Below, in pieces: positions 1-64,000 of a DNA stretch of 64,000 bases. Every line of letters begins with the position of its first letter. Within the stretch, counting starts at the first letter, position 1. Below the pieces are notes generated by a model. It made no database searches. It saw only the letters and a program-made list of their open reading frames with translations, and had not been told where the DNA came from. The stretch lies in the NCBI RefSeq assembly GCF_013350005.1, contig NZ_JABVWW010000001.1, positions 186,001 to 250,000 of the forward strand. Direction: 5' to 3'. Source of the stretch: Methylocystis silviterrae (GTDB taxonomy: Bacteria; Pseudomonadota; Alphaproteobacteria; Rhizobiales; Beijerinckiaceae). Made by a program: the position numbers and the translations under genes.

Positions 1-308
1 CGGAGCGCGGCGGAAGTCATGCGCAAGCGAGCGATTTCGCCCTGCGCTTTCACATTCATCCGCGCGTGCGCATCGCGCCGAACGCCGACGGCGCAATCGA
101 GCTCACGCTCGCCGATGGCGAAATCCTCATCTTTGAAGCGCAAGACCTGACGCCCGAAATCGAAGACAGTATTTTTTTCGCCGCGCCCGGCGGCGCGCGC
201 AAATGCGCCCAAATCATTGTGCGAGGGGCGGCGGCTCCTGGGGCCGAGATCACTTGGAGCTTCCGGCGGCGCGCCGGCGAGCAGGTTCCTCCCGGCGGCA
301 AGGTATGA
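1..308 (+). CDS. Heparinase II/III family protein, C-terminal fragment
   Basis: This reading frame is open from the left edge of the window and stops at 306-308, so only about the last 100 residues are visible. The C-terminus reads [15 protein letters not shown], then [11 protein letters not shown], then [12 protein letters not shown]. This matches, from memory, the beta-sandwich end of the alphaproteobacterial heparinase II/III-like proteins that commonly sit just upstream of purH. The family acts on uronic-acid polysaccharides as lyases, but the catalytic part lies outside the window, so activity cannot be judged. The stop codon is 28 bp before the purH start and the two genes could be co-transcribed. 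Family call is fairly firm; substrate is unknown. Confidence 0.65.
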
Positions 309-336
309 TAAGCGCGGCGCGAGTAAGGAGTATGCA

Positions 337-1929
337 ATGCCCGTCGATTTGCGCCGTGTGGCGCGCGCGCTGATTTCCGTTTCCGACAAAACCGGCCTTG
401 TCGAGTTTGCGCGCGTTCTGGCGACGCATGGCGTGGAGCTTGTTTCCACCGGCGGCACGCGCAAGGCGCTCGCTGAGGCGGGTCTCGCGGTTCGCGACGT
501 GGCCGATCTCACGCAGTTTCCGGAGATGATGGACGGAAGGCTGAAGACTCTGCATCCCAAGGTGCACGGCGGCCTTCTGGCGATCCGCGAGAATCCCGAA
601 CATGAAGCAGCGATGCTCGCGCATGACATCCGCCCGATCGATCTGCTCGTCGTCAATCTCTACCCCTTTGAATCGGCGCTTGCGAAAGGCGCGCCGTTCG
701 AAGAATGCATCGAAAATATTGACATCGGCGGGCCGGCGATGATCCGCGCCGCGTCGAAGAATCACGACGACGTCGCCGTCGTCGTCGATTCCGATGATTA
801 CGCGATGCTCGTCGACGAGCTTGCGGCGACGAAGGGCGCAACGCGGCTCGCGACGCGTCGGCGGCTCGCGCAGAAGGCGTTCGCGCGCACCGCCGCCTAT
901 GACGCCGCGATCTCCAATTGGCTCGCGCAGCAGCTCGGCGAAGCCTCGCCGCCGCTACGCGCCTTCGGCGGACGACTCGCCGAGCCGATGCGCTACGGCG
1001 AAAACCCGCATCAATCCGCGGGCTTCTATCTCACCGGCGAGAAGCGGCCGGGCGTCGCCACGGCGCGCCAGATTCAGGGCAAGCAGCTCTCGTACAACAA
1101 CGTCAATGATACCGACGCAGCCTTCGAATGCGTGGCGGAATTCGATCCGGCGCGGACCGCGGCCGTCGTCATCGTCAAACACGCCAATCCTTGCGGCGTC
1201 GCTGAAGGTGCGACTCTTGTCGAAGCCTACGCCAAGGCGTTGCGCTGCGATCCAATGTCCGCCTTCGGCGGCATCGTCGCGCTCAATCGCAAGCTCGACG
1301 CCGACGCGGCGCGCGAGATCGTTAAGATTTTCACCGAGGTGATCATTGCGCCAGACGCCGACGAAGAGTCGATTTCGATCATCGGCGCCAAGAAGAATCT
1401 GCGCCTGCTGTTGACCGGCGGCGTTCCAGATGCGCGCGCGGCCGGCTTGACCTATCGCTCGGTTTCGGGCGGCTTTCTTGCGCAATCGCGCGACAGCGCC
1501 GTCGTCGATGAGATGAACCTGCAGGTTGTGACGAAGCGCCAGCCGACGGCCGAGGAACTCGCGGATCTCAAATTCGCTTTCCGCGTCGTGAAGCACGTCA
1601 AGTCGAACGCTATCGTCTACGCGAAGGGAGCCGCCACGGTGGGAATCGGCGCCGGGCAAATGTCGCGCGTCGACTCATCGCGCATCGCCGCGCATAAGGC
1701 GCAAGAGGCCGCGCGCGCGGCAGGCTTGACGGACAGTCTCGCGAAAGGCGCCGTCGTCGCTTCCGACGCTTTCTTTCCATTTGCGGACGGACTACTGGCG
1801 GCGGCTGAGGCAGGCGTGACGGCCGTCATCCAGCCCGGCGGCTCTATGAATGATAAGGACGTCATCGCCGCGGCGGACGCGCAGGGTCTCGCCATGGTTT
1901 TCACCGGCGTGCGCCACTTCCGACACTAG
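337..1929 (+). CDS. purH: Bifunctional AICAR formyltransferase / IMP cyclohydrolase PurH
   Basis: PurH catalyses the last two steps of de novo IMP synthesis in the cytosol: formylation of AICAR by 10-formyl-THF, then ring closure to IMP. The 530-residue length is normal for the family. The N-terminal MGS-like cyclohydrolase domain shows STGGT (about residues 37-41) and [14 protein letters not shown] (about 66-79). The C-terminal transformylase domain carries the catalytic KH pair in VKHANPCG (K281, H282) and MSAFGG. The frame is open further upstream, but the ATG at 337 is preceded by a good ribosome-binding site (TAAGGAG, 324-330) and gives the expected N-terminus [20 protein letters not shown]. 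It lies directly after the heparinase-like gene, an order I recall as common in related genomes. Confidence 0.97.
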
Positions 1930-1986
1930 CAATGCGCCGGGCGATCCAGCTAGAGTGGTCGCTTGACGCGAAACGGAGTTCAAAAA

Positions 1987-2316
1987 ATGCGTAAGTCTTT
2001 GACACTGGCGTTGAGCCTCGCGTTCGTTTGCGCGGTCGCCTCGAGCGACGTTCTCGCGAAATCGAAACAACGCGCGCCCGTCGCGACGGGTCAGGTCACC
2101 GCGACGCAGGGCGACGATTTTCCGATTCCTCTGCCGCATAATCTGACGACCGGCAAAGACTGGCTCGACGACGGCGCGGCGCCGGACGCGGCGAAGGGCA
2201 ATCTGCAGCCCAATCGTTACGCCAACGACAATTACTTCCTGGAGCAGCAGGATTTCTCGCTGCAAGATCCGCAGCGCTACAATGAAATCGGTCAGTATTT
2301 CGATTACGGCTGGTGA
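1987..2316 (+). CDS. Small exported hypothetical protein
   Basis: A 109-residue protein of unknown function. It begins with a clear Sec signal peptide (MRKSLTLALSLAFVCAVASS, cleavage probably after VLA about residue 24). The mature part is short, polar and rich in N, D, Q and Y, for example NLQPNRYANDNYFLEQQDF near the end. No cysteine pair, lipobox or enzyme motif is visible. The start at 1987 is chosen over an earlier ATG at 1963 because it gives a clean signal peptide and has GGAG at 1975-1978 at suitable spacing. It stands between purH and a convergent small gene; I see no functional link. It may be an alphaproteobacterial orphan family. Confidence 0.7.
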   Translation: MRKSLTLALSLAFVCAVASSDVLAKSKQRAPVATGQVTATQGDDFPIPLPHNLTTGKDWLDDGAAPDAAKGNLQPNRYANDNYFLEQQDFSLQDPQRYNEIGQYFDYGW

Positions 2317-2330
2317 GCGGCGCCTCGCAA

Positions 2331-2358
2331 TGAAAAGGCCGGCGTGGGCCGGCCCCTT
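2331..2358 (-). terminator. Rho-independent terminator for the small minus-strand gene
   Basis: A perfect 6-bp GC stem (GGCCGG at 2337-2342 with CCGGCC at 2349-2354) is followed, on the minus strand, by a run of T. It lies about 25 bp past the stop of the minus-strand gene at 2383 and just past the plus-strand stop at 2316. The T-run shows that it mainly serves the minus strand, though the stem could also slow plus-strand transcription. Confidence 0.65.
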
Positions 2359-2382
2359 CCTGACGATGGGATCTTGGCCGCA

Positions 2383-2646
2383 TTAGCACATCGGCACGGC
2401 GCGGTAGCCGATGACATAGCCACGGCGGCTATAGATCGGCTCGCGAACGTAATCGCAATCCGGCTCGCTCGCGGCCGCCGCCGCCACTGCGCCTAACGCG
2501 AGCGCGCCGCCCACGGCGTAGGGCGCCCAGCCATAGCCGTGATGATGCCATTTGGACCAGGCCAATGCCGGCGTGGCGCTCGCGATCGCCCCCAACATGA
2601 CGCTGGCGGCAAGGCTCGTAGAGATGATCTTTTTCAACGTGGACAT
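2383..2646 (-). CDS. Small exported or membrane hypothetical protein
   Basis: An 87-residue protein with an N-terminal signal peptide (MSTLKKIISTSLAASVMLGA, cleavage probably after PALA). After it come a tryptophan- and histidine-rich stretch (WSKWHHHGYGWAPYA), an Ala/Gly-rich hydrophobic segment (VGGALALGAVAAAAA), and a C-terminal part with two cysteines (CDYV, PMC) and YSRRGYVIGYR. Small proteins of this style are common in the Hyphomicrobiales and have no assigned function. The start at 2646 is preferred over an upstream in-frame ATG at 2676 because GAGGAGAA lies just before it. A terminator follows at 2331-2358, so it is probably a single-gene transcript. Confidence 0.7.
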   Translation of the reverse strand: MSTLKKIISTSLAASVMLGAIASATPALAWSKWHHHGYGWAPYAVGGALALGAVAAAAASEPDCDYVREPIYSRRGYVIGYRAVPMC

Positions 2647-2768
2647 GAGGTTCTCCTCGGCGTTCTCGCTCGTCATTTGGCGAGTAGACGCACTCTAGCG
2701 AGAGCCTCGCACGACGTTCGTGCGTCGGCGCACAGGACGCATCCGCGCGTGCTTCTAGCGGCGCGCGT

Positions 2769-3839
2769 CTACGCCTCGCTCTGCGCGAGGAGTTTTTGCT
2801 GATGATCGGTCGTCAGCGCGTCGATGATCTCGTCGAACTCGCCTTCCATCACGCGGTCGAGCTTATAGAGCGTGAGGTTGATGCGATGATCGGTGACGCG
2901 TCCCTGCGGGAAATTATAGGTGCGGATACGCTCGGAGCGATCGCCTGAGCCGACCTGCTGTTTGCGATCGTCCGAACGTTCCTTGTCGAGGCGCTGGCGT
3001 TCGGCGTCATAGAGACGCGAGCGAAGAACGTTCATCGCCTTGGCTCTGTTGCGATGCTGGGAGCGCTCCTCCTGCATCATCACCACGATGCCGGATGGAA
3101 TATGGGTGATGCGGATGGCCGACTCGGTCTTGTTGACGTGCTGGCCGCCGGCGCCTTGCGCGCGCATCGTATCGATCTGCAAATCCTTCTCGTCGATGTC
3201 GACGTCGACGTCCTCGGCTTGCGGCAGCACCGCGACCGTCGCGGCCGATGTGTGGATGCGACCCTGCGTCTCGGTTTCCGGGACGCGCTGGACGCGATGC
3301 ACGCCCGACTCGAATTTCAGCCGGCCATAGACTCCGCGACCGATGATCTCGGCGACGATTTCCTTGAATCCGCCAAGCTGGCCGGGGCTTTCGGACACGA
3401 TCTCAATACGCCAGCCCTTGAGCGCCGCATATCTCTGATAGGCGCGGAAGAGATCGCCGCCAAAAAGCGCCGCCTCGTCGCCGCCCGTGCCGGCGCGCAC
3501 TTCGAGAATGACGCCCTTCTCGTCTGCTTCGTCCTTCGGCAGAAGCGCGAGTTTCAGCGCGCTTTCCGCCGCAGCGAGTCGTTCGCGTGCGGCCTCCGTC
3601 TCGCTTTCAGCCAGCCCGCGCATTTCGGCGTCGAGCGAGGCGTCTGCGAGCATGGCGGAAAGATCGGCGGATTCCTTCTGCGCCGCGCGATAGGCGCGAA
3701 TCCTGTCGACGACCGAATCGAGCGCCGCGCGTTCGCGCGAGAGCGCGACGAACGCCTGCCCGTCGGCGCCGACGGCGAGCTTGTCGCCGATCTCGTCGTA
3801 GCGGCGCAGAATGAGGTCGAGCTTGTCTTGAGCGAACAT
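2769..3839 (-). CDS. prfA: Peptide chain release factor 1
   Basis: RF1 recognises UAA and UAG in the ribosomal A site and triggers hydrolysis of the peptidyl-tRNA. The 356-residue protein has the expected layout: a helical N-terminal domain, the stop-codon-reading PxT motif (in [12 protein letters not shown], about residue 186) and the universal GGQ hydrolysis motif ([13 protein letters not shown] about residues 231-233). The lysine/arginine-rich RF1 segment [19 protein letters not shown] follows. It starts 56 bp after the stop of ptsP on the same strand, and the two are probably co-transcribed; ptsP-prfA is a familiar alphaproteobacterial order. prmC, often next, is absent: the next gene downstream is the small exported protein at 2383. 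Confidence 0.97.
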
Positions 3840-3895
3840 GAAGAGGAGGCTTCCCGAGCAATGGTGACGGCGACGGCGTGAAGACAGGGGGCTCG

Positions 3896-6160
3896 CTACA
3901 AGGGCACGCCGCGCGCGATCGCGTAATCGCGCAATTGCTCGCGCACCGAAGCGCTGCCGTCGTCGGACGCGAGCAGCGAGGCGAGATACATCTGCGTCTC
4001 TTCAAGATTGAGACTGAGGATCATCGACTTGACCGGACCGATGGCGGAGGCCGCCATCGACAGCGAGCGGTAGCCGATGCCGAGCAGCGCCAGCGCCTCG
4101 AGCGGGCGGCCGCCCATCTCGCCGCAGAGCGTCACCGGCGCGTTGTGCCGCGCGCCGGCCGTGACGATGCGCTCGAGTGCGCGCAGGACCGGCCGCGAGA
4201 GATTGTCGTAGCGCTTCGAAACGCGCGTGTTGTCGCGGTCGGCCGCATACATGTATTGCACCAGATCATTCGATCCGACCGACAGAAAATCCGCGCGCTC
4301 GGCGATAAGATCGATTTCCCACAGGAGCGACGGCACTTCCACCATCGCGCCGAGCTCCAGGCGCGTCGGCGGCGGATGGCGATGATGCGTGATGTGGTCG
4401 AGTTCCCGCAGCGCAATCGCTTTCGCCGCGTCAAATTCGGCGACATTGGCGATCATCGGAAACATGATGCGCAAATTGCGATGGGCGCCCGCCTTCAGCA
4501 TCGCGCGTAGCTGCATGCGCAAAAGTCCCGGTCTGTCGAGGCCGATGCGGATGGCGCGCCAGCCGAGCGCCGGGTTCTCCTCTTCGATCTTCGCCATATA
4601 GGGAAGGATCTTGTCGGAGCCGATGTCGAGCGTGCGAAACGTGATCGGCTTATCCGGCGCCGCGTCGAGCACGGCTTTGTAGAAGCGATATTGCTCGTCC
4701 ATGCGTGGAAAGCGCGGCGCGAGCATGAATTGCAATTCGGTGCGGAAGAGTCCGATCGAATTCGCGCCGGTCTCACGCAGATGTGGCATGTCGATCGCCA
4801 GGCCGGCGTTCATGTGCAGCCCGATTTCGACGCCGTCCTTGGTGACCGCCGGCACGTCGCGCAGCTTGGCGTATTGCTCCTGACGCCGCGCCCGCAGCCG
4901 CGCCTTTTCAGCATAAGCGCTCTGCACGTCGGGCTGCGGCCGGACATGCACTTCGCCGGTCGTGCCGTCGACGATGATCGGATCGCCGGTTTCGACGATG
5001 TCGATCAGGCCGGCGACGAGCCCCACGGTGGCGACGCCAAGCGCGCGCGCGACAATGGCGACGTGGCTCGTCGGCCCGCCTTCCTCCAGCACGAGGCCGC
5101 GCAGCCGCTTGCGGTCATAGTCGAGAAGCGCCGCCGGCCCCATGTTGCGCGCCACGATGATGGCGTTTTCCGGCACGCTGTCGCGATCGGCGACGTAGCT
5201 CTGACCCGTCAGCTGATGCAGCAGCCGGTTGGCGATATCGTCGAGATCGTGCAGGCGGTCGCGCAGATATGGATCGGTCTGACGCTGCATGCGCGCGCGC
5301 GCGTCGTTCTGAACGCGCTCGACCGCCGCCTCCGCCGTCAGCCCGGTCATCACCGCTTCGCGCAGGCGGCGCACCCAGCCGCGGTCATAGGCGACCATGC
5401 GCACGGTTTCGAGCACGTCGCGCGGCTCGCCGGCGGCGATGCGGTCGCTATGCGCGACAAGCTCGTCGATCGACTGGCGCATCGCGTCGATCGCATGTTC
5501 GAGCCTCGCGAGTTCAGAGGGCATGTCCTCGGCGACGAGCTGCTTGATGACGACGCGCGGCTCGTGCAGCAGCACATGGCCGAGGCCGACGCCTTCCGCC
5601 ATGGGCGCGCCTCTCAGCGACGCGGGGCGATAGAGCGCGAGATCGCGTGGGTCTTCGATCGCCTGCAATTCGCCCGAGGCGATCAGCTCGGCGAGCAGCA
5701 TCGCCGTCGTCTGCAGCGCCTCGATCTCTTCTTCCGAATAAACCCGGCGCACCTTGTTCTGCACGACGAGCACGCCGAGCGTGTTGCCGCCGCGCAGGAT
5801 CGGCACGCCGAGGAAGGAGTGATAGGCGTCTTCGCCCGTCTCCGGCTTGTAGGAGAAGGAGGGATGCTCCTGCGCCTCGGAGAGGGCGAGAGGCTCGGCG
5901 CTCTTGGCGATCAGGCCGACAAGGCCTTCGCCCGCGTGCATCGTGGTGAGATGCACGGCCTCGCGGTTAAGGCCCTCCGTGGCGTAAAGCTCCAAGCGCT
6001 GGTCGGCGCGCAGCACATAAACGGAACAAACCTCGGCGACCATATTCGCGGCGATCTGCACCACGATCTTGTCGAGCCGCGCCTGCGCGCTCACCGGTTC
6101 CGCGCTGATTTCGCGGAGTCGGCGCAGCAGAAGGCGAGGGCCGCCGAGAGCGCTTCGCAT
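3896..6160 (-). CDS. ptsP: Nitrogen-PTS enzyme I (PEP-protein phosphotransferase) PtsP
   Basis: EI-Ntr takes phosphate from phosphoenolpyruvate and passes it to NPr, the first step of the regulatory nitrogen phosphotransferase system in the cytosol. At 754 residues it has an N-terminal GAF sensor domain (about 20-160), the EI N-terminal and phosphohistidine domains with the active His in [12 protein letters not shown] (H366), and a PEP-binding TIM barrel with [20 protein letters not shown] and LCGEMGGRP. The frame is open to 6310, but the ATG at 6160 gives the N-terminus [15 protein letters not shown] and the usual length. prfA follows. In alphaproteobacteria the GAF domain is known to sense glutamine; that this one does is inference by family. 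Confidence 0.95.
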
Positions 6161-6479
6161 CCAATCCTTTCCCGTTTTCCCAGAATTTCGCGGGTGGGCA
6201 CACCGCAAAAAAACCGCCATGCGCCTGCAGATAGCGACGGTGGCCTTCAAGCAGCGTATATTGGCGCCGTCCGCGCTCCGCAAGCGCGGCCAAGAAGCAC
6301 AGCGACGCAAGGAACATACCGTTATTGCACAGCTTGGCGAATCGGCTTGCCGGCAGGGCTCGAAGCCTCTACCACTTTCCGATCAGAGTCTGGCGATGAC
6401 AGCCCGCCCACGCGCTTGGCGCCCGCCATCGGCCGCGCCAGACGCGTTCTCCGAGCCTGCGGCATCGAGAAGAGAATTC
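6161..6479. other. Divergent intergenic region with no gene seen
   Basis: About 320 bp between the divergent ptsP and GGDEF/EAL genes. Open frames cross it on both strands, but they are upstream extensions of the two flanking genes without support for an earlier start. It must hold both promoters; I could not pick out confident -35/-10 boxes. An in-frame ATG at 6396 is an alternative start for the plus-strand gene. Confidence 0.4.
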
Positions 6480-9347
6480 GTGCGTCTGAAAAAATACCTG
6501 GTTGCGCTCTTTTTGTTCATCCTCTCGGCTCAGGCCGTCGCCATGGAGTCGGTGCGGGTGCCGCAGGGCGCGCGCGCGATCGATCTCACCAATGTCATCG
6601 AGAAACATTCCTCGCAGGGCGACCGGCTGCAGGTCTCGACCGCGCCCGGCTCGGACGGCATCGTCCGCCGCATCGAGGTCGGCGCCAAGGAGGCCGGCAG
6701 CCAGCCCAACTGGATCGTTTTCGCGCTCACCAACGACACGGATGAGCAGATCGAGCGCCTGATCGTCGCCCCGCATTACCGCCTGCAGGGCTCGGGCGTC
6801 ATCTGGCCCGATCTCGGCTCGACGCGCATTACGGCGATCACGGCCAGCCAGGGCTTTCCGCCCGAGGCCGAAGACGCCTCGGACGCCGATGTTTTCCGAC
6901 TGACGCTCGACCCCGGAACCACGGTCACCTATGTCGCGGAGCTGCGCACGCCCAACCTGCCGCAGCTCTATTTGTGGGAGCCCGCGGCCTATAAGGACAA
7001 GGTGACGAGCCTGACGCTCTACAAGGGCATCGTCATCGGCATCGCCGGCCTGCTCGCGCTGTTTCTGACCATCGTCTTCGTGGTGAAAGGCGCCGTCATC
7101 TTCCCGGCGGCGGCGGCGCTCGCCTGGGCGGTGCTGGCCTATGTGTGCATCGATTTCGGCTTTTGGGACAAGATTTTCGGCTTTGACGCCAACGCCAACC
7201 GCGTCTGGCGCGCCGGCGCCGAAACGGTTCTCTCGGCGACGCTCGTCGTCTTCCTTTTCGCCTATCTGAACCTCAACCGCTGGCATGTGCGCGCCTGGCA
7301 CGTCGCCGCCCTGTGGCTGCTGATCCTGTTGGACCTCGTCGGCCTGGCGGTGTTCGACGCGCCCGTCGCCGCTGGCGTGGCGCGCATCTCGCTGGCGACG
7401 GCCGCCGTCGTCGGCTTCGTGCTGATTCTCTATCTCGCGACGCATGGCTTCGATCGGGCCATCATGCTGATCCCGACGTGGTTCCTGCTGGCCGTGTGGG
7501 TGGCGACGGCCGGATTTGCGGTCGCCGGCTGGATCACTAACGACCTTGTCTCTCCGGCGCTCGTCGGCGGCCTGGTGCTCATCGTGATGCTGATCGGTTT
7601 CACGGTGATGCAAAACGCCTTCGCCGCCGGCGGGCTGTCGCACGGCGCCATCAGCGACGTCGAGCGCAAGGCGCTCGCGCTCACCGGCGCGAATGAGATC
7701 GTGTTCGACTGGGACGTTCCGTCGGACCACATCTATGTCAGCCCGGAAGCGGAAGCGGCGCTGGGGCTCGACCGCGGCGGGCTCGAGGGGGCCGCCTCCT
7801 CCTGGCTCGATCTGCTGCATCCCTTCGAGCAGGACCGCTATCGCGCCTGTCTCGACGCCATTCTCGAGCAGCGGCGCGGCCGCATCAATCAGGACTTCCG
7901 CCTGCGCGCGGCGGACGGCCATTACCTCTGCTACCGGCTGCGGGCGCGGCCCGTCGTCGGTCCGGACGGCGAGGTGATCCGCGTCGTCGGCACGCTCAAT
8001 GACGTGACCGATGAGCGCAACGCCCAGGAGCGGCTGCTGCACGACGCCGTGCACGATAATCTCACGGGCCTGCCGAACCGCGAATTGTTCTTCGATCGGC
8101 TGGAGGCCGCGCTGATTCTCGCGCGCATGGAAAAGGACGTGCGCCCGACGATCCTCGTCATCGACATCGACCGCTTCAAGCAGATCAATGAGCAGGTCGG
8201 CATGGCGATGGGCGACAGCGTTCTGCTCACCGTGGCGCATCGCCTGACGAGGCTGCTGCAGCCTCAAGACACGCTGGCGCGACTTTCCGGCGATACATTC
8301 GCGATCATCCTGGTTTCGGAGTCGCACGCCGACCATGTCATCTCCATCGCCGATTCGGTGCGCCGCGCGCTGTCTATTCCGGTACGCTTCACCGATCGCG
8401 AGATCGCGCTATTCGCCTCGATCGGCATCGCGCTTTACGACCAGCAGACGCATCCCAGCGCCCGCGACATGCTGGAAGACGCCCAAATCGCGATGCGCCA
8501 CGCCAAGCGCTCGGGCGGCAACCGCATAGAAGTGTTCCGCCCGGCCATGCGCGAACAGCGCTCCGACCGGCTGACGCTCGAGGCCGATCTGCGGCGGGCG
8601 CTGGAGCGGAGCGAGATCAAGGTTTTCTTCCAGCCGATCGTCAGGCTCGAAGATCGCACCATCGCCGGGTTCGAGGCCTTGCTGCGGTGGGACCATCTGC
8701 GCCTGGGTCGGCTCGAGCCTTCCGAATTTCTTCCCATCGCCGAGCAGACGGGACTGATCGTCGATCTCGGACTTCTGGCGCTGGAGCGCACGGCGCGCGA
8801 ACTCGCGGCCTGGCAACGCGCGCTTGCGGTCGATCCGCCGATCTTCGCCTCCGTTAACGTCTCGTCGCGCCAGCTCCTGCGCCACGACCTCCTGCGCGAC
8901 GTCAAAAGCGTGTTGATGCGCAATGATATCGCCAAAGGCAGCCTGAAACTCGAACTGACCGAGAGTCTGGTGATGGAGAATCCCGAATATGCCGCGCAGA
9001 TGCTGGCGCGCATCAGGGAGCTCGGCGCGGGGCTGTCGCTCGACGACTTCGGCGCCGGCTATTCGTCGCTTGCCTATTTGCAGCGCTTCCCCTTCGACAC
9101 GATCAAGATCGACCGTTCCTTCATCAAGCAGTCCGGCAAAGGCGCGCGCCCCATCATTCTGCGCTCGATCATCGCGCTGGCGCAGGATCTCGGCATGGAC
9201 GTCGTCGCCGAGGGCGCGGAGACCGAGCAGGACGCGATCGAGCTTTATCAGCTCGGCTGCGGCTTCGCGCAGGGCTATGCTTTCGGGCGCCCGATCAGCG
9301 CGCGGGATGCGCGCCGCCTCGTCGGAGCCGCGCCGGAAGCGGCATAG
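6480..9347 (+). CDS. Membrane-bound GGDEF/EAL c-di-GMP phosphodiesterase with 7TM sensor
   Basis: A 955-residue protein predicted to degrade cyclic di-GMP in response to a periplasmic or membrane signal. Order: signal peptide, periplasmic beta-rich domain of 7TMR-DISM type (about 25-165), seven membrane segments (about 175-370), PAS domain (about 400-515), GGDEF domain, EAL domain. The GGDEF signature is degenerate (SGDTF, 603-607), so cyclase activity is unlikely. The EAL domain keeps EALLR (from E732), [27 protein letters not shown] and EGAE, the residues expected for metal-dependent catalysis. GTG at 6480 is chosen as start since it leads straight into the signal peptide after a GAGAAGAGAA stretch. 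The DsbA-fold gene follows after 7 bp. Confidence 0.85.
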
Positions 9348-9354
9348 CGCGACG

Positions 9355-9948
9355 ATGGCGGAGAAACTCGAGTTCTGGTTCGAATTCGCAAGCACATATT
9401 CTTACGTCGCCGCGGAAGAGATCGAGGAAATGGCTGCCGCCGCTCGCATCGAAGTGGTGTGGCGACCCTTTCTTCTCGGGCCGATCTTCGCCGAGCAGGG
9501 CTGGCGGGACTCGCCCTTTAATCTCTATCCGGCAAAGGGCGCCTATATGTGGCGCGACATCGAACGCATCTGCCAGAGCAAGCGCATTGCCTGGCGCAGG
9601 CCGAGCGCCTTTCCGCGCAACGGCCTTTTGGCCGCGCGCGTCGCAACCGCGTTGGATGGAGCGGAGAAGCTTTCTGCTTTCGTTCGAGCGGTCTATCGCG
9701 CCAATTTTTTCGATGACCTCGACATCTCGGAACCCTCCATTCTGAAAGAAATTTTGCGGCGTCTCTCGCTCGACGGGGAGGCGACTCTTAACCGCGCCAA
9801 TGACGAGTCCGTAAAGCGATTGCTCAGAGCGCGCACGGATGAGGCCAAGAGTCGGGGCGTGTTCGGCGCGCCGAGCTTTTTTGCAAAAGAGGAACTATTC
9901 TGGGGTAGCGATCGATTAGAACTCGCTCTTTCAGCCCTGAGAGAATAG
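9355..9948 (+). CDS. 2-hydroxychromene-2-carboxylate isomerase family (DsbA/GST-kappa fold)
   Basis: A 197-residue cytosolic protein of the DsbA-like thioredoxin-fold family that includes GST kappa and 2-hydroxychromene-2-carboxylate isomerase. It starts with EFWFEFASTYSYVAAEEIE, where a Ser replaces the active-site Cys of true DsbA, as in the glutathione-using isomerases. Further landmarks are VVWRPFLLGPIF, the long helical insert, and the C-terminal cis-Pro region SRGVFGAPSFF followed by FWGSDRL. The start at 9355 is 7 bp after the GGDEF/EAL stop, suggesting translational coupling. Known members isomerise naphthalene-degradation intermediates with glutathione, but most homologues have no known substrate, so the physiological role is open. 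Confidence 0.85.
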   Translation: MAEKLEFWFEFASTYSYVAAEEIEEMAAAARIEVVWRPFLLGPIFAEQGWRDSPFNLYPAKGAYMWRDIERICQSKRIAWRRPSAFPRNGLLAARVATALDGAEKLSAFVRAVYRANFFDDLDISEPSILKEILRRLSLDGEATLNRANDESVKRLLRARTDEAKSRGVFGAPSFFAKEELFWGSDRLELALSALRE

Positions 9949-9986
9949 AGCGCCGCCTGGCGCGCCCAATCGACCGGATGGTCTAG

Positions 9987-12083
<2,097 letters not shown>

Positions 12084-12090
12084 GGGCGTT

Positions 12091-12142
12091 TACCCTCTCC
12101 CAAAGGGAGAGGGTCGGTCCGAAGGACCGGGGTGAGGGGTAA
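12091..12142 (+). repeat. Palindromic intergenic repeat, type A, first copy
   Basis: The sequence contains nested inverted repeats: TACCCTCTCCC pairs with GGGAGAGGGT, and GGTCCGAAGGACC forms a small hairpin, ending in GGGGTGAGGGGTAA. A related copy in the opposite orientation is at 12316-12368. Such CTCTCCC...GGGAGAGGG elements are common REP-like intergenic repeats in alphaproteobacteria. It begins 8 bp after the ligA stop, so it may act as transcription stop or mRNA end. Confidence 0.75.
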
Positions 12143-12184
12143 TCCCCTTCAGCAGGTAAACAAAATCCGTTTGAAGGGCTCGGG

Positions 12185-12282
12185 CGTCATTCTCGACGCT
12201 CGCGAAGCGAGCGATCAGGAATCCAGAGCAAGAACAGCTTTTCTGGATTCCCGGTCAGGCCTGCGGCCTGCCGGGAATGACG
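12185..12282. repeat. Palindromic intergenic repeat, type B, copy 1
   Basis: A roughly 98-bp imperfect palindrome bounded by CGTCATT and AATGACG. Each arm contains a small hairpin (CGCTCGCGAAGCGAGCG and CAGGCCTGCGGCCTGCCGG) and the inner parts read GGAATCCAGAG and TTCTGGATTCC. A second copy is at 49711-49818, so it is a dispersed family. It sits exactly between the two inverted type A copies. Confidence 0.8.
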
Positions 12283-12315
12283 CGGCCAACGAGAACGGAT
12301 CAGCCGGATTCGGTA

Positions 12316-12368
12316 TTACCCCTCACCCGGCTGCTTCGCAGCCACCCTCTCCCCATGGGAGAGGGTAA
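12316..12368 (-). repeat. Palindromic intergenic repeat, type A, inverted copy
   Basis: Begins TTACCCCTCACCC and ends GAGAGGGTAA, the reverse complement plan of the copy at 12091-12142. The central hairpin here is GGCTGCTTCGCAGCC, different in sequence from the first copy, so the two copies have drifted or belong to different subtypes. Located between the type B element and the stop of the hydroxylase gene at 12378. Confidence 0.75.
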
Positions 12369-12377
12369 GATTGCGCC

Positions 12378-13025
12378 TCACACCGCGCGTGTGCCGGGCG
12401 TCTCGTCCTTGCGATAGGCGGTGCCGAACACATAGTCCCACCAGATCGCGTGAACGCCGAAGCCTTTCTCGGCGTCGCGGAAATGATGCAGCATATGCAG
12501 GCGTTTCACTAAGCGGCCAAACTCGGATTTCGGCTGCCCGTGATGCGTCCAGTAGTGCACGCAATCATAGATCACATAGCCCGTGATGAAGCCGGCCAGC
12601 GCCGGCCAGGCGAATGTCGCGCCGAAGAGCACGCGGGCGCAGACGAGCGCGATCAGCATGATCGGCGCCGAGAGCAGCGGCGGCATGACGAGCCGCAGCG
12701 GGTCGTTGGGATAGATGTGATGTACGCCGTGGATGAGGAACTGGAAGCGCGGCCCAAGCCCGAACGGCAGCGCGAAAACGGTGTGGAAGAGATAGCGGTG
12801 GCCGAAATATTCGGTCAGCGTCCAGCCGAGATAGCCGACGACGAGGCCAAGCACGACCAGCGTCACGCTATTGAGCGTGAGCGAATAGATCAGCAGGCCG
12901 AGAATGATCGGGCAATAGACGATCACCGGCGTCAAATGATGCACGCGCGACAGCTTGTCGAGAAGAGCGCTCTCGAAGAGGCGGGGCGAAGCGTCGAGCG
13001 CTTCCGTTCTTGCGTCCTGAGACAT
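12378..13025 (-). CDS. Fatty acid hydroxylase / sterol desaturase superfamily membrane protein
   Basis: A 215-residue membrane di-iron protein. Four hydrophobic segments surround histidine clusters typical of the superfamily: HRYLFH (76-81), HGVHH (99-103), HYWTHH (157-162) and HMLHH (177-181). The HGVHHIYPND box and short length resemble the catalytic half of fatty acid 2-hydroxylases (FA2H/Scs7), which hydroxylate the N-acyl chain of ceramides, but carotenoid and sterol hydroxylases share the fold. There is no cytochrome b5 domain. It is the last gene of a four-gene operon, 3 bp after the desaturase stop. Context argues for a lipid hydroxylase acting on the same lipid as the desaturase; the exact position hydroxylated cannot be read from sequence. 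Confidence 0.8.
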   Translation of the reverse strand: MSQDARTEALDASPRLFESALLDKLSRVHHLTPVIVYCPIILGLLIYSLTLNSVTLVVLGLVVGYLGWTLTEYFGHRYLFHTVFALPFGLGPRFQFLIHGVHHIYPNDPLRLVMPPLLSAPIMLIALVCARVLFGATFAWPALAGFITGYVIYDCVHYWTHHGQPKSEFGRLVKRLHMLHHFRDAEKGFGVHAIWWDYVFGTAYRKDETPGTRAV

Positions 13026-13028
13026 GGG

Positions 13029-14024
13029 CTACTCCGCCGGCGCGACGATGGGGGCTTCGCGCCCCGCCGCCTGCGTCACATTTTCCGACCGCGTTCCCAG
13101 CGAATAGGTCGGATCGAAGATGAATGTGACGAGCAGCGCCACCCAGGAGCGATGGCAACGCAGATCGTCATAGAACTCCGGCGCCATCGCTTTCAGCTCC
13201 GGCAAACGGTTCCACGGGATCTCGTGAAAATCGTGATGCTCGTTGTGATAGCCGATGTTGAGCGCGAGCGTATTGAGCGGCCCATAATAGTCGAACGTTC
13301 CCTGGTCGGGTCCGAAGGCGAAATGCTCCTGCAGCCAGCGCGCGCTCAACGGATGCAGGCCGCCGACAGAGAACCAGAAGGAAAAGAAAAGATAGAGCAG
13401 GGCGTTCGGCCCGAAGGCCCAGAGCACGAAAAGATCGAAGACGGCGATGACGGCGGTATTGATATAGGTCCAGGTTCCCCAGATCGGCACCGTGCCCTTG
13501 AGGCGTGACAGGCGCGCAAGCTGGATCGCGGGGAAGAAGAAGAGCCACACGGCCTTGCGCCAACCGCTGTTGCCGACCCATTCGACCTCCCAGCGGCTCG
13601 GAATGTCGGCGTCATAGTCATAGGCCGACAGATGCGAATGATGCTTGATGTGATAGCAGCGAAAGCCCATCGCCGTCGGAAAGGCGTTGGGAAGATCGGC
13701 GAGGATCGCCGTCCATTTGTTGGCGAGCGGGCTCTCGAACACGCAATTGTGGATCGCGTCGTGGATGATGACGAAATTGGCGTGGTTGGCGAAGGCGCCG
13801 ACGCAGATCGCCATCAAGAGCGACAGCCACCAGTAGGAGAGGCCGAGCGAACCCAAGATCGCGGCGATGACGAGCTGGCCGACAAAAATCGCCGCCGTGA
13901 TCTTGAAGGTCACCGGATCTTTGCCGAAGAGTTCGCGCACTTGCGGATATTTATCGAGGATCAACTTGCGCCGTTCGACATGCGAGCGGTCGGCGCCATT
14001 GGCGGTGACGGATATGCCATTCAT
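13029..14024 (-). CDS. Membrane fatty acid desaturase, sphingolipid delta-4 desaturase (DES1)-like
   Basis: A 331-residue integral membrane di-iron desaturase with the three histidine boxes HDAIH (88-92), HIKHH (125-129) and HNEHH (260-264). Besides the boxes it shows blocks that I recognise from eukaryotic dihydroceramide delta-4 desaturases: GGLHPLSARWLQEHF (221-235) and YGPLNTLALNIGYHNEHHDF (247-266). Ordinary acyl-lipid desaturases lack the GLHP block. DES enzymes insert the 4,5 trans double bond in the long-chain base of dihydroceramide. The start codon overlaps the stop of the upstream acyltransferase-like gene by ATGA, so the two are translationally coupled. Desaturase is certain; substrate assignment rests on similarity recalled from memory plus the operon. 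Confidence 0.85.
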   Translation of the reverse strand: MNGISVTANGADRSHVERRKLILDKYPQVRELFGKDPVTFKITAAIFVGQLVIAAILGSLGLSYWWLSLLMAICVGAFANHANFVIIHDAIHNCVFESPLANKWTAILADLPNAFPTAMGFRCYHIKHHSHLSAYDYDADIPSRWEVEWVGNSGWRKAVWLFFFPAIQLARLSRLKGTVPIWGTWTYINTAVIAVFDLFVLWAFGPNALLYLFFSFWFSVGGLHPLSARWLQEHFAFGPDQGTFDYYGPLNTLALNIGYHNEHHDFHEIPWNRLPELKAMAPEFYDDLRCHRSWVALLVTFIFDPTYSLGTRSENVTQAAGREAPIVAPAE

Positions 14025-15235
14025 GACGTTGCATCCTGTAGCTGAGTTGCCGTGACGCCGTCGCGCATACGCATGGCCTCGTCGCCGCCGCCGACCGTGA
14101 GGCGCTTTTCATAGATGCGGTGAATCTTGTCGACCTTGCCGCCGAACATTTCGATCGGCCGGCGCATGTCGGCGTTGCTTTCCAACACCCAGCCCGCTTC
14201 GAGATGCGGAACGCGGATTTTCGCGTGGCGCCGCCGCATCTCTTCGACGAGCGACAGGAAGATCGCGCCGCCGGTCGCGCTTCGTTGCAGCGTCTTGCGC
14301 GTGCCAAGCAGCAACAGCCGCGCCGATTTGAACTGATGCGAGCGGAACCGCTTGAACGCGCGCGCCCAGCCGAAGGGGAACAGGCGACCGTTGAGATCGG
14401 CCAAAATCTCGTTGAGATTGGGAAGCGCGATCGCGAAGGACTGCGGAACGCCGTCAAGCTCGACGACGATGCCGAAATCCTCCGGCACGAGAAATTGCAG
14501 CGCGTCGGCGTCGGAGTCGAATTCTTCCTTGGTGAAGGGCACGAAGCCCCAATTTCCGCTCCAGCCGTCGTTGAACAACTCGGCCATCAGCGCGGTTTCG
14601 CCCTGCTTCAAGGCCTTCATGTTCAACGGCCGGAGTTTCAAGCGATCGCGCCATTCGCGCCGCGTTGAAATGCGCGCCGGCTTGTCGCTCTCGTCGCTTG
14701 AAATTTCGAAGCGGTAGGACAAGAGGTCCTGCGCCTTCTCATACCCCAGCGCCTCGAGATGGCGCGAGAGATAGGGCGGATGCCAGGGCATGAAAAACAT
14801 CGGCGTCGCGTCGAAGCCATCGACAAGAAGTCCGCACTCCTTGTTGACCGAGGGCGAGAACGGTCCGTTGATCCGCTCCGCGCCCTTGGCGCGCAGCCAG
14901 TCCTCGGCGGCCTGGGTCAGCGCGCGCACGACCTCGATGTCGTCGATTGCGTCGAGCGCGCCGAATTGCGCATTGGAGGCGCCGACCGGCGTGACGCCGG
15001 GCTTATAGATTTGCGCCATGACGCGCCCGACCCATCGGCCGTCCCGGCGGGCGAGAAATTTCCGCTCTTCGACGAGCTTGTAATGCGGGTTGAGCTTATG
15101 CGCGAAGACGCTCCAGCGCTCGATGTCGAGCGGCGGCGCGAAGCCCTCCGCACCGGCATAGAGCAATCGCGGCAGCCTGCAGAAGGTCGCAAAGCGAAAA
15201 GGGCCGTCGACCGGAAGAATCTCGATCCGCGCCAT
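14021..15235 (-). CDS. Large GNAT-like N-acyltransferase, candidate bacterial ceramide synthase
   Basis: A 404-residue soluble protein of the family often labelled GNAT or, wrongly, dATP pyrophosphohydrolase. Landmarks are RFATFCRLPRLLYAG, FAPPLDIERWSVF, HYKLVEERKFLARRDG, RVMAQIY, RINGPFSPSVNKECGLLVDGF (shown in two parts: RINGPFSPS and NKECGLLVDGF), and MFFMPWHPPYLSRHLEALGY. The bacterial ceramide synthase bCerS of Caulobacter belongs to the GNAT superfamily and, as far as I recall, to this type of protein; bCerS acylates the amine of 3-ketosphinganine. Lying directly between the alpha-oxoamine synthase and the DES1-like desaturase, this gene is the natural candidate for the N-acylation step. 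Family is likely; the ceramide role is inference. Confidence 0.65.
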   Translation of the reverse strand: MARIEILPVDGPFRFATFCRLPRLLYAGAEGFAPPLDIERWSVFAHKLNPHYKLVEERKFLARRDGRWVGRVMAQIYKPGVTPVGASNAQFGALDAIDDIEVVRALTQAAEDWLRAKGAERINGPFSPSVNKECGLLVDGFDATPMFFMPWHPPYLSRHLEALGYEKAQDLLSYRFEISSDESDKPARISTRREWRDRLKLRPLNMKALKQGETALMAELFNDGWSGNWGFVPFTKEEFDSDADALQFLVPEDFGIVVELDGVPQSFAIALPNLNEILADLNGRLFPFGWARAFKRFRSHQFKSARLLLLGTRKTLQRSATGGAIFLSLVEEMRRRHAKIRVPHLEAGWVLESNADMRRPIEMFGGKVDKIHRIYEKRLTVGGGDEAMRMRDGVTATQLQDATS

Positions 15236-15303
15236 GATGCTAGTCCTAGCGGCAAGTCGGCATTAACCGAAAGCGTCAAAGTGACGCGGATATGGCGAAT
15301 GGC

Positions 15304-16542
15304 CTATCCGCCGGCCATGGCGGCGGCGACGATCTGATGGGCCTCTTCCGTCACCGGCGGCATGTCGCGCAGCGTCTGGATGACGCCGCGGATTTCTGCT
15401 TCGCTGTGGTTCGCCGAGAAAAAGAAGCGCAGCCGCGGCCCGTCCTTCGGCACGCCGATGCGCACGACCGGCGGCACGTAATAGCCGTTCTCCAGCAGAT
15501 GCTGCGACGCCCACATGGTCTCGACGTCGCTCGAGAACAGGATCGGCACGACCCCGCGGCCGATCGCCGGCCCGGTCGAGAATCCCGCCTCATGCGCGAC
15601 CGTGCGGAAGAGCTCGGCGTTGTCCGCGAGCTTGGCGATGCGCCAGGTCTCTTCCTGCATCAGCCGCAGGGCGGTGCGGGCGGCGGCGAGAATGACGGGC
15701 GACAGGCCGACGCTGTAGACGAAGCCCGGCAGCGTATAGCGGAACCAGTCGATGACCTGCTTCTTGCCGCAGACATAACCGCCGCAGGACGCGAGAGTCT
15801 TCGACATGGTGCCGACGATGAGGTCGATGCGCGCGGGGTCAACGCCCTGATGTTCGGCGAGGCCGCGGCCTGTCGCGCCGAGCACGCCGAGAGAATGCGC
15901 TTCGTCGACGAGCAGCCAGATCTTGTATTTTTCCTTGATGGCGAGGAGCCGCGGCAGGTCGGCGGTGTCGCCGTCCATGCTGTAGACGCCCTCCACCACA
16001 ATCAGGACGTTGCGGTATTCCTCGCGGTGGCGCGCGAGCAGATGTTCGAGATGATCCAAGTCGTTGTGGCGGAATTTGACGACCTGCGCCGGCGCGCCGT
16101 CGGCGCCGGCGACGATGCTGTTATGCGCGAGTTCGTCGATGAAGATCGCGTCGCGCTTGCCGCTCATCAGCCAGGCGATCGTCGTCACATTGGAAAGATA
16201 GCCGGAGACGAGCGTCAGCGCGCTTTCCATGCCAAGGAATTCGGCGATCTCCGCCTCGAACGGCTTGTGCGTGGTGCGTTCGCCGCCGACGAGCCGCGAG
16301 GCCAGCGCGCCGATGCCGAGGCCGTCGATCTCGCGCTTTGCTTCCTCGCGAATCCGCGGGTGATTCGCGAGGCCGAGATAATCGTAATTGGCGAAGCTGA
16401 CGAAATGCTTGCCCTGCGCCTCGAACTCGGCGCGCAGCCTGTCGATCTGGGCGAAGAACGGATCGCTGAACTCCAGCAAGGCGTTGCCAGCAAAACGGAA
16501 TCGCCTTGCCGCGTAATCCTCTAAGCTCTTATGCTTCGTCAC
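15304..16542 (-). CDS. PLP-dependent alpha-oxoamine synthase, serine palmitoyltransferase-like
   Basis: A 412-residue fold-type I PLP enzyme of the family of serine palmitoyltransferase, KBL, BioF, HemA and CqsA, which condense an amino acid with an acyl thioester. Visible: YDYLGLANHP, the aspartate/histidine pair in DEAHSLGVLG (D213, H216) and the PLP lysine in GTMSKTLASCGG (K248). RFRHND-like and EGVYSMDGD segments resemble bacterial serine palmitoyltransferase. Unlike BioF or KBL it has an extra N-terminal stretch (LEFSDPFFAQIDRL), as SPT does. It heads the operon with an acyltransferase, desaturase and hydroxylase, which favours long-chain base synthesis over biotin or haem. A CqsA/LqsA-type alpha-hydroxyketone synthase is the main alternative. 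Confidence 0.75.
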   Translation of the reverse strand: MTKHKSLEDYAARRFRFAGNALLEFSDPFFAQIDRLRAEFEAQGKHFVSFANYDYLGLANHPRIREEAKREIDGLGIGALASRLVGGERTTHKPFEAEIAEFLGMESALTLVSGYLSNVTTIAWLMSGKRDAIFIDELAHNSIVAGADGAPAQVVKFRHNDLDHLEHLLARHREEYRNVLIVVEGVYSMDGDTADLPRLLAIKEKYKIWLLVDEAHSLGVLGATGRGLAEHQGVDPARIDLIVGTMSKTLASCGGYVCGKKQVIDWFRYTLPGFVYSVGLSPVILAAARTALRLMQEETWRIAKLADNAELFRTVAHEAGFSTGPAIGRGVVPILFSSDVETMWASQHLLENGYYVPPVVRIGVPKDGPRLRFFFSANHSEAEIRGVIQTLRDMPPVTEEAHQIVAAAMAGG

Positions 16543-16774
16543 TTACTGGGCAATCCCTGAATAACGGGCGCGCCGCGCGCTATTGGCGAGAACTTGGGCC
16601 GCTGAGCGTCCAAGAAAGGGTCTGCGCTGCTTAGCATTCCCGTCCCGTCTGCGCCAGCGGCGCGGCTGGGGGCAGGGCGGGGCGCTTGAGGCGCGCGCGG
16701 AAGCGGCCCTCGCCAAAGACGCTATCTGTCCGCCCCGTCTGGCGGAGTCGATCGCAAAGCTCTATGCGGAGCGC

Positions 16775-17440
16775 ATGTCGACCGATGTCCTCCAGCCCGT
16801 TCAGCCGCCCGTCGATGGCGCTTTACGTCTTTGCGTCGACAATCTCGGCGTTTTGCGCGGGGGCAGGCGCGTCCTTGATCGCGTGAGCTTTTCGCTTTCC
16901 GCCGGCCGGGCGCTGATCGTGACGGGTCCCAACGGCGCCGGAAAATCGACGCTGCTGCGGGCCTTGGCGGGACTCCTGCCGCGCGCGGGAGGCTCGATCG
17001 CTCTCGAAGGCGGGCCGCCCGACGTCGAACTGCCGCAGCAGGCGCATTATCTTGCGCATAACGACGGTTTGAAGTCGGCGCTGACGATCGAGGAGAACCT
17101 CGATTTCTGGTCGCGCTATCTCGCTCAAGAGCCGGACGCGCGCAGCCATACAATCGACGCCGCCCTCGCGATCGTCGGCCTTGGCCATGTGGCTGGCGCG
17201 CCATTCGGCGTGCTCTCCGCCGGCCAGAAGCGGCGCGCGGCGCTGGCGCGTCTTCTCGTCGCCTTTCGGCCGCTCTGGCTCCTCGACGAGCCGTTGACCG
17301 CGCTCGACCGCGCCTCACGCGAAAAATTCGCGCTCGCCATGAAGGATCATTGCGCCCACGGCGGATTGATCGTCGCCGCGACGCATGAGCCGCTGGGGCT
17401 CGATGAAGCGTCATCGCTTGCCTTGGGCGGCGCCTCGTGA
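16775..17440 (+). CDS. ccmA: Haem exporter ATP-binding protein CcmA
   Basis: CcmA is the ATPase of the CcmABCD complex that releases holo-CcmE for cytochrome c maturation. The 221-residue ABC ATPase has Walker A GPNGAGKST, signature LSAGQKRRAALARLL, Walker B LWLLDEP and the H-loop ATHEP. It is compact and has the CcmA-typical N-terminus around LRGGRRVLDRVSFSLSAG. The frame is open from 16583, but ATG at 16775 after GCGGAGCGC gives the standard length. The stop overlaps the ccmB start by GTGA. The gene is divergent from the lipid operon at 16542, with about 230 bp between. Confidence 0.93.
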   Translation: MSTDVLQPVQPPVDGALRLCVDNLGVLRGGRRVLDRVSFSLSAGRALIVTGPNGAGKSTLLRALAGLLPRAGGSIALEGGPPDVELPQQAHYLAHNDGLKSALTIEENLDFWSRYLAQEPDARSHTIDAALAIVGLGHVAGAPFGVLSAGQKRRAALARLLVAFRPLWLLDEPLTALDRASREKFALAMKDHCAHGGLIVAATHEPLGLDEASSLALGGAS

Positions 17441-18108
17441 GTTCTCCGCTCGCCGCGCTTTTCCTGCGCGAATGGCGCGTGGCCCGCCGCATCGGCGGTT
17501 CCGGCGCGATGGGCGTCGTGTTCTTCCTGACGCTCGTCGCGATCGTTCCCTTTGCCGTCGGGCCCGACCCCAATCTCCTCGCCCGCATCGGACCGGCGAT
17601 CCTGTGGATCGCGGCGCTGCTGGCGACGCTGCTCTGTCTCGATCGCCTGTTTCAGGCCGACGCCGAGGATGGCTCCCTCGATCTCTTCCATCTTTCCGAG
17701 ACCCCGCTCGAATTGGCGGTGCTCGTCAAATGCGCGGCGCATTGGGCGGCGACCGGCCTGCCGCTCGTTATCGCCGCGCCGTTTCTGGGGCTGATGCTGC
17801 AGCAGGAGGCCATGGCGCTTCTCGGCGTCGTCGCGACGCTGCTTGTCGGCACGCCGGCGCTCACGCTGATCGGCGCCATTGGCGCGGCGGCGACCGTGAC
17901 CGTGCGGCGGGGCGGCCTGCTGATGGCGCTGCTCGTTCTGCCGCTAACAATCCCGGTGCTGATCTTCGGCGTCTCGGCGGCGGAGGCCGCAAGCGGCGGA
18001 ACCGTGCCCTTCTACGCGCCCTTCGCGATTCTCTGCGCGATCACGCTCGCCGCTCTCGCGCTTTGCCCCTTCGCGGCCGCCGCGGCGCTGCGCTATCTCG
18101 GCGAATAA
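17437..18108 (+). CDS. ccmB: Haem exporter membrane protein CcmB
   Basis: CcmB is the channel-forming membrane subunit working with CcmA in system I cytochrome c maturation. This 223-residue protein has six hydrophobic segments and the family landmarks FLREWRVARR at the N-terminus, the GPDPNLLARIGPAILWIAAL region (split by a loop) and LFQADAEDGSLDL. GTG at 17437 is the start: it overlaps the ccmA stop in GTGA and gives MSSPLAALFLREW. ccmC and ccmD, which normally follow, are missing here; the next gene is on the other strand, 3 bp beyond the stop. Confidence 0.93.
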   Translation: MSSPLAALFLREWRVARRIGGSGAMGVVFFLTLVAIVPFAVGPDPNLLARIGPAILWIAALLATLLCLDRLFQADAEDGSLDLFHLSETPLELAVLVKCAAHWAATGLPLVIAAPFLGLMLQQEAMALLGVVATLLVGTPALTLIGAIGAAATVTVRRGGLLMALLVLPLTIPVLIFGVSAAEAASGGTVPFYAPFAILCAITLAALALCPFAAAAALRYLGE

Positions 18109-18111
18109 AGC

Positions 18112-18552
18112 TCAATCGATGCACACGCGCCCGCTGTTCGAACGGCCGGTCAGGCTGTGCGTATGATTGCCGCTGCCGCTCGTGACATGAACGAAGTTCT
18201 TCATCTGCCCGCGTCGTCCAAACACGCAGCGCTTGGCGTTGCCGATCTTAAACGCCCCCGGCGTCGTGCAGAAAGCCGAGTCGCCGCGCCACTCCCTGCC
18301 GCCGCCGTGCGCATAGAAGAAGTAATTATGCGGATCGGACGTCTCGCTGCGCAGGACGACTCTTTCGCAGCCGCCGCAGGCGCGAAGCTTCCACCATCCC
18401 TCCGACATGAATCCGCCGCTTGGGCTCACCCAGGCCGCCGCGACAGTGACTTGATCGGGCGTTCTGTTGCAGACCGTAAAATCCGCCTTCGCGGGCGGCG
18501 CAAAAGCGCAGGATGCGACGACAAGCGCGATCGAAAGACGAAAAGCATTCAT
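18112..18552 (-). CDS. DUF1036 family secreted protein
   Basis: A 146-residue exported protein with a signal peptide (about 23 residues, ending PAKA) and a mature part with the DUF1036 pattern: FTVCNRT at the start, then VAAAWVSPSGGFMSEGWWKL, a cysteine-rich middle (ACGGCERVV), YFFYAHGGG and CTTPGAF. The domain is a small beta-rich fold found widely in alphaproteobacteria, of unknown function. A second member lies at 46821-47237. The stop is 3 bp from the convergent ccmB stop. A tiny possible gene lies just upstream at 18641-18736. Confidence 0.8.
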   Translation of the reverse strand: MNAFRLSIALVVASCAFAPPAKADFTVCNRTPDQVTVAAAWVSPSGGFMSEGWWKLRACGGCERVVLRSETSDPHNYFFYAHGGGREWRGDSAFCTTPGAFKIGNAKRCVFGRRGQMKNFVHVTSGSGNHTHSLTGRSNSGRVCID

Positions 18553-18640
18553 CTCATCTCTCCAAAAAATGAGCTTTGAAATTGCGATAGAGCCAATAGC
18601 GCTTGCTCAAGCAATTGACGCGAGCGCCGGCGCTCGACCG

Positions 18641-18736
18641 TCAGCTTGCGCGCGCCGGGAAGGCGGCGAGCGTGAAGGCGATCGCGAGCGCGAGGAGCAG
18701 CGCCAGATGCAGGACGCGATTGCGCAATCTGGACAT
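18641..18736 (-). CDS. Possible 31-residue hydrophobic peptide
   Basis: An ATG at 18736 preceded by a strong GGAAGAGAAAA ribosome-binding region opens a 31-codon frame that encodes an arginine-containing start (MSRLRNRVLH) and one hydrophobic segment (LALLLALAIAFTLAA) ending PARAS. This is either a small single-span membrane peptide, a leader, or the surviving signal peptide of a decayed exported protein, since nothing coding follows the stop. It lies 88 bp upstream of the DUF1036 gene on the same strand. Confidence 0.35.
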   Translation of the reverse strand: MSRLRNRVLHLALLLALAIAFTLAAFPARAS

Positions 18737-19010
18737 TTTTCTCTTCCTTCAAAAATGACGCGCCGAGCGAAACAGGTCACGCGCGGAGAACATTCATTTA
18801 AGATCGAAATAGCGTCCGGCGCCTCGTCCGGTTAGCTGAGAGAGGCACAAGAACGATCAGCGTCGCAGCGCAGCCGAGAGCTGGGCGCCCCGCATGTCGC
18901 CGCGCCCAAATCTCTACGAGCCTTTGGCTTTGCGGGCCCGCTACGCCTGGGTCAATCGCCATGAGCCGCTCGTTATCGGCGCGACTTTTAGCAGCGTATA
19001 AGGCCGGTTC

Positions 19011-19829
19011 TCACTTTTCGGCCCATAGAGGCGCACGCTTCTCCAGAAACGCCGCGACGCCCTCCTTGGCGTCTTCCGCCAGCATGTTCTCGACCATCAC
19101 CGCGCTCGCCAGCTCATAGGCGTCCGAAAGCGGCTTTTCGCTCTGAGCATAGAAGGCCCTCTTGCCGAAGCGGATCGCCTGCGGGGATTTTTCGGCGATG
19201 AGTCGCGCCAGCGCCAGCGTGCCGATCCGCGCGCCATCGGCTGACATGCGGTTGACGAGGCCGATGCGCAGCGCCTCCTCGGCGCTGATGGGAACGCCCG
19301 TGAGCAGCATCTCCATCGCCTGCTTTGGCGCCACATTGCGCGAGAGCGCCACGGCCGGCGTCGAGCAGAAAAGGCCGATGTTAACGCCCGGCGTGCAGAA
19401 GCGCGCGCGTGGACCCGCAACGGCGAGATCGCAACTCGCGACGAGCTGGCAGCCGGCGGCCGTGGCCATCTCATCGACAGCCGCGACGACCGGCTGAGGC
19501 AGCGTCACGATTTTCTGCATCAGCGCCGAGCAGGCCCGCATCGTCTTATCGAAGAAGGCGCGGCCTCGGTCGGGATCATTGCGATGCGCCGTCAGCTCCT
19601 TGAGGTCATGCCCGGCGCAGAAGGCGGGGCCTTCCGCCTGCAGCACGACGACGCGAACGTCGTCGTGGGTCGCAAGCGCGTCGAGACGGCCGGAGAGGGC
19701 GTCGATCATCGCGAGAGATAAGGCGTTACGCGAGGCGGGGCTGTTCAGCGTAAGCACCGCGACGTCAGCCGTGGTCTCCAGCGTCACGCGCGCGGTTGTT
19801 TCGGCGTCCAGGGTCATCGCTTCGAGCAT
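19011..19829 (-). CDS. Enoyl-CoA hydratase/isomerase family protein (ECHDC3-like)
   Basis: A 272-residue crotonase-fold enzyme. It shows the oxyanion-hole segment FCAGHDLKEL, the second oxyanion segment DEMATAAGCQLVASCDLAV, and FCTPGVNIGLFCSTPAVAL. The last block resembles the ECHDC3-type branch rather than the classical beta-oxidation hydratase, and the glutamates of true enoyl-CoA hydratases (the positions around GxxxxGLxxxxE) are not evident, so hydratase activity is uncertain. The start at 19829 gives MLEAMTLDAETTARV; an in-frame ATG at 19817 or 19853 is possible. It stands alone, flanked by 270 bp without genes on one side and a repeat region on the other. Confidence 0.85.
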   Translation of the reverse strand: MLEAMTLDAETTARVTLETTADVAVLTLNSPASRNALSLAMIDALSGRLDALATHDDVRVVVLQAEGPAFCAGHDLKELTAHRNDPDRGRAFFDKTMRACSALMQKIVTLPQPVVAAVDEMATAAGCQLVASCDLAVAGPRARFCTPGVNIGLFCSTPAVALSRNVAPKQAMEMLLTGVPISAEEALRIGLVNRMSADGARIGTLALARLIAEKSPQAIRFGKRAFYAQSEKPLSDAYELASAVMVENMLAEDAKEGVAAFLEKRAPLWAEK

Positions 19830-19905
19830 ATAAGTCCGGCGGCGGGAAACCAAAGGTATCCGGCCGCCGCGCTCAGGGGAATCGGGTGAATGATTGTTTT
19901 TCTCG

Positions 19906-20084
19906 CCCTCATGCTGAGGAGGCTCCGCAAGTCGGGTTTACCAGACTTGCGAATTTAATGTCGATCTCGGGCAGGCCCGAGATCGAAGGAGCTGTCTCGA
20001 AGCACGAGGGTGAGGAAAAATGCGCGAAAACGGGCTTCCTGGTCCTTCGAGACGCGTGCTGCGCACGCTCCTCAGGATGAGGAA
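19906..20084. repeat. Complex palindromic intergenic element
   Basis: A 180-bp stretch between two same-strand genes, packed with inverted repeats: CCTCATGCTGAGGAGG at the left end, CGCAAGTC/GACTTGCG (19926-19951), GATCTCGGG/CCCGAGATC (19963-19984), TCTCGAAGCACGAGG, and a right end with CCTTCGAGACGCG and CCTCAGGATGAGG. The end sequences are the kind seen in widespread Hyphomicrobiales palindromic elements (RIME/REP-like). No protein is encoded. Confidence 0.7.
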
Positions 20085-20119
20085 GACCTTGAACCGATCG
20101 CCCTGCCGCCGTGCGCGAT

Positions 20120-22525
20120 TTAGTAGAGGCCGCCGGTGCCGCTGCCGACCTGCTGATCCACGTCATGCGGCGTATCGAGCTGACGCGGGCCGCCGCCGCC
20201 GGAGTAGGAGTCGGGCGGCGCCGTCCCCGGCTTGAAGGCTTCGAGAATCGTGCCTGCTCCCGACGAACGCAGCCCGGAATGCGCGTCGACGGAAATGAGC
20301 TTGATCCCCGGCGGCACGCGGAACGGCGTATCGGGCTTGTCCTTCAGAGCCACGGTCATGAAGTCGCGGAAGATCGGCGCGGCGAACTGCGCGGCCTGGG
20401 CGTGGCTGCCGAGCGAGCGCGGCCGATCGTAGCCGATGAAGACGCCGACCGCGAGATCGGGCGAAAAGCCGATGAACCAGAGATCTTTCGCGTCGTTCGT
20501 CGTGCCGGTCTTGCCGGCAAGGTGCTTGCCGACCGATCTGATCGAGACGCCGGTGCCGCGCTGGATCACGCCTTCCATGATCGAGGTGATCTGATAGGCG
20601 GTCAGCGGATCGAGCACCTGCTCGCGTTTGTCGATGAGTTTCGGTTCGAGCTGGTTCTCCCACTTGGCGGAGTCGCAGCCGATGCATTGACGTTCGTCAT
20701 GTCGGTAGAGCGTCTTGCCCCAGCGATCCTGAATGCGGTCGATCAGCGTGGGCTTGATGCGCTTGCCGCCATTGGCCAGCATTGAATAGCCGGTGACCAT
20801 GCGGAGCAGCGTCGTTTCGCCGGCGCCGAGCGCCATGGAGAGATAGGGCGTCATCTCGTCGTAGACGCCGAAGCGCTTGGCGTATTCGGCGATGAGCGGC
20901 ATGCCGACGTCTTTCGCCAGACGCACCGTCATCATGTTCTTAGAATGCTCGATTCCATAGCGTAGCGGATGGGCGCCGGTGCCGTGGCCGCCTTCGAAAT
21001 TCTCCGGCGTCCAATAGGTGCCGTCCGCCTGCTGGATGGAAATCGGCTCGTCGAGGATGGACGACGACGGCGTATAGCCATTGTCGAGCGCCGTCGCATA
21101 GACGAAGGGCTTGAACGAGGAGCCGGGCTGGCGCAACGCCTGAGTCGCGCGATTGAATGACGACTGGTCGAAGGAAAAGCCGCCGACCATGGAGAAGACG
21201 CGGCCCGTATGCGGGTCCATGGTCACCATCGCGCCGGAGATGTCGGGGATCTGGCGCAGACGATATTGGCCGGCGCGTCCCGCGAGCGGCTCGACGTAGA
21301 TCACGTCGCCCGTCGTCAAAGCGGTTCGCGGCGTGCGGCCGCTCCAGCGCATGCCTTCGGCCGGTAGAAGGCCGGTCTCGCGTTCGCGCGCCACTTCGCC
21401 GGATTTCTCGCGTCCCGGCTGAAGACCGATGCGCGCGGCGTCGCCGGTCACATCGAGCACGACGGCGAGGCGCCACGGCTTGACGTCGCCAAGCGCCGGA
21501 ATAGCGGAGAGCGTCACGCCCCAGTCGGAGGAGATATCGATGTGGTTCATCGCGCCGCGGAAGCCATGCGCCTCGTCGAAGCGAACGAGGCCGTCGGCCA
21601 GCGCCTTTCGCGTCCAGGCCTGCATCTTCGGGTCGAGCGTCGTGCGAACCGAAAGGCCGCCCTCGTAGAGCTTCTTCTCGCTTTGTTGCTCCAGCAGCTG
21701 ACGCCGCACTTCCTCGGCGAAATAGCCGGCGACATAGGTGTTGGGCGAGAGAACGCGAGGATTGACGCCGAGCGGCTCCGCCTTCGCCTTCGCGCCTTCG
21801 TCCGCGGTGACATAGTCATCGGCGATCAGTCGATCGATCACGTAGTTGCGGCGTTCGATGGCGCGCTCGCGGTTCTGGAACGGATTGTAATTGCTCGGCG
21901 CCTTTGGAAGCGCCGCCAGATAGGCCGCTTCTGCGAGCGTGAGTTCATTGACCGATTTGTTGAAATAATTGAGCGCGGCGGCGGCGACCCCGTAGTTTCC
22001 AAGGCCGAGATAGATCTCGTTGAGATAAAGCTCGAGAATCTTGTCCTTGGGATAGGCGGCTTCGATGCGGAAGGCGACGAGCGCTTCGCGAATCTTGCGT
22101 TCGATCGAGCGCTCGTTGCCGACGAGGAAGTTTTTGGCGACCTGCTGCGTGATGGTCGAGGCGCCTTGCACATGGCGGCCGCCCTGGGCGAGCACCGTCA
22201 CGGCGCGCATCACGCCTTCCGGGTCGACGCCGACGTGGTTGTAGAAGTTCTTGTCCTCGGCGGAGATGAACGCCTGCTTCACCAGTTGCGGAATGGCGGA
22301 GCTCGGCAGGAACAGGCGGCGTTCATGCGAATATTCGGCGAGGATCGAGCCGTCGCCGGCGTGCAACCGCGTCGTCACTGGCGGCTCGTAGTCGTGCAGC
22401 TGGGCCGTGTCGGGCAGATCCTTGGAAAAATAATAGATCAGCCCGGACCCGGCGATCGCTCCGATGAGGAAGACGATCGTCGCGGTCGCGAAGACGAAGC
22501 CCAAAAACCTTGCGAGCATTCGCAT
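20120..22525 (-). CDS. mrcA: Penicillin-binding protein 1A (bifunctional transglycosylase/transpeptidase)
   Basis: PBP1A polymerises lipid II and cross-links peptidoglycan in the periplasm, anchored by one N-terminal membrane span (about residues 8-32). The 801-residue protein has a GT51 domain with the catalytic Glu in SAEDKNFYNHVGVD (E90) and QGASTITQQVAKN. The transpeptidase domain has SSFK (S469, K472), SKN (in EHSKNMMTV) and KTGTT. The C-terminal tail is Pro/Gly-rich (SYSGGGGPRQLD). amiC lies upstream on the same strand with a 377-bp gap. That gap (22526-22902) probably holds the mrcA promoter; I see no gene in it. Confidence 0.95.
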   Translation of the reverse strand: MRMLARFLGFVFATATIVFLIGAIAGSGLIYYFSKDLPDTAQLHDYEPPVTTRLHAGDGSILAEYSHERRLFLPSSAIPQLVKQAFISAEDKNFYNHVGVDPEGVMRAVTVLAQGGRHVQGASTITQQVAKNFLVGNERSIERKIREALVAFRIEAAYPKDKILELYLNEIYLGLGNYGVAAAALNYFNKSVNELTLAEAAYLAALPKAPSNYNPFQNRERAIERRNYVIDRLIADDYVTADEGAKAKAEPLGVNPRVLSPNTYVAGYFAEEVRRQLLEQQSEKKLYEGGLSVRTTLDPKMQAWTRKALADGLVRFDEAHGFRGAMNHIDISSDWGVTLSAIPALGDVKPWRLAVVLDVTGDAARIGLQPGREKSGEVARERETGLLPAEGMRWSGRTPRTALTTGDVIYVEPLAGRAGQYRLRQIPDISGAMVTMDPHTGRVFSMVGGFSFDQSSFNRATQALRQPGSSFKPFVYATALDNGYTPSSSILDEPISIQQADGTYWTPENFEGGHGTGAHPLRYGIEHSKNMMTVRLAKDVGMPLIAEYAKRFGVYDEMTPYLSMALGAGETTLLRMVTGYSMLANGGKRIKPTLIDRIQDRWGKTLYRHDERQCIGCDSAKWENQLEPKLIDKREQVLDPLTAYQITSIMEGVIQRGTGVSIRSVGKHLAGKTGTTNDAKDLWFIGFSPDLAVGVFIGYDRPRSLGSHAQAAQFAAPIFRDFMTVALKDKPDTPFRVPPGIKLISVDAHSGLRSSGAGTILEAFKPGTAPPDSYSGGGGPRQLDTPHDVDQQVGSGTGGLY

Positions 22526-22902
22526 GAAATATCACCCTTAGAGCGGCCGGCGGCTGGCGTCGGCTATTGTTTCTAATGCCAAAGTCCGTTGCGCGACGGC
22601 GGTCGCCTGAGCCTGGCCGGCGCGCGAGGGCGTCGTTCAGCTCAGATATAGTGAGCGATCGCACGTTCTGGGGTCATTTTCTTTAACAACGCCCGTTTTG
22701 GATCATTCCACCGTTCGGCGAATTCCCGGCGCCGGTTCCCGGCGCGTTTGACGGCGATCGTCGCCGGTCACGAATTGCCGCGACGCGAGAAGCGCCTATC
22801 CGCAAGTATGTGACGCCGCGTCTGCGTTTCTCGTGCTTCGGCGGCTGCGACGCGCGGGCGATCGTGCGTCGCGACTGTCTTCATGTGCCGTGATTTTGTG
22901 TT
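22526..22902. other. Gene-free interval between amiC and mrcA
   Basis: About 377 bp with no convincing open frame or RNA gene. Contains several GC-rich inverted pieces (for example GGCGCCGG/CCGGCGCG near 22730-22745) but no terminator with a T-run that I trust. It should hold the mrcA promoter. Confidence 0.35.
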
Positions 22903-24174
22903 TTATTGTGGGCGCGCCGCGCCCGAGGGCGCTTCGGCGGGGGCCCGCGCTTCACGGCTCCGTGCACTGATAAAGGCGTCAACAGCTTCGGCGGTTTTCT
23001 GCGCGGCGCGCTCGCGCCAGTCCTGGGACGTCAGCCGGGATAGATCCTTCTCGCTCGAGAGATACCCGAGTTCGAGCAGCACGGAGGGAACGTCGAAGGC
23101 TTTGAGCACAACGAAACCGGCCGAGCGGCTCGGATTTTTATTCAGCGCCCCGACTTCCCTCCAAAATGAGATCAGCGAATGCGAAAACTGGCGACTGTAG
23201 GCGCGGGTCTCGCGCCGCGTGAGTTCGAACAATATGTCGCCGACCTCTTCGGCGTCCGCCTTGCTTTCAAGGCCGGCGGCCTGATCCGCGAGATTTTCCT
23301 TCTCCGCCATCCGCGCCGCTTCGGCGTCCGAGGCGCGCTCGGAGACGGTATACACGGTCGCGCCCTCGACGCGGGACGCGGCGAGCGTGTCGGCATGAAT
23401 TGAGACAAACAGGGAAGCATTGTTTTCGCGAGCGATTCGCACCCGCTCGGCAAGCGGGAGAAACATGTCGTGGTCGCGGGTCAAAAGCACGCGGGCGCGG
23501 CCGGTTTCCTGGATTTTGTCCCGCAGCGCGCGCGCGAACTCGAGCACGACGTCCTTTTCCATTTCGCCGTGCTTGGAGGTCGCGCCCATATCGACGCCGC
23601 CATGGCCCGGATCGATGACCACCATGGGCTTGTCCGTTGGCGCTTTGGCGGCCGTCGCTGGCAGTTTCGGCGGCTCTGCGGGCTGCAGGCGCGCCTGTTC
23701 GGCGACAGTCGCGGCGAAATGCCCGGCGCTGGTCGGGGCGAGCTCGATGACGAGCCGCGGTCCCCCCGCCGCCGCCTCACTGTCCGCCTTGAGAATTTTG
23801 GCGGGCGCCGCGAGATCAATCACGACGCGCGAGCGTCCCGGCGCGAAGATGCCATAACGGTATGATTTTATGAGCTTGTCGCCTGGAGACAGGCCGGCGT
23901 TCGCCTCCATGCGGAAGAGCACTTCGGGCAAATCGACGATGATGCGCGGCGGGTTCGCCACAGAATGCGCGGTCACCGGCGGCAGGCCGGTGAGATCGAA
24001 GAGGAGGCGGGAACGATCGGGGAGCGCCTCAATGCGGGCGGTCAGCGCAGAGATTTCCTTCTGCGGATCCTCGGCCGCGGCGGGCCGCGCGAACCCGCCC
24101 AGAGTCGCGAGGAGCGCAGCCGCCATGGCGATGAACGGTGGCGGCGTCCCTGCGCGCAAAGCTGTCCTCCTCAT
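22903..24174 (-). CDS. amiC: N-acetylmuramoyl-L-alanine amidase (AmiC type)
   Basis: A periplasmic zinc amidase that cleaves the amide between MurNAc and L-alanine, used for daughter-cell separation. The 423-residue precursor has an N-terminal export signal (about 1-34, ending AAAE), an AMIN peptidoglycan/septum-targeting domain (about 50-165, RLLFDLTGLPP to RLVIELAPTSAG) and a C-terminal Amidase_3 domain with metal ligands in DPGHGGVDMGA, ENNASLFVSIHAD and SVLLELGYLSS. The family order rne (divergent), amiC, mrcA is one I recognise from related genomes. Start at 24174 fits the signal peptide. Confidence 0.92.
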   Translation of the reverse strand: MRRTALRAGTPPPFIAMAAALLATLGGFARPAAAEDPQKEISALTARIEALPDRSRLLFDLTGLPPVTAHSVANPPRIIVDLPEVLFRMEANAGLSPGDKLIKSYRYGIFAPGRSRVVIDLAAPAKILKADSEAAAGGPRLVIELAPTSAGHFAATVAEQARLQPAEPPKLPATAAKAPTDKPMVVIDPGHGGVDMGATSKHGEMEKDVVLEFARALRDKIQETGRARVLLTRDHDMFLPLAERVRIARENNASLFVSIHADTLAASRVEGATVYTVSERASDAEAARMAEKENLADQAAGLESKADAEEVGDILFELTRRETRAYSRQFSHSLISFWREVGALNKNPSRSAGFVVLKAFDVPSVLLELGYLSSEKDLSRLTSQDWRERAAQKTAEAVDAFISARSREARAPAEAPSGAARPQ

Positions 24175-24821
24175 GTTCGTCTCTAGATTCGCGCGGCGCT
24201 TCGATCCGGCAATCGTCGATTTTGGAGGAGCGCCGTTAACGTATCGTTAGCTTATCTGAAAGCCGTCAGCTCCGGGATCTTTCTCCACGAATTTTTCGGT
24301 GAATAGCCGAGCCGGCGCTTGCGCCGGCCTACGTCGACCGATATGTAAGGAGACAGCTGCGAATTCTGCGGCGCGATATTCTCCGCGATATGCGGCCGTC
24401 AAGTCGAGCCAACAGAATTTCGGACAGTTGCTTTCCGTTACGCCGCCCCGTGCAGGTCGTGACGTTTGGTCGCCGCCACGTGGCGGCGCGAAAGGTTTTT
24501 TGACGATCTCATGGCCAGGACCGTGATAGGCGCGAGAGCAGGCGATTCCTCCGTGTGGCATGTCCTCGCGGCAGGGCGCAGCTTCGCTAAAAACATGGGC
24601 TCTTGGCTCGTTCGTCATCTCATGGGGACGAGGCGCGATGCGCTTTGTCCCGCCGGCTCGCAAGCCGGCAAGCGTATCGCAGGCCTCAGGCCTGTCTCCC
24701 TAATCCTCACAAGAAGCGTTCGCGCCGTCAGGATGCGCCAAAGAGCGGTCGCCGAGTCCATTCCAGGACTCAGGCTTGCCCCGTCGGCGTTATTGCGCGC
24801 CACGCCGCAGAAGAGTCCCCC
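24175..24821 (+). promoter_or_regulatory. Long structured rne leader region
   Basis: About 650 bp without a supported gene ahead of rne. Perfect or near-perfect hairpins line up on the plus strand: GCCGGCGC/GCGCCGGC (24311-24328), CGCCGCCA/TGGCGGCG (24471-24488) followed by a T6 run at 24496-24501, GCCGGCT/AGCCGGC (24652-24669) and CAGGCCT/AGGCCTG (24680-24694). RNase E mRNAs are known to carry long leaders through which the enzyme limits its own synthesis. That this leader does so, and that the hairpin plus T-run is an attenuator, is inference. Confidence 0.5.
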
Positions 24822-27806
24822 ATGGCTAACAAGATGCTCATCGACGCCTCCCACCCGGAGGAGACCCGCGTAGTCGTTCTACGTGGAAACCGCGTTCAGG
24901 AATTCGATTTCGAGGCTGCCGACAAAAAACCGCTACGCGGCAACATTTATCTCGCGAAGGTCACGCGGGTTGAGCCGTCCCTTCAGGCCGCCTTCGTCGA
25001 CTATGGCGGAAACCGTCACGGCTTTCTGGCCTTCGCGGAAATTCACCCTGACTACTATCAAATCCCCGTCGCCGATCGACAGGCGCTGCTCGACGAGGAG
25101 AGTCGCGCACATCAGCAGGCCGACGAGGAAGAGCGCGTTCCGCACGGTCGCGGGCGCCGTTCGCGCCGCCGCCAACACGAGGGCGCCGAGAAGCGCGCGA
25201 GCGCCGATGAGGCTGTGACGAGCGAACTCATCGAGGATTTGGGCGCTTCGCCCGTCGTCATTGAGGATCAGGCCGAAACAGGCTTCGCCGAATCGGCTGA
25301 GGAACGGTCTGAATCCGCGCCGGAATTCGCGCCCCAGGCTGGGGCGCAAGAACGTCTTGAAGCTCCGCCAGCGGCCGTCGAGACCGAAGCGCGTGGTCGA
25401 GACGTCGGGGCGCAGGAGCCTGACGCAGGGAAGCCTGACTCCGCCGAGGGTCGGTCAGAGCGCACGGACATCGAGGCCGAGGCGGGCGATCAGGCGATCG
25501 CTGCGGCGCAGCATGAGCAGATTTCCATCGATCCCGCCGGCTTCGGTTCGGTCGAAACCGGCGAGGCGGAGGAGTTTGCCCTCCAGGGGCCAGAGCCTGA
25601 CCACGAACTGAAAGCGCGCCGACAGGACGAGCGTGACGAGGCGCGTGAACGCGCCCGCGAAGATTCGGAAGACGAAACGGCTGAGGTCAACGCCCGCGTC
25701 GACGCCCCGGTTGAGGAGCACGACGAGGAAGAGCATGACGACGAGGACGATCACGTCGAGCACATCGGCGGGGACGCGATGGACGAAGCGCCCTATCGCG
25801 CGCCGCGCGCCCGTCGCCAGTACAAGATTCAAGAGGTCATCAAGCGCCGCCAGGTGCTGCTCGTTCAGGTCGTCAAGGAAGAGCGCGGCAACAAGGGCGC
25901 CGCGCTCACGACCTATCTTTCGCTTGCCGGCCGTTATTCCGTGCTCATGCCCAATACCGCGCGGGGCGGGGGCATTTCGCGCAAGATCACGGACGGCGCG
26001 GACCGCAAGCGGTTGAAAGAGATCGTGCATGATCTCGAGGTGCCGGAGGGGATGGGCGTCATCCTTCGAACGGCCGGCGCGACGCGGACCAAGCAGGAGG
26101 TCAAGCGCGATTTCGAATATCTGCTGCGGCTGTGGGAGAGCGTGCGCGAATTGACGCTGCGCTCCGCGGCGCCGACCCTCGTCTATGAGGAAGGCTCACT
26201 CATCAAGCGCGCCATTCGCGATCTTTATGGGCGCGACGTCGAGGAAGTCGTCGTTTCGGGCGAAGACGCCTATCGCGAGGCCAAAGACTTCATGCGCATG
26301 CTGATGCCGAGCCACGCGAAAAACGTGCGCCTGCATCGCGAGCCCTTTCCGATCTTCGCCGAAAGCGGCGTCGAGGCCCAACTCGACGCGATGTTCTCCA
26401 ACCATGTCACGCTGAAATCCGGCGGCTATCTGGTCATCAACCAGACCGAGGCGCTGGTCGCGATCGACGTGAACTCGGGACGTTCGACGCGCGAGCACAA
26501 TATCGAGGACACGGCGCTTCGCACCAATCTCGAAGCCGCGGACGAAGTCGCGCGGCAATTGCGACTGCGCGATCTCGCCGGGCTGATCGTCGTCGACTTC
26601 ATCGACATGGAGGAGAGCCGCAACAATCGCGCTGTTGAGCGACGCCTCAAGGACGCGTTGAAAAACGACCGCGCCCGCATTCAGGTCGGCCGCATCTCGC
26701 ATTTCGGCTTGCTCGAAATGTCGCGTCAGCGCATCCGCGCCGGCGTCGTCGAGGGCTCGACGGTGCCATGTCCGCACTGCATCGGCGCCGGTCACGTGCG
26801 CTCCACCGCCTCCGTTGCGTTGCATGTGCTGCGCGTGCTGGAAGAGGCGCTGGTCAAGAGCGCCGCGCATGACGTCACGCTGCGCACCCGCGCGGTGGTG
26901 GCGCTCTACATTCTCAACCAGAAGCGCGCCCATCTGCAGGAGCTGGAGCGCCGCTTCGGCGTCCATATCACGGTCGCCGCCGACGATACGCTGACGGGCG
27001 CGACCTATCATGCGCTTGAGCGCGGAGAACTTGCGACCGGGCCGCGCGTTTCGCAGCGCGACGCGCCTTTGCGCGTCGATTCGGTGCTCGCCGAACCTCT
27101 TGTTGAGGAAGAGGCGCCGGAAGTCTTGATCGCTGGCGAAATTGTCGAGGCGGAAGAGGAAGCCGTCGAGTCGAACGGCGATCAGCGTGACGAGAACGGC
27201 GAACGATCGCGCTTGGGCGCGGATGAAGACGCGTCACGCGGCCGTCGTCGTCGTCGTCGCCGAGGCCGTGGCGGCGGCGCACAGGGCGGCGAACTCCTGG
27301 CGCCTGGCGCCGAGCAGCCGTCCGATGAAGGCCTTGCGCTCATGGCGGCGATTGAGGGCGCGCCGGCGCCCGCCGAGGATCGGCCTGACCGCCGCGTCGG
27401 CCGACGCGGCGGCAATCGTAGTCCAGATCGCGGTCCTGGCCGTTGGCGGCGATCCGCTCCCTTGCCAGAGGAATTCAAAGACCCTTCCGCGGTCTTTGCG
27501 CTCGACGAGGGTGGCGAGGAGACTCGCGCCCTGATCTCCCCGCGTGAGGCGCAGACGCCGGAGTTTCCGGCGCCGTCGCCGGCAAACGGCGCCGAGATTG
27601 CGCCGCCCTCCCAAGAGCGCGCAAGCGAGCCTGTCGCGCAGATCGCTCCATCTCAGGCGGCGCCGACGCCGATGCCGACGCCCGAGCCCGCTCCCCGGCC
27701 GGCCGCCCCGCGCGAGCCCACGGAAGTGGTCATTACGCAAGCGGATCCCGACCGCCCGAAGAAGGGCGGCTGGTGGCAGCGCGTGCGCACGCCTTTCGGC
27801 AGCTAG
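24822..27806 (+). CDS. rne: Ribonuclease E
   Basis: RNase E makes the rate-limiting endonucleolytic cuts in mRNA decay and processes rRNA/tRNA precursors. The 994-residue protein starts MANKMLIDASHPEETRVVVL. As in other alphaproteobacteria the S1 domain is split by a long acidic insertion (about 100-320, rich in E, D, A). Catalytic magnesium-binding aspartates are D549 (VAIDVNSGRST) and D592 (VVDFIDME), 43 residues apart as in E. coli. The zinc-link CPHC is C650/C653. The C-terminal third is basic then proline-rich ([14 protein letters not shown], later PTPMPTPEPAPRP), typical for degradosome scaffolding. The stop shares the CTAG palindrome with the convergent aminotransferase. ATG at 24822 gives the conserved N-terminus. 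Confidence 0.95.
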   Translation: MANKMLIDASHPEETRVVVLRGNRVQEFDFEAADKKPLRGNIYLAKVTRVEPSLQAAFVDYGGNRHGFLAFAEIHPDYYQIPVADRQALLDEESRAHQQADEEERVPHGRGRRSRRRQHEGAEKRASADEAVTSELIEDLGASPVVIEDQAETGFAESAEERSESAPEFAPQAGAQERLEAPPAAVETEARGRDVGAQEPDAGKPDSAEGRSERTDIEAEAGDQAIAAAQHEQISIDPAGFGSVETGEAEEFALQGPEPDHELKARRQDERDEARERAREDSEDETAEVNARVDAPVEEHDEEEHDDEDDHVEHIGGDAMDEAPYRAPRARRQYKIQEVIKRRQVLLVQVVKEERGNKGAALTTYLSLAGRYSVLMPNTARGGGISRKITDGADRKRLKEIVHDLEVPEGMGVILRTAGATRTKQEVKRDFEYLLRLWESVRELTLRSAAPTLVYEEGSLIKRAIRDLYGRDVEEVVVSGEDAYREAKDFMRMLMPSHAKNVRLHREPFPIFAESGVEAQLDAMFSNHVTLKSGGYLVINQTEALVAIDVNSGRSTREHNIEDTALRTNLEAADEVARQLRLRDLAGLIVVDFIDMEESRNNRAVERRLKDALKNDRARIQVGRISHFGLLEMSRQRIRAGVVEGSTVPCPHCIGAGHVRSTASVALHVLRVLEEALVKSAAHDVTLRTRAVVALYILNQKRAHLQELERRFGVHITVAADDTLTGATYHALERGELATGPRVSQRDAPLRVDSVLAEPLVEEEAPEVLIAGEIVEAEEEAVESNGDQRDENGERSRLGADEDASRGRRRRRRRGRGGGAQGGELLAPGAEQPSDEGLALMAAIEGAPAPAEDRPDRRVGRRGGNRSPDRGPGRWRRSAPLPEEFKDPSAVFALDEGGEETRALISPREAQTPEFPAPSPANGAEIAPPSQERASEPVAQIAPSQAAPTPMPTPEPAPRPAAPREPTEVVITQADPDRPKKGGWWQRVRTPFGS

Positions 27807-28969
27807 GGTCGTCGCAGCCAGCCTTCTAGGCGGGCGACGCCCTCGCGCACATCCGCTTCCGGCCCGGCGTAAGAGAGCCGCAGCGTTTTTGCGCCGCGGC
27901 GCGGATCAAAATCGAGGCCTGGCGTCGTCGCGACGCCGGCTTCTTGCAACATCCGCCGACAGAACCCGATCGAATCGTCGGTGAAACGCGAGATGTCGGC
28001 GTAGATGTAAAAAGCGCCGTCGGGCGGCGCGAAATTGTCCAATCCCAATTTGGGAAGGCGGTCCAGTAGAAGCGCCCGGTTTCGCGCATAGGCGGCGCGG
28101 TTCGCCTCCAATTCGTCGCCAGCGTCGAAAGCGGCGAGGGCGGCGCGCTGCGACAAGGTCGGGGCGCAGATCGCCAGCGACTGCTGCAAGCGCTCGAGCG
28201 GACGCATCAATTCGGCCGGCGCGACGAGCCAGCCGAGCCGCCATCCGGTCATCGCGTAATATTTCGAGAAGGAATTGATGACCAGGGCGCGTTGCGAGAA
28301 ACGCAGCGCGGTCTCCGCGCACATCTCATATTCGAGTCCGTGATAGATCTCGTCGGAGACGAGAACGATTTCGGCTTCGTCGCAGAAGGCGCAGATCCGC
28401 GCCAACTCATCGCGCGCAATCATCGCGCCGGTCGGATTGGCCGGGCTCATGAAGAGCGCGCCGTGAAGCTTGCCGCCTCGATGGGCCGATTCGAGCATCG
28501 CCGCAGTGGGCGCAAAGCGCGTCTCGTGGCCGATTTCGAGCAGGACTGGCTCCAAGCCGAGCGCGGAAAGGATGTTCGCATAGGCCGGATAGCCAGGCGC
28601 GGTGACGGCGATCCTTGCTCCCGGATCGAACGCGGCGAGAAAGGCGAGCAGAAAGCCGCCGGATGAGCCTGTCGTGGCGATGACGCGGTCGGGCGTGACG
28701 TCGACGCCATAGCGCTCGCCATAGTGACGCGCGATGCGGGCGCGCAGCGACGCGTCGCCAAGCGCTTCGCCATAGCCGATCGAGCCCTGGCGCAATGACT
28801 CCGTGGCGGCCTCGCGCACGTGGCGCGGCGCGGCGACCCCGGGTTCGCCAAGCTCCAAATGGATGATGCTGCGGCCGGCGCGCTCCAAGGCTTTCGCGTC
28901 GCGCAGCACGTCCATCGCCATGAAGGGCGCGATTTGGGAGCGACGGGATGGGGGTAGGGGTGCGTTCAT
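27803..28969 (-). CDS. Class I/II pyridoxal-phosphate aminotransferase
   Basis: A 388-residue fold-type I aminotransferase. Landmarks: LELGEPGVAAPRHV near the N-terminus, GYGEALGDASLR, the Asn of SPANPTGAMI, the Asp/Tyr of VSDEIYHGL, the PLP lysine in SFSKYYAMTGWRLGW and the C-terminal arginine in LRLSYAG. This is the broad aspartate/alanine/valine-pyruvate-type group; the substrate cannot be fixed from sequence. It is convergent with rne; the two stop codons overlap within CTAG. No operon partner is seen. Confidence 0.9.
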   Translation of the reverse strand: MNAPLPPSRRSQIAPFMAMDVLRDAKALERAGRSIIHLELGEPGVAAPRHVREAATESLRQGSIGYGEALGDASLRARIARHYGERYGVDVTPDRVIATTGSSGGFLLAFLAAFDPGARIAVTAPGYPAYANILSALGLEPVLLEIGHETRFAPTAAMLESAHRGGKLHGALFMSPANPTGAMIARDELARICAFCDEAEIVLVSDEIYHGLEYEMCAETALRFSQRALVINSFSKYYAMTGWRLGWLVAPAELMRPLERLQQSLAICAPTLSQRAALAAFDAGDELEANRAAYARNRALLLDRLPKLGLDNFAPPDGAFYIYADISRFTDDSIGFCRRMLQEAGVATTPGLDFDPRRGAKTLRLSYAGPEADVREGVARLEGWLRRP

Positions 28970-29071
28970 ACGAGCCTTCTATTGCCAATCTCTGTTGTGC
29001 GCACGCTCTCGCCGTCGCGCGCCATATTATCGTGAGCGGCGCGCATCGCGCCGGCCTTTCATGGAGCAGAC

Positions 29072-29413
29072 ATGGCCAGCAGCCATGATTTCCGGCGCAT
29101 CGCAATGTCTCTCGAGGGAACGCGCGAAGCGCCGCATTTCGACAGATCCACATTTAAAGCCGCACGCATCTACGCCACTCTGGCGGCCGACGGACTAACG
29201 GCGAACGTGAAATTCGCGCCCGAAGAGCAGGCGTTCAAATCCATGATGGCGCCGCAGGCGTTTGCGCCCGTCCCCAACGCCTGGGGGCGGCAGGGATGGA
29301 CGACGATTCTGCTCGCAGCGATCGACGTCTCGGAGCTGCGCGACGCGCTGGAAACGGCTTGGCGTCACGCCACAAAGAAAAAGACGGCAAAGAAAAACAA
29401 ATGTACGAATTAA
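29072..29413 (+). CDS. MmcQ/YjbR family protein
   Basis: A 113-residue protein of the MmcQ/YjbR (CyaY-fold, often called DNA-binding) family. The family pattern is visible: FRRIAMSLEGTREAPHFDRSTFK, ARIYATLAADG, VKFAPEEQ and AWGRQGWTTILLAAID, with a lysine-rich C-terminal tail. Function is poorly known. The last 13 bp overlap the start of the MgtC-type membrane protein, so translation of the two is probably coupled. Confidence 0.85.
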   Translation: MASSHDFRRIAMSLEGTREAPHFDRSTFKAARIYATLAADGLTANVKFAPEEQAFKSMMAPQAFAPVPNAWGRQGWTTILLAAIDVSELRDALETAWRHATKKKTAKKNKCTN

Positions 29414-30687
29414 GCGCCATCGAGCTGATTCAGAGACTGTCGATTGCGCTGGCGATCGGGCTGCTCATTGGCTTGGAACGAGGCTGGACGTCACGCGACG
29501 AGTCGGAAGGCGAGCGCGCCGCCGGCCTGCGCACGCATGGGCTTGCCGGACTGCTTGGCGGCGTGTGGGGCGCAATCGTTCAGCCTTTTGGCGCTTCCGG
29601 CGTCGTCGCTTTGGCGATCGCCTTCGCCTTCGTCGGCGCTTTGGTCGGGGTCTATCGCTACCGCGAAAACGTGCGTGACGAGACCTTTGGCGCGACGACC
29701 GTCGTCGCGGCGTCGCTTGCCTTTTCGCTCGGCGCCTTCGCCGTGATCGGCGACATACAGGCGGCGGCCGCGGCTGCGGTCGCCACGACCGCAATCCTGG
29801 CGCTCAAGGCGTTTCTGCACGGCCTCGTCAAGCGCATCACCTGGGACGAGCTGCGCTCCGGGCTGGCGCTGCTCGCGATGAGCTTCATCTTGCTGCCGGT
29901 TCTGCCGAATCGCGCCATCGACCCGTGGCAAGCGGTGAACCCTTTCGAATTGTGGCTGATGACCGTGCTGATCGGCGTGATTTCCTTCGCGGGCTACGTC
30001 GCCGTAAAGATTATCGGCTACGGCCGCGGCGTCGCAGTCGCCGGCATGGCGGGAGGACTGGCGTCGTCGACGGCCGCGACGGCGGCGATGTCTCGGCTGG
30101 CGCGGGAACAGCCCGCGCAGATTGGCGCTTCGGCGGCGGGCGCCATCTTCGCGAATGCGGTGATGGCGCCGCGAATCATCGCCGTCATCGCGGTTATCAA
30201 TCCGACGCTGGCGTGGCGTATGGCGCCGCCGGTCGTTGCAGGCGGCGTGCTCTTCGCGCTCGCCGGAGTCTTTCTCCTGCGGAGAAGCGAGCGGCCCGCA
30301 GAATCGAGCGGCTTTTCTGTCGGCAATCCGCTGGATGTGATGGCGGTGCTCAAATTCGGCGCGCTCCTCGCGAGCGTGATGATCCTCTCGCGGCTCGCGA
30401 CGCATTTCGCCGGAAGCGGCGGCGCTTACGCCCTCGCGGCCATTTCCGGCATCGTCGACGTTGACGCGATCGGACTGACCATGGCGCGGCTCGGCGCAAC
30501 CGAGATCGGCATAAGGGCGGCGGCGGGGGCGGTGCTGCTGGCGCTGCTGTCGAACACCGCGTCGAAAGTCGTGATGGGCTGGGTTATCGGCGGCGCCGGA
30601 ATGGGCTACAGACTTGCCGCGGCTTCCACTCTCGCCGTCGTAGGGGCGCTCGCGGCGTTGTGGCTGGCGGAATTCGCTCGCCTATAA
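29401..30687 (+). CDS. MgtC/SapB and DUF4010 family membrane protein
   Basis: A 428-residue polytopic membrane protein with about 12 hydrophobic segments. The N-terminal part is MgtC/SapB-like (LIGLERGWTSRD, RTHGLAGLLGG, YRYRENVRDETFGATTVVAASLAFSLG in two adjacent segments) and the C-terminal part is DUF4010-like (GLASSTAATAAMSRLA, SNTASKVVMGWVIGG). Homologues have been linked to magnesium homeostasis, but no transport activity is established for this long form. The start at 29401 lies inside the end of the YjbR-like gene. The stop is convergent with modC and overlaps it by 6 bp. Confidence 0.85.
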   Translation: MYELSAIELIQRLSIALAIGLLIGLERGWTSRDESEGERAAGLRTHGLAGLLGGVWGAIVQPFGASGVVALAIAFAFVGALVGVYRYRENVRDETFGATTVVAASLAFSLGAFAVIGDIQAAAAAAVATTAILALKAFLHGLVKRITWDELRSGLALLAMSFILLPVLPNRAIDPWQAVNPFELWLMTVLIGVISFAGYVAVKIIGYGRGVAVAGMAGGLASSTAATAAMSRLAREQPAQIGASAAGAIFANAVMAPRIIAVIAVINPTLAWRMAPPVVAGGVLFALAGVFLLRRSERPAESSGFSVGNPLDVMAVLKFGALLASVMILSRLATHFAGSGGAYALAAISGIVDVDAIGLTMARLGATEIGIRAAAGAVLLALLSNTASKVVMGWVIGGAGMGYRLAAASTLAVVGALAALWLAEFARL

Positions 30688-31776
30688 ACCGCGCTCGTCG
30701 AGAGCGACCGATTTCACTAGGACGAATACGTCTGCGCCGACGGTCAGCCGCAACTCGTCGAGCGCAAGCCGCGTGATCGCCGAGACAAGACGGTCGCCGC
30801 CAACGAGCGTCAGCGTGACGAAGGCGAGGGCGCTCTCGGTCGCATCGATCTTCTCGATGCGGCCGCGCAAAATCGTCCGCACGCTGGTGTCGCGGGGTTC
30901 GGACATCGCAAGCGCAACGTCTGTCGCGCGCATGACGACGCGCGCCTCGCGCTGCGTCGTCAGACGCGCAGCGATCAAGATCTCGCCCGCCGGATGGGCA
31001 AGCCGCGTGACGCCGTAAGCGTCATCGACCGCGACGACGCGCGCTTTGAGCGCGTTGACCACGCCGAATCTGCCGCCCTCGACAAGACGACTCGCGCTCG
31101 GCAGCACGTCGAGCGGCGCGCCGCGCGCGACGACGCGACCGCGATCGAGCACGACGGCCTCGTCCGCGATGCGCGTGACTTCTTCCGGCGCATGGCTGAC
31201 GTAGATGATCGGGATATCGAGTTCGTCGCGCAGCCGTTCGAGATAGGGCAACACGTCGAGGCGGCGCGCCACGTCGAGCGACGCCAGCGGCTCATCCATG
31301 AGCAGCAGTTGTGGACGCGTCAGCAGGGCGCGAGCGATCGCGACTCTCTGTCGCTCGCCGCCGGAAAGCGTATCCGGCCAGCGCTCCGCGAGAGCTGCGA
31401 TGTCGAGCATTTCGCAAAGCGCATCGCGGCCCGCCTCGGCCGCCGTGACGCGCGCGCGGGTCATTCCATAATCGAGGTTTCCCTTGACGGTGAGATGGGA
31501 AAACAGGCTCGCGTCCTGGAACACCATGCCGAGCGCGCGGCGATGCGTCGGCACGAAGACGCCACGCGCCTCGTCTTGCCAGACGTCGCCGCCGATCTTG
31601 AGAAGCCCGTCGGGCGCGCGCGTCAGCCCCGCCATGCAGCGCAGGGCGGTCGACTTGCCGGAGCCGGAAGGGCCAAAAAGCGCCGTGACGCCGCGTCCCG
31701 GCAGCTCTAGATCAACGTCGAGCGCAAAGCCGGGATAGGCGAGGCGAAAACGCGCGGCGATGGCGCCGTCAGCCAT
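30682..31776 (-). CDS. modC: Molybdate ABC transporter ATP-binding protein ModC
   Basis: ModC powers molybdate import across the inner membrane. The 364-residue protein has Walker [11 protein letters not shown]-loop [13 protein letters not shown], signature [15 protein letters not shown], Walker [13 protein letters not shown] and the H-loop [12 protein letters not shown], followed by a C-terminal Mop/TOBE molybdate-binding domain (about 295-360, [11 protein letters not shown]). The start at 31776 overlaps the modB stop by 8 bp (ATGGCTGA); an upstream in-frame ATG at 31800 is less likely. Last gene of modABC. Confidence 0.95.
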
Positions 31777-32443
31777 GGCGGCCGTTCCGTCGGCGCCCAT
31801 AGAGCGCGAGGAGAACGCAGAAACTGAACAGCAGCATGCCCCCGGCCAGCCAATGTGCGCGCTCGTAGTTCATCGACTCGACCTGGTCATAGATCAGGAC
31901 CGACACCACGCGCGTCTTGTCGGGAATGGCGCCGCCGACCATCAGAACGACGCCGAATTCACCGACCGTATGCGCAAAGCCAAGAATGGCCGCCGTAACG
32001 AGACCGGGCCTCGCGAGCGGCAGCGCCACGGTGAAGAAAGCGTCCAGCGGGCTGGCGCGCAGTGTGGCGGCGGCCTCCAGCGGACGATCGCCCATCGCCT
32101 CGAAGGCGTTCTGGATCGGCTGCACGACGAAGGGCAGCGAATAAACAAGCGACGCCACGACGAGGCCGGCGAAGGTGAACGGCAAGGGCGCGACGCCGAG
32201 GAACGTCGTGAGCCTGCCCAAGGGTCCATGCGGGCCCATGGTCAGCAGCAGGTAGAAGCCCAGCACTGTCGGCGGCAGAACCAGCGGCAGCGCCACGACC
32301 GCTCCCAATGGCGCCTTGAGCCAGGACTGCGTGCGCGCCAGCCACCACGCCAATGGCGCGCCGATCAGGAGCAGCAGAAATGTGACGATCGTCGCGAGCT
32401 TGAGCGTCAGCCAGATCGCGGCAAGATCTTCGGATGTCGGCAT
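31769..32443 (-). CDS. modB: Molybdate ABC transporter permease ModB
   Basis: The membrane channel of the molybdate importer. The 224-residue protein has about five to six membrane helices and the permease EAA loop ([25 protein letters not shown]), the surface that meets Mod[15 protein letters not shown] and [17 protein letters not shown] are typical ModB blocks. The start at 32443 gives [17 protein letters not shown]; the frame extends upstream but that extension is proline-rich and unlike the family. It lies 104 bp after modA and overlaps modC. Confidence 0.95.
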
Positions 32444-32547
32444 GCGAGACCTGCCGCCGAGCGGCGGCGGTGAGGTTAAGACAGGCGGCGGATTGTCAGC
32501 GTCCGCCTGTTCCACATTTTAGCGGATTCGTGCACGGGCGAAACGCC

Positions 32548-33330
32548 CTACCGCGCGGCCTGGCCGGGGGGCGCGAAGCCAAACTTTATCATGATCGCCT
32601 GCGATTGTCCGGTTTTGAGATAGTCGAGAAAGGTCTTCGCCAGAGCTTTGTCGGCGCCCTGGCGGGTCACCACATAGGCCTGTTCGAGTCGTGAATGCAG
32701 CGTCTCAGGGATCAGAGAATAGCCGCCTCTGTCCGCCGCCTGCTTGCTCAAAGCGATTGAAAGAGCGGTCAGCGCGACATCGGCGGCGCCGGTCTCGGCG
32801 TATTGCGTCGCCTGAGAGATGTTCTCGCCGAACACGAGCTTGTCCTTCACCTTGTCCCAAAGGCCGGCGGCGCGCAGCACTTGTTCTGCGCATCTGCCGT
32901 AAGGCGCATGCGCCGGATTGGCGATCGCGATCTTGCCGATCTTCGGATCGGCTAGATCCTCCAGGCGCATTTTTGTCGCGTCGCGCGTCGCGCTCCACAA
33001 AACGATCCTGCCGACCGCGTAGGGCATGGGCTCGGTCGCCGCGAAGCCGTCCTTGCGCAGCGCGCGCGCATAGGTGATGTCGGCCGAAAAGAAAATGTCG
33101 AAGGGCGCGCCCTCGCGGATCTGCGTCTGCAGCTTGCCGGAAGAGCCGTAAATAACATCGACCTTGTCGCCCTTATGGGCGGCTTGAAAGTTGGAGACGA
33201 TTTCCTGCAACGCGAATTTGAGATCGGACGCCGCCGCGATGGTGATTTCGCTGGCCGTCGCGGCGCGGAGCGGCGCGAGCGTTAAAGCGATCAGGCAACA
33301 GAAAGCGAGAAATCCATGCAGTCGGCGCAT
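32548..33330 (-). CDS. modA: Molybdate-binding periplasmic protein ModA
   Basis: Captures molybdate in the periplasm and delivers it to ModBC. The 260-residue precursor has a signal peptide (about 26 residues, ending ATAS), then the family signature EITIAAASDLKFALQEIV, YGSSGKLQTQI, GAPFDIFFSAD, and the hinge and ligand blocks IANPAHAPYGRCAEQ and GENISQATQYAETGAADVALTA (two adjacent pieces). First gene of modABC. A Mo-box for ModE may exist upstream, but I could not identify one with confidence. Confidence 0.95.
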   Translation of the reverse strand: MRRLHGFLAFCCLIALTLAPLRAATASEITIAAASDLKFALQEIVSNFQAAHKGDKVDVIYGSSGKLQTQIREGAPFDIFFSADITYARALRKDGFAATEPMPYAVGRIVLWSATRDATKMRLEDLADPKIGKIAIANPAHAPYGRCAEQVLRAAGLWDKVKDKLVFGENISQATQYAETGAADVALTALSIALSKQAADRGGYSLIPETLHSRLEQAYVVTRQGADKALAKTFLDYLKTGQSQAIMIKFGFAPPGQAAR

Positions 33331-33411
33331 CTATGCAGCTCCCGAGGTTTGATGGCTCGAGAGCACGCCTGTTGCGATGCGCCGGCCGCTGGCACCAATT
33401 GCAAGAATCGC

Positions 33412-33732
33412 TCACACGGCTGCAGCGATCCACCGCGACAATTCGCCCTTGGGCGCTGCGCCGACCTTTTGCGCGGCGGCCTTGCCGTCCTTGAACAGGA
33501 TGAGCGTCGGAATCGATCGGATGCCGAGCTTGCTCGCCACGGCGGGGTTTTCGTCGATGTTGAGCTTGACGACCTTGATCTTGCCCTTCATCTCCGCGGC
33601 GATCTCCTCCAGCGCCGGAGCGATCATGCGGCAGGGACCGCACCATTCCGCCCAAAAATCGACAACAACCGGCTCTGCGGATTTGAGCACTTCCTGTTCG
33701 AAAGTGGCGTCAGTGATTTTCTGCGTGGACAT
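33412..33732 (-). CDS. trxA: Thioredoxin
   Basis: Small cytosolic dithiol reductant for ribonucleotide reductase and other targets. The 106-residue protein has the WCGPC active site (W30-C34) in the context [13 protein letters not shown], the buried Asp (D25), and the cis-Pro loop [11 protein letters not shown]. Length and sequence are standard TrxA. It is followed after 81 bp by modA on the same strand. Confidence 0.97.
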
Positions 33733-33884
33733 GGCCGGCCTTCCATTGGGCTTTTCGTTAGACGTGCGCGGAACGTAGGAAGCGCGTCATCGCCCGTCAA
33801 GGCGACGTCCCGAGCAGATCCGGTGCAGACCAATCGGAATCAATCTTCGACGCTTAGCGATTCATTAAAAGCATCGGTCGCGCG

Positions 33885-33938
33885 TCGACAAAAACACAAA
33901 GAGCGGGAATGGCGTCCCGCCGCTCCCCGCTCTTTGGC
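33885..33938 (-). terminator. Strong rho-independent terminator, minus strand
   Basis: On the minus strand AAAGAGCGGG pairs with CCCGCTCTTT (33898-33935) around an inner GC hairpin, and is followed by a T-rich tail (TTTGTGTTTTTGTC). It would end transcripts coming from pccB, 360 bp away, or from an unannotated short transcript in between. Confidence 0.75.
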
Positions 33939-34254
33939 ACCCCGTCCTTAACCGAACTGAAACGCCAAGCTCCGAAGTCTTAAGTCGCTCCGATAGCCTT
34001 TCGCGCCGGCTCATCTTGCGAGCCTCGGCGAACTGCGTTCTGTTCGGCGTCCTCCCCGACTTGGACCGTAGCTGGGCTTAACTCCTGCGACGCATTCGAC
34101 GCTTAGGCTTTTACCCCAACCAACCTGGCGAGCGAACACTAGGACAAAACGGGCGGACTGTCACTTCAAAAATGTGCAGTCTGACGAATTTTGTGATCGG
34201 GCGCCGCTGAATTAGGCTGATCGCGCCGACCCACCCTAGATGGCGCAACGCCCT

Positions 34255-34283
34255 CGCGCCGGCGCCGGCGCCGGCGCCGCGGG
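34255..34283. repeat. GCCGGC hexamer tandem repeat
   Basis: About four head-to-tail copies of the self-complementary hexamer GCCGGC (GCGCCGGC phase) directly before the pccB stop codon. The run can fold on itself on either strand and is a candidate for slippage. It encodes nothing. Confidence 0.7.
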
Positions 34284-34298
34284 CGCTATTGCGCCGCA

Positions 34299-35834
34299 TC
34301 ACAGGGGAATGTTGTCGTGCTTCTTCCAAGGATTCTCCAATTCCTTGTGGCGAAGCAGCGCGAGCGCGCGAGCGATTCGCTTGCGGGTCGAACGCGGCGT
34401 AATCACTTCGTCGATATAACCACGCTCTGCGGCGACGAATGGCGACAAGAAGCGATCTTCATACTCCTTGGTGCGCTGAGCGATCTTTTCCGGATCGCCG
34501 AGATCGGCGCGGAAGATGATTTCGACCGCGCCCTTTGCGCCCATGACGGCGATCTGCGCCGACGGCCAGGCGTAGTTGACGTCGCCGCGAAGATGTTTTG
34601 ACGCCATAACGTCATAGGCGCCGCCGAACGCCTTTCGCGTGATGATGGTCACTTTCGGCACCGTCGCTTCGGCGTATGCGAACAGCAGCTTCGCGCCATG
34701 CTTGATCAGGCCGCCGTATTCTTGCGCCGTCCCAGGCAGGAAACCCGGCACGTCGACAAAGGTGACGATCGGAATGTTGAAGCAGTCGCAAAAACGCACG
34801 AAACGCGCCGCCTTCTTGGAGGCGTCGATATCGAGCACGCCGGCGAGCACGAGCGGTTGATTGGCGACGAAACCGACCGTGCGCCCTTCGATGCGGCCAA
34901 AGCCGATCACGATATTGCGAGCGTGCGCATCTTGTATCTCGAAAAAGTCGGCCTCGTCGACGATCTTATGGATGAGCTCCTTGATGTCGTAAGGCTTGTT
35001 CGGATTATCCGGAACAATCGTGTCGAGCGATTCGTCGACGCGGTCCACCTCGTCGAAAGCAGGCCATTCCGGCGACTCTTCCTGGTTGGAGGAGGGCAGG
35101 AAATCAATCAGCCTGCGCATCTGCAGGAGCGCTTCGACGTCGTTGTCGTATGCGCGATCGGCGATCGAGCTTTTGGTCGTATGCACCGAAGCGCCGCCGA
35201 GCTCTTCCGCCGTGACCGTCTCATTTGTCACCGTCTTCACGACATCGGGCCCGGTCACGAACATATAGCTCGTATCGCGCACCATGAAGATGAAGTCCGT
35301 CATCGCCGGCGAGTAGACGTCGCCGCCGGCGCAGGGGCCCATGATCACCGAGATTTGCGGAATGACGCCGGAGGCCATGACATTGCGCTGGAAGACTTCG
35401 CCATAGCCGCCGAGCGCCGCGACGCCTTCCTGAATGCGCGCGCCGCCGGCGTCGAACAGGCCGATGATGGGGGCGCGATTTTTCAGCGCCATGTCCTGCA
35501 GCTTGGTGATCTTTTGCGCGTGAGTCTCGGAAAGCGAGCCGCCGAAGACGGTGAAGTCCTTGGCGAAGACGAAGACGGCGCGGCCGTTGACCGTCCCCCA
35601 ACCGGTGACGACGCCGTCGCCCGAGATTTTTTCGCCCTGATCCATGCCGAAATCGGTGCAGCGGTGGGCGACGAACATGTCGAATTCTTCGAACGAGCCG
35701 TGATCGAGCAGCAGTTCGATTCGCTCGCGCGCGGTGAGCTTGCCGCGGGCGTGCTGCGCTTCGATCCGCTTTTGGCCGCCGCCCAGTCGGGCGGACGCGC
35801 GCCGCCGTTCAAGCCCGTCGAGAATATGTTTCAT
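34299..35834 (-). CDS. pccB: Propionyl-CoA carboxylase beta subunit
   Basis: The carboxyltransferase half of propionyl-CoA carboxylase, forming methylmalonyl-CoA. The 511-residue protein has the two crotonase-fold domains of the family: [12 protein letters not shown] and [12 protein letters not shown] in the first, [14 protein letters not shown] for acyl-CoA binding, and [17 protein letters not shown] with [14 protein letters not shown] in the second. The C-terminus WKKHDNIPL is typical of PccB. The start at 35834 ([12 protein letters not shown]) gives the usual length. The alpha subunit is not adjacent. Together with mutA at 55052 it supports the propionyl-CoA to succinyl-CoA route used in the ethylmalonyl-CoA pathway of serine-cycle methylotrophs. 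Confidence 0.93.
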
Positions 35835-35872
35835 GTGCTGCCCTGGTTGCTGATATGCGTAATCCGACGCGT

Positions 35873-36541
35873 CTAGAGCTTGCGCGACCCAAGCCGCCAA
35901 CGCGCAATGTCGGCGCCGGTCAGCATGTAAAGCTTATCGGGCGACGTCTGCTCGGCAAGCTTTACGAGTTCGGTGCTCACGCCCATCATCGCCGCGTAGC
36001 GGGAAAGCGTTTGGAGCATGCCGCCATCGTCATAGTTGCGCTCGCGCACGAGTCCCCCCTCGGCGATGTCGAAACTCGTCGAATAATTGAACATGCGGTG
36101 GATGCCGACGCTACTCTGCGGCGGGATCACGCGCTTCCTGCCGCCCATCAACGCGTAGACGCACGCCGAATAGCAGCGGCCCGATACGAGCGCCATTGTA
36201 CGAGATTGATCCGCCGCGGGACGGGCGACGATCACCGCCATCCCGAGCTTGCGGAAGGCCTGTCCGAGCTCCATCGACGCGACGACCTTTCCGCCAGGCG
36301 AGTCGAGCAGCACAATTCCGTGCAGATTGCCGCCACGCGCATTTTCGCGCACGAAGGCGACGAAGGCGTCGGGCGTCTCTAAGCTCATTTCGCCTTGCGC
36401 CGCGATCACTTGTGGGCAATTTGCGCGGCAGCCGTCGGAATTCACGCCGACGATGCGAAAGCTCATCTCTTCGGCTTGCGCGGAAATGGGGGCGAATGCG
36501 GCGACGCAGAGCGCAAAGAGGACGGTCTTGATCAATCTCAT
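35873..36541 (-). CDS. Exported ClpP/crotonase-like protein (COG3904 type)
   Basis: A 222-residue precursor with a signal peptide (about 23 residues, ending AQA) and a ClpP/crotonase-like fold. The segments [19 protein letters not shown] and [14 protein letters not shown] place a serine after the strand-turn as in ClpP, followed by [13 protein letters not shown] with a histidine. This suggests a periplasmic serine-protease-like protein, although activity has not been shown for the family as far as I know. It is followed after 38 bp by pccB on the same strand. Confidence 0.7.
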
Positions 36542-36637
36542 CCGGGCGGCCTTCCTAGTCCCAACAAGCTAAAGTGAAATCCTGGGCTTTGGAACACCAA
36601 TTCCCGCAGCGAGCCCGCGCCGTCTCGTGGGCGCCAA

Positions 36638-36713
36638 TGGTGGGCGGTGACGGTCTCGAACCGCCGACCCTCTCGGTGTAAACGAGATGCTCTACCAACT
36701 GAGCTAACCGCCC
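36638..36713 (-). tRNA. tRNA-Val (anticodon UAC)
   Basis: The minus strand folds into a full cloverleaf of 76 nt: acceptor GGGCGGT with ACCGCCC, D-arm with AGCTCAGTTGGTAGAGC, anticodon stem TCTCG/CGAGA around the loop TTTACAC (anticodon TAC), T-arm GGCGG-TTCGAGA-CCGTC, discriminator A and an encoded CCA (36638-36640). It lies between the COG3904-type gene and hupB; an HU-tRNA-Val neighbourhood is common in alphaproteobacteria. Confidence 0.97.
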
Positions 36714-36855
36714 CGACACGATGCGCGCCCGCCGGGTTTTAAGGGCGGGTGCGGCGCGAGGCAAGCCGGCTCAAAACTACGGCCGCCGGGGCTCCGACGG
36801 CCGTCATGCGAAGTATCGAAAAACGCCTGCGACGCCAGCGCTTCCCCGCGCCCAG

Positions 36856-37137
36856 CTACTTGGCTTTGTTGAGCGCGGTCTTCAGCGTCGCGCCGGGCTT
36901 GAAGCGGGCGCTCTTGGATGCGGCAATCTTGATTTCTTCGCCGGTCGCCGGGTTGCGTCCTTTGCCGGCGGCGCGCTTCTTGACCGAAAAGGTGCCGAAG
37001 CCGACGAGGCGAACTTCGTCGCCCTTCTTGAGGGCCTTCGTGATGCCGTCGATGACGGCGTCGATGGCGGCGGCCGCCGCCGCTTTCGAGCTGTCCGTCT
37101 CGCTCGCGACGTGCTCGACGAGTTCCAGTTTGTTCAT
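36856..37137 (-). CDS. hupB: DNA-binding protein HU
   Basis: Histone-like nucleoid protein that bends DNA as a dimer. The 93-residue sequence starts MNKLELVEHVASETDSSKAA and has the family hallmarks GFGTFSVKKR, the beta-arm RNPATGEEIKI and the C-terminal FKPGATLKTALN. The ATG at 37137 has a good AAGGAGAAGG site; an in-frame ATG at 37158 lies upstream of that site. It follows lon on the same strand after a terminator, so it is probably transcribed on its own. Confidence 0.97.
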   Translation of the reverse strand: MNKLELVEHVASETDSSKAAAAAAIDAVIDGITKALKKGDEVRLVGFGTFSVKKRAAGKGRNPATGEEIKIAASKSARFKPGATLKTALNKAK

Positions 37138-37361
37138 GGCTTTTTCCTTCTCCTTCACTGCGAGCCGCCCGGCGTAAGAATGCGCGACCTCGAATCGGCG
37201 TTGCGCAGCGATGGAGTGTTGGTCGCGAATCGCAGGAAAAGCAAGGGTTAGCGGCCGCCAAAGGCGCAGAACCGCTGGTTTTCCGGGGGAAATGGCGGCT
37301 CGGCGGCGAAATGTTCATGCAATCTGGGGGCTGCAGCACGCATCCTAGCCGCCCAAAGGGA

Positions 37362-37393
37362 AAGAGCCCCGCTCTGGGAGGAGCGAGGCTCTT
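37362..37393 (-). terminator. Rho-independent terminator of lon
   Basis: AAGAGCC-C-GCTC pairs with GAGC-G-AGGCTCTT around a short loop, and on the minus strand is followed by the T-rich TTTCCCTTT. It sits 22 bp past the lon stop and separates lon from hupB. Confidence 0.8.
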
Positions 37394-37414
37394 GAGGTGT
37401 TGAAGGCTCTGCGA

Positions 37415-39838
37415 TCAGTGCGCGCGGACGCCGGTGCCGTCATCGTCGCTGACGGCGTGCTTGGCGATCGCGGCGGCGTCTTCCCGCCATTCGATCGGCG
37501 TCGGCTGGGAGATCAGCGCGTGCCGCAGCACCTCTTCCATGCGCGCGACGGGCACGATTTCCAGGCGGTTCTTCACCGCGTCCGGGATGTCCGCCAGATC
37601 CTTGGCGTTCTCCTCTGGGATCAGCACTTTCTTCAAGCCGCCACGCAGCGCCGCCAGCAGCTTCTCCTTCAAGCCGCCGATCGGCAAGACGCGGCCGCGC
37701 AGCGTGATCTCGCCAGTCATGGCGATGTCGCGCCGGACGGGAATGCCGGTGATGATCGAGACGATGGCGGTCGCCATCGCCACGCCAGCCGACGGTCCAT
37801 CCTTGGGCGTCGCGCCTTCCGGCACGTGCACATGGAAGTCGCGTCGGTCGAAGACCGGCGGTTCAACGCCGAAGTCGACCGCGCGCGAGCGCACATAGGA
37901 CGCCGCCGCGGAGATCGACTCCTTCATGACGTCGCGCAGATTGCCCGTCACGGTCATCTTGCCCTTGCCGGGCATCATGACTCCTTCGATCGTCAGCAAT
38001 TCGCCGCCGACCTCGGTCCAGGCGAGTCCGGTCACGACGCCAACCTGATCTTCGAGTTCGGCCTCGCCATAGCGGAACTTCGGCACGCCGAGATAATCGG
38101 CGATGTTCTCGCTCGTGATGAGGATCTTCTCCTTCTTCTTAAGAAGGATTTCCTTCACCGCCTTGCGCGAGAGGTTCGAGAGTTCGCGCTCCAGATTGCG
38201 CACGCCCGCTTCGCGCGTATAGCGGCGAATGAGGGTGAGCAGCCCGTCGTCGGCGATCATCCATTCGTCGGGCGAAAGGCCGTGCTTATGCACCGCACTG
38301 GGGATCAGGTGCCTGCGCGCGATCTCGAGCTTCTCATCTTCCGTGTAGCCGGCGATGCGAATGATTTCCATGCGGTCCATCAGCGGCGCCGGAATATTGA
38401 GCGTATTCGCCGTCGTCACGAACATCACATTCGAAAGGTCGTAGTCGACTTCGAGGTAATGGTCGTTGAAGGTCGCGTTCTGCTCTGGGTCCAGCACTTC
38501 GAGCAAGGCCGACGACGGATCGCCGCGGAAGTCCATGCCCATCTTGTCGATCTCGTCCAAGAGAAAGAGCGGATTGGACGTCTTCGCCTTGCGCATCGAC
38601 TGGATGATCTTGCCGGGCATCGAGCCGATGTACGTACGCCGATGGCCGCGGATTTCCGCTTCGTCGCGCACGCCGCCCAGCGACATGCGCACGAAATCGC
38701 GGCCCGTGGCCTTGGCGATGGACTTGCCGAGCGAGGTCTTGCCGACTCCGGGCGGGCCGACGAGGCAGAGGATCGGTCCCGTCAACTTGTTGGCGCGGCT
38801 CTGCACGGCGAGATATTCAAGGATGCGCTCCTTGACCTTCTCGAGGCCGAAGTGCTCGGCGTCGAGCACTTCCTCCGCCTGTCCGAGATCCCGCTTCACC
38901 TTTGAGCGCTTGCCCCACGGGATCGACAGGATCCAGTCAAGGTAGTTCCTCACGACGGTGGCTTCGGCGGACATCGGCGACATCTGCCGCAGCTTCTTGA
39001 ACTCGGCGAAGGCCTTGTCGCGCGCTTCCTTGGAAAGCTTGGTGTTCTTGATGCGCTCCTCGAGCTCGGCGAGATCGTCCTTGCCGTCCTCGTCGCCCAA
39101 TTCCTTCTGGATCGCCTTCATCTGCTCGTTGAGATAGTATTCGCGCTGCGTCTTCTCCATCTGACGCTTGACGCGCGTGCGAATGCGCTTCTCGACCTGC
39201 AGGACCGAGATCTCGCTCTCCATCAGCGACAGACATTTCTCGAGGCGGCGCGCGACGCTGACCGTCTCAAGCACGTCCTGCTTCTCGGCGATCTTCACCG
39301 ACAGGTGAGACGCGACCGTGTCGGCGAGCTTCGAATAGTCGTCGATCTGCGTCACCGCGCCGACGACCTCGGAAGAGACCCGCTTGTTGAGCTTCACATA
39401 GCTTTCGAATTCGGCGATCACCGACCGGCCAAGCGCTTCGACCTCGACCGGAGAGGCGAGATCGTCGGCGACAACTTCGGCGTCCGCTTCGTAATAATCG
39501 TCCGCGCGTGTGTATGTGCGAACGCTGGCGCGCGCGACGCCTTCGACCAGCACCTTCACCGTGCCGTCGGGCAGCTTCAGAAGCTGCAACACCGAGGCGA
39601 GCGTTCCGATCGGATAGATCGCGTCGGCCGAGGGATCGTCATCGCCCGCGTTCTTCTGCGTCGCCAGCAGAATGAGCCTGTCGGATTTCGTCACCTCTTC
39701 GAGCGCGCGGATGGATTTCTCGCGCGCGACGAACAGAGGAACGATCATGTGCGGAAAGACGACAATGTCGCGCAGCGGCAGCACCGGATAGCTTTCGATG
39801 GTTCCGGGGGTGACGGCGTCTCGCTTTTCGTTCGACAT
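37415..39838 (-). CDS. lon: ATP-dependent protease Lon
   Basis: Lon degrades damaged and regulatory proteins in the cytosol. The 807-residue protein has the N-terminal LON substrate-binding domain ([20 protein letters not shown] in two pieces), a coiled region, an AAA+ module with Walker [16 protein letters not shown] (K367) and Walker [13 protein letters not shown], and the C-terminal serine-lysine protease domain with the catalytic Ser in [14 protein letters not shown] (S683) and the Lys in [16 protein letters not shown]. It lies between clpX and hupB, the normal alphaproteobacterial position. Heat-shock control is expected from the family but no sigma-32 promoter was identified in the 233 bp upstream. 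Confidence 0.97.
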
Positions 39839-40071
39839 TCTTTTTGTCCTGTCCTTGACGCGTCCCGCTAAAGCGGCGGCGCGAGACCGCAGGGCGATTT
39901 TGGGTTTAGGCCGCGAATACGGTCGCCCGCCGACTTCGCGCCAATTAAAGACCGCCGGCGGATGCGCCCGACAGCCCCGTTAACGCAAATGGTTACGCGA
40001 ACAATCGATTCAAGGCGCTGCGGCGCCGAAGCTTAAACCCGCGTGCGTCGCCGTCGCTTCGTCTTCGCGCG

Positions 40072-41337
40072 TCAGGCGCTCGCGCCGCTTTTTTCGCTGC
40101 GTTCGGAGTAAATATAGAGCGGCCGGGCTTTGCCCTCGACGACTTCCGGTCCGATCACAACCTGTTCGACTCCCTCCAAACCTGGCAGATCGAACATCGT
40201 GTCTAGCAAGATCCCTTCCATGATCGAGCGCAGGCCGCGGGCGCCGGTGCGCCGTTCGATCGCCTTGCGCGCGACGGACGACAGCGCGTCGTCCTGGAAG
40301 GTGAGCTCGACGTTTTCCATCTCGAAAAGCCGCTGATACTGCTTGACCAGCGCGTTCTTAGGCTCGGTCAGGATCCGCTTGAGGGCGTCCTCGTCAAGAT
40401 CCTCGAGCGTCGCAATGACCGGGAGGCGGCCGACGAATTCGGGGATGAGCCCAAATTTCAGCAGGTCTTCCGGCTGCACTTGCCTAAAAATGTCGCCGGT
40501 GCGCCGTTCGTCGGGCGACTGCACGGTGGCGGCGAAGCCGATCGACGTGTTGCGCCCGCGGGCGGAGATGATCTTTTCGAGCCCCGCGAAAGCGCCGCCA
40601 CAGATGAACAGGATGTTCGTCGTGTCGACCTGCAGGAACTCCTGCTGGGGATGCTTGCGACCGCCTTGCGGCGGCACGGAGGCGACGGTGCCCTCCATGA
40701 TCTTCAAGAGCGCCTGCTGCACGCCTTCGCCCGAAACGTCGCGGGTGATCGAAGGATTGTCGGACTTGCGCGAAATCTTGTCGATTTCGTCTACATAGAC
40801 GATGCCGCGCTGGGCGCGTTCGACATTATAGTCCGACGCCTGCAGAAGCTTGAGAATGATATTTTCGACGTCCTCGCCGACGTAGCCCGCTTCGGTCAGG
40901 GTCGTGGCGTCGGCCATGGTGAACGGAACATCCAGGATGCGCGCTAGAGTCTGCGCCAGCATGGTCTTGCCGACGCCGGTCGGTCCGATCAGCAGGATGT
41001 TGGACTTCGCCAGCTCCACGTCGCCATGCTTGGTCGCGTGGTTGAGGCGCTTGTAATGGTTGTGGACCGCCACCGAGAGCACCCGCTTGGCCTGTGACTG
41101 GCCGATGACATAGTCGTCCAAAACCTTACAAATCTCTCGCGGGGTAGGAATGCCGTCGCGCTGCTTGACCAGCGAGGACTTGTTCTCCTCGCGGATGATG
41201 TCCATGCACAATTCGACGCATTCATCGCAGATGAACACCGTCGGTCCGGCGATGAGCTTACGGACCTCGTGCTGGCTCTTGCCACAAAAGGAGCAGTAAA
41301 GCGTGTTCTTGGAATCGCCGCCGCCGACCTTGCTCAT
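40072..41337 (-). CDS. clpX: ATP-dependent Clp protease ATP-binding subunit ClpX
   Basis: ClpX unfolds substrates and feeds them to ClpP. The 421-residue protein has the N-terminal C4 zinc domain ([11 protein letters not shown] with [10 protein letters not shown]), Walker A GPTGVGKT (K124), Walker [10 protein letters not shown], the pore loop GYVG and the ClpP-docking IGF-type loop (NTSIGFAAT). Normal partner clpP is not upstream here: the next gene is the PPi-phosphofructokinase, 233 bp away. lon follows downstream on the same strand. Confidence 0.97.
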
Positions 41338-41570
41338 ATTGCTCTCCTATCGGGCCGGCTTGCCGGGCGAATCGGCCCGAACATCTGTGTTACCGGCGCC
41401 AGACTAACAAAAAGTGGAAGCGGCTGGCGTGCCCGTTTCCCCATCCAGTTTCGGTCGTCAGCGACGAGCGCCCGAGAACCATGACCACTTAGTGTATTTT
41501 ACACGACGGCCTAATTGCAACCTTCGCTGGAAACTCTGTTGAAGCAAGAAAGGCGCCCTCGCGGAACGGC

Positions 41571-42791
41571 TCAGGCGGTCAGGATCTTGGGAACCCGATT
41601 GAGCCGTAGCCGATAGGCGTCCGGCATGCCGCTTCCAAGCAAGGGACGCAGATACATCCGGAAGGCGTCGGTGACGTCCGTGCCGCAGGGGCTAATGTAT
41701 TCGTCCGGCATGACTTTTGTCTTTGCGGCGATCTCTTCAAGCGGCGTCAACTGATAGTCGACCGAATAAAAGCCGGTCCGGTGGATCGTCACCGAGCCGT
41801 CGCGGTCGCCCCAAATGGCGTATTGCACGGCCTTTTCGCCGACCTCGCGCGCCTCGCGCTGGTCGACGTCGGAAACGCAGCCGACGAAGCTCCTCTGCAC
41901 ATAGCCGAATGTATCGGCTCGCACCCGCTTGAATCCGAGCCGATCCTTCACGAGGCGGGTGAGTTCGTCGGCCAGCGCGCCGCCGCCCAGATGGACATTG
42001 CCGTGATCGTCGCGCTCCACCGCCTTGGCCAGCTTTTCGGCGATGGGCGTATGGTTTTCGTCGCAGACGCCTTCTGACACGGCAACGACGCAGCGGCCGT
42101 ATTTCGCCATCGTCGCCTTAACGTCGGCGAGGAATTTGTCGACGATGAAGGCGCGCTCAGGGATATAGATGAGATGCGGGCCGTCGTCGGGGAATTTCTT
42201 GCCGAGCGCCGAGGCGGCGGTCAGAAAGCCCGCGTGCCGGCCCATGACGATCGCGATATACACACCGGGGAGAGCCCAATTGTCGAGATTGGCGCCGGCG
42301 AACGCCTGCGCCACCCAGCGCGCCGCCGAGGGGAAGCCCGGCGTGTGGTCGTTGACCATCAGATCGTTGTCGATGGTTTTTGGAATGTGAACCGTCCGTA
42401 GCGGATAGCCGGCGCTTTGGGCCTCCTGCGAGACGATGCGCACCGTGTCCGACGAATCATTGCCGCCGATATAGAAAAAACAGCCGATCCCATGCGCGCG
42501 CAGGACGCGGAAGATTTCCTGACAATATTTGAGGTCCGGCTTGTCGCGCGTTGAGCCGAGCGCCGAAGACGGGGTGCAGGCGACGAGTTCGAGATTATGG
42601 GTCGTCTCCTGCGTGAGGTCGACGAAATCCTCGTTGACGACGCCGCGAACGCCGTGGAAGGCGCCATAAACCCGCTCGACCTCGCGAAATTTGCGGGACT
42701 CCAGCACGGCCCCGACGAGCGACTGATTGATGACGGCGGTGGGGCCGCCGCCCTGAGCGACGAGCACTTTAGAATAATCAATGGCGGTCAC
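41571..42791 (-). CDS. pfp: Pyrophosphate-type 6-phosphofructokinase
   Basis: Reversibly phosphorylates fructose 6-phosphate, here probably with pyrophosphate. The 406-residue protein has the PFK motifs AQGGGPTAVINQSL, YIGGNDSSDT and HIPKTIDNDL. The asparagine/aspartate after GG in GGND and the long form with the GRHAGFLTAASALG segment point to the PPi-dependent branch. Known methanotrophs use PPi-dependent PFK in place of the ATP enzyme, so it fits the proposed lifestyle. It is on the same strand as clpX, and transcribed toward it, with 233 bp between. ATP dependence is not excluded by sequence alone. Confidence 0.88.
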   Translation of the reverse strand: MTAIDYSKVLVAQGGGPTAVINQSLVGAVLESRKFREVERVYGAFHGVRGVVNEDFVDLTQETTHNLELVACTPSSALGSTRDKPDLKYCQEIFRVLRAHGIGCFFYIGGNDSSDTVRIVSQEAQSAGYPLRTVHIPKTIDNDLMVNDHTPGFPSAARWVAQAFAGANLDNWALPGVYIAIVMGRHAGFLTAASALGKKFPDDGPHLIYIPERAFIVDKFLADVKATMAKYGRCVVAVSEGVCDENHTPIAEKLAKAVERDDHGNVHLGGGALADELTRLVKDRLGFKRVRADTFGYVQRSFVGCVSDVDQREAREVGEKAVQYAIWGDRDGSVTIHRTGFYSVDYQLTPLEEIAAKTKVMPDEYISPCGTDVTDAFRMYLRPLLGSGMPDAYRLRLNRVPKILTA

Positions 42792-42874
42792 GACAAGCTC
42801 CTGGAAACCCGCGGCGCTTCAACCGCGCTGCGCTTATATTCTCAGGCGCGAGGCGGTTCAAATCGATCCGACCG

Positions 42875-43300
42875 CTATTCCGAGGACGTGCTCGCGCAGA
42901 CCTTGGCGAAGAGTCCTTCGTAGTAGGGCGGCGCCGGCGACCATTCGTTTTTCGGCGGATATGGCTTGGTGATCTTTCCTTGGCCCATCTGGCCCTGCCG
43001 CCAGCCACCGCCCTCGGACCTGTATTTCCGATTGGCGCAATCGAGCGACACCTTCTCGATTTCCGACAGCCCCTTTTCGGCAAGGCCGAATGCGGCGGCT
43101 TTTGGCGAGGCGGCGTTGTAATCCGTCAGGGCGTCGACCGTGACGATTCCGTCGGGCGACGTCCGACGCGAGCCAGGGTCCATATAGACGGTCGAAAAAT
43201 CGTCCTTGGAGACCTGCACCCATTCGACGCGGGCCGATGCCGAAGACGCCAGCGTCGACAGGAGAGCCGAGACGCTGATCTTCCACATCGCTGTCCGCAT
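42875..43300 (-). CDS. Exported protein with surface-adhesin E-like domain
   Basis: A 141-residue precursor. The signal peptide (MRTAMWKISVSALLSTLASS, cleavage after SASA) precedes a small beta-rich domain with the pattern VEWVQVSKDDFSTVYMDPGS, VTVDALTDYN and KVSLDCANRKYRSEGG, and a second Cys near the C-terminus (KVCAST). This resembles the surface-adhesin E family of short periplasmic proteins with a conserved cysteine pair. Start at 43300 chosen because upstream in-frame sequence is arginine-rich and overlaps secA. It begins 7 bp after the secA stop, so it may be translated from the secA transcript. Confidence 0.7.
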   Translation of the reverse strand: MRTAMWKISVSALLSTLASSASARVEWVQVSKDDFSTVYMDPGSRRTSPDGIVTVDALTDYNAASPKAAAFGLAEKGLSEIEKVSLDCANRKYRSEGGGWRQGQMGQGKITKPYPPKNEWSPAPPYYEGLFAKVCASTSSE

Positions 43301-43307
43301 CCTCGGC

Positions 43308-46130
43308 TTAGACAAGAGCGCCGTGGCAATGCTTGTATTTCTTGCCCGATCCGCATGGGCAGGGCTCATTGCGGCCCACCTTGCCCCAAGTGGCGGGATT
43401 GGTCGCGTCGCGCGTAGGGGGCGCCTCGCTGACCGCGAGCCCGCGCGCCGAGAAATCGACCCCCGCGAGACGCGTATTGAGCTCATCGAGCGCAAGCTGC
43501 TGTCCGCCGCCGATCAGCGCCTCGGGATTTGGATGCGACATTTCCATCGGCGGCAGCTCCGGCGGCGCGGAAGGCGGGGCCTCGAAGGACACTTCGACTC
43601 GCATCAATTGCGTGGTCACCGTTTCGTCCCACCGCGTCATCAGGCCCTTGAAGAGCTCGAGCGCTTCGGACTTATACTCGTTGAGCGGATCGCGCTGCGC
43701 CAAGCCGCGCCAGCCGATCACCTGCCGAAGGTGGTCGAGCGCGACGAGATGTTCGCGCCACAGCGTATCGAGAGACTGCAGGACGACCTGCTTCTCGATC
43801 ATGCGCATCAGCGGCTCAGTGTTCTTTTCGACGCGTTCGGCGTATGCGGCGTCGGCCGCCTCCAGCAGACGCTCCTTGAGTTCTTCGTCGGCGATGCCTT
43901 CTTCCTTCGCCCAGTCGGCGACCGGCAGATCCAGATTGAGCTTCGTTTTGACGTCTTCCGCCAGCCCGTCGACGTCCCAGGCCTCGGCGTAGGCGTCATG
44001 CGGGATGTGCTGCGACACCATCGCGTCGACCACGTCGGCGCGCATGTCGGCGGTCTGCTCCTCGACGCTCTCCTCATCCATGATTTCGAGCCGGCGCTCG
44101 AAGATCACCTTGCGCTGGTCGTTCATGACGTTGTCGAACTTGAGGATGTTCTTGCGGATGTCGAAGTTGCGCGCCTCGACCTTATGCTGCGCCTTCTCGA
44201 TCGCCTTGTTGATCCACGTATGGACGATGGCTTCGCCCTCCTGCAGGCCAAGCTTCACCAGCATCGAATCCATGCGCTCGGAGCCGAAGATGCGCATGAG
44301 ATCGTCTTGCAGCGACAGGAAGAATTTTGAGCGGCCCGGGTCGCCCTGACGTCCGGAGCGGCCGCGCAGCTGATTATCGATGCGCCGGCTCTCGTGACGC
44401 TCGGTGCCGATGATGTAGAGGCCGCCGGCGGCGATGGCCTTCTCCTTGAAGTCCGCGACCTCCTCGCGGATTTCCGCTTCCTTCTTGGTGCGCGCGTCGC
44501 CTTCGAGGCCGGCGCATTCCTGCATCACGCGCATCTCGACGTTGCCGCCCAGCTGAATGTCGGTGCCGCGGCCGGCCATGTTGGTGGCGATGGTGATCGC
44601 GCCGGGCACGCCGGCTTCCGCGACGATATAGGCTTCCTGTTCGTGGAAGCGCGCGTTGAGCACCGCGAAAAGCTTCGACGGCTTGCCCGAACGCGCCGCC
44701 TCGTAGAGCTTGGTCAGTCCCTTGGATTCGACGAAGTCGATCATCGTATAGCCCTGCGCGAGCAGGAACTCCGCCAGCTGCTCCGACTTCTCGATCGACG
44801 TGGTGCCGACGAGAAGCGGCTGCATCCGCCCGTTCGCGTCCTGGATCTCGGCGGCGATGGCGCCGAGCTTCTCCTTGGACGTGCGATAGACCTCATCATC
44901 CTGGTCGAGGCGGCAGACCTCGCGGTTCGTCGGAATTTCGACGACGTCCAGCTTGTAGATTTCGGCGAATTCATTCGCCTCGGTCGACGCCGTGCCGGTC
45001 ATGCCGGCGAGCTTGCCGTAGAGGCGAAAGTAATTTTGGAAGGTGATCGACGCGAGCGTGACGTTTTCAGGCTGAACCTGAACATGCTCCTTCGCCTCGA
45101 GCGCCTGATGCAGGCCTTCCGAATAGCGGCGGCCCGGCATCATGCGGCCGGTGAATTCGTCGATGATGACCACCTCGCCCTTGCGGACGATGTAATCCTT
45201 GTCCTTCTGGAAGAGCTTATGCGCGCGCAGCGCCTGATTGACGTGATGCACGAGCGTCACGTTGTGCGCCTCGTACAGCGCGCCTTCGGTCAGCGCGCCG
45301 GCCTCGGTCAGCAGCTCTTCCATATGCTCATTGCCGGCGTCGGTCAGATGAACCGTGCGCTGCTTCTCGTCGAGTTCGAAGTCGTCGGCGTTGAGCTTGG
45401 GGACCAGCTTGTCGATCGTGTTGTAGAGATCGGACTTGTCGTCGATGGCGCCCGAAATAATGAGCGGCGTGCGCGCCTCGTCGATCAGGATCGAGTCCAC
45501 TTCGTCGACGATCGCATAATTATGTCCGCGCTGAACCATCTGCGAGAATTCATATTTCATATTGTCGCGCAGATAGTCGAAGCCGAATTCGTTGTTGGTG
45601 CCGTAGGTGATGTCGCAGGCGTAGGCGGCGGCGCGATCCTCGTCCATGAGGTCATGCACCACGACCCCGACGCTCATGCCGAGAAATCTGTAGATCTGCC
45701 CCATCCATTCGGAGTCGCGCTTGGCGAGATAGTCGTTCACCGTGACGACATGGACGCCTTTGCCGGCGAGCGCGTTGAGATAGACGGCGAGCGTGGCGAC
45801 GAGAGTCTTGCCTTCGCCGGTGCGCATCTCGGCGATAGCGCCTTCATGCAGCACCATGCCGCCGATGAGCTGAACGTCGAAATGGCGCTGCCCGAGGGTG
45901 CGCTTGGCCGCCTCGCGCACCGTGGCGAATGCGGGAACAAGCAGATCGTCGAGCGTCTTGCCGGCGGCGAGCTCTTCGCGGAACTGGCGGGTTCGGTCCT
46001 TCAGCTCGTCGTCGGTCAGCGCTTCGACGTCCGCCTCCAGGGCGTTGATCGCGTTGACCTTCGGCGCGTAGGTCTTGAGCCGGCGGTCATTGGCCGTGCC
46101 GAAAATCTTCTTGGCGAGTGCGCCGATCAT
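43308..46130 (-). CDS. secA: Preprotein translocase ATPase SecA
   Basis: SecA drives Sec-dependent export at the inner membrane. The 940-residue protein has nucleotide-binding domain 1 with [13 protein letters not shown], the preprotein cross-linking domain, [19 protein letters not shown]2 with [15 protein letters not shown] and [14 protein letters not shown], the helical scaffold, and a C-terminal linker ending in the SecB/zinc-binding [17 protein letters not shown] at 46130 gives the canonical start [11 protein letters not shown]. The parvulin-type gene often found divergently upstream is not present; the 350-bp upstream stretch seems gene-free. Confidence 0.97.
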
Positions 46131-46481
46131 CCTTGCGAACCTTTCTCCCGAGCAGCGTCTGCCGCCTTCTCGGCGCGCCGGGGAACGGCGGCCGGCGGAA
46201 CGTCGCATAATGCATGAATAACATACGCCTGCGACATCGCCCCAATTGCGGCGAGGCGCCGAGACCGACGCGGCGTTTCCGCCGGAGAGATAAGAGCCGC
46301 CGGAAACCTTGTCAATGTAAGGGATTTGGCGGCGCGGGCGCCAAGTGGATCAGGGCCGATCCCCATCGCCTGAGGGTAAGCCAAACGGATGTTGACGGCG
46401 GCCAGCCCCAAGCCTAGCGTCGCTTCATCAATCGTTTTTTTGTCGCGCGTTCATATTCGGAACAGAATTAAGGAGGTCCCA
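46131..46481. other. Gene-free divergent interval upstream of secA
   Basis: About 350 bp between secA and the small secreted-protein gene at 46482. An open frame on the minus strand (46127-46411) overlaps the secA start and has no ribosome-binding site or family features. A T7 run near 46436 precedes the plus-strand gene. The region should contain both promoters. Confidence 0.4.
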
Positions 46482-46775
46482 TTGGCAAGCCCTCATTATA
46501 CGTTTTTCGCCGCTCTTATCGCCGCAGTTTTTCTTGGCGGCGCGACGGCGGAGGCTCAGCGCCGAACCCCTTCCGAAGCCGGTGTGAGCCCGACGGAGCA
46601 CTTCGGCGAAAAGGCGCCTCCCAAGGAAGAAGCCGCGCCGCAGAGCAAGAAGCCCGTCTCGGGCGAGGAAGACGCCCGGCCGGGCGTCGGCGAAGTTTCC
46701 AAAGAGCCGCAAGTTCCCACCAAGGCGCGGTCCATCCGCCGCGACCCTGCGGCCCAGCCCACGCCCAAGCCTTAA
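46482..46775 (+). CDS. Small secreted charged, proline-rich protein
   Basis: A 97-residue precursor starting at TTG. A perfect AGGAGG at 46471-46476 lies 5 bp before the TTG, and the resulting N-terminus is a signal peptide (MASPHYTFFAALIAAVFLGG, cleavage after AEA). The mature part is low-complexity and rich in K, E and P (EKAPPKEEAAPQSKKPVSG, then PRDP-like repeats at the end), with no known domain. It precedes the DUF1036 gene by 45 bp in the same direction. I do not recognise the family. Confidence 0.65.
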   Translation: MASPHYTFFAALIAAVFLGGATAEAQRRTPSEAGVSPTEHFGEKAPPKEEAAPQSKKPVSGEEDARPGVGEVSKEPQVPTKARSIRRDPAAQPTPKP

Positions 46776-46820
46776 TTCTTTTCGATCGCGTCCCGCGCAT
46801 TTTTCGCAGGGGAGGGGACC

Positions 46821-47237
46821 ATGCGCAGATTTTTGATCTTATTGGCCACGCTCAGCATCGTCTGTGCGCCGAGCGCCGCTCAGGCCTGGTTCAAGTTCCG
46901 CAACACCACCAAGGCCACGGTGTGGGTTTCATTTCTTTGGTATTCGCCGGGCTGTTCGGACGGCGGCGATTGGACGAAAAAGGGGTGGTGGAAATTAGAG
47001 CCGGGCCAGACGAAAACCGTCTTCGGCAAAGATCTGCAGAGCGTCAACACCTACTATTATTGGTATGCCGAGTCGAACGACGGCGCTGTGTGGAGCGGCC
47101 CTTTCAACACATGCGTGCCCCAGAGCGCCTACGAGTGGTGCATCAACACCTGTTGCTCGCCGACATGCCGGACGGTCGGCTTCCGCGAGAAATATATCGG
47201 CAGCTACAACAATTACACGATCAATCTTGTCAAATAG
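46821..47237 (+). CDS. DUF1036 family secreted protein
   Basis: A 138-residue precursor with a signal peptide (about 21 residues, ending AQA). The mature domain follows the DUF1036 plan: WFKFRNTTKATVWVSFLWY, WTKKGWWKLEPGQTKTVFG, NTYYYWYAESNDG and a cysteine-rich end (CVPQSAYEWC, CCSPTC). It is unusually rich in aromatic residues. A GGGGAGGGGA site supports the ATG at 46821. It is a distant paralogue of the gene at 18112. Function unknown. Confidence 0.8.
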   Translation: MRRFLILLATLSIVCAPSAAQAWFKFRNTTKATVWVSFLWYSPGCSDGGDWTKKGWWKLEPGQTKTVFGKDLQSVNTYYYWYAESNDGAVWSGPFNTCVPQSAYEWCINTCCSPTCRTVGFREKYIGSYNNYTINLVK

Positions 47238-47257
47238 GGGCTCGTCAAACAGGGGAC

Positions 47258-48232
47258 TCATGGAGCCTCATTGATGGGGCGCAGGGGCAACGGCATCACT
47301 CCGGTCTGCATCAGCCGCAAAAACAGCTTTATACCGATCGGCTCATTGCCGTTGGGGTGCACGAGCACGATCGAGCCCGGGCGGGGCCTTAAGCCGAGCG
47401 CGAGCCAGGAGTCGGCGCCGAGCGCGATGAGATGCCGGCTGCGGACGTTCTCCAGCAGCGCGGCGTCGGCGACGAGTCCCGGAAAGCGAAAAAACACCGA
47501 CGGCGTCTCGCCCTGGGCGATCATGAGCTTTTCCGTCTCGAAAATCTCGCGATCGACGTCCACGCCTGGCCGTAGGAAGTAATTCCGCCCGTCCGGAAGG
47601 CGGCGAACATAGGGATGGCTGTAGGAATGATTGGCCCAGGCGATGTCGAGCGCGCCGCCGCGCGCCTTCTCGCGCAGCCAGGCGAAGTCGGCGCCGTGGC
47701 GGGCGATCCAGCCGCCGGAGACGGCGAGCATCACGGGCGTATGCTTGCCTAGCGCGGCGAGCTTTTCGAAGAAGGCGCGGTCCAGCGACTTGCGGCTCGG
47801 GCAGAGGTCGCCGGTCACAAAGGCCCCGCCGCCGCCGGCGCCGTGAATGAGGCCGGCGTTGACGAGCGCCGGCGGACGCGTCGGGTCTTGCGGCGGATGC
47901 AGCGCCTGGAGATAGCGCGTCTCGGCCTGCGCCGCGTCGCTCGTCGCTTCGCAGCGCCAGCATGCCGCCCGCTCCAGCGACGTCTGCAGCGATTGCGGGT
48001 CGACCGTCAGGATCAGCAGCGTCCCGTCGACGCTCATGCGCCGGATGGCGAGCCGCGTTGAGCCGCTTTCGCTCGCGCAGCTCTCCAAAACCGGCGCATA
48101 ATTCTTGACGCGCGAGGCCGCCGGCGTCGGAGACGTCGCGATTTCGACCGGCGCGCAGGGGGCCTCCGCGCCATAGGCCGTTGCGGCGCCGGCGAGGCGC
48201 GCGCAAAATAGGAGGCCGAACATCCGAGTCAT
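47258..48232 (-). CDS. Polysaccharide deacetylase family protein, exported
   Basis: A 324-residue precursor with a signal peptide (MTRMFGLLFCARLAGAATAYG) and a NodB-type carbohydrate esterase domain in its second half. Motif-like segments are FVTGDLCPSRKSLD (candidate for the first Asp motif, TxDD degenerate), ANHSYSHPY (second motif, HSxxHP) and FFRFPGLV (third motif, RxPx). The N-terminal part (CAPVEIATSPTP to YLQALHPPQ) has two CxxC-like cysteines (CWRC) and is not assigned. Start is uncertain: ATG at 48232 or 48223. The start overlaps that of the divergent GNAT gene in CATG, so promoters must lie within the neighbouring coding sequences. Confidence 0.75.
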   Translation of the reverse strand: MTRMFGLLFCARLAGAATAYGAEAPCAPVEIATSPTPAASRVKNYAPVLESCASESGSTRLAIRRMSVDGTLLILTVDPQSLQTSLERAACWRCEATSDAAQAETRYLQALHPPQDPTRPPALVNAGLIHGAGGGGAFVTGDLCPSRKSLDRAFFEKLAALGKHTPVMLAVSGGWIARHGADFAWLREKARGGALDIAWANHSYSHPYVRRLPDGRNYFLRPGVDVDREIFETEKLMIAQGETPSVFFRFPGLVADAALLENVRSRHLIALGADSWLALGLRPRPGSIVLVHPNGNEPIGIKLFLRLMQTGVMPLPLRPINEAP

Positions 48233-48674
48233 GCGCAAGACCATGGCTAAAATCTTCGAGATTGAGAAGCTCGCTCTGTCGATCGAAACGGCGGAATCAG
48301 CGGAGCTTTCGGCGCGTCTCGGCGCGGCGCTTGGCGAACGTTTTGGGGTGCGGGACGAAACGCCTTTCTCCATTCTGGCGCGCGGGGAAGATGACGCGCT
48401 GATCGGCGGGGTCAATGGCCTCATCCATTGGCGATGGGCCTATGTGCGGCATCTCTGGGTGGCGGAGTCGCGGCGCGGCCAGGGCCTCGGCGCCGGGCTG
48501 ATGCGGGAGGCGGAGCGCCTCGCGCGGGATCGCGGTTGCGTCGGCGTCTATATCGACACATTCGAGAAACGCGTCGCCGCATTCTATGAGAGGCTCGGCT
48601 TCGCGCGCGTGGGCGAAATCGCGGATTTTCCGCCGGGCCACAGCCGCATCTCCCTGAGCAAGCCTCTCCGATGA
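48231..48674 (+). CDS. GNAT family N-acetyltransferase
   Basis: A 147-residue GNAT acyltransferase. The acetyl-CoA-binding motif A is VRHLWVAESRRGQGLGAGLMREAE (in two parts: VRHLWVAESRRGQG and LGAGLMREAE), with the R-x-x-G-x-G/A pattern RRGQGLG, followed by motif B AFYERLGFARVGE. Substrate cannot be told. Start at 48231 is tentative; an in-frame ATG at 48243 is possible. The stop overlaps the start of the alcohol dehydrogenase gene by ATGA, so the pair forms an operon. Confidence 0.85.
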   Translation: MRKTMAKIFEIEKLALSIETAESAELSARLGAALGERFGVRDETPFSILARGEDDALIGGVNGLIHWRWAYVRHLWVAESRRGQGLGAGLMREAERLARDRGCVGVYIDTFEKRVAAFYERLGFARVGEIADFPPGHSRISLSKPLR

Positions 48675-49666
48675 CTGAGATCATGAAAGCCATGGTCCTG
48701 CCGCGGCCCCACGCGCCGCTCGTCATGGAGGAGCGGCCGATCCCGTCGCTCGGCGTCGGCGAGTTGCGGCTCAAGATCGAGGCTTGCGGCGTTTGCCGCA
48801 CCGATCTCCATGTCGTTGACGGCGAACTGACCCGGCCGAAGCTTCCGATCGTTCCAGGCCACGAGATCGTCGGGCGCGTCGAGGCGATCGGTCCGAGCGT
48901 GACGGGCTTCTCGCTTGGACAGCGGGTTGGCGTTCCCTGGCTTGGCCATACCTGCGGGCATTGCCCCTACTGTCTGAGCGCGCGCGAAAATCTGTGCGAC
49001 GATCCGCTCTTCACCGGCTATACGCGCGATGGCGGCTACGCCACCCATACGATCGCCGACGCGTCCTACTGTTTCCCGCTGCCCGAGACCGGCGACTCGG
49101 CGACGCTCGCGCCGCTGCTGTGCGCGGGCCTCATCGGCTGGCGCACATTGAAGATGGCGGGTCCGGCGGAAGCGATTGGCATCTACGGCTTCGGCGCCGC
49201 CGCCCACATCATTGCTCAGGTTGCGATCGCTCAAGGCAAGCGCGTTCACGCATTTGTTCGGCCGGGCGATCAGTCGGCGGCCGATTTCGCGCTGTCGCTC
49301 GGCGCGGCCTCGGCGCAAGACTCAGACGCGCCCTCTCCGGAGCCGCTCGACGCCGCGCTGATTTTTGCGCCGGTCGGCGCGCTCATTCCGCGCGCGCTCG
49401 CCGCGACGAAGAAGGGCGGCGCAGTCGTTTGCGGCGGCATTCACATGAGCGACATTCCGAGCTTTCCATACGCGCTGCTTTGGGAGGAGCGTCGACTGCT
49501 TTCGGTCGCCAATCTCACGCGCGAAGACGCGCGCGAATTTCTCGCGCTCGCGCCGACGATTCCGCTGAAAATGCATGCGACGCGCTATCCTCTGGCGCGG
49601 GCGAATGAGGCGCTCGCCGATCTTCGCGAGGGTCGGCTGCAAGGCGCCGCGGTGCTCATTCCGTGA
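48671..49666 (+). CDS. Zinc-dependent alcohol dehydrogenase
   Basis: A 331-residue medium-chain dehydrogenase. Catalytic zinc ligands are the Cys of EACGVCRTDLH, the His-Glu of GHEIVG and the Cys of LLCAGLIGWR. The four structural-zinc cysteines are in CGHCPYCLSARENLC. The nucleotide fold shows IYGFGAAAHI. It resembles the AdhP/AdhA type acting on small alcohols with NAD(H). The start overlaps the GNAT stop. The coding end is followed by the palindromic repeat at 49711. Confidence 0.92.
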   Translation: MTEIMKAMVLPRPHAPLVMEERPIPSLGVGELRLKIEACGVCRTDLHVVDGELTRPKLPIVPGHEIVGRVEAIGPSVTGFSLGQRVGVPWLGHTCGHCPYCLSARENLCDDPLFTGYTRDGGYATHTIADASYCFPLPETGDSATLAPLLCAGLIGWRTLKMAGPAEAIGIYGFGAAAHIIAQVAIAQGKRVHAFVRPGDQSAADFALSLGAASAQDSDAPSPEPLDAALIFAPVGALIPRALAATKKGGAVVCGGIHMSDIPSFPYALLWEERRLLSVANLTREDAREFLALAPTIPLKMHATRYPLARANEALADLREGRLQGAAVLIP

Positions 49667-49710
49667 GCCGTGATCGCTTACGCGTCCGCAATGATAGGCG
49701 CGTGCCGATT

Positions 49711-49818
49711 GTCATTCCCGGCAGGCCGAAGGCCTGACCGGGAATCCAGAGCAATGGCATGAGTGATGGGTTTCGTTCTGGATTCTGGATCGCGCGCTTC
49801 GCGCGCGTTGGGAATGAC
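49711..49818. repeat. Palindromic intergenic repeat, type B, copy 2
   Basis: A roughly 108-bp imperfect palindrome bounded by GTCATTCCC and GGGAATGAC, with arm hairpins GGCAGGCCGAAGGCCTGACC and CGCGCGCTTCGCGCGCG, and inner parts GGAATCCAGAG and TTCTGGATTC shared with the copy at 12185-12282. It lies between the stops of two convergent genes, ending 2 bp before the kinase stop codon. Confidence 0.8.
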
Positions 49819-49819
49819 A

Positions 49820-51325
49820 TCACAGTTTGGCGGTTTGCGACGACGACTTCAAAGCATTCTCAATCTCGGCGGCGATCGTCGCCGCATCCTTCGAGGCGTC
49901 GATCTTGAGCCAGTCGATCTCGCCCGTCGCCTTCTCCATTTGCTTGGCCAGCACGTCGCGTGTGGCGTCGGACACGTCGTTGACGCGCGCTTCGACGCGC
50001 GCCGCGCGGCGGTCGAGATCGAGATCGAGCCAGACCCCAAAGAATGGCGCTTGCGCGCCTTCGGCCGCCGCTCTTATCGCTTCGCGATCCTCGGGACGAT
50101 CGAAGACGGCGTCGACGATGACAGGCCAGCCGAGCGCGGCCGTTCGCGCCGATACGTCAAACATCTCGCCATACACCCTCGCCGAAACTGCGCTGGCATA
50201 GGCCTCTTGCGGAAGACGCGCGGTCGGCGCGACGCCGAAGAGCCGTTTGCGAATGCGATCGCTGTTGATGACGCGCGCGCCGGGCGGACATCCGATGACG
50301 GGCGCAAGCGCCGCGGCGACGCTCGATTTTCCTGACCCGCTGAGACCTCCGATTGCAATGACGGCGGCTTTCGCCGGCGCAAGCAGAGTCATCGCGAGAT
50401 CGAAATAGAGGCGCGCGCGTTCGGCGTTGTGTTGCGACGCCTCGACATGCGCGCGTATCGCGGCGCGCAGCGACATGAAGAAGGGAAGCAGCGGCAGGCC
50501 ATCAGTTTCGTCGCGGGCGTCGAGATAGCGGTTCAACGCTAGATTGGCGCAGCCAAACGCGCCGACCCGCCAGAGATCCATCAGCAGGAAGCCGACGTCA
50601 TACAGCACGTCGATTGTTGCGATCTCGTCGTCGAACTCGAGGCAGTCGAAGAGCGTCGGGGCGCCCTCGAACAGACAGATGTTGCGCAGCGTCAGATCGC
50701 CATGGCAGCGGCGCACCTTACCCCGCGCCTTGCGTGCGTCGAGAAGCGCGCCTTGCGCGTCGAGGACTCCGTTGAGGCGCGCGACAAGCACATCGATGTG
50801 CTCGGCGCTTGCGGGCGCCGCGTTGTGCAAGCTCAAAGCCGTATCGTCCAGCGTTCGGCGCATCGCCGCCGCGCCGCCCTTTTCATAGTTCGGCGTCGCC
50901 TCGTCATGGGTCTTCGCGACTCGACGCGCCAGGGCCTCCACCATCGCGGGCGTCAGGCGGCCGTCCTTCGCAATCTGTTCGAAGAGGTCTTCGTCGACGA
51001 AGCGCCGCATGACGACCACGGCGTCGATCATCTCGCCCGCGCCGTCGAGCGTCAGCCGCCCATCCGTCTCGCGGGTCACGCGATGCGCGCCGAGATAAAT
51101 TTCGGGCGCGAAGCTTTTATTGAGCGTCGCTTCGCGCTCGCACATCTCCCATCGGCGGCTCGGCGTCGAGAAGTCGAGATAGGGGAAGACCACCGCCTTC
51201 TTCAGCTTATAGGCGTGCGTTCCGCAGAGCGCGACGACGGAAATGTGAGTCGTGACGAGCCGCTCCGCGCCGCCATCGAGCGAGGCGAGAAAGCGCACGA
51301 CTTCATCTTGCGCGCCAAAATCCAT
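49820..51325 (-). CDS. Two-domain phosphotransferase / P-loop kinase fusion
   Basis: A 501-residue protein made of two kinase-like modules. The N-terminal part (about 1-310) is aminoglycoside-phosphotransferase-like, with HGDLTLRNICLFEG (catalytic loop HGDxxxxN) and FDCLEFDDEIATIDVLYD for the metal-binding Asp. The C-terminal part (about 325-501) is a P-loop kinase with Walker A GGLSGSGKSSVAAAL and the sequence NSDRIRKRLFG. This fusion is widespread in proteobacteria, annotated as bifunctional aminoglycoside phosphotransferase/ATP-binding protein. The physiological substrate is not known; there is no reason to claim antibiotic resistance. Confidence 0.85.
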   Translation of the reverse strand: MDFGAQDEVVRFLASLDGGAERLVTTHISVVALCGTHAYKLKKAVVFPYLDFSTPSRRWEMCEREATLNKSFAPEIYLGAHRVTRETDGRLTLDGAGEMIDAVVVMRRFVDEDLFEQIAKDGRLTPAMVEALARRVAKTHDEATPNYEKGGAAAMRRTLDDTALSLHNAAPASAEHIDVLVARLNGVLDAQGALLDARKARGKVRRCHGDLTLRNICLFEGAPTLFDCLEFDDEIATIDVLYDVGFLLMDLWRVGAFGCANLALNRYLDARDETDGLPLLPFFMSLRAAIRAHVEASQHNAERARLYFDLAMTLLAPAKAAVIAIGGLSGSGKSSVAAALAPVIGCPPGARVINSDRIRKRLFGVAPTARLPQEAYASAVSARVYGEMFDVSARTAALGWPVIVDAVFDRPEDREAIRAAAEGAQAPFFGVWLDLDLDRRAARVEARVNDVSDATRDVLAKQMEKATGEIDWLKIDASKDAATIAAEIENALKSSSQTAKL

Positions 51326-51410
51326 GTGGAGTCTCGGAACTCGCGCCCGCTGACGCCGTGCATGAGGCGAACCGTCCCCCGCGGCCAGTCCGCTTTGGGT
51401 TTGATTCAGC

Positions 51411-51653
51411 CTATTCCATGCCGAGCGCGGAAAGATAGAGGTCGAGGATTTCCTCCTCCTCCTCCCGCTTGTGCTTATCCAGACGGCGTATCGACACGAT
51501 CTTGCGCATCACCTTGGGGTCGAACCCCGTCCCTTTCGCTTCCGCGTAGACGTCCTTGATGTCGTCGCTGATCGCACGCTTTTCCTCCTCGAGCTTCTCG
51601 ATCCGCTCGATGAAGGCGCGCAAATGTCCGCCGTCGACGGCGTTGCTGGTCAT
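51411..51653 (-). CDS. gapR: Nucleoid-associated protein GapR (DUF2312)
   Basis: GapR is a small coiled-coil DNA-binding protein that in Caulobacter clamps overtwisted DNA and helps topoisomerases. The 80-residue sequence shows the whole family: [39 protein letters not shown] and [20 protein letters not shown], ending LYLSALG. The start at 51653 (MTSNAVDGG) matches the usual length. It stands between the kinase fusion and the divergent RDD gene. Confidence 0.93.
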
Positions 51654-51842
51654 GTGCAATTCCCGAGGCTGCTCCGGGCGGGCGGGGCGCGCGCCGGATG
51701 GGCGGGAGCCTTGCGACAAACTGGCGGCGCTCGTCAAGGCGGCGGGGCCACTAATCCCCGAATTCCGCACCCCGAGCGGCGCACTTGAAACCGGCCTTAA
51801 GGTCGCCGATCTTTGGCGGGCCACCAGAAAGGCCTTAAATTG

Positions 51843-52325
51843 ATGACCGAGCGGGATCCCTTTTCCAGTCGTGAGCGCCCAATGGCCCCAATCGGGGCGC
51901 GCGCCGCGCCTTACATTCCGCCACAGGCGCTGGAGGGCGTGCGGACGCGCCGCATCATCGCCGTCATGCTCGATTTGATTCTCGTCGCCGGCATGTCGGC
52001 GGCGCTGTTCGTCGCTCTGTTCATCCTCAGCGCCGGATTGTCGGCATTCATCCTGCCGCCGCTGTTTCCGATCGTCGCCTTTTTCTACAATGGTCTGACG
52101 GTGTCGGGGCGGAGAATGGCGACGCCTGGCATGGCGTTCATGGACCTGGAGATGCGCACCATGGACGGAGACCCGGTGCCGTTTCTGCAGGCGGCCGTCC
52201 ATGCCGTGCTGTTTTATGTCACCTGGCTATTCCCGCCGCTGCTGCTACTCTCGCTGTTTATGGGCGACAAGCGCTGCCTGCACGACATGCTCGCGGACGT
52301 CATCGTTTTACGGCGCTCGTCTTAA
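51843..52325 (+). CDS. RDD family membrane protein
   Basis: A 160-residue inner-membrane protein with a polar N-terminus ([13 protein letters not shown]) and three or four hydrophobic segments. The RDD hallmarks are the Arg in [18 protein letters not shown] (with Arg and Asp), the [17 protein letters not shown] segment, and [11 protein letters not shown] near the end. The function of the family is unclear (some act in Na+/H+ exchange). It is followed after 85 bp by the aminoacyltransferase gene bpt, an order I recall in related genomes. Confidence 0.88.
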
Positions 52326-52410
52326 AATCCGCAACTTCGACGCCGTAAATCTCCCTTGGCGCACGCCATGTGGGCGCTCTAGATTAGTATTGGATCTGGG
52401 ACCTTAGAGC

Positions 52411-53142
52411 GTGACGAAAGAGCCGCGCGACGCGCCGCAATTCTATCTGACCTCTCCGGCGCCGTGCCCCTATTTGCCGGGCCGCGAGGAGCGGAAGGTC
52501 TTCACGCATCTGATCGGGCTGCGCGCGCCCGCGCTCAATGACACGCTGACGCAATCCGGCTTCCGTCGCTCGCAGACCATCGCCTACCGCCCCGCTTGCG
52601 AGCAGTGCCGAGCCTGCGTGTCGGTGCGAGTCAAGATCGACGAGTTCACGCCGTCGCGCGGCATGCGGCGCATCCGCCGGCGTAACGCAGAGCTTGTCGC
52701 CGAAACACGGCCGGCGCGGGCGACGCCTGAGCAATACGCCTTGTTTCGCCGCTACGTCAGCGCCCGCCATTCCGACGGCGGCATGGCCGACATGAGCATG
52801 ATCGACTATCAGATGATGATCGAAGACAGCCACGTCGACACGCGGCTCGTCGAATATCGTCTCGCCCAAGGCAATGGCGAGATCGGCGCGCTCGTCGCCT
52901 GCTGCTTGACTGACCGGCTCTCCGACGGGCTGTCGATGGTCTATTCCTTCTATGAGCCTGAACTCGAGCACAGGTCGCTCGGGGCCTTCATGATTCTGGA
53001 CCATGCGGAGCGCGCCCGCGCCTTTGGTCTGCCGCATGTGTACCTGGGCTATTGGGTCGAAGGTTCGCGCAAGATGGAATATAAGTCGCGCTTCCTGCCT
53101 CAAGAGCGCCTGGGCATGAGCGGCTGGGTTCGCGTGGACTAG
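52411..53142 (+). CDS. bpt: Aspartate/glutamate leucyltransferase (arginyltransferase family)
   Basis: Transfers leucine from Leu-tRNA to N-terminal Asp or Glu, marking proteins for ClpAP by the N-end rule. The 243-residue protein carries the family pattern [46 protein letters not shown] and [18 protein letters not shown]. The GTG start at 52411 gives the expected [10 protein letters not shown]-terminus. Confidence 0.93.
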
Positions 53143-53273
53143 CCCGGCAGGCCACAAAATCGCCGGACTATTCGCGCCTTGTTAACGCCGAAGATGCACA
53201 ACTCGATCGAAAGAGCCGGCGCGGTCCTCTAGGCGGCGTCGCCTTTCGGCTTGACCGCCGGAATACACCGGCG

Positions 53274-54623
53274 ATGCGATTGGAGCGATCTGTGCGAGAA
53301 TCCGCAATTTTCCAGCTTGCCCGCGGCGCCGCGCTCGTCCTTGGCGCGTTCGCTCTCACGCCCGCCTCAGCCGCCTGGGACCAGGACGGACAGGCCGAGT
53401 GGGCGCAGCGTTATGACGCCGACGCCCGCCTGACCGTCTCGCGCTCGACGACCCCCATACTTTCGACTCATACGGTGGCCGCCACGGAAGCGGCGATCGA
53501 GCGCTTGCGCGAAATCGCGGCCAATGGCGGCTGGCCGCAGGTGCCGGCCGGCCAACAGCTGCGGCTGGGCTCGAACAGTCCGGTGGTCTCGGCGTTACGC
53601 CGCCGCCTGGTCGTCTCCGGCGACATTGGGGCCGAAACCGGCGCGAGCCCGGTGTTCGACTCCTATGTCGAAGCGGCGGTGCGCCGGTTTCAGGCGCGCC
53701 ACGGCATCATTCCGACCGGCGTCGTCAATCAGCAGACCGTTCAGGCGATGAATGTGCCGGCTGAGACCCGGCTGAAGCAGCTCGAGACCAACCTGGTGCG
53801 TCTGCGTAGTTTTTCACACGGCCTCGGCAACCGCTACGTCACCGCCAACATCCCGGCCGCTTCGGTGGAGACAGTCGAGAACGGCGAGGTCGTCACCCAT
53901 CACATGGCCGGCGTCGGCAAGATCGACCGCCAGTCGCCGGTGATGCAGACCAAGGCGATCCAGGTCAACTTCAATCCGTTCTGGACCGTGCCGGCGTCGG
54001 TGATCCGCAAGGATTTGATCCCCAAGATGCAGGCGGATCCAAACTACCTCAACGCCAATCACATCCGCGTCTACGGCAAGGACAATCAGGAGCTACAGCC
54101 CGAGCAGATCAATTGGCGCTCGCTCGACGCGCTCAATTTCCGCTTCCGCCAGGACATCGGCGGGGATTTCAACTCGCTTGGCGTCGTGCGCATCGACATC
54201 GCCAACCCCTACGGCGTTTACATGCACGACACGCCCGCTAAAGGCGTTTTTGGCGACGACTTCCGCTTCGTCTCTTCGGGCTGCATCCGGCTTCAGAACG
54301 TTCGCGACTATGTCGCCTGGCTCTTGAAGGAGACGCCCGGCTGGGACCGCGACCACATTGACGAGGTGATCGCCTCCGGCGAACGCGTGGACGTCAAGAT
54401 CACGCCGGCCGTGCCGGTCTACTGGGTCTACATCACCGCGTGGGCGGCGCCGGACGGCGTCACCCAGTTCCGCGACGACATCTACCAGCGCGACGGGCTT
54501 GGCGTGCGGTCCGCCGGGGCCGATTCGCCGGCGCCGACAGTGGTGCAGGCGGCGCGTCCGGTGCGCGGCGAAGGACTGTTCCCGAGCGACGACGACAGCT
54601 ATTTTGAGGAGCGTCCCCGGTAA
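53274..54623 (+). CDS. L,D-transpeptidase (YkuD) with peptidoglycan-binding domain
   Basis: A periplasmic cysteine transpeptidase predicted to make L,D cross-links or attach proteins to peptidoglycan. The 449-residue precursor has a signal peptide (ends ASA), a PG-binding type 1 domain (about 105-165, VVSALRRRLVVSGDIG to VEAAVRRFQARHGI), and a YkuD domain with HDTPAKGVFGDDF, VSSGCIRLQN (Cys C337, with the preceding Ser-Gly) and the arginine. The layout is that of the alphaproteobacterial YcbB-like branch. The start could also be the GTG at 53292, preceded by GGAGCG; either gives a signal peptide. Confidence 0.9.
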   Translation: MRLERSVRESAIFQLARGAALVLGAFALTPASAAWDQDGQAEWAQRYDADARLTVSRSTTPILSTHTVAATEAAIERLREIAANGGWPQVPAGQQLRLGSNSPVVSALRRRLVVSGDIGAETGASPVFDSYVEAAVRRFQARHGIIPTGVVNQQTVQAMNVPAETRLKQLETNLVRLRSFSHGLGNRYVTANIPAASVETVENGEVVTHHMAGVGKIDRQSPVMQTKAIQVNFNPFWTVPASVIRKDLIPKMQADPNYLNANHIRVYGKDNQELQPEQINWRSLDALNFRFRQDIGGDFNSLGVVRIDIANPYGVYMHDTPAKGVFGDDFRFVSSGCIRLQNVRDYVAWLLKETPGWDRDHIDEVIASGERVDVKITPAVPVYWVYITAWAAPDGVTQFRDDIYQRDGLGVRSAGADSPAPTVVQAARPVRGEGLFPSDDDSYFEERPR

Positions 54624-54632
54624 CTGCGGCGC

Positions 54633-55055
54633 TTATTGCGCCGCAGCGGCGCTGCGCGACGCGCGCCAGGTTCCGCCGCAAAGGTCGGTCGACGATGACC
54701 AAGGGCCGGAGCCCCTGCCGCCCCGCAGCGTTCCGTGGAAGCGCACGACCCGCTCGCCGTCGCCGGTGAATCGCGCCACGATTGTGCCGTCCTCGTCAAC
54801 ATAGCCCCAGAATGAGGCAGCCGGCCCCGGCGCGGCGGCGATTTTATTGCCGACGATGTCGAAAGACGGCGGAATGAGACTGCGACACTCTCCGACGGTC
54901 GTCGTCGCTTCGATGTTCCATCTGCCGTTTGGATCGCCGACCGGGCCTGTCAGGGCTCGTTCGTTGTCCGGCTGCGCCCTTTGGCCCCGCGGCTGCTTGG
55001 CGGACGCTCCCTGGGCCGCTACGCAGACCACAAGCGCCAACGCTAGAGTTCTCAT
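54633..55055 (-). CDS. Small exported hypothetical protein
   Basis: A 140-residue precursor with a signal peptide (ends AQGASA). The mature part has a cysteine pair (GECRS and DLCGG), and beta-type segments such as GRWNIEATTTVGEC, ASFWGYVDEDGTIVARFTG and RFHGTLRGGRGSGPW. It looks like a lipocalin-style beta-barrel fragment but I do not recognise a named family. The ATG overlaps the mutA stop by ATGA, so it would be co-translated with mutA, which is odd for an exported protein. Confidence 0.65.
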   Translation of the reverse strand: MRTLALALVVCVAAQGASAKQPRGQRAQPDNERALTGPVGDPNGRWNIEATTTVGECRSLIPPSFDIVGNKIAAAPGPAASFWGYVDEDGTIVARFTGDGERVVRFHGTLRGGRGSGPWSSSTDLCGGTWRASRSAAAAQ

Positions 55056-56917
55056 TTGGCCTCCGAAAGCGCGCGTCGCAGCGCGCCGTGCATGTCGCAG
55101 CCTGCGTAGATAAACTCTGTCACGCCCGCATGGCGCAGACGCTCCTCGAGGTCGCCCGGCCGGCCGGCGAGATAAAGCCCAGCGCCTGCGCCCTTTAGCG
55201 CCAGCGCCGCCGTTTCAGCCGAGTCTCCGTAGATCCTGTCGGACGAACAGAGGCAAGCGAGTTTGGCGCCACACTCCCGGTAGGCGTCGACCAATTCGGT
55301 CGTGGACTCGGTTTCGGGTCCAAAAACCGCTTCGACGCCGCCGGCCTCGAAAAAATTCTTGGCGAAATTCGCTCGCGCGGTGAATGCCGCGACGGGGCCG
55401 AGATTTGCGAGGAAAATCTTCGGGCGAACGCCCAACTTGGCGAGGCGCTCATCCGACTCTTCACGCAGCCGCTCGAAGGGCTCGGCGAGACGGCTTGGCG
55501 CAAGCGGAGCGCACTTTCGCGCGCCTTTTGGCGGCTCAACGGTTTCAGCCGCTGCGTCATAGGGCGCGAGAACGTCGAGCGCGCCCTCGTGAATGTCGGG
55601 AAACTGGTTCGCGCCGATGAGCTTATCCTTGGCGCGCGCGACGTTCTTCGCACGCAACGCGGCGGCTTCGGCGACGCCCGCCTGAAAGGCTCCCGTCTCC
55701 AACGCTTTGGGAAGGCCGCCTTCCGCCTCGATCTGCTGAAAAAGCCCCCACGCCCGCGCGCACAGCGCGTCTGTCAGCGCCTCGAAGCCGCCCGCGCCGC
55801 TCGTCGGATCGTCGACGGCGTCGATATGGGATTCGTCCTGCAGCACGAGCTGGGTGTCTCGCGCCAGCCGCCGCGCGAATTCGTCGGGGGCGCCGAGCGC
55901 CTGGGTGAAGGGGAGCACGGAGACGGCGTCGGCGCCGCCGATCGCCGCCGAGAACGCGGCGAGCGTCCCACGCAAAATATTGTTCCACGGGTCGCGCCGC
56001 GACATCATCCGCCAGCCTGTCTCGGCGAAGACCAGCGCCGGCTTGGGAGAGAGGCCGCAGGCCTCTTCAACGCGCGCCCAAAGGCGCCGCGCGGCGCGGA
56101 ATTTGGCGACGCCCAGCAATTCGTCGGCGTCGGCGCAGAATCGGAATGCGATCAGATCGCGCGCCGAATCGAGGTCGACTCCGGCGTCCGCCAGCGCGCG
56201 GAGATAGGCGAGCCCGGAAGAAAGCGCGAAAGCCAGCTCCTGCGACTCGGTCCCGCCCGCCGAATGCACGACGCGGGCGTCGGCGACGGCGGTCGCGTAG
56301 ACGAAGCCGGCGTCGGCGGCCGCCTTCACGTCCCGCGCGAAGCTTCGGGAGACTTGCGTCCAGGGCTCCGCAGCGAATCCGTGCCGCGCCTGCGCGCCCA
56401 GCGGATCGAAGCCCATCGAAACGCGGGTGAGCGACGGTTCAATATGTTGGCGGTCGACAAAACGCATGAGCGCCTGCGCGGCGCCAGGCGCGCGCGGCGA
56501 AGAGTCCAACGTCAGCGGAATGCCGTAGTCGAGGCGAACATTGGCGAGCGCGTGAGCGATTGCGTCATCGTCGTCGCCGACGAGACCCCCGCCGTAGGCG
56601 CCGATCGAGCCGGCGAAAACGAGATGCAGTCCGTCGGCGCCGCCGTCGAGGTCCAGCAGCGCCAAGCGGTTGGCGGCCTCTGCGTTGGGGACGTCGACGC
56701 GCGCGAGAATCGCCCAGCGGCCGGGGGTTTTGCGTAGCACGGGGAAGGGCGAACCGGCGGCGCGGGCGTAGATGGGCTCAATGGAAAGCCCGTCATAGCT
56801 CTTGGAGACGAGCGTTTCGAAGGACGCGCCTTTGAGCGCCCGCTCAACAAGAACGCGCCACTGCGCGTCAGTGGCCTGCGGAAAGACCCCCGCCAGCGCC
56901 GTCTCCTGTCCCGTCAT
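55052..56917 (-). CDS. mutA: Methylmalonyl-CoA mutase small (beta) subunit
   Basis: The small chain of heterodimeric methylmalonyl-CoA mutase, which interconverts methylmalonyl-CoA and succinyl-CoA with the MutB chain. The 621-residue protein has a TIM-barrel half (WNNILRGTLAAFSAAIGGADAVSVLPF across two pieces, DPTSGAGGFEALTDA) and a C-terminal flavodoxin-like half (IFLANLGPVAAFTARANF). As in known small subunits, the cobalamin-ligand DxHxxG is absent. The gene is not adjacent to mutB. ATG at 56917 gives MTGQETALAGVFPQATDAQW. With pccB at 34299 it belongs to the propionyl-CoA route. The small exported gene follows by ATGA overlap. Confidence 0.9.
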   Translation of the reverse strand: MTGQETALAGVFPQATDAQWRVLVERALKGASFETLVSKSYDGLSIEPIYARAAGSPFPVLRKTPGRWAILARVDVPNAEAANRLALLDLDGGADGLHLVFAGSIGAYGGGLVGDDDDAIAHALANVRLDYGIPLTLDSSPRAPGAAQALMRFVDRQHIEPSLTRVSMGFDPLGAQARHGFAAEPWTQVSRSFARDVKAAADAGFVYATAVADARVVHSAGGTESQELAFALSSGLAYLRALADAGVDLDSARDLIAFRFCADADELLGVAKFRAARRLWARVEEACGLSPKPALVFAETGWRMMSRRDPWNNILRGTLAAFSAAIGGADAVSVLPFTQALGAPDEFARRLARDTQLVLQDESHIDAVDDPTSGAGGFEALTDALCARAWGLFQQIEAEGGLPKALETGAFQAGVAEAAALRAKNVARAKDKLIGANQFPDIHEGALDVLAPYDAAAETVEPPKGARKCAPLAPSRLAEPFERLREESDERLAKLGVRPKIFLANLGPVAAFTARANFAKNFFEAGGVEAVFGPETESTTELVDAYRECGAKLACLCSSDRIYGDSAETAALALKGAGAGLYLAGRPGDLEERLRHAGVTEFIYAGCDMHGALRRALSEAK

Positions 56918-57208
56918 GTTCGCTGTCGCCCTCCGTTGTTTCGGGCGGCGTTTTCGCATGAAGCGCTCCGCCGGGCCACTGCAAATCCGCCGAGGGCGCG
57001 GCGGGCTTTATTTTCGAGGCCAAACGCCTTAACCAGTGCCGACTGCGCCCGAGGGCGGGAAAAGGGGCGCTGGAGCGGAAGAGCCAGAGGCGGGCGGTTC
57101 TGGCCACGCGCCCAGATTTAAAGGCGCTGGATCGGCGCCGCCGCGTCAATGCGTCGCGCGCGAGCGCGAGTTGTCGTGGGCGGCGCAGAGCCTGAAACGG
57201 AGGGATTC

Positions 57209-57484
57209 GTGACTGATAATCCGCAGGACAAGAATCAGCTCGTCGACGAGATCATCGAAGTGATCGCGTCGGAAGGCATGGTCGACAAAAGCAAGATCAC
57301 CCCCGACGCGTCGATCGAGAGCCTCGACCTCAAATCCGTCGACATCGTTATGATTCTCACGGCGCTGGAGGAGAAGTTCAACGTCTACATCCCCATGGAC
57401 GGGTCGCTGCAGGAAGCCAAAGACGTCAAAAGTCTGATCGAGGCGATCGCGGACCACATCCAGAAAGAGCGCGAGAAGCAGTAA
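57209..57484 (+). CDS. Acyl carrier protein, specialised
   Basis: A 91-residue carrier protein carrying acyl groups on a phosphopantetheine arm. The attachment serine is S43 in the variant motif LDLKSVDIV, not the DSLDTVE of housekeeping AcpP. The helices are acidic (DEIIEVIASEGMVDKSKI, ADHIQKEREKQ). GTG at 57209 follows CGGAGGGA. The ketosynthase starts directly after the stop (TAAATG), so the ACP heads a seven-gene plus-strand operon. Confidence 0.88.
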   Translation: MTDNPQDKNQLVDEIIEVIASEGMVDKSKITPDASIESLDLKSVDIVMILTALEEKFNVYIPMDGSLQEAKDVKSLIEAIADHIQKEREKQ

Positions 57485-58720
57485 ATGGCATTCTCGCGAG
57501 CGCGGGCCGAGGGGCGCCGCGTCGTCATTTCTGGCATGGGCGCGGTTGGCGCCTCTGGAGTCGGCGCGCAAAAGCTGTGGGAAGCGGCGCGCGACGGCGT
57601 CGCCCAGATTCGTCCGCTCAAGACAGAGCGCCCTTATGACGGGCGCATCAAGATCGCGGCGCAGGTCCCCGACTTCAATCCCGCCGACTACATCGAACCC
57701 AACGTTCTTCCGTTCTGCGATCCCTTTACGCAGTTCTGCATCGTCGCCGCCGACGAAGCGGTGGCGCAGGCGGGTTTCGGACGCAAGGACGTCGCCGGGC
57801 CGAGAACGGCCGTCATCATCGGCTCCGGCATCGGCGGCATGACGACGATCGAGGACGGCATCTACCGCTATTATGTCGAAGGAACGCGGCCCGAGATGTT
57901 GAGCGTTCCCAAGCTCATCCCGAGCGCCGCGCCTGCGACCCTGGGGATGCGCTATTCTTGCCACGGCCCGACATTCGCGATCGGAAGCGCCTGCTCCTCG
58001 GCGACGCAGTCGATCGGACTTGGCATGCAGATGATCCGACAGGGCCTTGTGGACAAGGCCATCGTCGGCGGCGCCGAGGCCTGCGTCATCAACGCGACGA
58101 TCCGCGCGTGGGAAGGCCTTCGCGTGCTGAGCCCGAATTTGTGCCGCCCCTTCTCCAAAGGCCGCAACGGCATGTCGCTTGGCGAAGGCGCGGCGGTTTT
58201 CGTCCTGGAAACGGAGGAGGCGGCGCGAGCGCGCGGCCACGCGCCCCTATGCGAACTCGCCGGCTACGGCACGACGAGCGACGCCAAGGATCCCGTGCGG
58301 CCGGATCTTGAAGGCGCGTCGAACGCGATCGCCCTGGCGCTCGAAGATGCGGGAATGGCTCCGCAGGAGATTCATTACGTCAACGCGCACGGCACCGCGA
58401 CCCACGCCAACGACATCACCGAAGCCGAAGCGATTCTGCGCGTGTTTGGCGATTATGGACGGGTCGTGCCGGTGTCGTCGACGAAACCTATTCACGGCCA
58501 CGCGCTCGGCGCGAGCGGCGGCTTGGAACTCGCCATCACCATACAGGCGCTTCGCGAACAGATCGCGCCGCCGACCATCAATTTTCTGGAGCACGACCCC
58601 AAGTGCCCGCTTGACGTCGTCCCGAACGCGGCGCGCAAGCACAAGATCGACGCCGCCATGTCGAACTCCTTCGCTTTCGGAGGGATCAACGCCGTGCTGA
58701 TCGTGCGTCATGCAGTCTGA
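57485..58720 (+). CDS. Beta-ketoacyl-ACP synthase, FabF type
   Basis: A 411-residue KAS II-type condensing enzyme, extending an acyl-ACP with malonyl-ACP. The triad is complete: C170 in GSACSSATQS, H302 in NAHGTATHAND and H337 in PIHGHALGASGG. MSLGEGAAVFVLE and NSFAFGGINAVL are also typical. Residues 110-140 (SGIGGMTTIEDG) are like FabF. It follows the dedicated ACP without a gap and overlaps the hot-dog gene that follows by 11 bp. It would act in chain building for the lipid made by this operon. Confidence 0.9.
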   Translation: MAFSRARAEGRRVVISGMGAVGASGVGAQKLWEAARDGVAQIRPLKTERPYDGRIKIAAQVPDFNPADYIEPNVLPFCDPFTQFCIVAADEAVAQAGFGRKDVAGPRTAVIIGSGIGGMTTIEDGIYRYYVEGTRPEMLSVPKLIPSAAPATLGMRYSCHGPTFAIGSACSSATQSIGLGMQMIRQGLVDKAIVGGAEACVINATIRAWEGLRVLSPNLCRPFSKGRNGMSLGEGAAVFVLETEEAARARGHAPLCELAGYGTTSDAKDPVRPDLEGASNAIALALEDAGMAPQEIHYVNAHGTATHANDITEAEAILRVFGDYGRVVPVSSTKPIHGHALGASGGLELAITIQALREQIAPPTINFLEHDPKCPLDVVPNAARKHKIDAAMSNSFAFGGINAVLIVRHAV

Positions 58721-59105
58721 CCGGCCGCTTGCGCTGGGGCCTTTTCGGCTGCGCGTTGATCCGGCGCGCGCCGCGGCCTATGCGCAAGAAACCGGCGGCG
58801 ACGGCGCAAGCGTTCCGCTCGCCTATCCGGCGATCTGGCTTGCCGAGCCTTCGCTTTTTTCGGTTGTGCGCGACCTTTGCGCCCGGCGCGACGTCGTGCC
58901 GGTGCATGAGTCGCAGAGCTTTTCCTATGACGCGCCCCTCGTCGCGGGTGAGAGTTACGACTTGAGCGTCACCATGAGCAGCGACGAAGAGCCGCCGCGT
59001 CTGACGATGGTCGGGACAGTCGCAACGCCGCAAGGCGAGCCTTGCGCACGAATCGAAACCATATTGCGGCTCGTGCCGCGCGCGGGATTTGGAAGCGCGT
59101 CATGA
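58710..59105 (+). CDS. Hot-dog-fold protein, MaoC N-terminal-like
   Basis: A 131-residue protein resembling the N-terminal half of double-hot-dog dehydratases (FAS1_DH-like). It shows PLAYPAIWLAEPSLFSVVRDL, VPVHESQSFSYDAPLVAGE and VGTVATPQGEPCARIETIL, but lacks the Asp-His hydratase motif, which the next gene has. The two would form a heterodimer giving one complete dehydratase, as in MaoC-type pairs. Start overlaps the ketosynthase stop; stop overlaps the next start by ATGA. Family assignment is moderate. Confidence 0.7.
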   Translation: MQSDRPLALGPFRLRVDPARAAAYAQETGGDGASVPLAYPAIWLAEPSLFSVVRDLCARRDVVPVHESQSFSYDAPLVAGESYDLSVTMSSDEEPPRLTMVGTVATPQGEPCARIETILRLVPRAGFGSAS

Positions 59106-59506
59106 GCGATCCCATCAAGGTCGGCGACAAACTGCCGGAGACCGTCATAGGCCCATTCGACGCGCCTTCGCTTGCGCGCTACGCCGAGGTCTCGGGCGAC
59201 GCCAATCCATTGCATCTCGACGACGCCGTGGCGGCGGCGATCGGGCTCGCCGCGCCGCCGGTACATGGCATGAAGCTTCTGGCTGCGTTTGAACCGATGC
59301 TGAGGGCCTGGCGCGGCGACCTCGTCATCGCTTCGCTTGCGGGGAAGTTCGTGCAGCCGATCTTGCGCGGCGAGACCGTCAGGCTGTCGGGCCGCGTGTT
59401 GCGCGCCACCGAAAACGAGATTTTCGTCCGTCTGGTGGCCTATGGCGCGGCGCGGGCGCCCGGCATCGTCGGCGAAGCGACCTTGCGGCCGAGGGCGGCC
59501 ACATGA
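59102..59506 (+). CDS. MaoC family (R)-specific dehydratase
   Basis: A 134-residue hot-dog hydratase/dehydratase removing water from 3-hydroxyacyl chains. The catalytic Asp-His motif is intact in YAEVSGDANPLHLDD, followed by GLAAPPVHGMKLLAAFEP. The start at 59102 overlaps the previous stop (ATGA); together with the protein encoded there it probably makes a split double-hot-dog enzyme. Substrate is likely acyl-ACP of the operon carrier; inference. Confidence 0.88.
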   Translation: MSDPIKVGDKLPETVIGPFDAPSLARYAEVSGDANPLHLDDAVAAAIGLAAPPVHGMKLLAAFEPMLRAWRGDLVIASLAGKFVQPILRGETVRLSGRVLRATENEIFVRLVAYGAARAPGIVGEATLRPRAAT

Positions 59507-59539
59507 ATGATCGGCTGCGCCGTGGAGCGGGGCGCGCAT

Positions 59540-60400
59540 ATGGCTAAGAGCGCTGTTCGGGTTCTTATCACCGGCGCCTCAAGCGGCATTGGGCGCGCCT
59601 TGGCGCTCGCCTATGCGCGCGAAGGCGCGAGCCTTGTCTTGCTTGGCCGCGACGCCGAGCGGCTCGACGCCGCCGCGCGCGCCTGTCTCGCAGCCGGCGC
59701 AGAGGAGGCGGAGACCCATGTCGCCGACGTGCGGGATCGCGACGCGATGGCGCGTATCGTTCAATCTGCGCATGAAAAGCGCCCCATCGACATTCTCGTC
59801 GCCAACGCCGGCGTCGCGACGGGCCTTTCGCCCGGCCAGCTTCTCGAAACGCCCGAGGCGGTCCGAGCAATGCTCAAGATCAATGTTGATGGCGTCTTCA
59901 ACACGGTCGAGCCGGCAATTCTGCCGATGTGCGCCCGTAAGAGTGGCAGAATCGCTATTGTCGGCTCGATGGCCGGCGTGCGCGCGCTCCCGCATTCGCC
60001 GGCCTATTGTGCGGCGAAGGCGTGCGTGCACATGTGGGCGGACTCCCTGCGCGCCCAGCTCGCAGCCCATGGCGTGCATGTCGCGCTGATCGTGCCGGGT
60101 TATGTGAAGACGCCCATGTCGGCGCGCACCATCGTGAAGACGCCCCTTTCGGCGCGCACTCGCCTAAAGACATCGGCGTCGGCGGGCGTCGAATCCTGGC
60201 AGCCCAGCGCCATGTCCGACGGAGAAGCCGCGCGCATCATCAAGAACGGGCTGGAGCGCCGTCGCAACGTCATCGCCTTTCCGCGTTATATGTATTGGGC
60301 GATGCGCCTCTTCTCCCTCTTGCCGGCGGCGCTCGTCGATGGCGTCATGCGCCAGTTTCCTGCCGAAGTGCCAGAGACGCCGGAACGGGAGAATTCGTGA
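59540..60400 (+). CDS. Short-chain dehydrogenase, candidate ketoacyl or ketosphinganine reductase
   Basis: A 286-residue SDR. The nucleotide-binding motif is TGASSGIG (11-18) and the catalytic Ser-Tyr-Lys are in VGSMAG, and YCAAK (Y156, K160). Directly after PGYVKTPM the substrate loop contains a 10-residue tandem duplication (VKTPMSARTI then VKTPLSARTR, residues 189-208). The C-terminus is hydrophobic (YMYWAMRLFSLLPAALVDGVM), suggesting membrane association, as in 3-ketodihydrosphingosine reductases (TSC10/KDSR). The start at 59540 has GGAGCGGGG upstream; an ATG at 59507 directly after the previous stop is possible. The GT21 gene overlaps its stop by GTGA. Confidence 0.85.
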   Translation: MAKSAVRVLITGASSGIGRALALAYAREGASLVLLGRDAERLDAAARACLAAGAEEAETHVADVRDRDAMARIVQSAHEKRPIDILVANAGVATGLSPGQLLETPEAVRAMLKINVDGVFNTVEPAILPMCARKSGRIAIVGSMAGVRALPHSPAYCAAKACVHMWADSLRAQLAAHGVHVALIVPGYVKTPMSARTIVKTPLSARTRLKTSASAGVESWQPSAMSDGEAARIIKNGLERRRNVIAFPRYMYWAMRLFSLLPAALVDGVMRQFPAEVPETPERENS

Positions 60401-61557
60401 CGGCCTACACCGTCCTTACTTGGGCCGCAGGCGGCTATTGGATGATCGCCGTCGCTTTGCTTGTCGTCTCTGTCGCGGCGACGATCGCGCAGCCCTGGCT
60501 TGCCGCGCGCCGCGCCACGCGCCGAGACCAGCCGCCGGTCTCGGTCGTGCTTCCCGTCAAGATGCTCGAGGACCAGTTCGACCGCACGCAAGAGTCCGCG
60601 CTGACGCAGCACTACCGCGATTTCGACGTGACCGTCTCCGCAACCGACATCAAGGAGCCGGCCGTCGAGCGCATGCGCGCCATTTTCGCGCGTCACCCGT
60701 CTGTTCCGTCGCGCATTCTCCGCTCGACAGCGAAATTCGCGGTCAGTCCGAAGGTCGATAATCTTTATGCGCCGTTCATGCAGGCGACGCACGACGTCAT
60801 ACTGATGAAGGACGCCAATGTGCTGCTTGAGCCGGACGCGCTGGCGCAGCACGTCAGGCAGCTGACGGACGATGTCGGGCTCGTCTGCGCCATCCCGTAT
60901 TGTGCACGACTCGAGAATTTCGCCGCGCAAGTCGAGGCTGCGATCATTAACGGTCCGCATGCCCGCATGCTGTTTCTCGCCTCGGCGCTGGGGCAGGGGC
61001 ATGGCGTCGGCAAAATCATGCTGTTTCGACGTTCGGATTTCCTGCGCGCGGGAGGCTTTGACGCGATTTCCCATACGGTCGGCGAAGACAACGCCTTGGC
61101 CAAGGCGATGCGGCGGATCGGCAAACGCCCGGTCTTTTCCCACAGGCTTGTTCGTCAGGAGCTCGGCGCGCGCACGTTCGACGATGTTTATCAGCGGCAA
61201 TTGCGCTGGAGCGTCATTCGCCGCAGCGACGAACTCATCTCATTCCTCGCCGAGCCAATATGCCAAGCGGTTCCAGCAGTTATCGCTTCAGCGCTCGCGG
61301 CCCCGCTCGTCGGGATTTCGCCAATTGCCGCCGCGTCGGGGACGCTTATGCTGTGGTTTGCGCTTGAGACATTGCTTTCTGTGGCCAAAGGATGGCAGTT
61401 ATCGTGGGCTGCGCCTGCGGTGTTTGTGGTCCGCGAGGCGACGATGCTGGCGGTCTGGTTGAACGCCTGGGTCACTGACCAGGTGGTTTGGGCGAGGGAC
61501 AGCGTGAACGCGCGCGCCGGGGCGAAGCCCTCGCCGGTTCCGCACGAAGAAGGATAG
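60397..61557 (+). CDS. GT21 glycosyltransferase, ceramide glucosyltransferase-like
   Basis: A 386-residue membrane glycosyltransferase. Segment order matches the ceramide glucosyltransferase family: an N-terminal membrane span, VSVVLPVKMLEDQFDR, FAVSPKVDNLYAPF (compare NPKINNL in human UGCG), the Asp of MKDAN (D139), GLVCAIPYCARLENFAAQVE, the Asp of GED (D231), and the (R/Q)xxRW signature RQLRW (R267-W271), then C-terminal membrane helices. GT21 enzymes put glucose (or, in some rhizobia, sugars processively) on ceramide or diacylglycerol. The hopanoid-associated HpnI group is related and is the main alternative. GTG start at 60397 overlaps the SDR stop. Confidence 0.85.
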   Translation: MTAYTVLTWAAGGYWMIAVALLVVSVAATIAQPWLAARRATRRDQPPVSVVLPVKMLEDQFDRTQESALTQHYRDFDVTVSATDIKEPAVERMRAIFARHPSVPSRILRSTAKFAVSPKVDNLYAPFMQATHDVILMKDANVLLEPDALAQHVRQLTDDVGLVCAIPYCARLENFAAQVEAAIINGPHARMLFLASALGQGHGVGKIMLFRRSDFLRAGGFDAISHTVGEDNALAKAMRRIGKRPVFSHRLVRQELGARTFDDVYQRQLRWSVIRRSDELISFLAEPICQAVPAVIASALAAPLVGISPIAAASGTLMLWFALETLLSVAKGWQLSWAAPAVFVVREATMLAVWLNAWVTDQVVWARDSVNARAGAKPSPVPHEEG

Positions 61558-61565
61558 GCCGTTTG

Positions 61566-62861
61566 GTGCTGGGGCTTTTTCAATTCCTCGTCGACGCGGT
61601 CGCGATGGTCTGCGCTTCGATCCTGATGGCGATCGGAATCGGCTATCTGATCGTCATCGGCCGCTTCTGTCACGACCAGCTGCGCGGCGTGCGCGATCCC
61701 GAAGCGCCTGCCATCCCTGACACGGATCTGCCGCGGGTCGTGCTTCAGATCCCCGTTTTCAACGAGCCGCTCGTGACCGAGCAGTCGTTGCGCTGCGTCG
61801 CGCTTCTCGACTGGCCCAAGGATAGGCTGCGCATCCAGCTTCTCGACGATTCGACGGACGAGACGAGCGCGCGGGCAGACGCGGTGGCGGCGGAGCTTCG
61901 CGTCGGCGGCGCCGTGATCGACCATGTGCGGCGCGCCGATCGCTCGGGCTTCAAGGCGGGGGCCTGCGCGCATGGCCTCACGCTCACCCACGAACCCTTT
62001 GTCGCCATGCTCGACGCCGACTTCCGTCCGCCGCCCAATTGGCTCAAACGAACGGTCCCGCTTTTTCTGACCGACGAGCGCATCGGCTTCGTGCAGTCGC
62101 GCTGCGAGTTCCAGAATTTCGAGAAAAACTGGCTGACGCGCGCCCAGGGCCTCGTGCAGGACGGCCATTATCTCGTCGAACAGCGCTCACGCGCGCATGC
62201 CGGCTGGCTCTTTCAATTCAACGGCACCGGCGGAATCTGGCGACGCGCGACGGTCGAGGACGCCGGCGGCTGGTCCGACTATTCGCTATGCGAGGACCTC
62301 GACCTCACCGTGCGCGCGGCGCTCCAGGGATGGCATGGGCTTTTTGTCTCGGAGCCGCCGATTCCCGGTCAGGTGCCGGAGGGAATCCGCGATTTCCGCC
62401 GCCAGCAAAGGCGATGGTCGAACGGATTCGTGCAGGTCGCGCAAAAGACCGTCCTGCCGATCTGGCGTTCGCCATGGAGCCTGACGCGCCGCGTGATGGC
62501 GATCTCGCTGATCGCTCATCAGATTTTCTTCCCCACAGCCGCCATCGGACTCATCGCCTTCTTCCTTGGCGTGATCCTGCACGGATCGCTCGCGCCCTTC
62601 GCCGGGATGTTGGAGATCATCGGACTCATGACGGTCCTGGTGGCGCTCGGCATCACGCTGCCGCCCTATCTGGCGCTCAAGCGCGGGACCCTCGCCGATT
62701 ATGTGAAAACGGTCGCGTCGATTCCGCCGCTGATGATCTATCTCGCCTTCGCCAATGGCGCGAAGATCCTCCAAACCCTGCGCGGGCGTAAATCGACGTT
62801 CAAGCGCACGCCCAAGCTCGACCATGAAGCGGCGACGCCGATCGACGCTGAGGTGGAGTAG
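61566..62861 (+). CDS. GT2 glycosyltransferase, CslA/CslC-like processive type
   Basis: A 431-residue membrane glycosyltransferase with one N-terminal span (VDAVAMVCASILMAIGIGYL, about residues 8-30) and four or five C-terminal spans. The catalytic part has VLQIPVFNEPLV, LDWPKDRLRIQLLDDSTDET, FVAMLDADFRPP, FNGTGGIWRR, CEDLDLT and QQRRW (Q280-W284), the D,D,D,Q(Q/R)xRW set of processive beta-glycan synthases. The LDWPKDR block resembles plant CslA/CslC and bacterial mannan synthases. It follows the GT21 gene after 8 bp. GTG at 61566 is chosen as start; TTG at 61563 is possible. It may elongate the head group made by GT21, or build a glycan. Confidence 0.85.
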   Translation: MLGLFQFLVDAVAMVCASILMAIGIGYLIVIGRFCHDQLRGVRDPEAPAIPDTDLPRVVLQIPVFNEPLVTEQSLRCVALLDWPKDRLRIQLLDDSTDETSARADAVAAELRVGGAVIDHVRRADRSGFKAGACAHGLTLTHEPFVAMLDADFRPPPNWLKRTVPLFLTDERIGFVQSRCEFQNFEKNWLTRAQGLVQDGHYLVEQRSRAHAGWLFQFNGTGGIWRRATVEDAGGWSDYSLCEDLDLTVRAALQGWHGLFVSEPPIPGQVPEGIRDFRRQQRRWSNGFVQVAQKTVLPIWRSPWSLTRRVMAISLIAHQIFFPTAAIGLIAFFLGVILHGSLAPFAGMLEIIGLMTVLVALGITLPPYLALKRGTLADYVKTVASIPPLMIYLAFANGAKILQTLRGRKSTFKRTPKLDHEAATPIDAEVE

Positions 62862-62879
62862 GGCGAAGGCCGGTCGCGC

Positions 62880-63686
62880 TCACTCCAGCCGCGCCGGGGC
62901 CTCGAAAGCGCCGGCGTCGGTGACGATCGTTAACGTCGCGTCGGCGGCCTTGGCGGGCGCGCTGCCGGAAAAGAGCTTAAGCTCGAAGCCCTCTCCCGCG
63001 CGCGTGCTTTCAATGAAGAGCGGCTCAGGCGCTTCGGCGAAGACGTCCTCGACCTTGCCGGGTCCAAGGTAGCGCAGCCGCCACGACCCGTCCGCGCTAT
63101 TCCGCGAAACCGTAAAGCGCTTTTTGGCGTCGGCCGCGCTGAGTTTCTTTGGCACCAGGCGTTCGGCTTCGGCGATCGCCGCCGCATGAGGCGATGCGCC
63201 GGCGCGCGGCAGCTCCAGAGAAAGATCGGCGCGGCCCGGCAGGCAGATCTTGCCGCAGGAGGCGTAGTCGAGCACGAGATTGAGCGTCACCGGCGCGTTG
63301 GGATCGCGCGGCGTCACCTTCAACGGCAGGACGACGCGCGCATCATAGCCGGCGACGATGGTTCCGGCCTCGTCGATATGTTTCGGCGCCGGAAAGGACG
63401 GTTCGACCTTGGCGACATTGACCGATCTCGAGAAATCGAACGCGGGCGCCGAGCCCGACTCGCCAGGCTGGCGCCAATAGGTGATGGTTTCCGGCGCGAG
63501 CGCGATCTCGACGGCGGCGCGGTAAGCCCCGCCCTGCGGCGGGCCGGCGGACAAGAGCCGAGCGCTCGACGCCGTCCCCTTTACGATCGGAGACGCGAAG
63601 GCCGTGTTCTCCGCGAGCGACGCCGCCGGAAAGCTCTGCGCCAGCGTGACGGCTAGCGGCGCGAACAGAAAGAATTTTGAGCGCAT
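62880..63686 (-). CDS. DsbD N-terminal-domain-like exported protein
   Basis: A 268-residue precursor with a signal peptide (ending ASLAE). The mature part resembles the N-terminal domain of thiol:disulfide interchange protein DsbD: YRAAVEIALAPETITYWRQPGESG, FPAPKHIDEAGTIVAGY and LDYASCGKICLPGRADLSL, which holds the CxxxC pair (SCGKIC). No membrane or thioredoxin domain follows, so it is a stand-alone version. The start at 63686 fits the signal peptide. It is convergent with the GT2 gene and divergent from the YqgE/AlgH gene, an arrangement I recall from related genomes. Confidence 0.82.
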   Translation of the reverse strand: MRSKFFLFAPLAVTLAQSFPAASLAENTAFASPIVKGTASSARLLSAGPPQGGAYRAAVEIALAPETITYWRQPGESGSAPAFDFSRSVNVAKVEPSFPAPKHIDEAGTIVAGYDARVVLPLKVTPRDPNAPVTLNLVLDYASCGKICLPGRADLSLELPRAGASPHAAAIAEAERLVPKKLSAADAKKRFTVSRNSADGSWRLRYLGPGKVEDVFAEAPEPLFIESTRAGEGFELKLFSGSAPAKAADATLTIVTDAGAFEAPARLE

Positions 63687-63781
63687 CGTGATCCTTCGGC
63701 GCCCCCGTCCCCCAGTCAAGGCAGTCAGTTACGTGATCTGCGCCGCTTGTCCTGAGAACGCGGCGGGCGTAGCATGACCCT

Positions 63782-64000
63782 ATGAGGGCGAGCGGAAAGA
63801 AGCAAGATTTCGCGGAGAGGGTGAGCGAGCGCCGCAGCGGGCGTCCCGACGAGCGCCGCTTTCTTGATGGCCAATTGCTGATCGCGATGCCGAGCATGTT
63901 GGATCAGCGCTTCGCACGCTCGGTGATCTATCTGTGCGCCCATTCCGAAGAAGGCGCGATGGGCATCGTCGTCAACCAGGCGGCCCGTGTGCGCAATTTT
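63782..64000 (+). CDS. YqgE/AlgH family protein, N-terminal part
   Basis: The first 73 codons of a gene cut by the right edge. After a charged start ([20 protein letters not shown]) the family pattern appears: [43 protein letters not shown]0301 (YqgE/AlgH) proteins are conserved and cytosolic, with regulatory roles proposed in alginate and stress control. Start ATG at 63782. Confidence 0.88.

Follow-up and report, generated by a model that had tools for sequence, protein, structure and literature searches.

The window analyzed here is a stretch of 64,000 nucleotides from Methylocystis silviterrae. Its ORF list contains a run of four minus-strand ORFs that point the same way (16542-12378) and encode, in order of transcription, an alpha-oxoamine synthase (AOS), a GNAT-type N-acyltransferase (GNAT), a desaturase (DES) and a hydroxylase (HYD). 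GNAT and DES are joined by an ATGA junction, and DES and HYD are separated by a gap of 3 bases (TAG-CCC-ATG). The four-gene operon proposed in the initial annotation is thus confirmed with respect to its open co-directional frames, the ATGA coupling and the 3-base gap. Methylocystis provides the nearest named relatives. A second operon lies 40 kb from the first on the plus strand (57149-62861) and contains genes for an acyl carrier protein (ACP), a ketoacyl synthase (KAS), a small protein, a MaoC-like protein, an SDR, a GT21 and a GT2 (Table 1).

Table 1. Genes of the two operons in the window
Feature	Position	Strand	Remarks
AOS, alpha-oxoamine synthase, serine-palmitoyltransferase-like	15304..16542	-	GTG start; 412 aa; PLP Lys248; PF00155
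GNAT-type N-acyltransferase	14021..15235	-	404 aa; homologous to GNAT of canonical-spt loci (bacterial ceramide synthase)
DES, DES1-family desaturase, putative dihydroceramide Delta4-desaturase	13029..14024	-	331 aa; PF08557 + PF00487; ATGA-coupled to GNAT
HYD, Scs7/FA2H-type putative ceramide fatty-acyl hydroxylase	12378..13025	-	215 aa; PF04116; PDB Scs7 4zr1
Acyl carrier protein	57149..57484 (start probably 57209)	+	PF00550; near DES in 9/37 named loci
FabF-like beta-ketoacyl-ACP synthase	57485..58720	+	PF00109/PF02801; NCBIfam fabF 394.5 bits, under cut-off
Small protein, possibly hotdog-type by visual inspection alone	58710..59105	+	No Pfam or NCBIfam match; same position kept in relatives
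MaoC-like dehydratase	59042..59506 (start probably 59102, ATGA junction)	+	PF01575
SDR, candidate 3-keto(dihydrosphingosine/ceramide) or 3-ketoacyl-ACP reductase	59507..60400	+	PF00106; own-genome match; near DES in 13/37 named loci
GT21, ceramide-glucosyltransferase-like	60397..61557	+	PF13506, 155 bits; own-genome match; probable GTG start in GTGA junction
Family-2 glycosyltransferase (GT2)	61488..62861 (start probably ~61560)	+	PF13632/PF13641; near DES in 13/37 named loci

Family assignment of the four proteins

AOS matches PF00155 (Pfam, 2.4e-48) and carries the motif residues of the alpha-oxoamine synthase fold family, namely a PLP lysine, a stacking His and an Asp/His pair. We take these to be K248 (seen at the position given in the initial annotation), His140 and Asp213/His216, respectively. 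The best match of AOS in the PDB is serine palmitoyltransferase (SPT; 3a2b/8guh, 1.1e-61), closely followed by KBL (2.1e-58); the match to cysteate-C-fatty acyltransferase 28eh is 1.2e-45. However, AOS scored below every NCBIfam SPT cut-off (293 against 500 for NF047599, 278 against 640 for NF047600 and 208 against 670 for NF047603). The raw best NCBIfam model was bioF with 344 bits, which did not reach its cut-off of 426; the two canonical SPTs tested also score 319 and 338 bits with this model. In a tree of 45 rows that included BioF, KBL and ALAS, AOS grouped with the SPTs (support 95/89), and it did so again in a reduced tree of 29 rows against BioF and KBL only (89/88, star lost). Both trees carried a long-branch warning, the AOS clade sitting on a long branch, and they support the grouping of AOS with SPTs only moderately. 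In addition, the genome holds separate ALAS, BioF-like and KBL-like genes. On these grounds, from the missed bioF cut-off and the like scores of SPTs to the trees and the separate genes, AOS was rejected as a plain BioF, KBL or ALAS. No clear best match to BioF, KBL or CqsA was found, and the earlier description of AOS as SPT-like agrees with the best PDB match and, moderately, with the trees, but not with any NCBIfam SPT cut-off.

The long branch and the missed SPT equivalog cut-offs would also fit an AOS whose amino acid substrate is not serine but, for example, alanine, glycine or cysteate. The operon would then make an analogue of ceramide, for instance a 1-deoxyceramide or a sulfonolipid-like compound. 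We consider this distinctly unlikely: SPT ranks ahead of 28eh in the PDB, though KBL comes close, and the GT21 enzyme of the second operon would require a C1 hydroxyl.

GNAT itself and its homologue at locus L064 have no Pfam match, whereas the verrucomicrobial homologue at locus L160 matches PF00583 (Acetyltransf_1, 40.2 bits, cut-off 20.7); the GNAT label is based on this homology. Matches to GNAT occur in 42 of 289 genomes of the class. In an alignment with nine homologues of other alphaproteobacteria, the protein shows identities of 35-39% (39% for L064, 37% for L069 and 35% for L074), and its identity to the homologue of L055 is 41%. At several of these loci, spt genes of the canonical kind stand alongside genes for an ACP, a CerR-like protein and a synthetase. 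In the comparison with these homologues, the similarity to the GNAT of spt/acp/cerR loci extends along the length of the protein. The identity of 35-41% to acyltransferases of canonical-spt loci bears out the previous view of GNAT as a protein of the bacterial ceramide synthase kind. PDB sequence searches with GNAT and with DES returned nothing useful.

DES matches PF00487 (7.4e-24, 85.3 bits, cut-off 29.7) and has the N-terminal domain of sphingolipid Delta4-desaturases (PF08557 Lipid_DES, 34.7 bits, cut-off 23). Its histidines H88, H92, H125, H128, H129, H260, H263 and H264 are invariant among 30 aligned rows, and it shares 35% identity over 309 aa with a human DEGS1 sequence not taken from a database record. 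With both domains above their cut-offs and the histidine boxes present, DES is indeed a DES1-like desaturase. Its regiochemistry cannot be read from the sequence, and the Delta4 placement is one that we infer. In a sphingolipid-like pathway, DES could act as a C4-hydroxylase, be bifunctional or hydroxylate elsewhere, and the product would be a phytoceramide-like lipid without the double bond; DEGS2 is named as a phytoceramide maker in PMC11765627, and PMC11324152 ascribes hydroxylation of the acyl chain in amide linkage to the DesA-family protein CC_0202 of Caulobacter. The operon, however, already has a separate hydroxylase, and DES resembles the Delta4-desaturase family both in its Lipid_DES domain and in its match as a whole, though family alone is compatible with a hydroxylase, so that we regard this alternative as unlikely.

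It is highly improbable that the operon makes an unrelated product, in which case AOS would be a homologue of BioF/KBL, and DES and HYD would act on fatty acids or carotenoids. This reading would fit the raw top rank of bioF and the weak matches of DES to carotenoid enzyme models, but the bioF scores of canonical SPTs, the missed cut-off and the other genomic ALAS, BioF-like and KBL-like genes argue against it, as does the conserved association with a ceramide-synthase-type GNAT. Moreover, DES scored 29 bits with the CrtR model of NCBIfam (cut-off 475) and 26 bits with the CrtW model (cut-off 350), far short of both, and was rejected as a carotenoid enzyme.

HYD consists of the hydroxylase domain alone (PF04116, 4.2e-16), and no cytochrome b5 domain was found in it with Pfam. 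Its only strong match among solved structures in the PDB is yeast Scs7 (4zr1, 8.6e-24), with which it shares the histidine motifs and an RLVMPP block in alignment; the assignment as FA2H-like holds on this match and the shared motifs. HYD was rejected as a member of the hydroxylase type that lies beside bCerS in other alphaproteobacterial loci, since five such proteins scored 35-54 bits, compared with 91 bits for Scs7, and all five lack the RLVMPP block.

Conservation of the operon and its link to the second operon

This operon also occurs in other genomes. Of 37 named alphaproteobacterial loci, 35 have AOS, GNAT and DES side by side, and 34 keep both their order and their orientation; thus, their association is not due to chance. 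HYD is present in 22 of the 37 loci and was not found in the stretch around DES in the other 15. Among other genomes of the same family, the three genes are together in 25 of 27 DES loci, with the order kept across eight genus codes. Of 119 family genomes, 28 have DES (E<1e-100), and exactly these 28 also have GNAT (>440 bits); they do not represent 28 independent events because the genomes are related. Verrucomicrobia likewise have clusters of all four families, although the gene order differs: where the available DNA reached 4.5 kb or more past DES, 16 of 17 loci showed such a cluster, and one locus of this set carries the label Acidobacteria. In Bacteroidota, DES is alone in 14 of 14 loci.

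Linkage of the two operons was observed in relatives: for 13 of the 37 named loci, the DNA surrounding DES includes at least two second-operon genes, and in two family genomes (L098 and L099) DES is apart from AOS-GNAT and beside GT2, SDR and MaoC. Two other candidate assignments were rejected in the second operon. The GT21 enzyme reached 160 bits with the HpnI model of NCBIfam (cut-off 310), and the ACP, considered as an AcpR orthologue, matched the AcpR set no better than it matched AcpP of E. coli.

The operon could also be present yet silent or vestigial in Methylocystis. A low-value scan gave no sigma-70-like promoter match within 12000-17000, where 0.8 was expected, promoter and terminator scans being no better than chance, and our literature search found no methanotroph ceramide report among the matches listed. 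Nevertheless, all four frames are open, the AOS-GNAT-DES order is maintained in the family and the catalytic histidines of DES are invariant; a silent operon is therefore very unlikely.

A predicted pathway for glycosylceramides

It is fairly likely that this locus makes ceramide-type lipids by the pathway outlined here, for which we infer every substrate, every product and the reaction order. AOS would join a long acyl thioester to an amino acid, for which L-serine is the most likely choice, and so form a 3-keto long-chain base, which GNAT, as a bacterial ceramide synthase, would N-acylate. A ketoreductase outside the operon would then reduce the 3-keto group, and the SDR of the second operon is the best candidate. 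The DES1-type enzyme may desaturate the base of the dihydroceramide to give a 4,5-trans double bond, and the Scs7/FA2H-type enzyme may add a hydroxyl group, probably at C2, to the acyl chain in amide linkage. GT21 and GT2 would attach sugars, and the ACP, KAS and MaoC proteins probably supply acyl-ACP, in place of AasR-AcpR of Caulobacter. The products are probably hydroxylated, Delta4-unsaturated glycosylceramides. The sphingolipid reading put forward in the initial annotation is supported by the homologies, by a gene order and a co-occurrence that hold among relatives and by the return of the cluster in a second phylum, but not as a pathway of four genes alone, which lack a 3-ketoreductase.

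The Caulobacter crescentus ceramide locus has the arrangement aasR-cerR-acpR-spt ... cerS/bcerS. With one query each, no orthologue of CerR (best 59 bits, control genome G079 217) or AasR (best an ACS of 280 bits in a 958-aa frame, G079 596) was found in the genome under study, and AcpR gave no match at E<=0.001 (control genome G066 62.6). These results count against the ceramide reading, as the abstract of one study states that every occurrence of SPT in Rhodobacteria is accompanied by an ACP and an ACS (PMC9386255). Also to be set against it are the missed SPT cut-offs of AOS with the long-branch warnings of the trees, the 15 named loci in which HYD was not found around DES, and the solitary DES of Bacteroidota. 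A lipid study of Methylosinus trichosporium describes glycolipids and ornithine lipids in the available text, where the word 'ceramide' is absent (PMC9239053).

A wider proposal has an even chance of being correct in all its parts. DES1-type sphingolipid desaturases would be widespread in Pseudomonadota, Verrucomicrobiota and Bacteroidota, and paired with Scs7/FA2H-type hydroxylases in the first two, such that the (glyco)ceramides of soil and methane-oxidising bacteria would be 2-hydroxylated and truly of the sphingosine type. Methanotrophs would follow a second design of the pathway, in which the dedicated ACP/KAS/MaoC/SDR operon would replace AasR-AcpR-CerR, and GT21/GT2 would add the head group.

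Two features, the double bond at position 4,5 in sphingosine and the hydroxyl at C2 in ceramides, are usually regarded as eukaryotic elaborations found in animals, plants and fungi. Operons that couple both enzymes to a bacterial ceramide synthase would bear on the origin of these enzymes. The predicted lipid class would be added to type II methanotrophs and soil Verrucomicrobia, environmental lipid studies would gain a bacterial source for sphingosine-type ceramides, and the prediction is open to direct lipid analysis in cultured Methylocystis and Methylosinus. As to the earlier statement that described bacterial loci lack the DES1-like and FA2H-like steps, a literature search of limited depth, with the main bCerS paper outside it, found nothing against it, and no report of a bacterial Delta4-desaturase was present among the matches listed.

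Compared with eukaryotic DES1/DEGS1 Delta4-desaturases, DES shares the Lipid_DES domain, the histidine boxes and the identity to human DEGS1 given above, but it is bacterial, is encoded in an operon with AOS and GNAT, and has a putative activity. HYD has the histidine and RLVMPP blocks of yeast Scs7 (the comparison being with Scs7), but differs from Scs7/FA2H in its short length and in lacking the cytochrome b5 domain. The second-operon GT21 shares its PF13506 match with the GT21 ceramide glucosyltransferases, but bacterial GT21 members can also use other lipids as acceptors. The candidate head-group genes are glycosyltransferases, in contrast to the phosphosphingolipid genes described for Caulobacter in the available part of PMC11324152. 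Like the Caulobacter ceramide locus, the Methylocystis operon combines a PLP alpha-oxoamine synthase with a GNAT-type ceramide synthase, a likeness drawn via homologues from other alphaproteobacteria. It differs in that AOS belongs to another clade in our trees, and what is new relative to Caulobacter-type loci is the addition of the DES1-type and Scs7-type enzymes, together with a second operon that carries candidates for ketoreduction and sugar transfer.

The four-gene operon and its relatives

The four ORFs proposed by the initial annotation on the minus strand were confirmed at their positions and in their order, namely an alpha-oxoamine synthase (AOS), a bCerS-type N-acyltransferase (GNAT), a DES1-family desaturase (DES) and an Scs7/FA2H-type hydroxylase (HYD), and so were the GNAT/DES ATGA junction, the 3-base spacing from DES to HYD and the PLP Lys248 of AOS. 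Pfam matches agree with the proposed families: PF00155 in AOS, PF04116 in HYD, and in DES both PF00487 and PF08557, the latter specific to sphingolipids.

Coordinates of the features discussed (window positions unless a locus or contig is named)
Feature	Position	Strand	Remark
AOS	16542-15304	-	
GNAT	15235-14021	-	
DES	14024-13029	-	
HYD	13025-12378	-	
Second operon	57149-62861	+	seven genes, ACP-KAS-small protein-MaoC-SDR-GT21-GT2; tight operon
958-aa frame	G000:C11:265253-266842		same genome, just outside the window, which spans G000:C11:186001-250000
AOS match in L093	L093:3642-4863		two overlapping pieces
CDP-alcohol phosphatidyltransferase-like gene	L160:11265-12191		PF01066; between AOS and GNAT
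Locus labelled Acidobacteria gp1	L177:8001-13215		

DES relatives were collected by scanning GTDB genome contigs, and the best 80 of at least 550 were kept: by record titles, 37 alphaproteobacterial (two titled only Proteobacteria), 28 Verrucomicrobial, 14 Bacteroidota and one labelled Acidobacteria. The closest named relatives among these listed matches are Methylocystis, and identity to Methylocystis rosea SV97 reaches 99% for AOS, 98% for GNAT, 96% for DES and 94% for HYD. In the 37 named alphaproteobacterial loci of this best-80 set, AOS, GNAT and DES occur together in 35, with order and orientation shared by 34; the three genes are rearranged in one locus (L147), and two others (L135 and L154) start within DES at a contig end. 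HYD lies near DES in 22 of these 37 loci, and all four genes are present in 21. Two Beijerinckiaceae genomes without HYD near DES (G330 and G295) carry it elsewhere, close to a GT21 gene (L253 and L254). A further 27 DES loci from other genomes of the family contain AOS-GNAT-DES in 25 cases and HYD in 13. GNAT-DES spacing in relatives, measured between BLAST match ends, varies from 0 to 430 bp. In one locus (L093) the AOS match is split, possibly by a frameshift or sequencing error.

PF08557 was detected in one of 337 evenly drawn alphaproteobacterial genomes, the window's own. Within the family, DES matches at E<1e-100 occur in 28 of 119 genomes (10 more have weak matches only), and GNAT exceeds 440 bits in exactly the same 28, with weaker GNAT matches in 7 more. 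DES is 35% identical over 309 residues to human DEGS1, and its three-box histidines are invariant in 30 aligned rows. The sole strong PDB match of HYD is yeast Scs7 (8.6e-24). Its RLVMPP block is common to Scs7 and the aligned family and Verrucomicrobial/Acidobacterial hydroxylases (one differs in the last letter), and is absent from five hydroxylases adjoining bCerS in other alphaproteobacteria.

The 29 Verrucomicrobial/Acidobacterial loci of the best 80 include HYD in 28, AOS in 24, GNAT in 18 and all four genes in 17; where at least 4.5 kb extends beyond DES, all four are present in 16 of 17 such loci. Two of them (L160 and L177) have the order DES-HYD-AOS-CDP-alcohol phosphotransferase-GNAT, Pfam having been run on the L160 genes, and the CDP-alcohol gene suggests a phospho head group in place of sugars in Verrucomicrobial L160. 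The AOS of L177 is almost identical to that of Verrucomicrobial L189 (end branches 0.0035 and 0.015), which permits a misbinned contig or a recent transfer and puts the occurrence in Acidobacteria in doubt. The 14 Bacteroidota loci among the best 80 all lack AOS, GNAT and HYD beside DES. Six of eight Bacteroidota genomes searched carry an AOS of at least 487 bits on the Bacteroidota SPT model (one over the 640 cut-off; E. coli KBL scores 348), located away from DES (L161, L174, L191, L194, L200 and L201).

AOS and GNAT relatives also lie near each other in four stretches that contain no DES (L222, L224, L225 and L226), and GNAT adjoins ACP/KAS/MaoC in L222 and L223, again with no DES in the stretch. 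The AOS-GNAT core may predate the added DES and HYD, or be more mobile than they are.

Assignment of the acyltransferase and the synthase

No Pfam match was obtained for the window GNAT or its homologue in L064, and the Verrucomicrobial homologue in L160 matches PF00583. GNAT matches were found in 42 of 289 sampled alphaproteobacterial genomes, and stretches of up to 17 kb were fetched around the matches of 20 of these. Canonical spt genes and genes for an acyl carrier protein are present in five such loci (L055, L064, L065, L069 and L074), two of which, L055 and L064, also encode in a row a CerR-like epimerase and an acyl-CoA/ACP synthetase. Nine aligned homologues from outside the family share 35-39% identity with the window GNAT, and the L055 homologue shares 41%.

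No NCBIfam model passes its cut-off on the window AOS, for which the raw best model is bioF (344). Since the two canonical SPTs tested, from L064 and L055, also score 319 and 338 on bioF, this ranking is no evidence for BioF; both pass an NCBIfam SPT cut-off (644 and 634 vs 500). The best PDB match is SPT (3a2b/8guh, 1.1e-61), with KBL (7v58) narrowly behind. A 45-row tree groups Methylocystis-type AOS with SPTs and Verrucomicrobial AOS, apart from BioF, KBL and ALAS (support 95/89), and a 29-row tree with only BioF and KBL as outsiders supports the SPT grouping at 89/88. Because the Methylocystis-type clade sits on a long stem and both trees gave long-branch warnings, this evidence for the SPT grouping is moderate. 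The window's genome also has separate genes for an ALAS, which passes its cut-off, and for BioF-like and KBL-like proteins, which stay below theirs.

The second operon

Clustering of operon neighbours in relatives revealed a second gene set, comprising ACP, a FabF-like KAS, a small protein, MaoC, SDR, GT21 and GT2, and searches of the genome with GT21 and SDR both land within the same 64-kb window. Of the 37 named loci among the best 80, 13 carry at least two of these genes within the stretch fetched around DES (up to 8 kb), and five carry GT21 itself there. In two family genomes (L098 and L099) DES sits with GT2, SDR and MaoC, and AOS-GNAT are elsewhere (L218 and L220). The two operons are apart in most Methylocystis and Methylosinus relatives examined, as in the window. 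The linkage of second-operon genes with DES in relatives ties both operons into one pathway. The second operon offers a candidate ketoreductase, acyl-ACP supply and sugar transfer; its SDR might just as well serve the KAS/MaoC genes as their 3-ketoacyl-ACP reductase.

Single queries with CerR, the dedicated synthetase and AcpR found no orthologue in this genome and clear matches in control genomes. A frame of 958 aa that contains an acyl-CoA/ACP synthetase domain and is 36% identical to the dedicated synthetase of L064 was not linked to the pathway because several searched DES genomes show no similarly strong match.

Predicted route and comparison with known systems

The most likely predicted route runs through AOS, GNAT, SDR or another reductase, DES, HYD and GT21/GT2. 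AOS would form a 3-keto base, which GNAT would N-acylate; SDR or another reductase would reduce the keto group, before or after the acylation, DES would put in the 4,5 double bond, HYD would hydroxylate the acyl chain, and GT21/GT2 would attach sugars. In the window, the coupled GNAT and DES genes are compatible with a ceramide hand-over, though spacing varies in relatives.

The open-access titles and abstract beginnings that were screened yielded neither a bacterial DES1-type desaturase nor methanotroph ceramides, and the word 'ceramide' is absent from the text of a Methylosinus trichosporium lipid study (PMC9239053). In Caulobacter, according to PMC11087976, bCerS is a cytoplasmic acyltransferase working with Spt and CerR, and acylation is argued to precede reduction. 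Acyl hydroxylation there is credited in PMC11324152 to a DesA-family protein, CC_0202. In Rhodobacteria, SPT, whenever present, is described in the abstract of PMC9386255 as co-occurring with ACP and ACS genes; if AOS is an SPT, the Methylocystis-type clade would be an exception to this rule as to a dedicated ACS and AcpR. The window operon is a real, conserved, sphingolipid-type operon with predicted products; it has two eukaryote-like enzymes and a companion operon, and its design is unlike that of Caulobacter.
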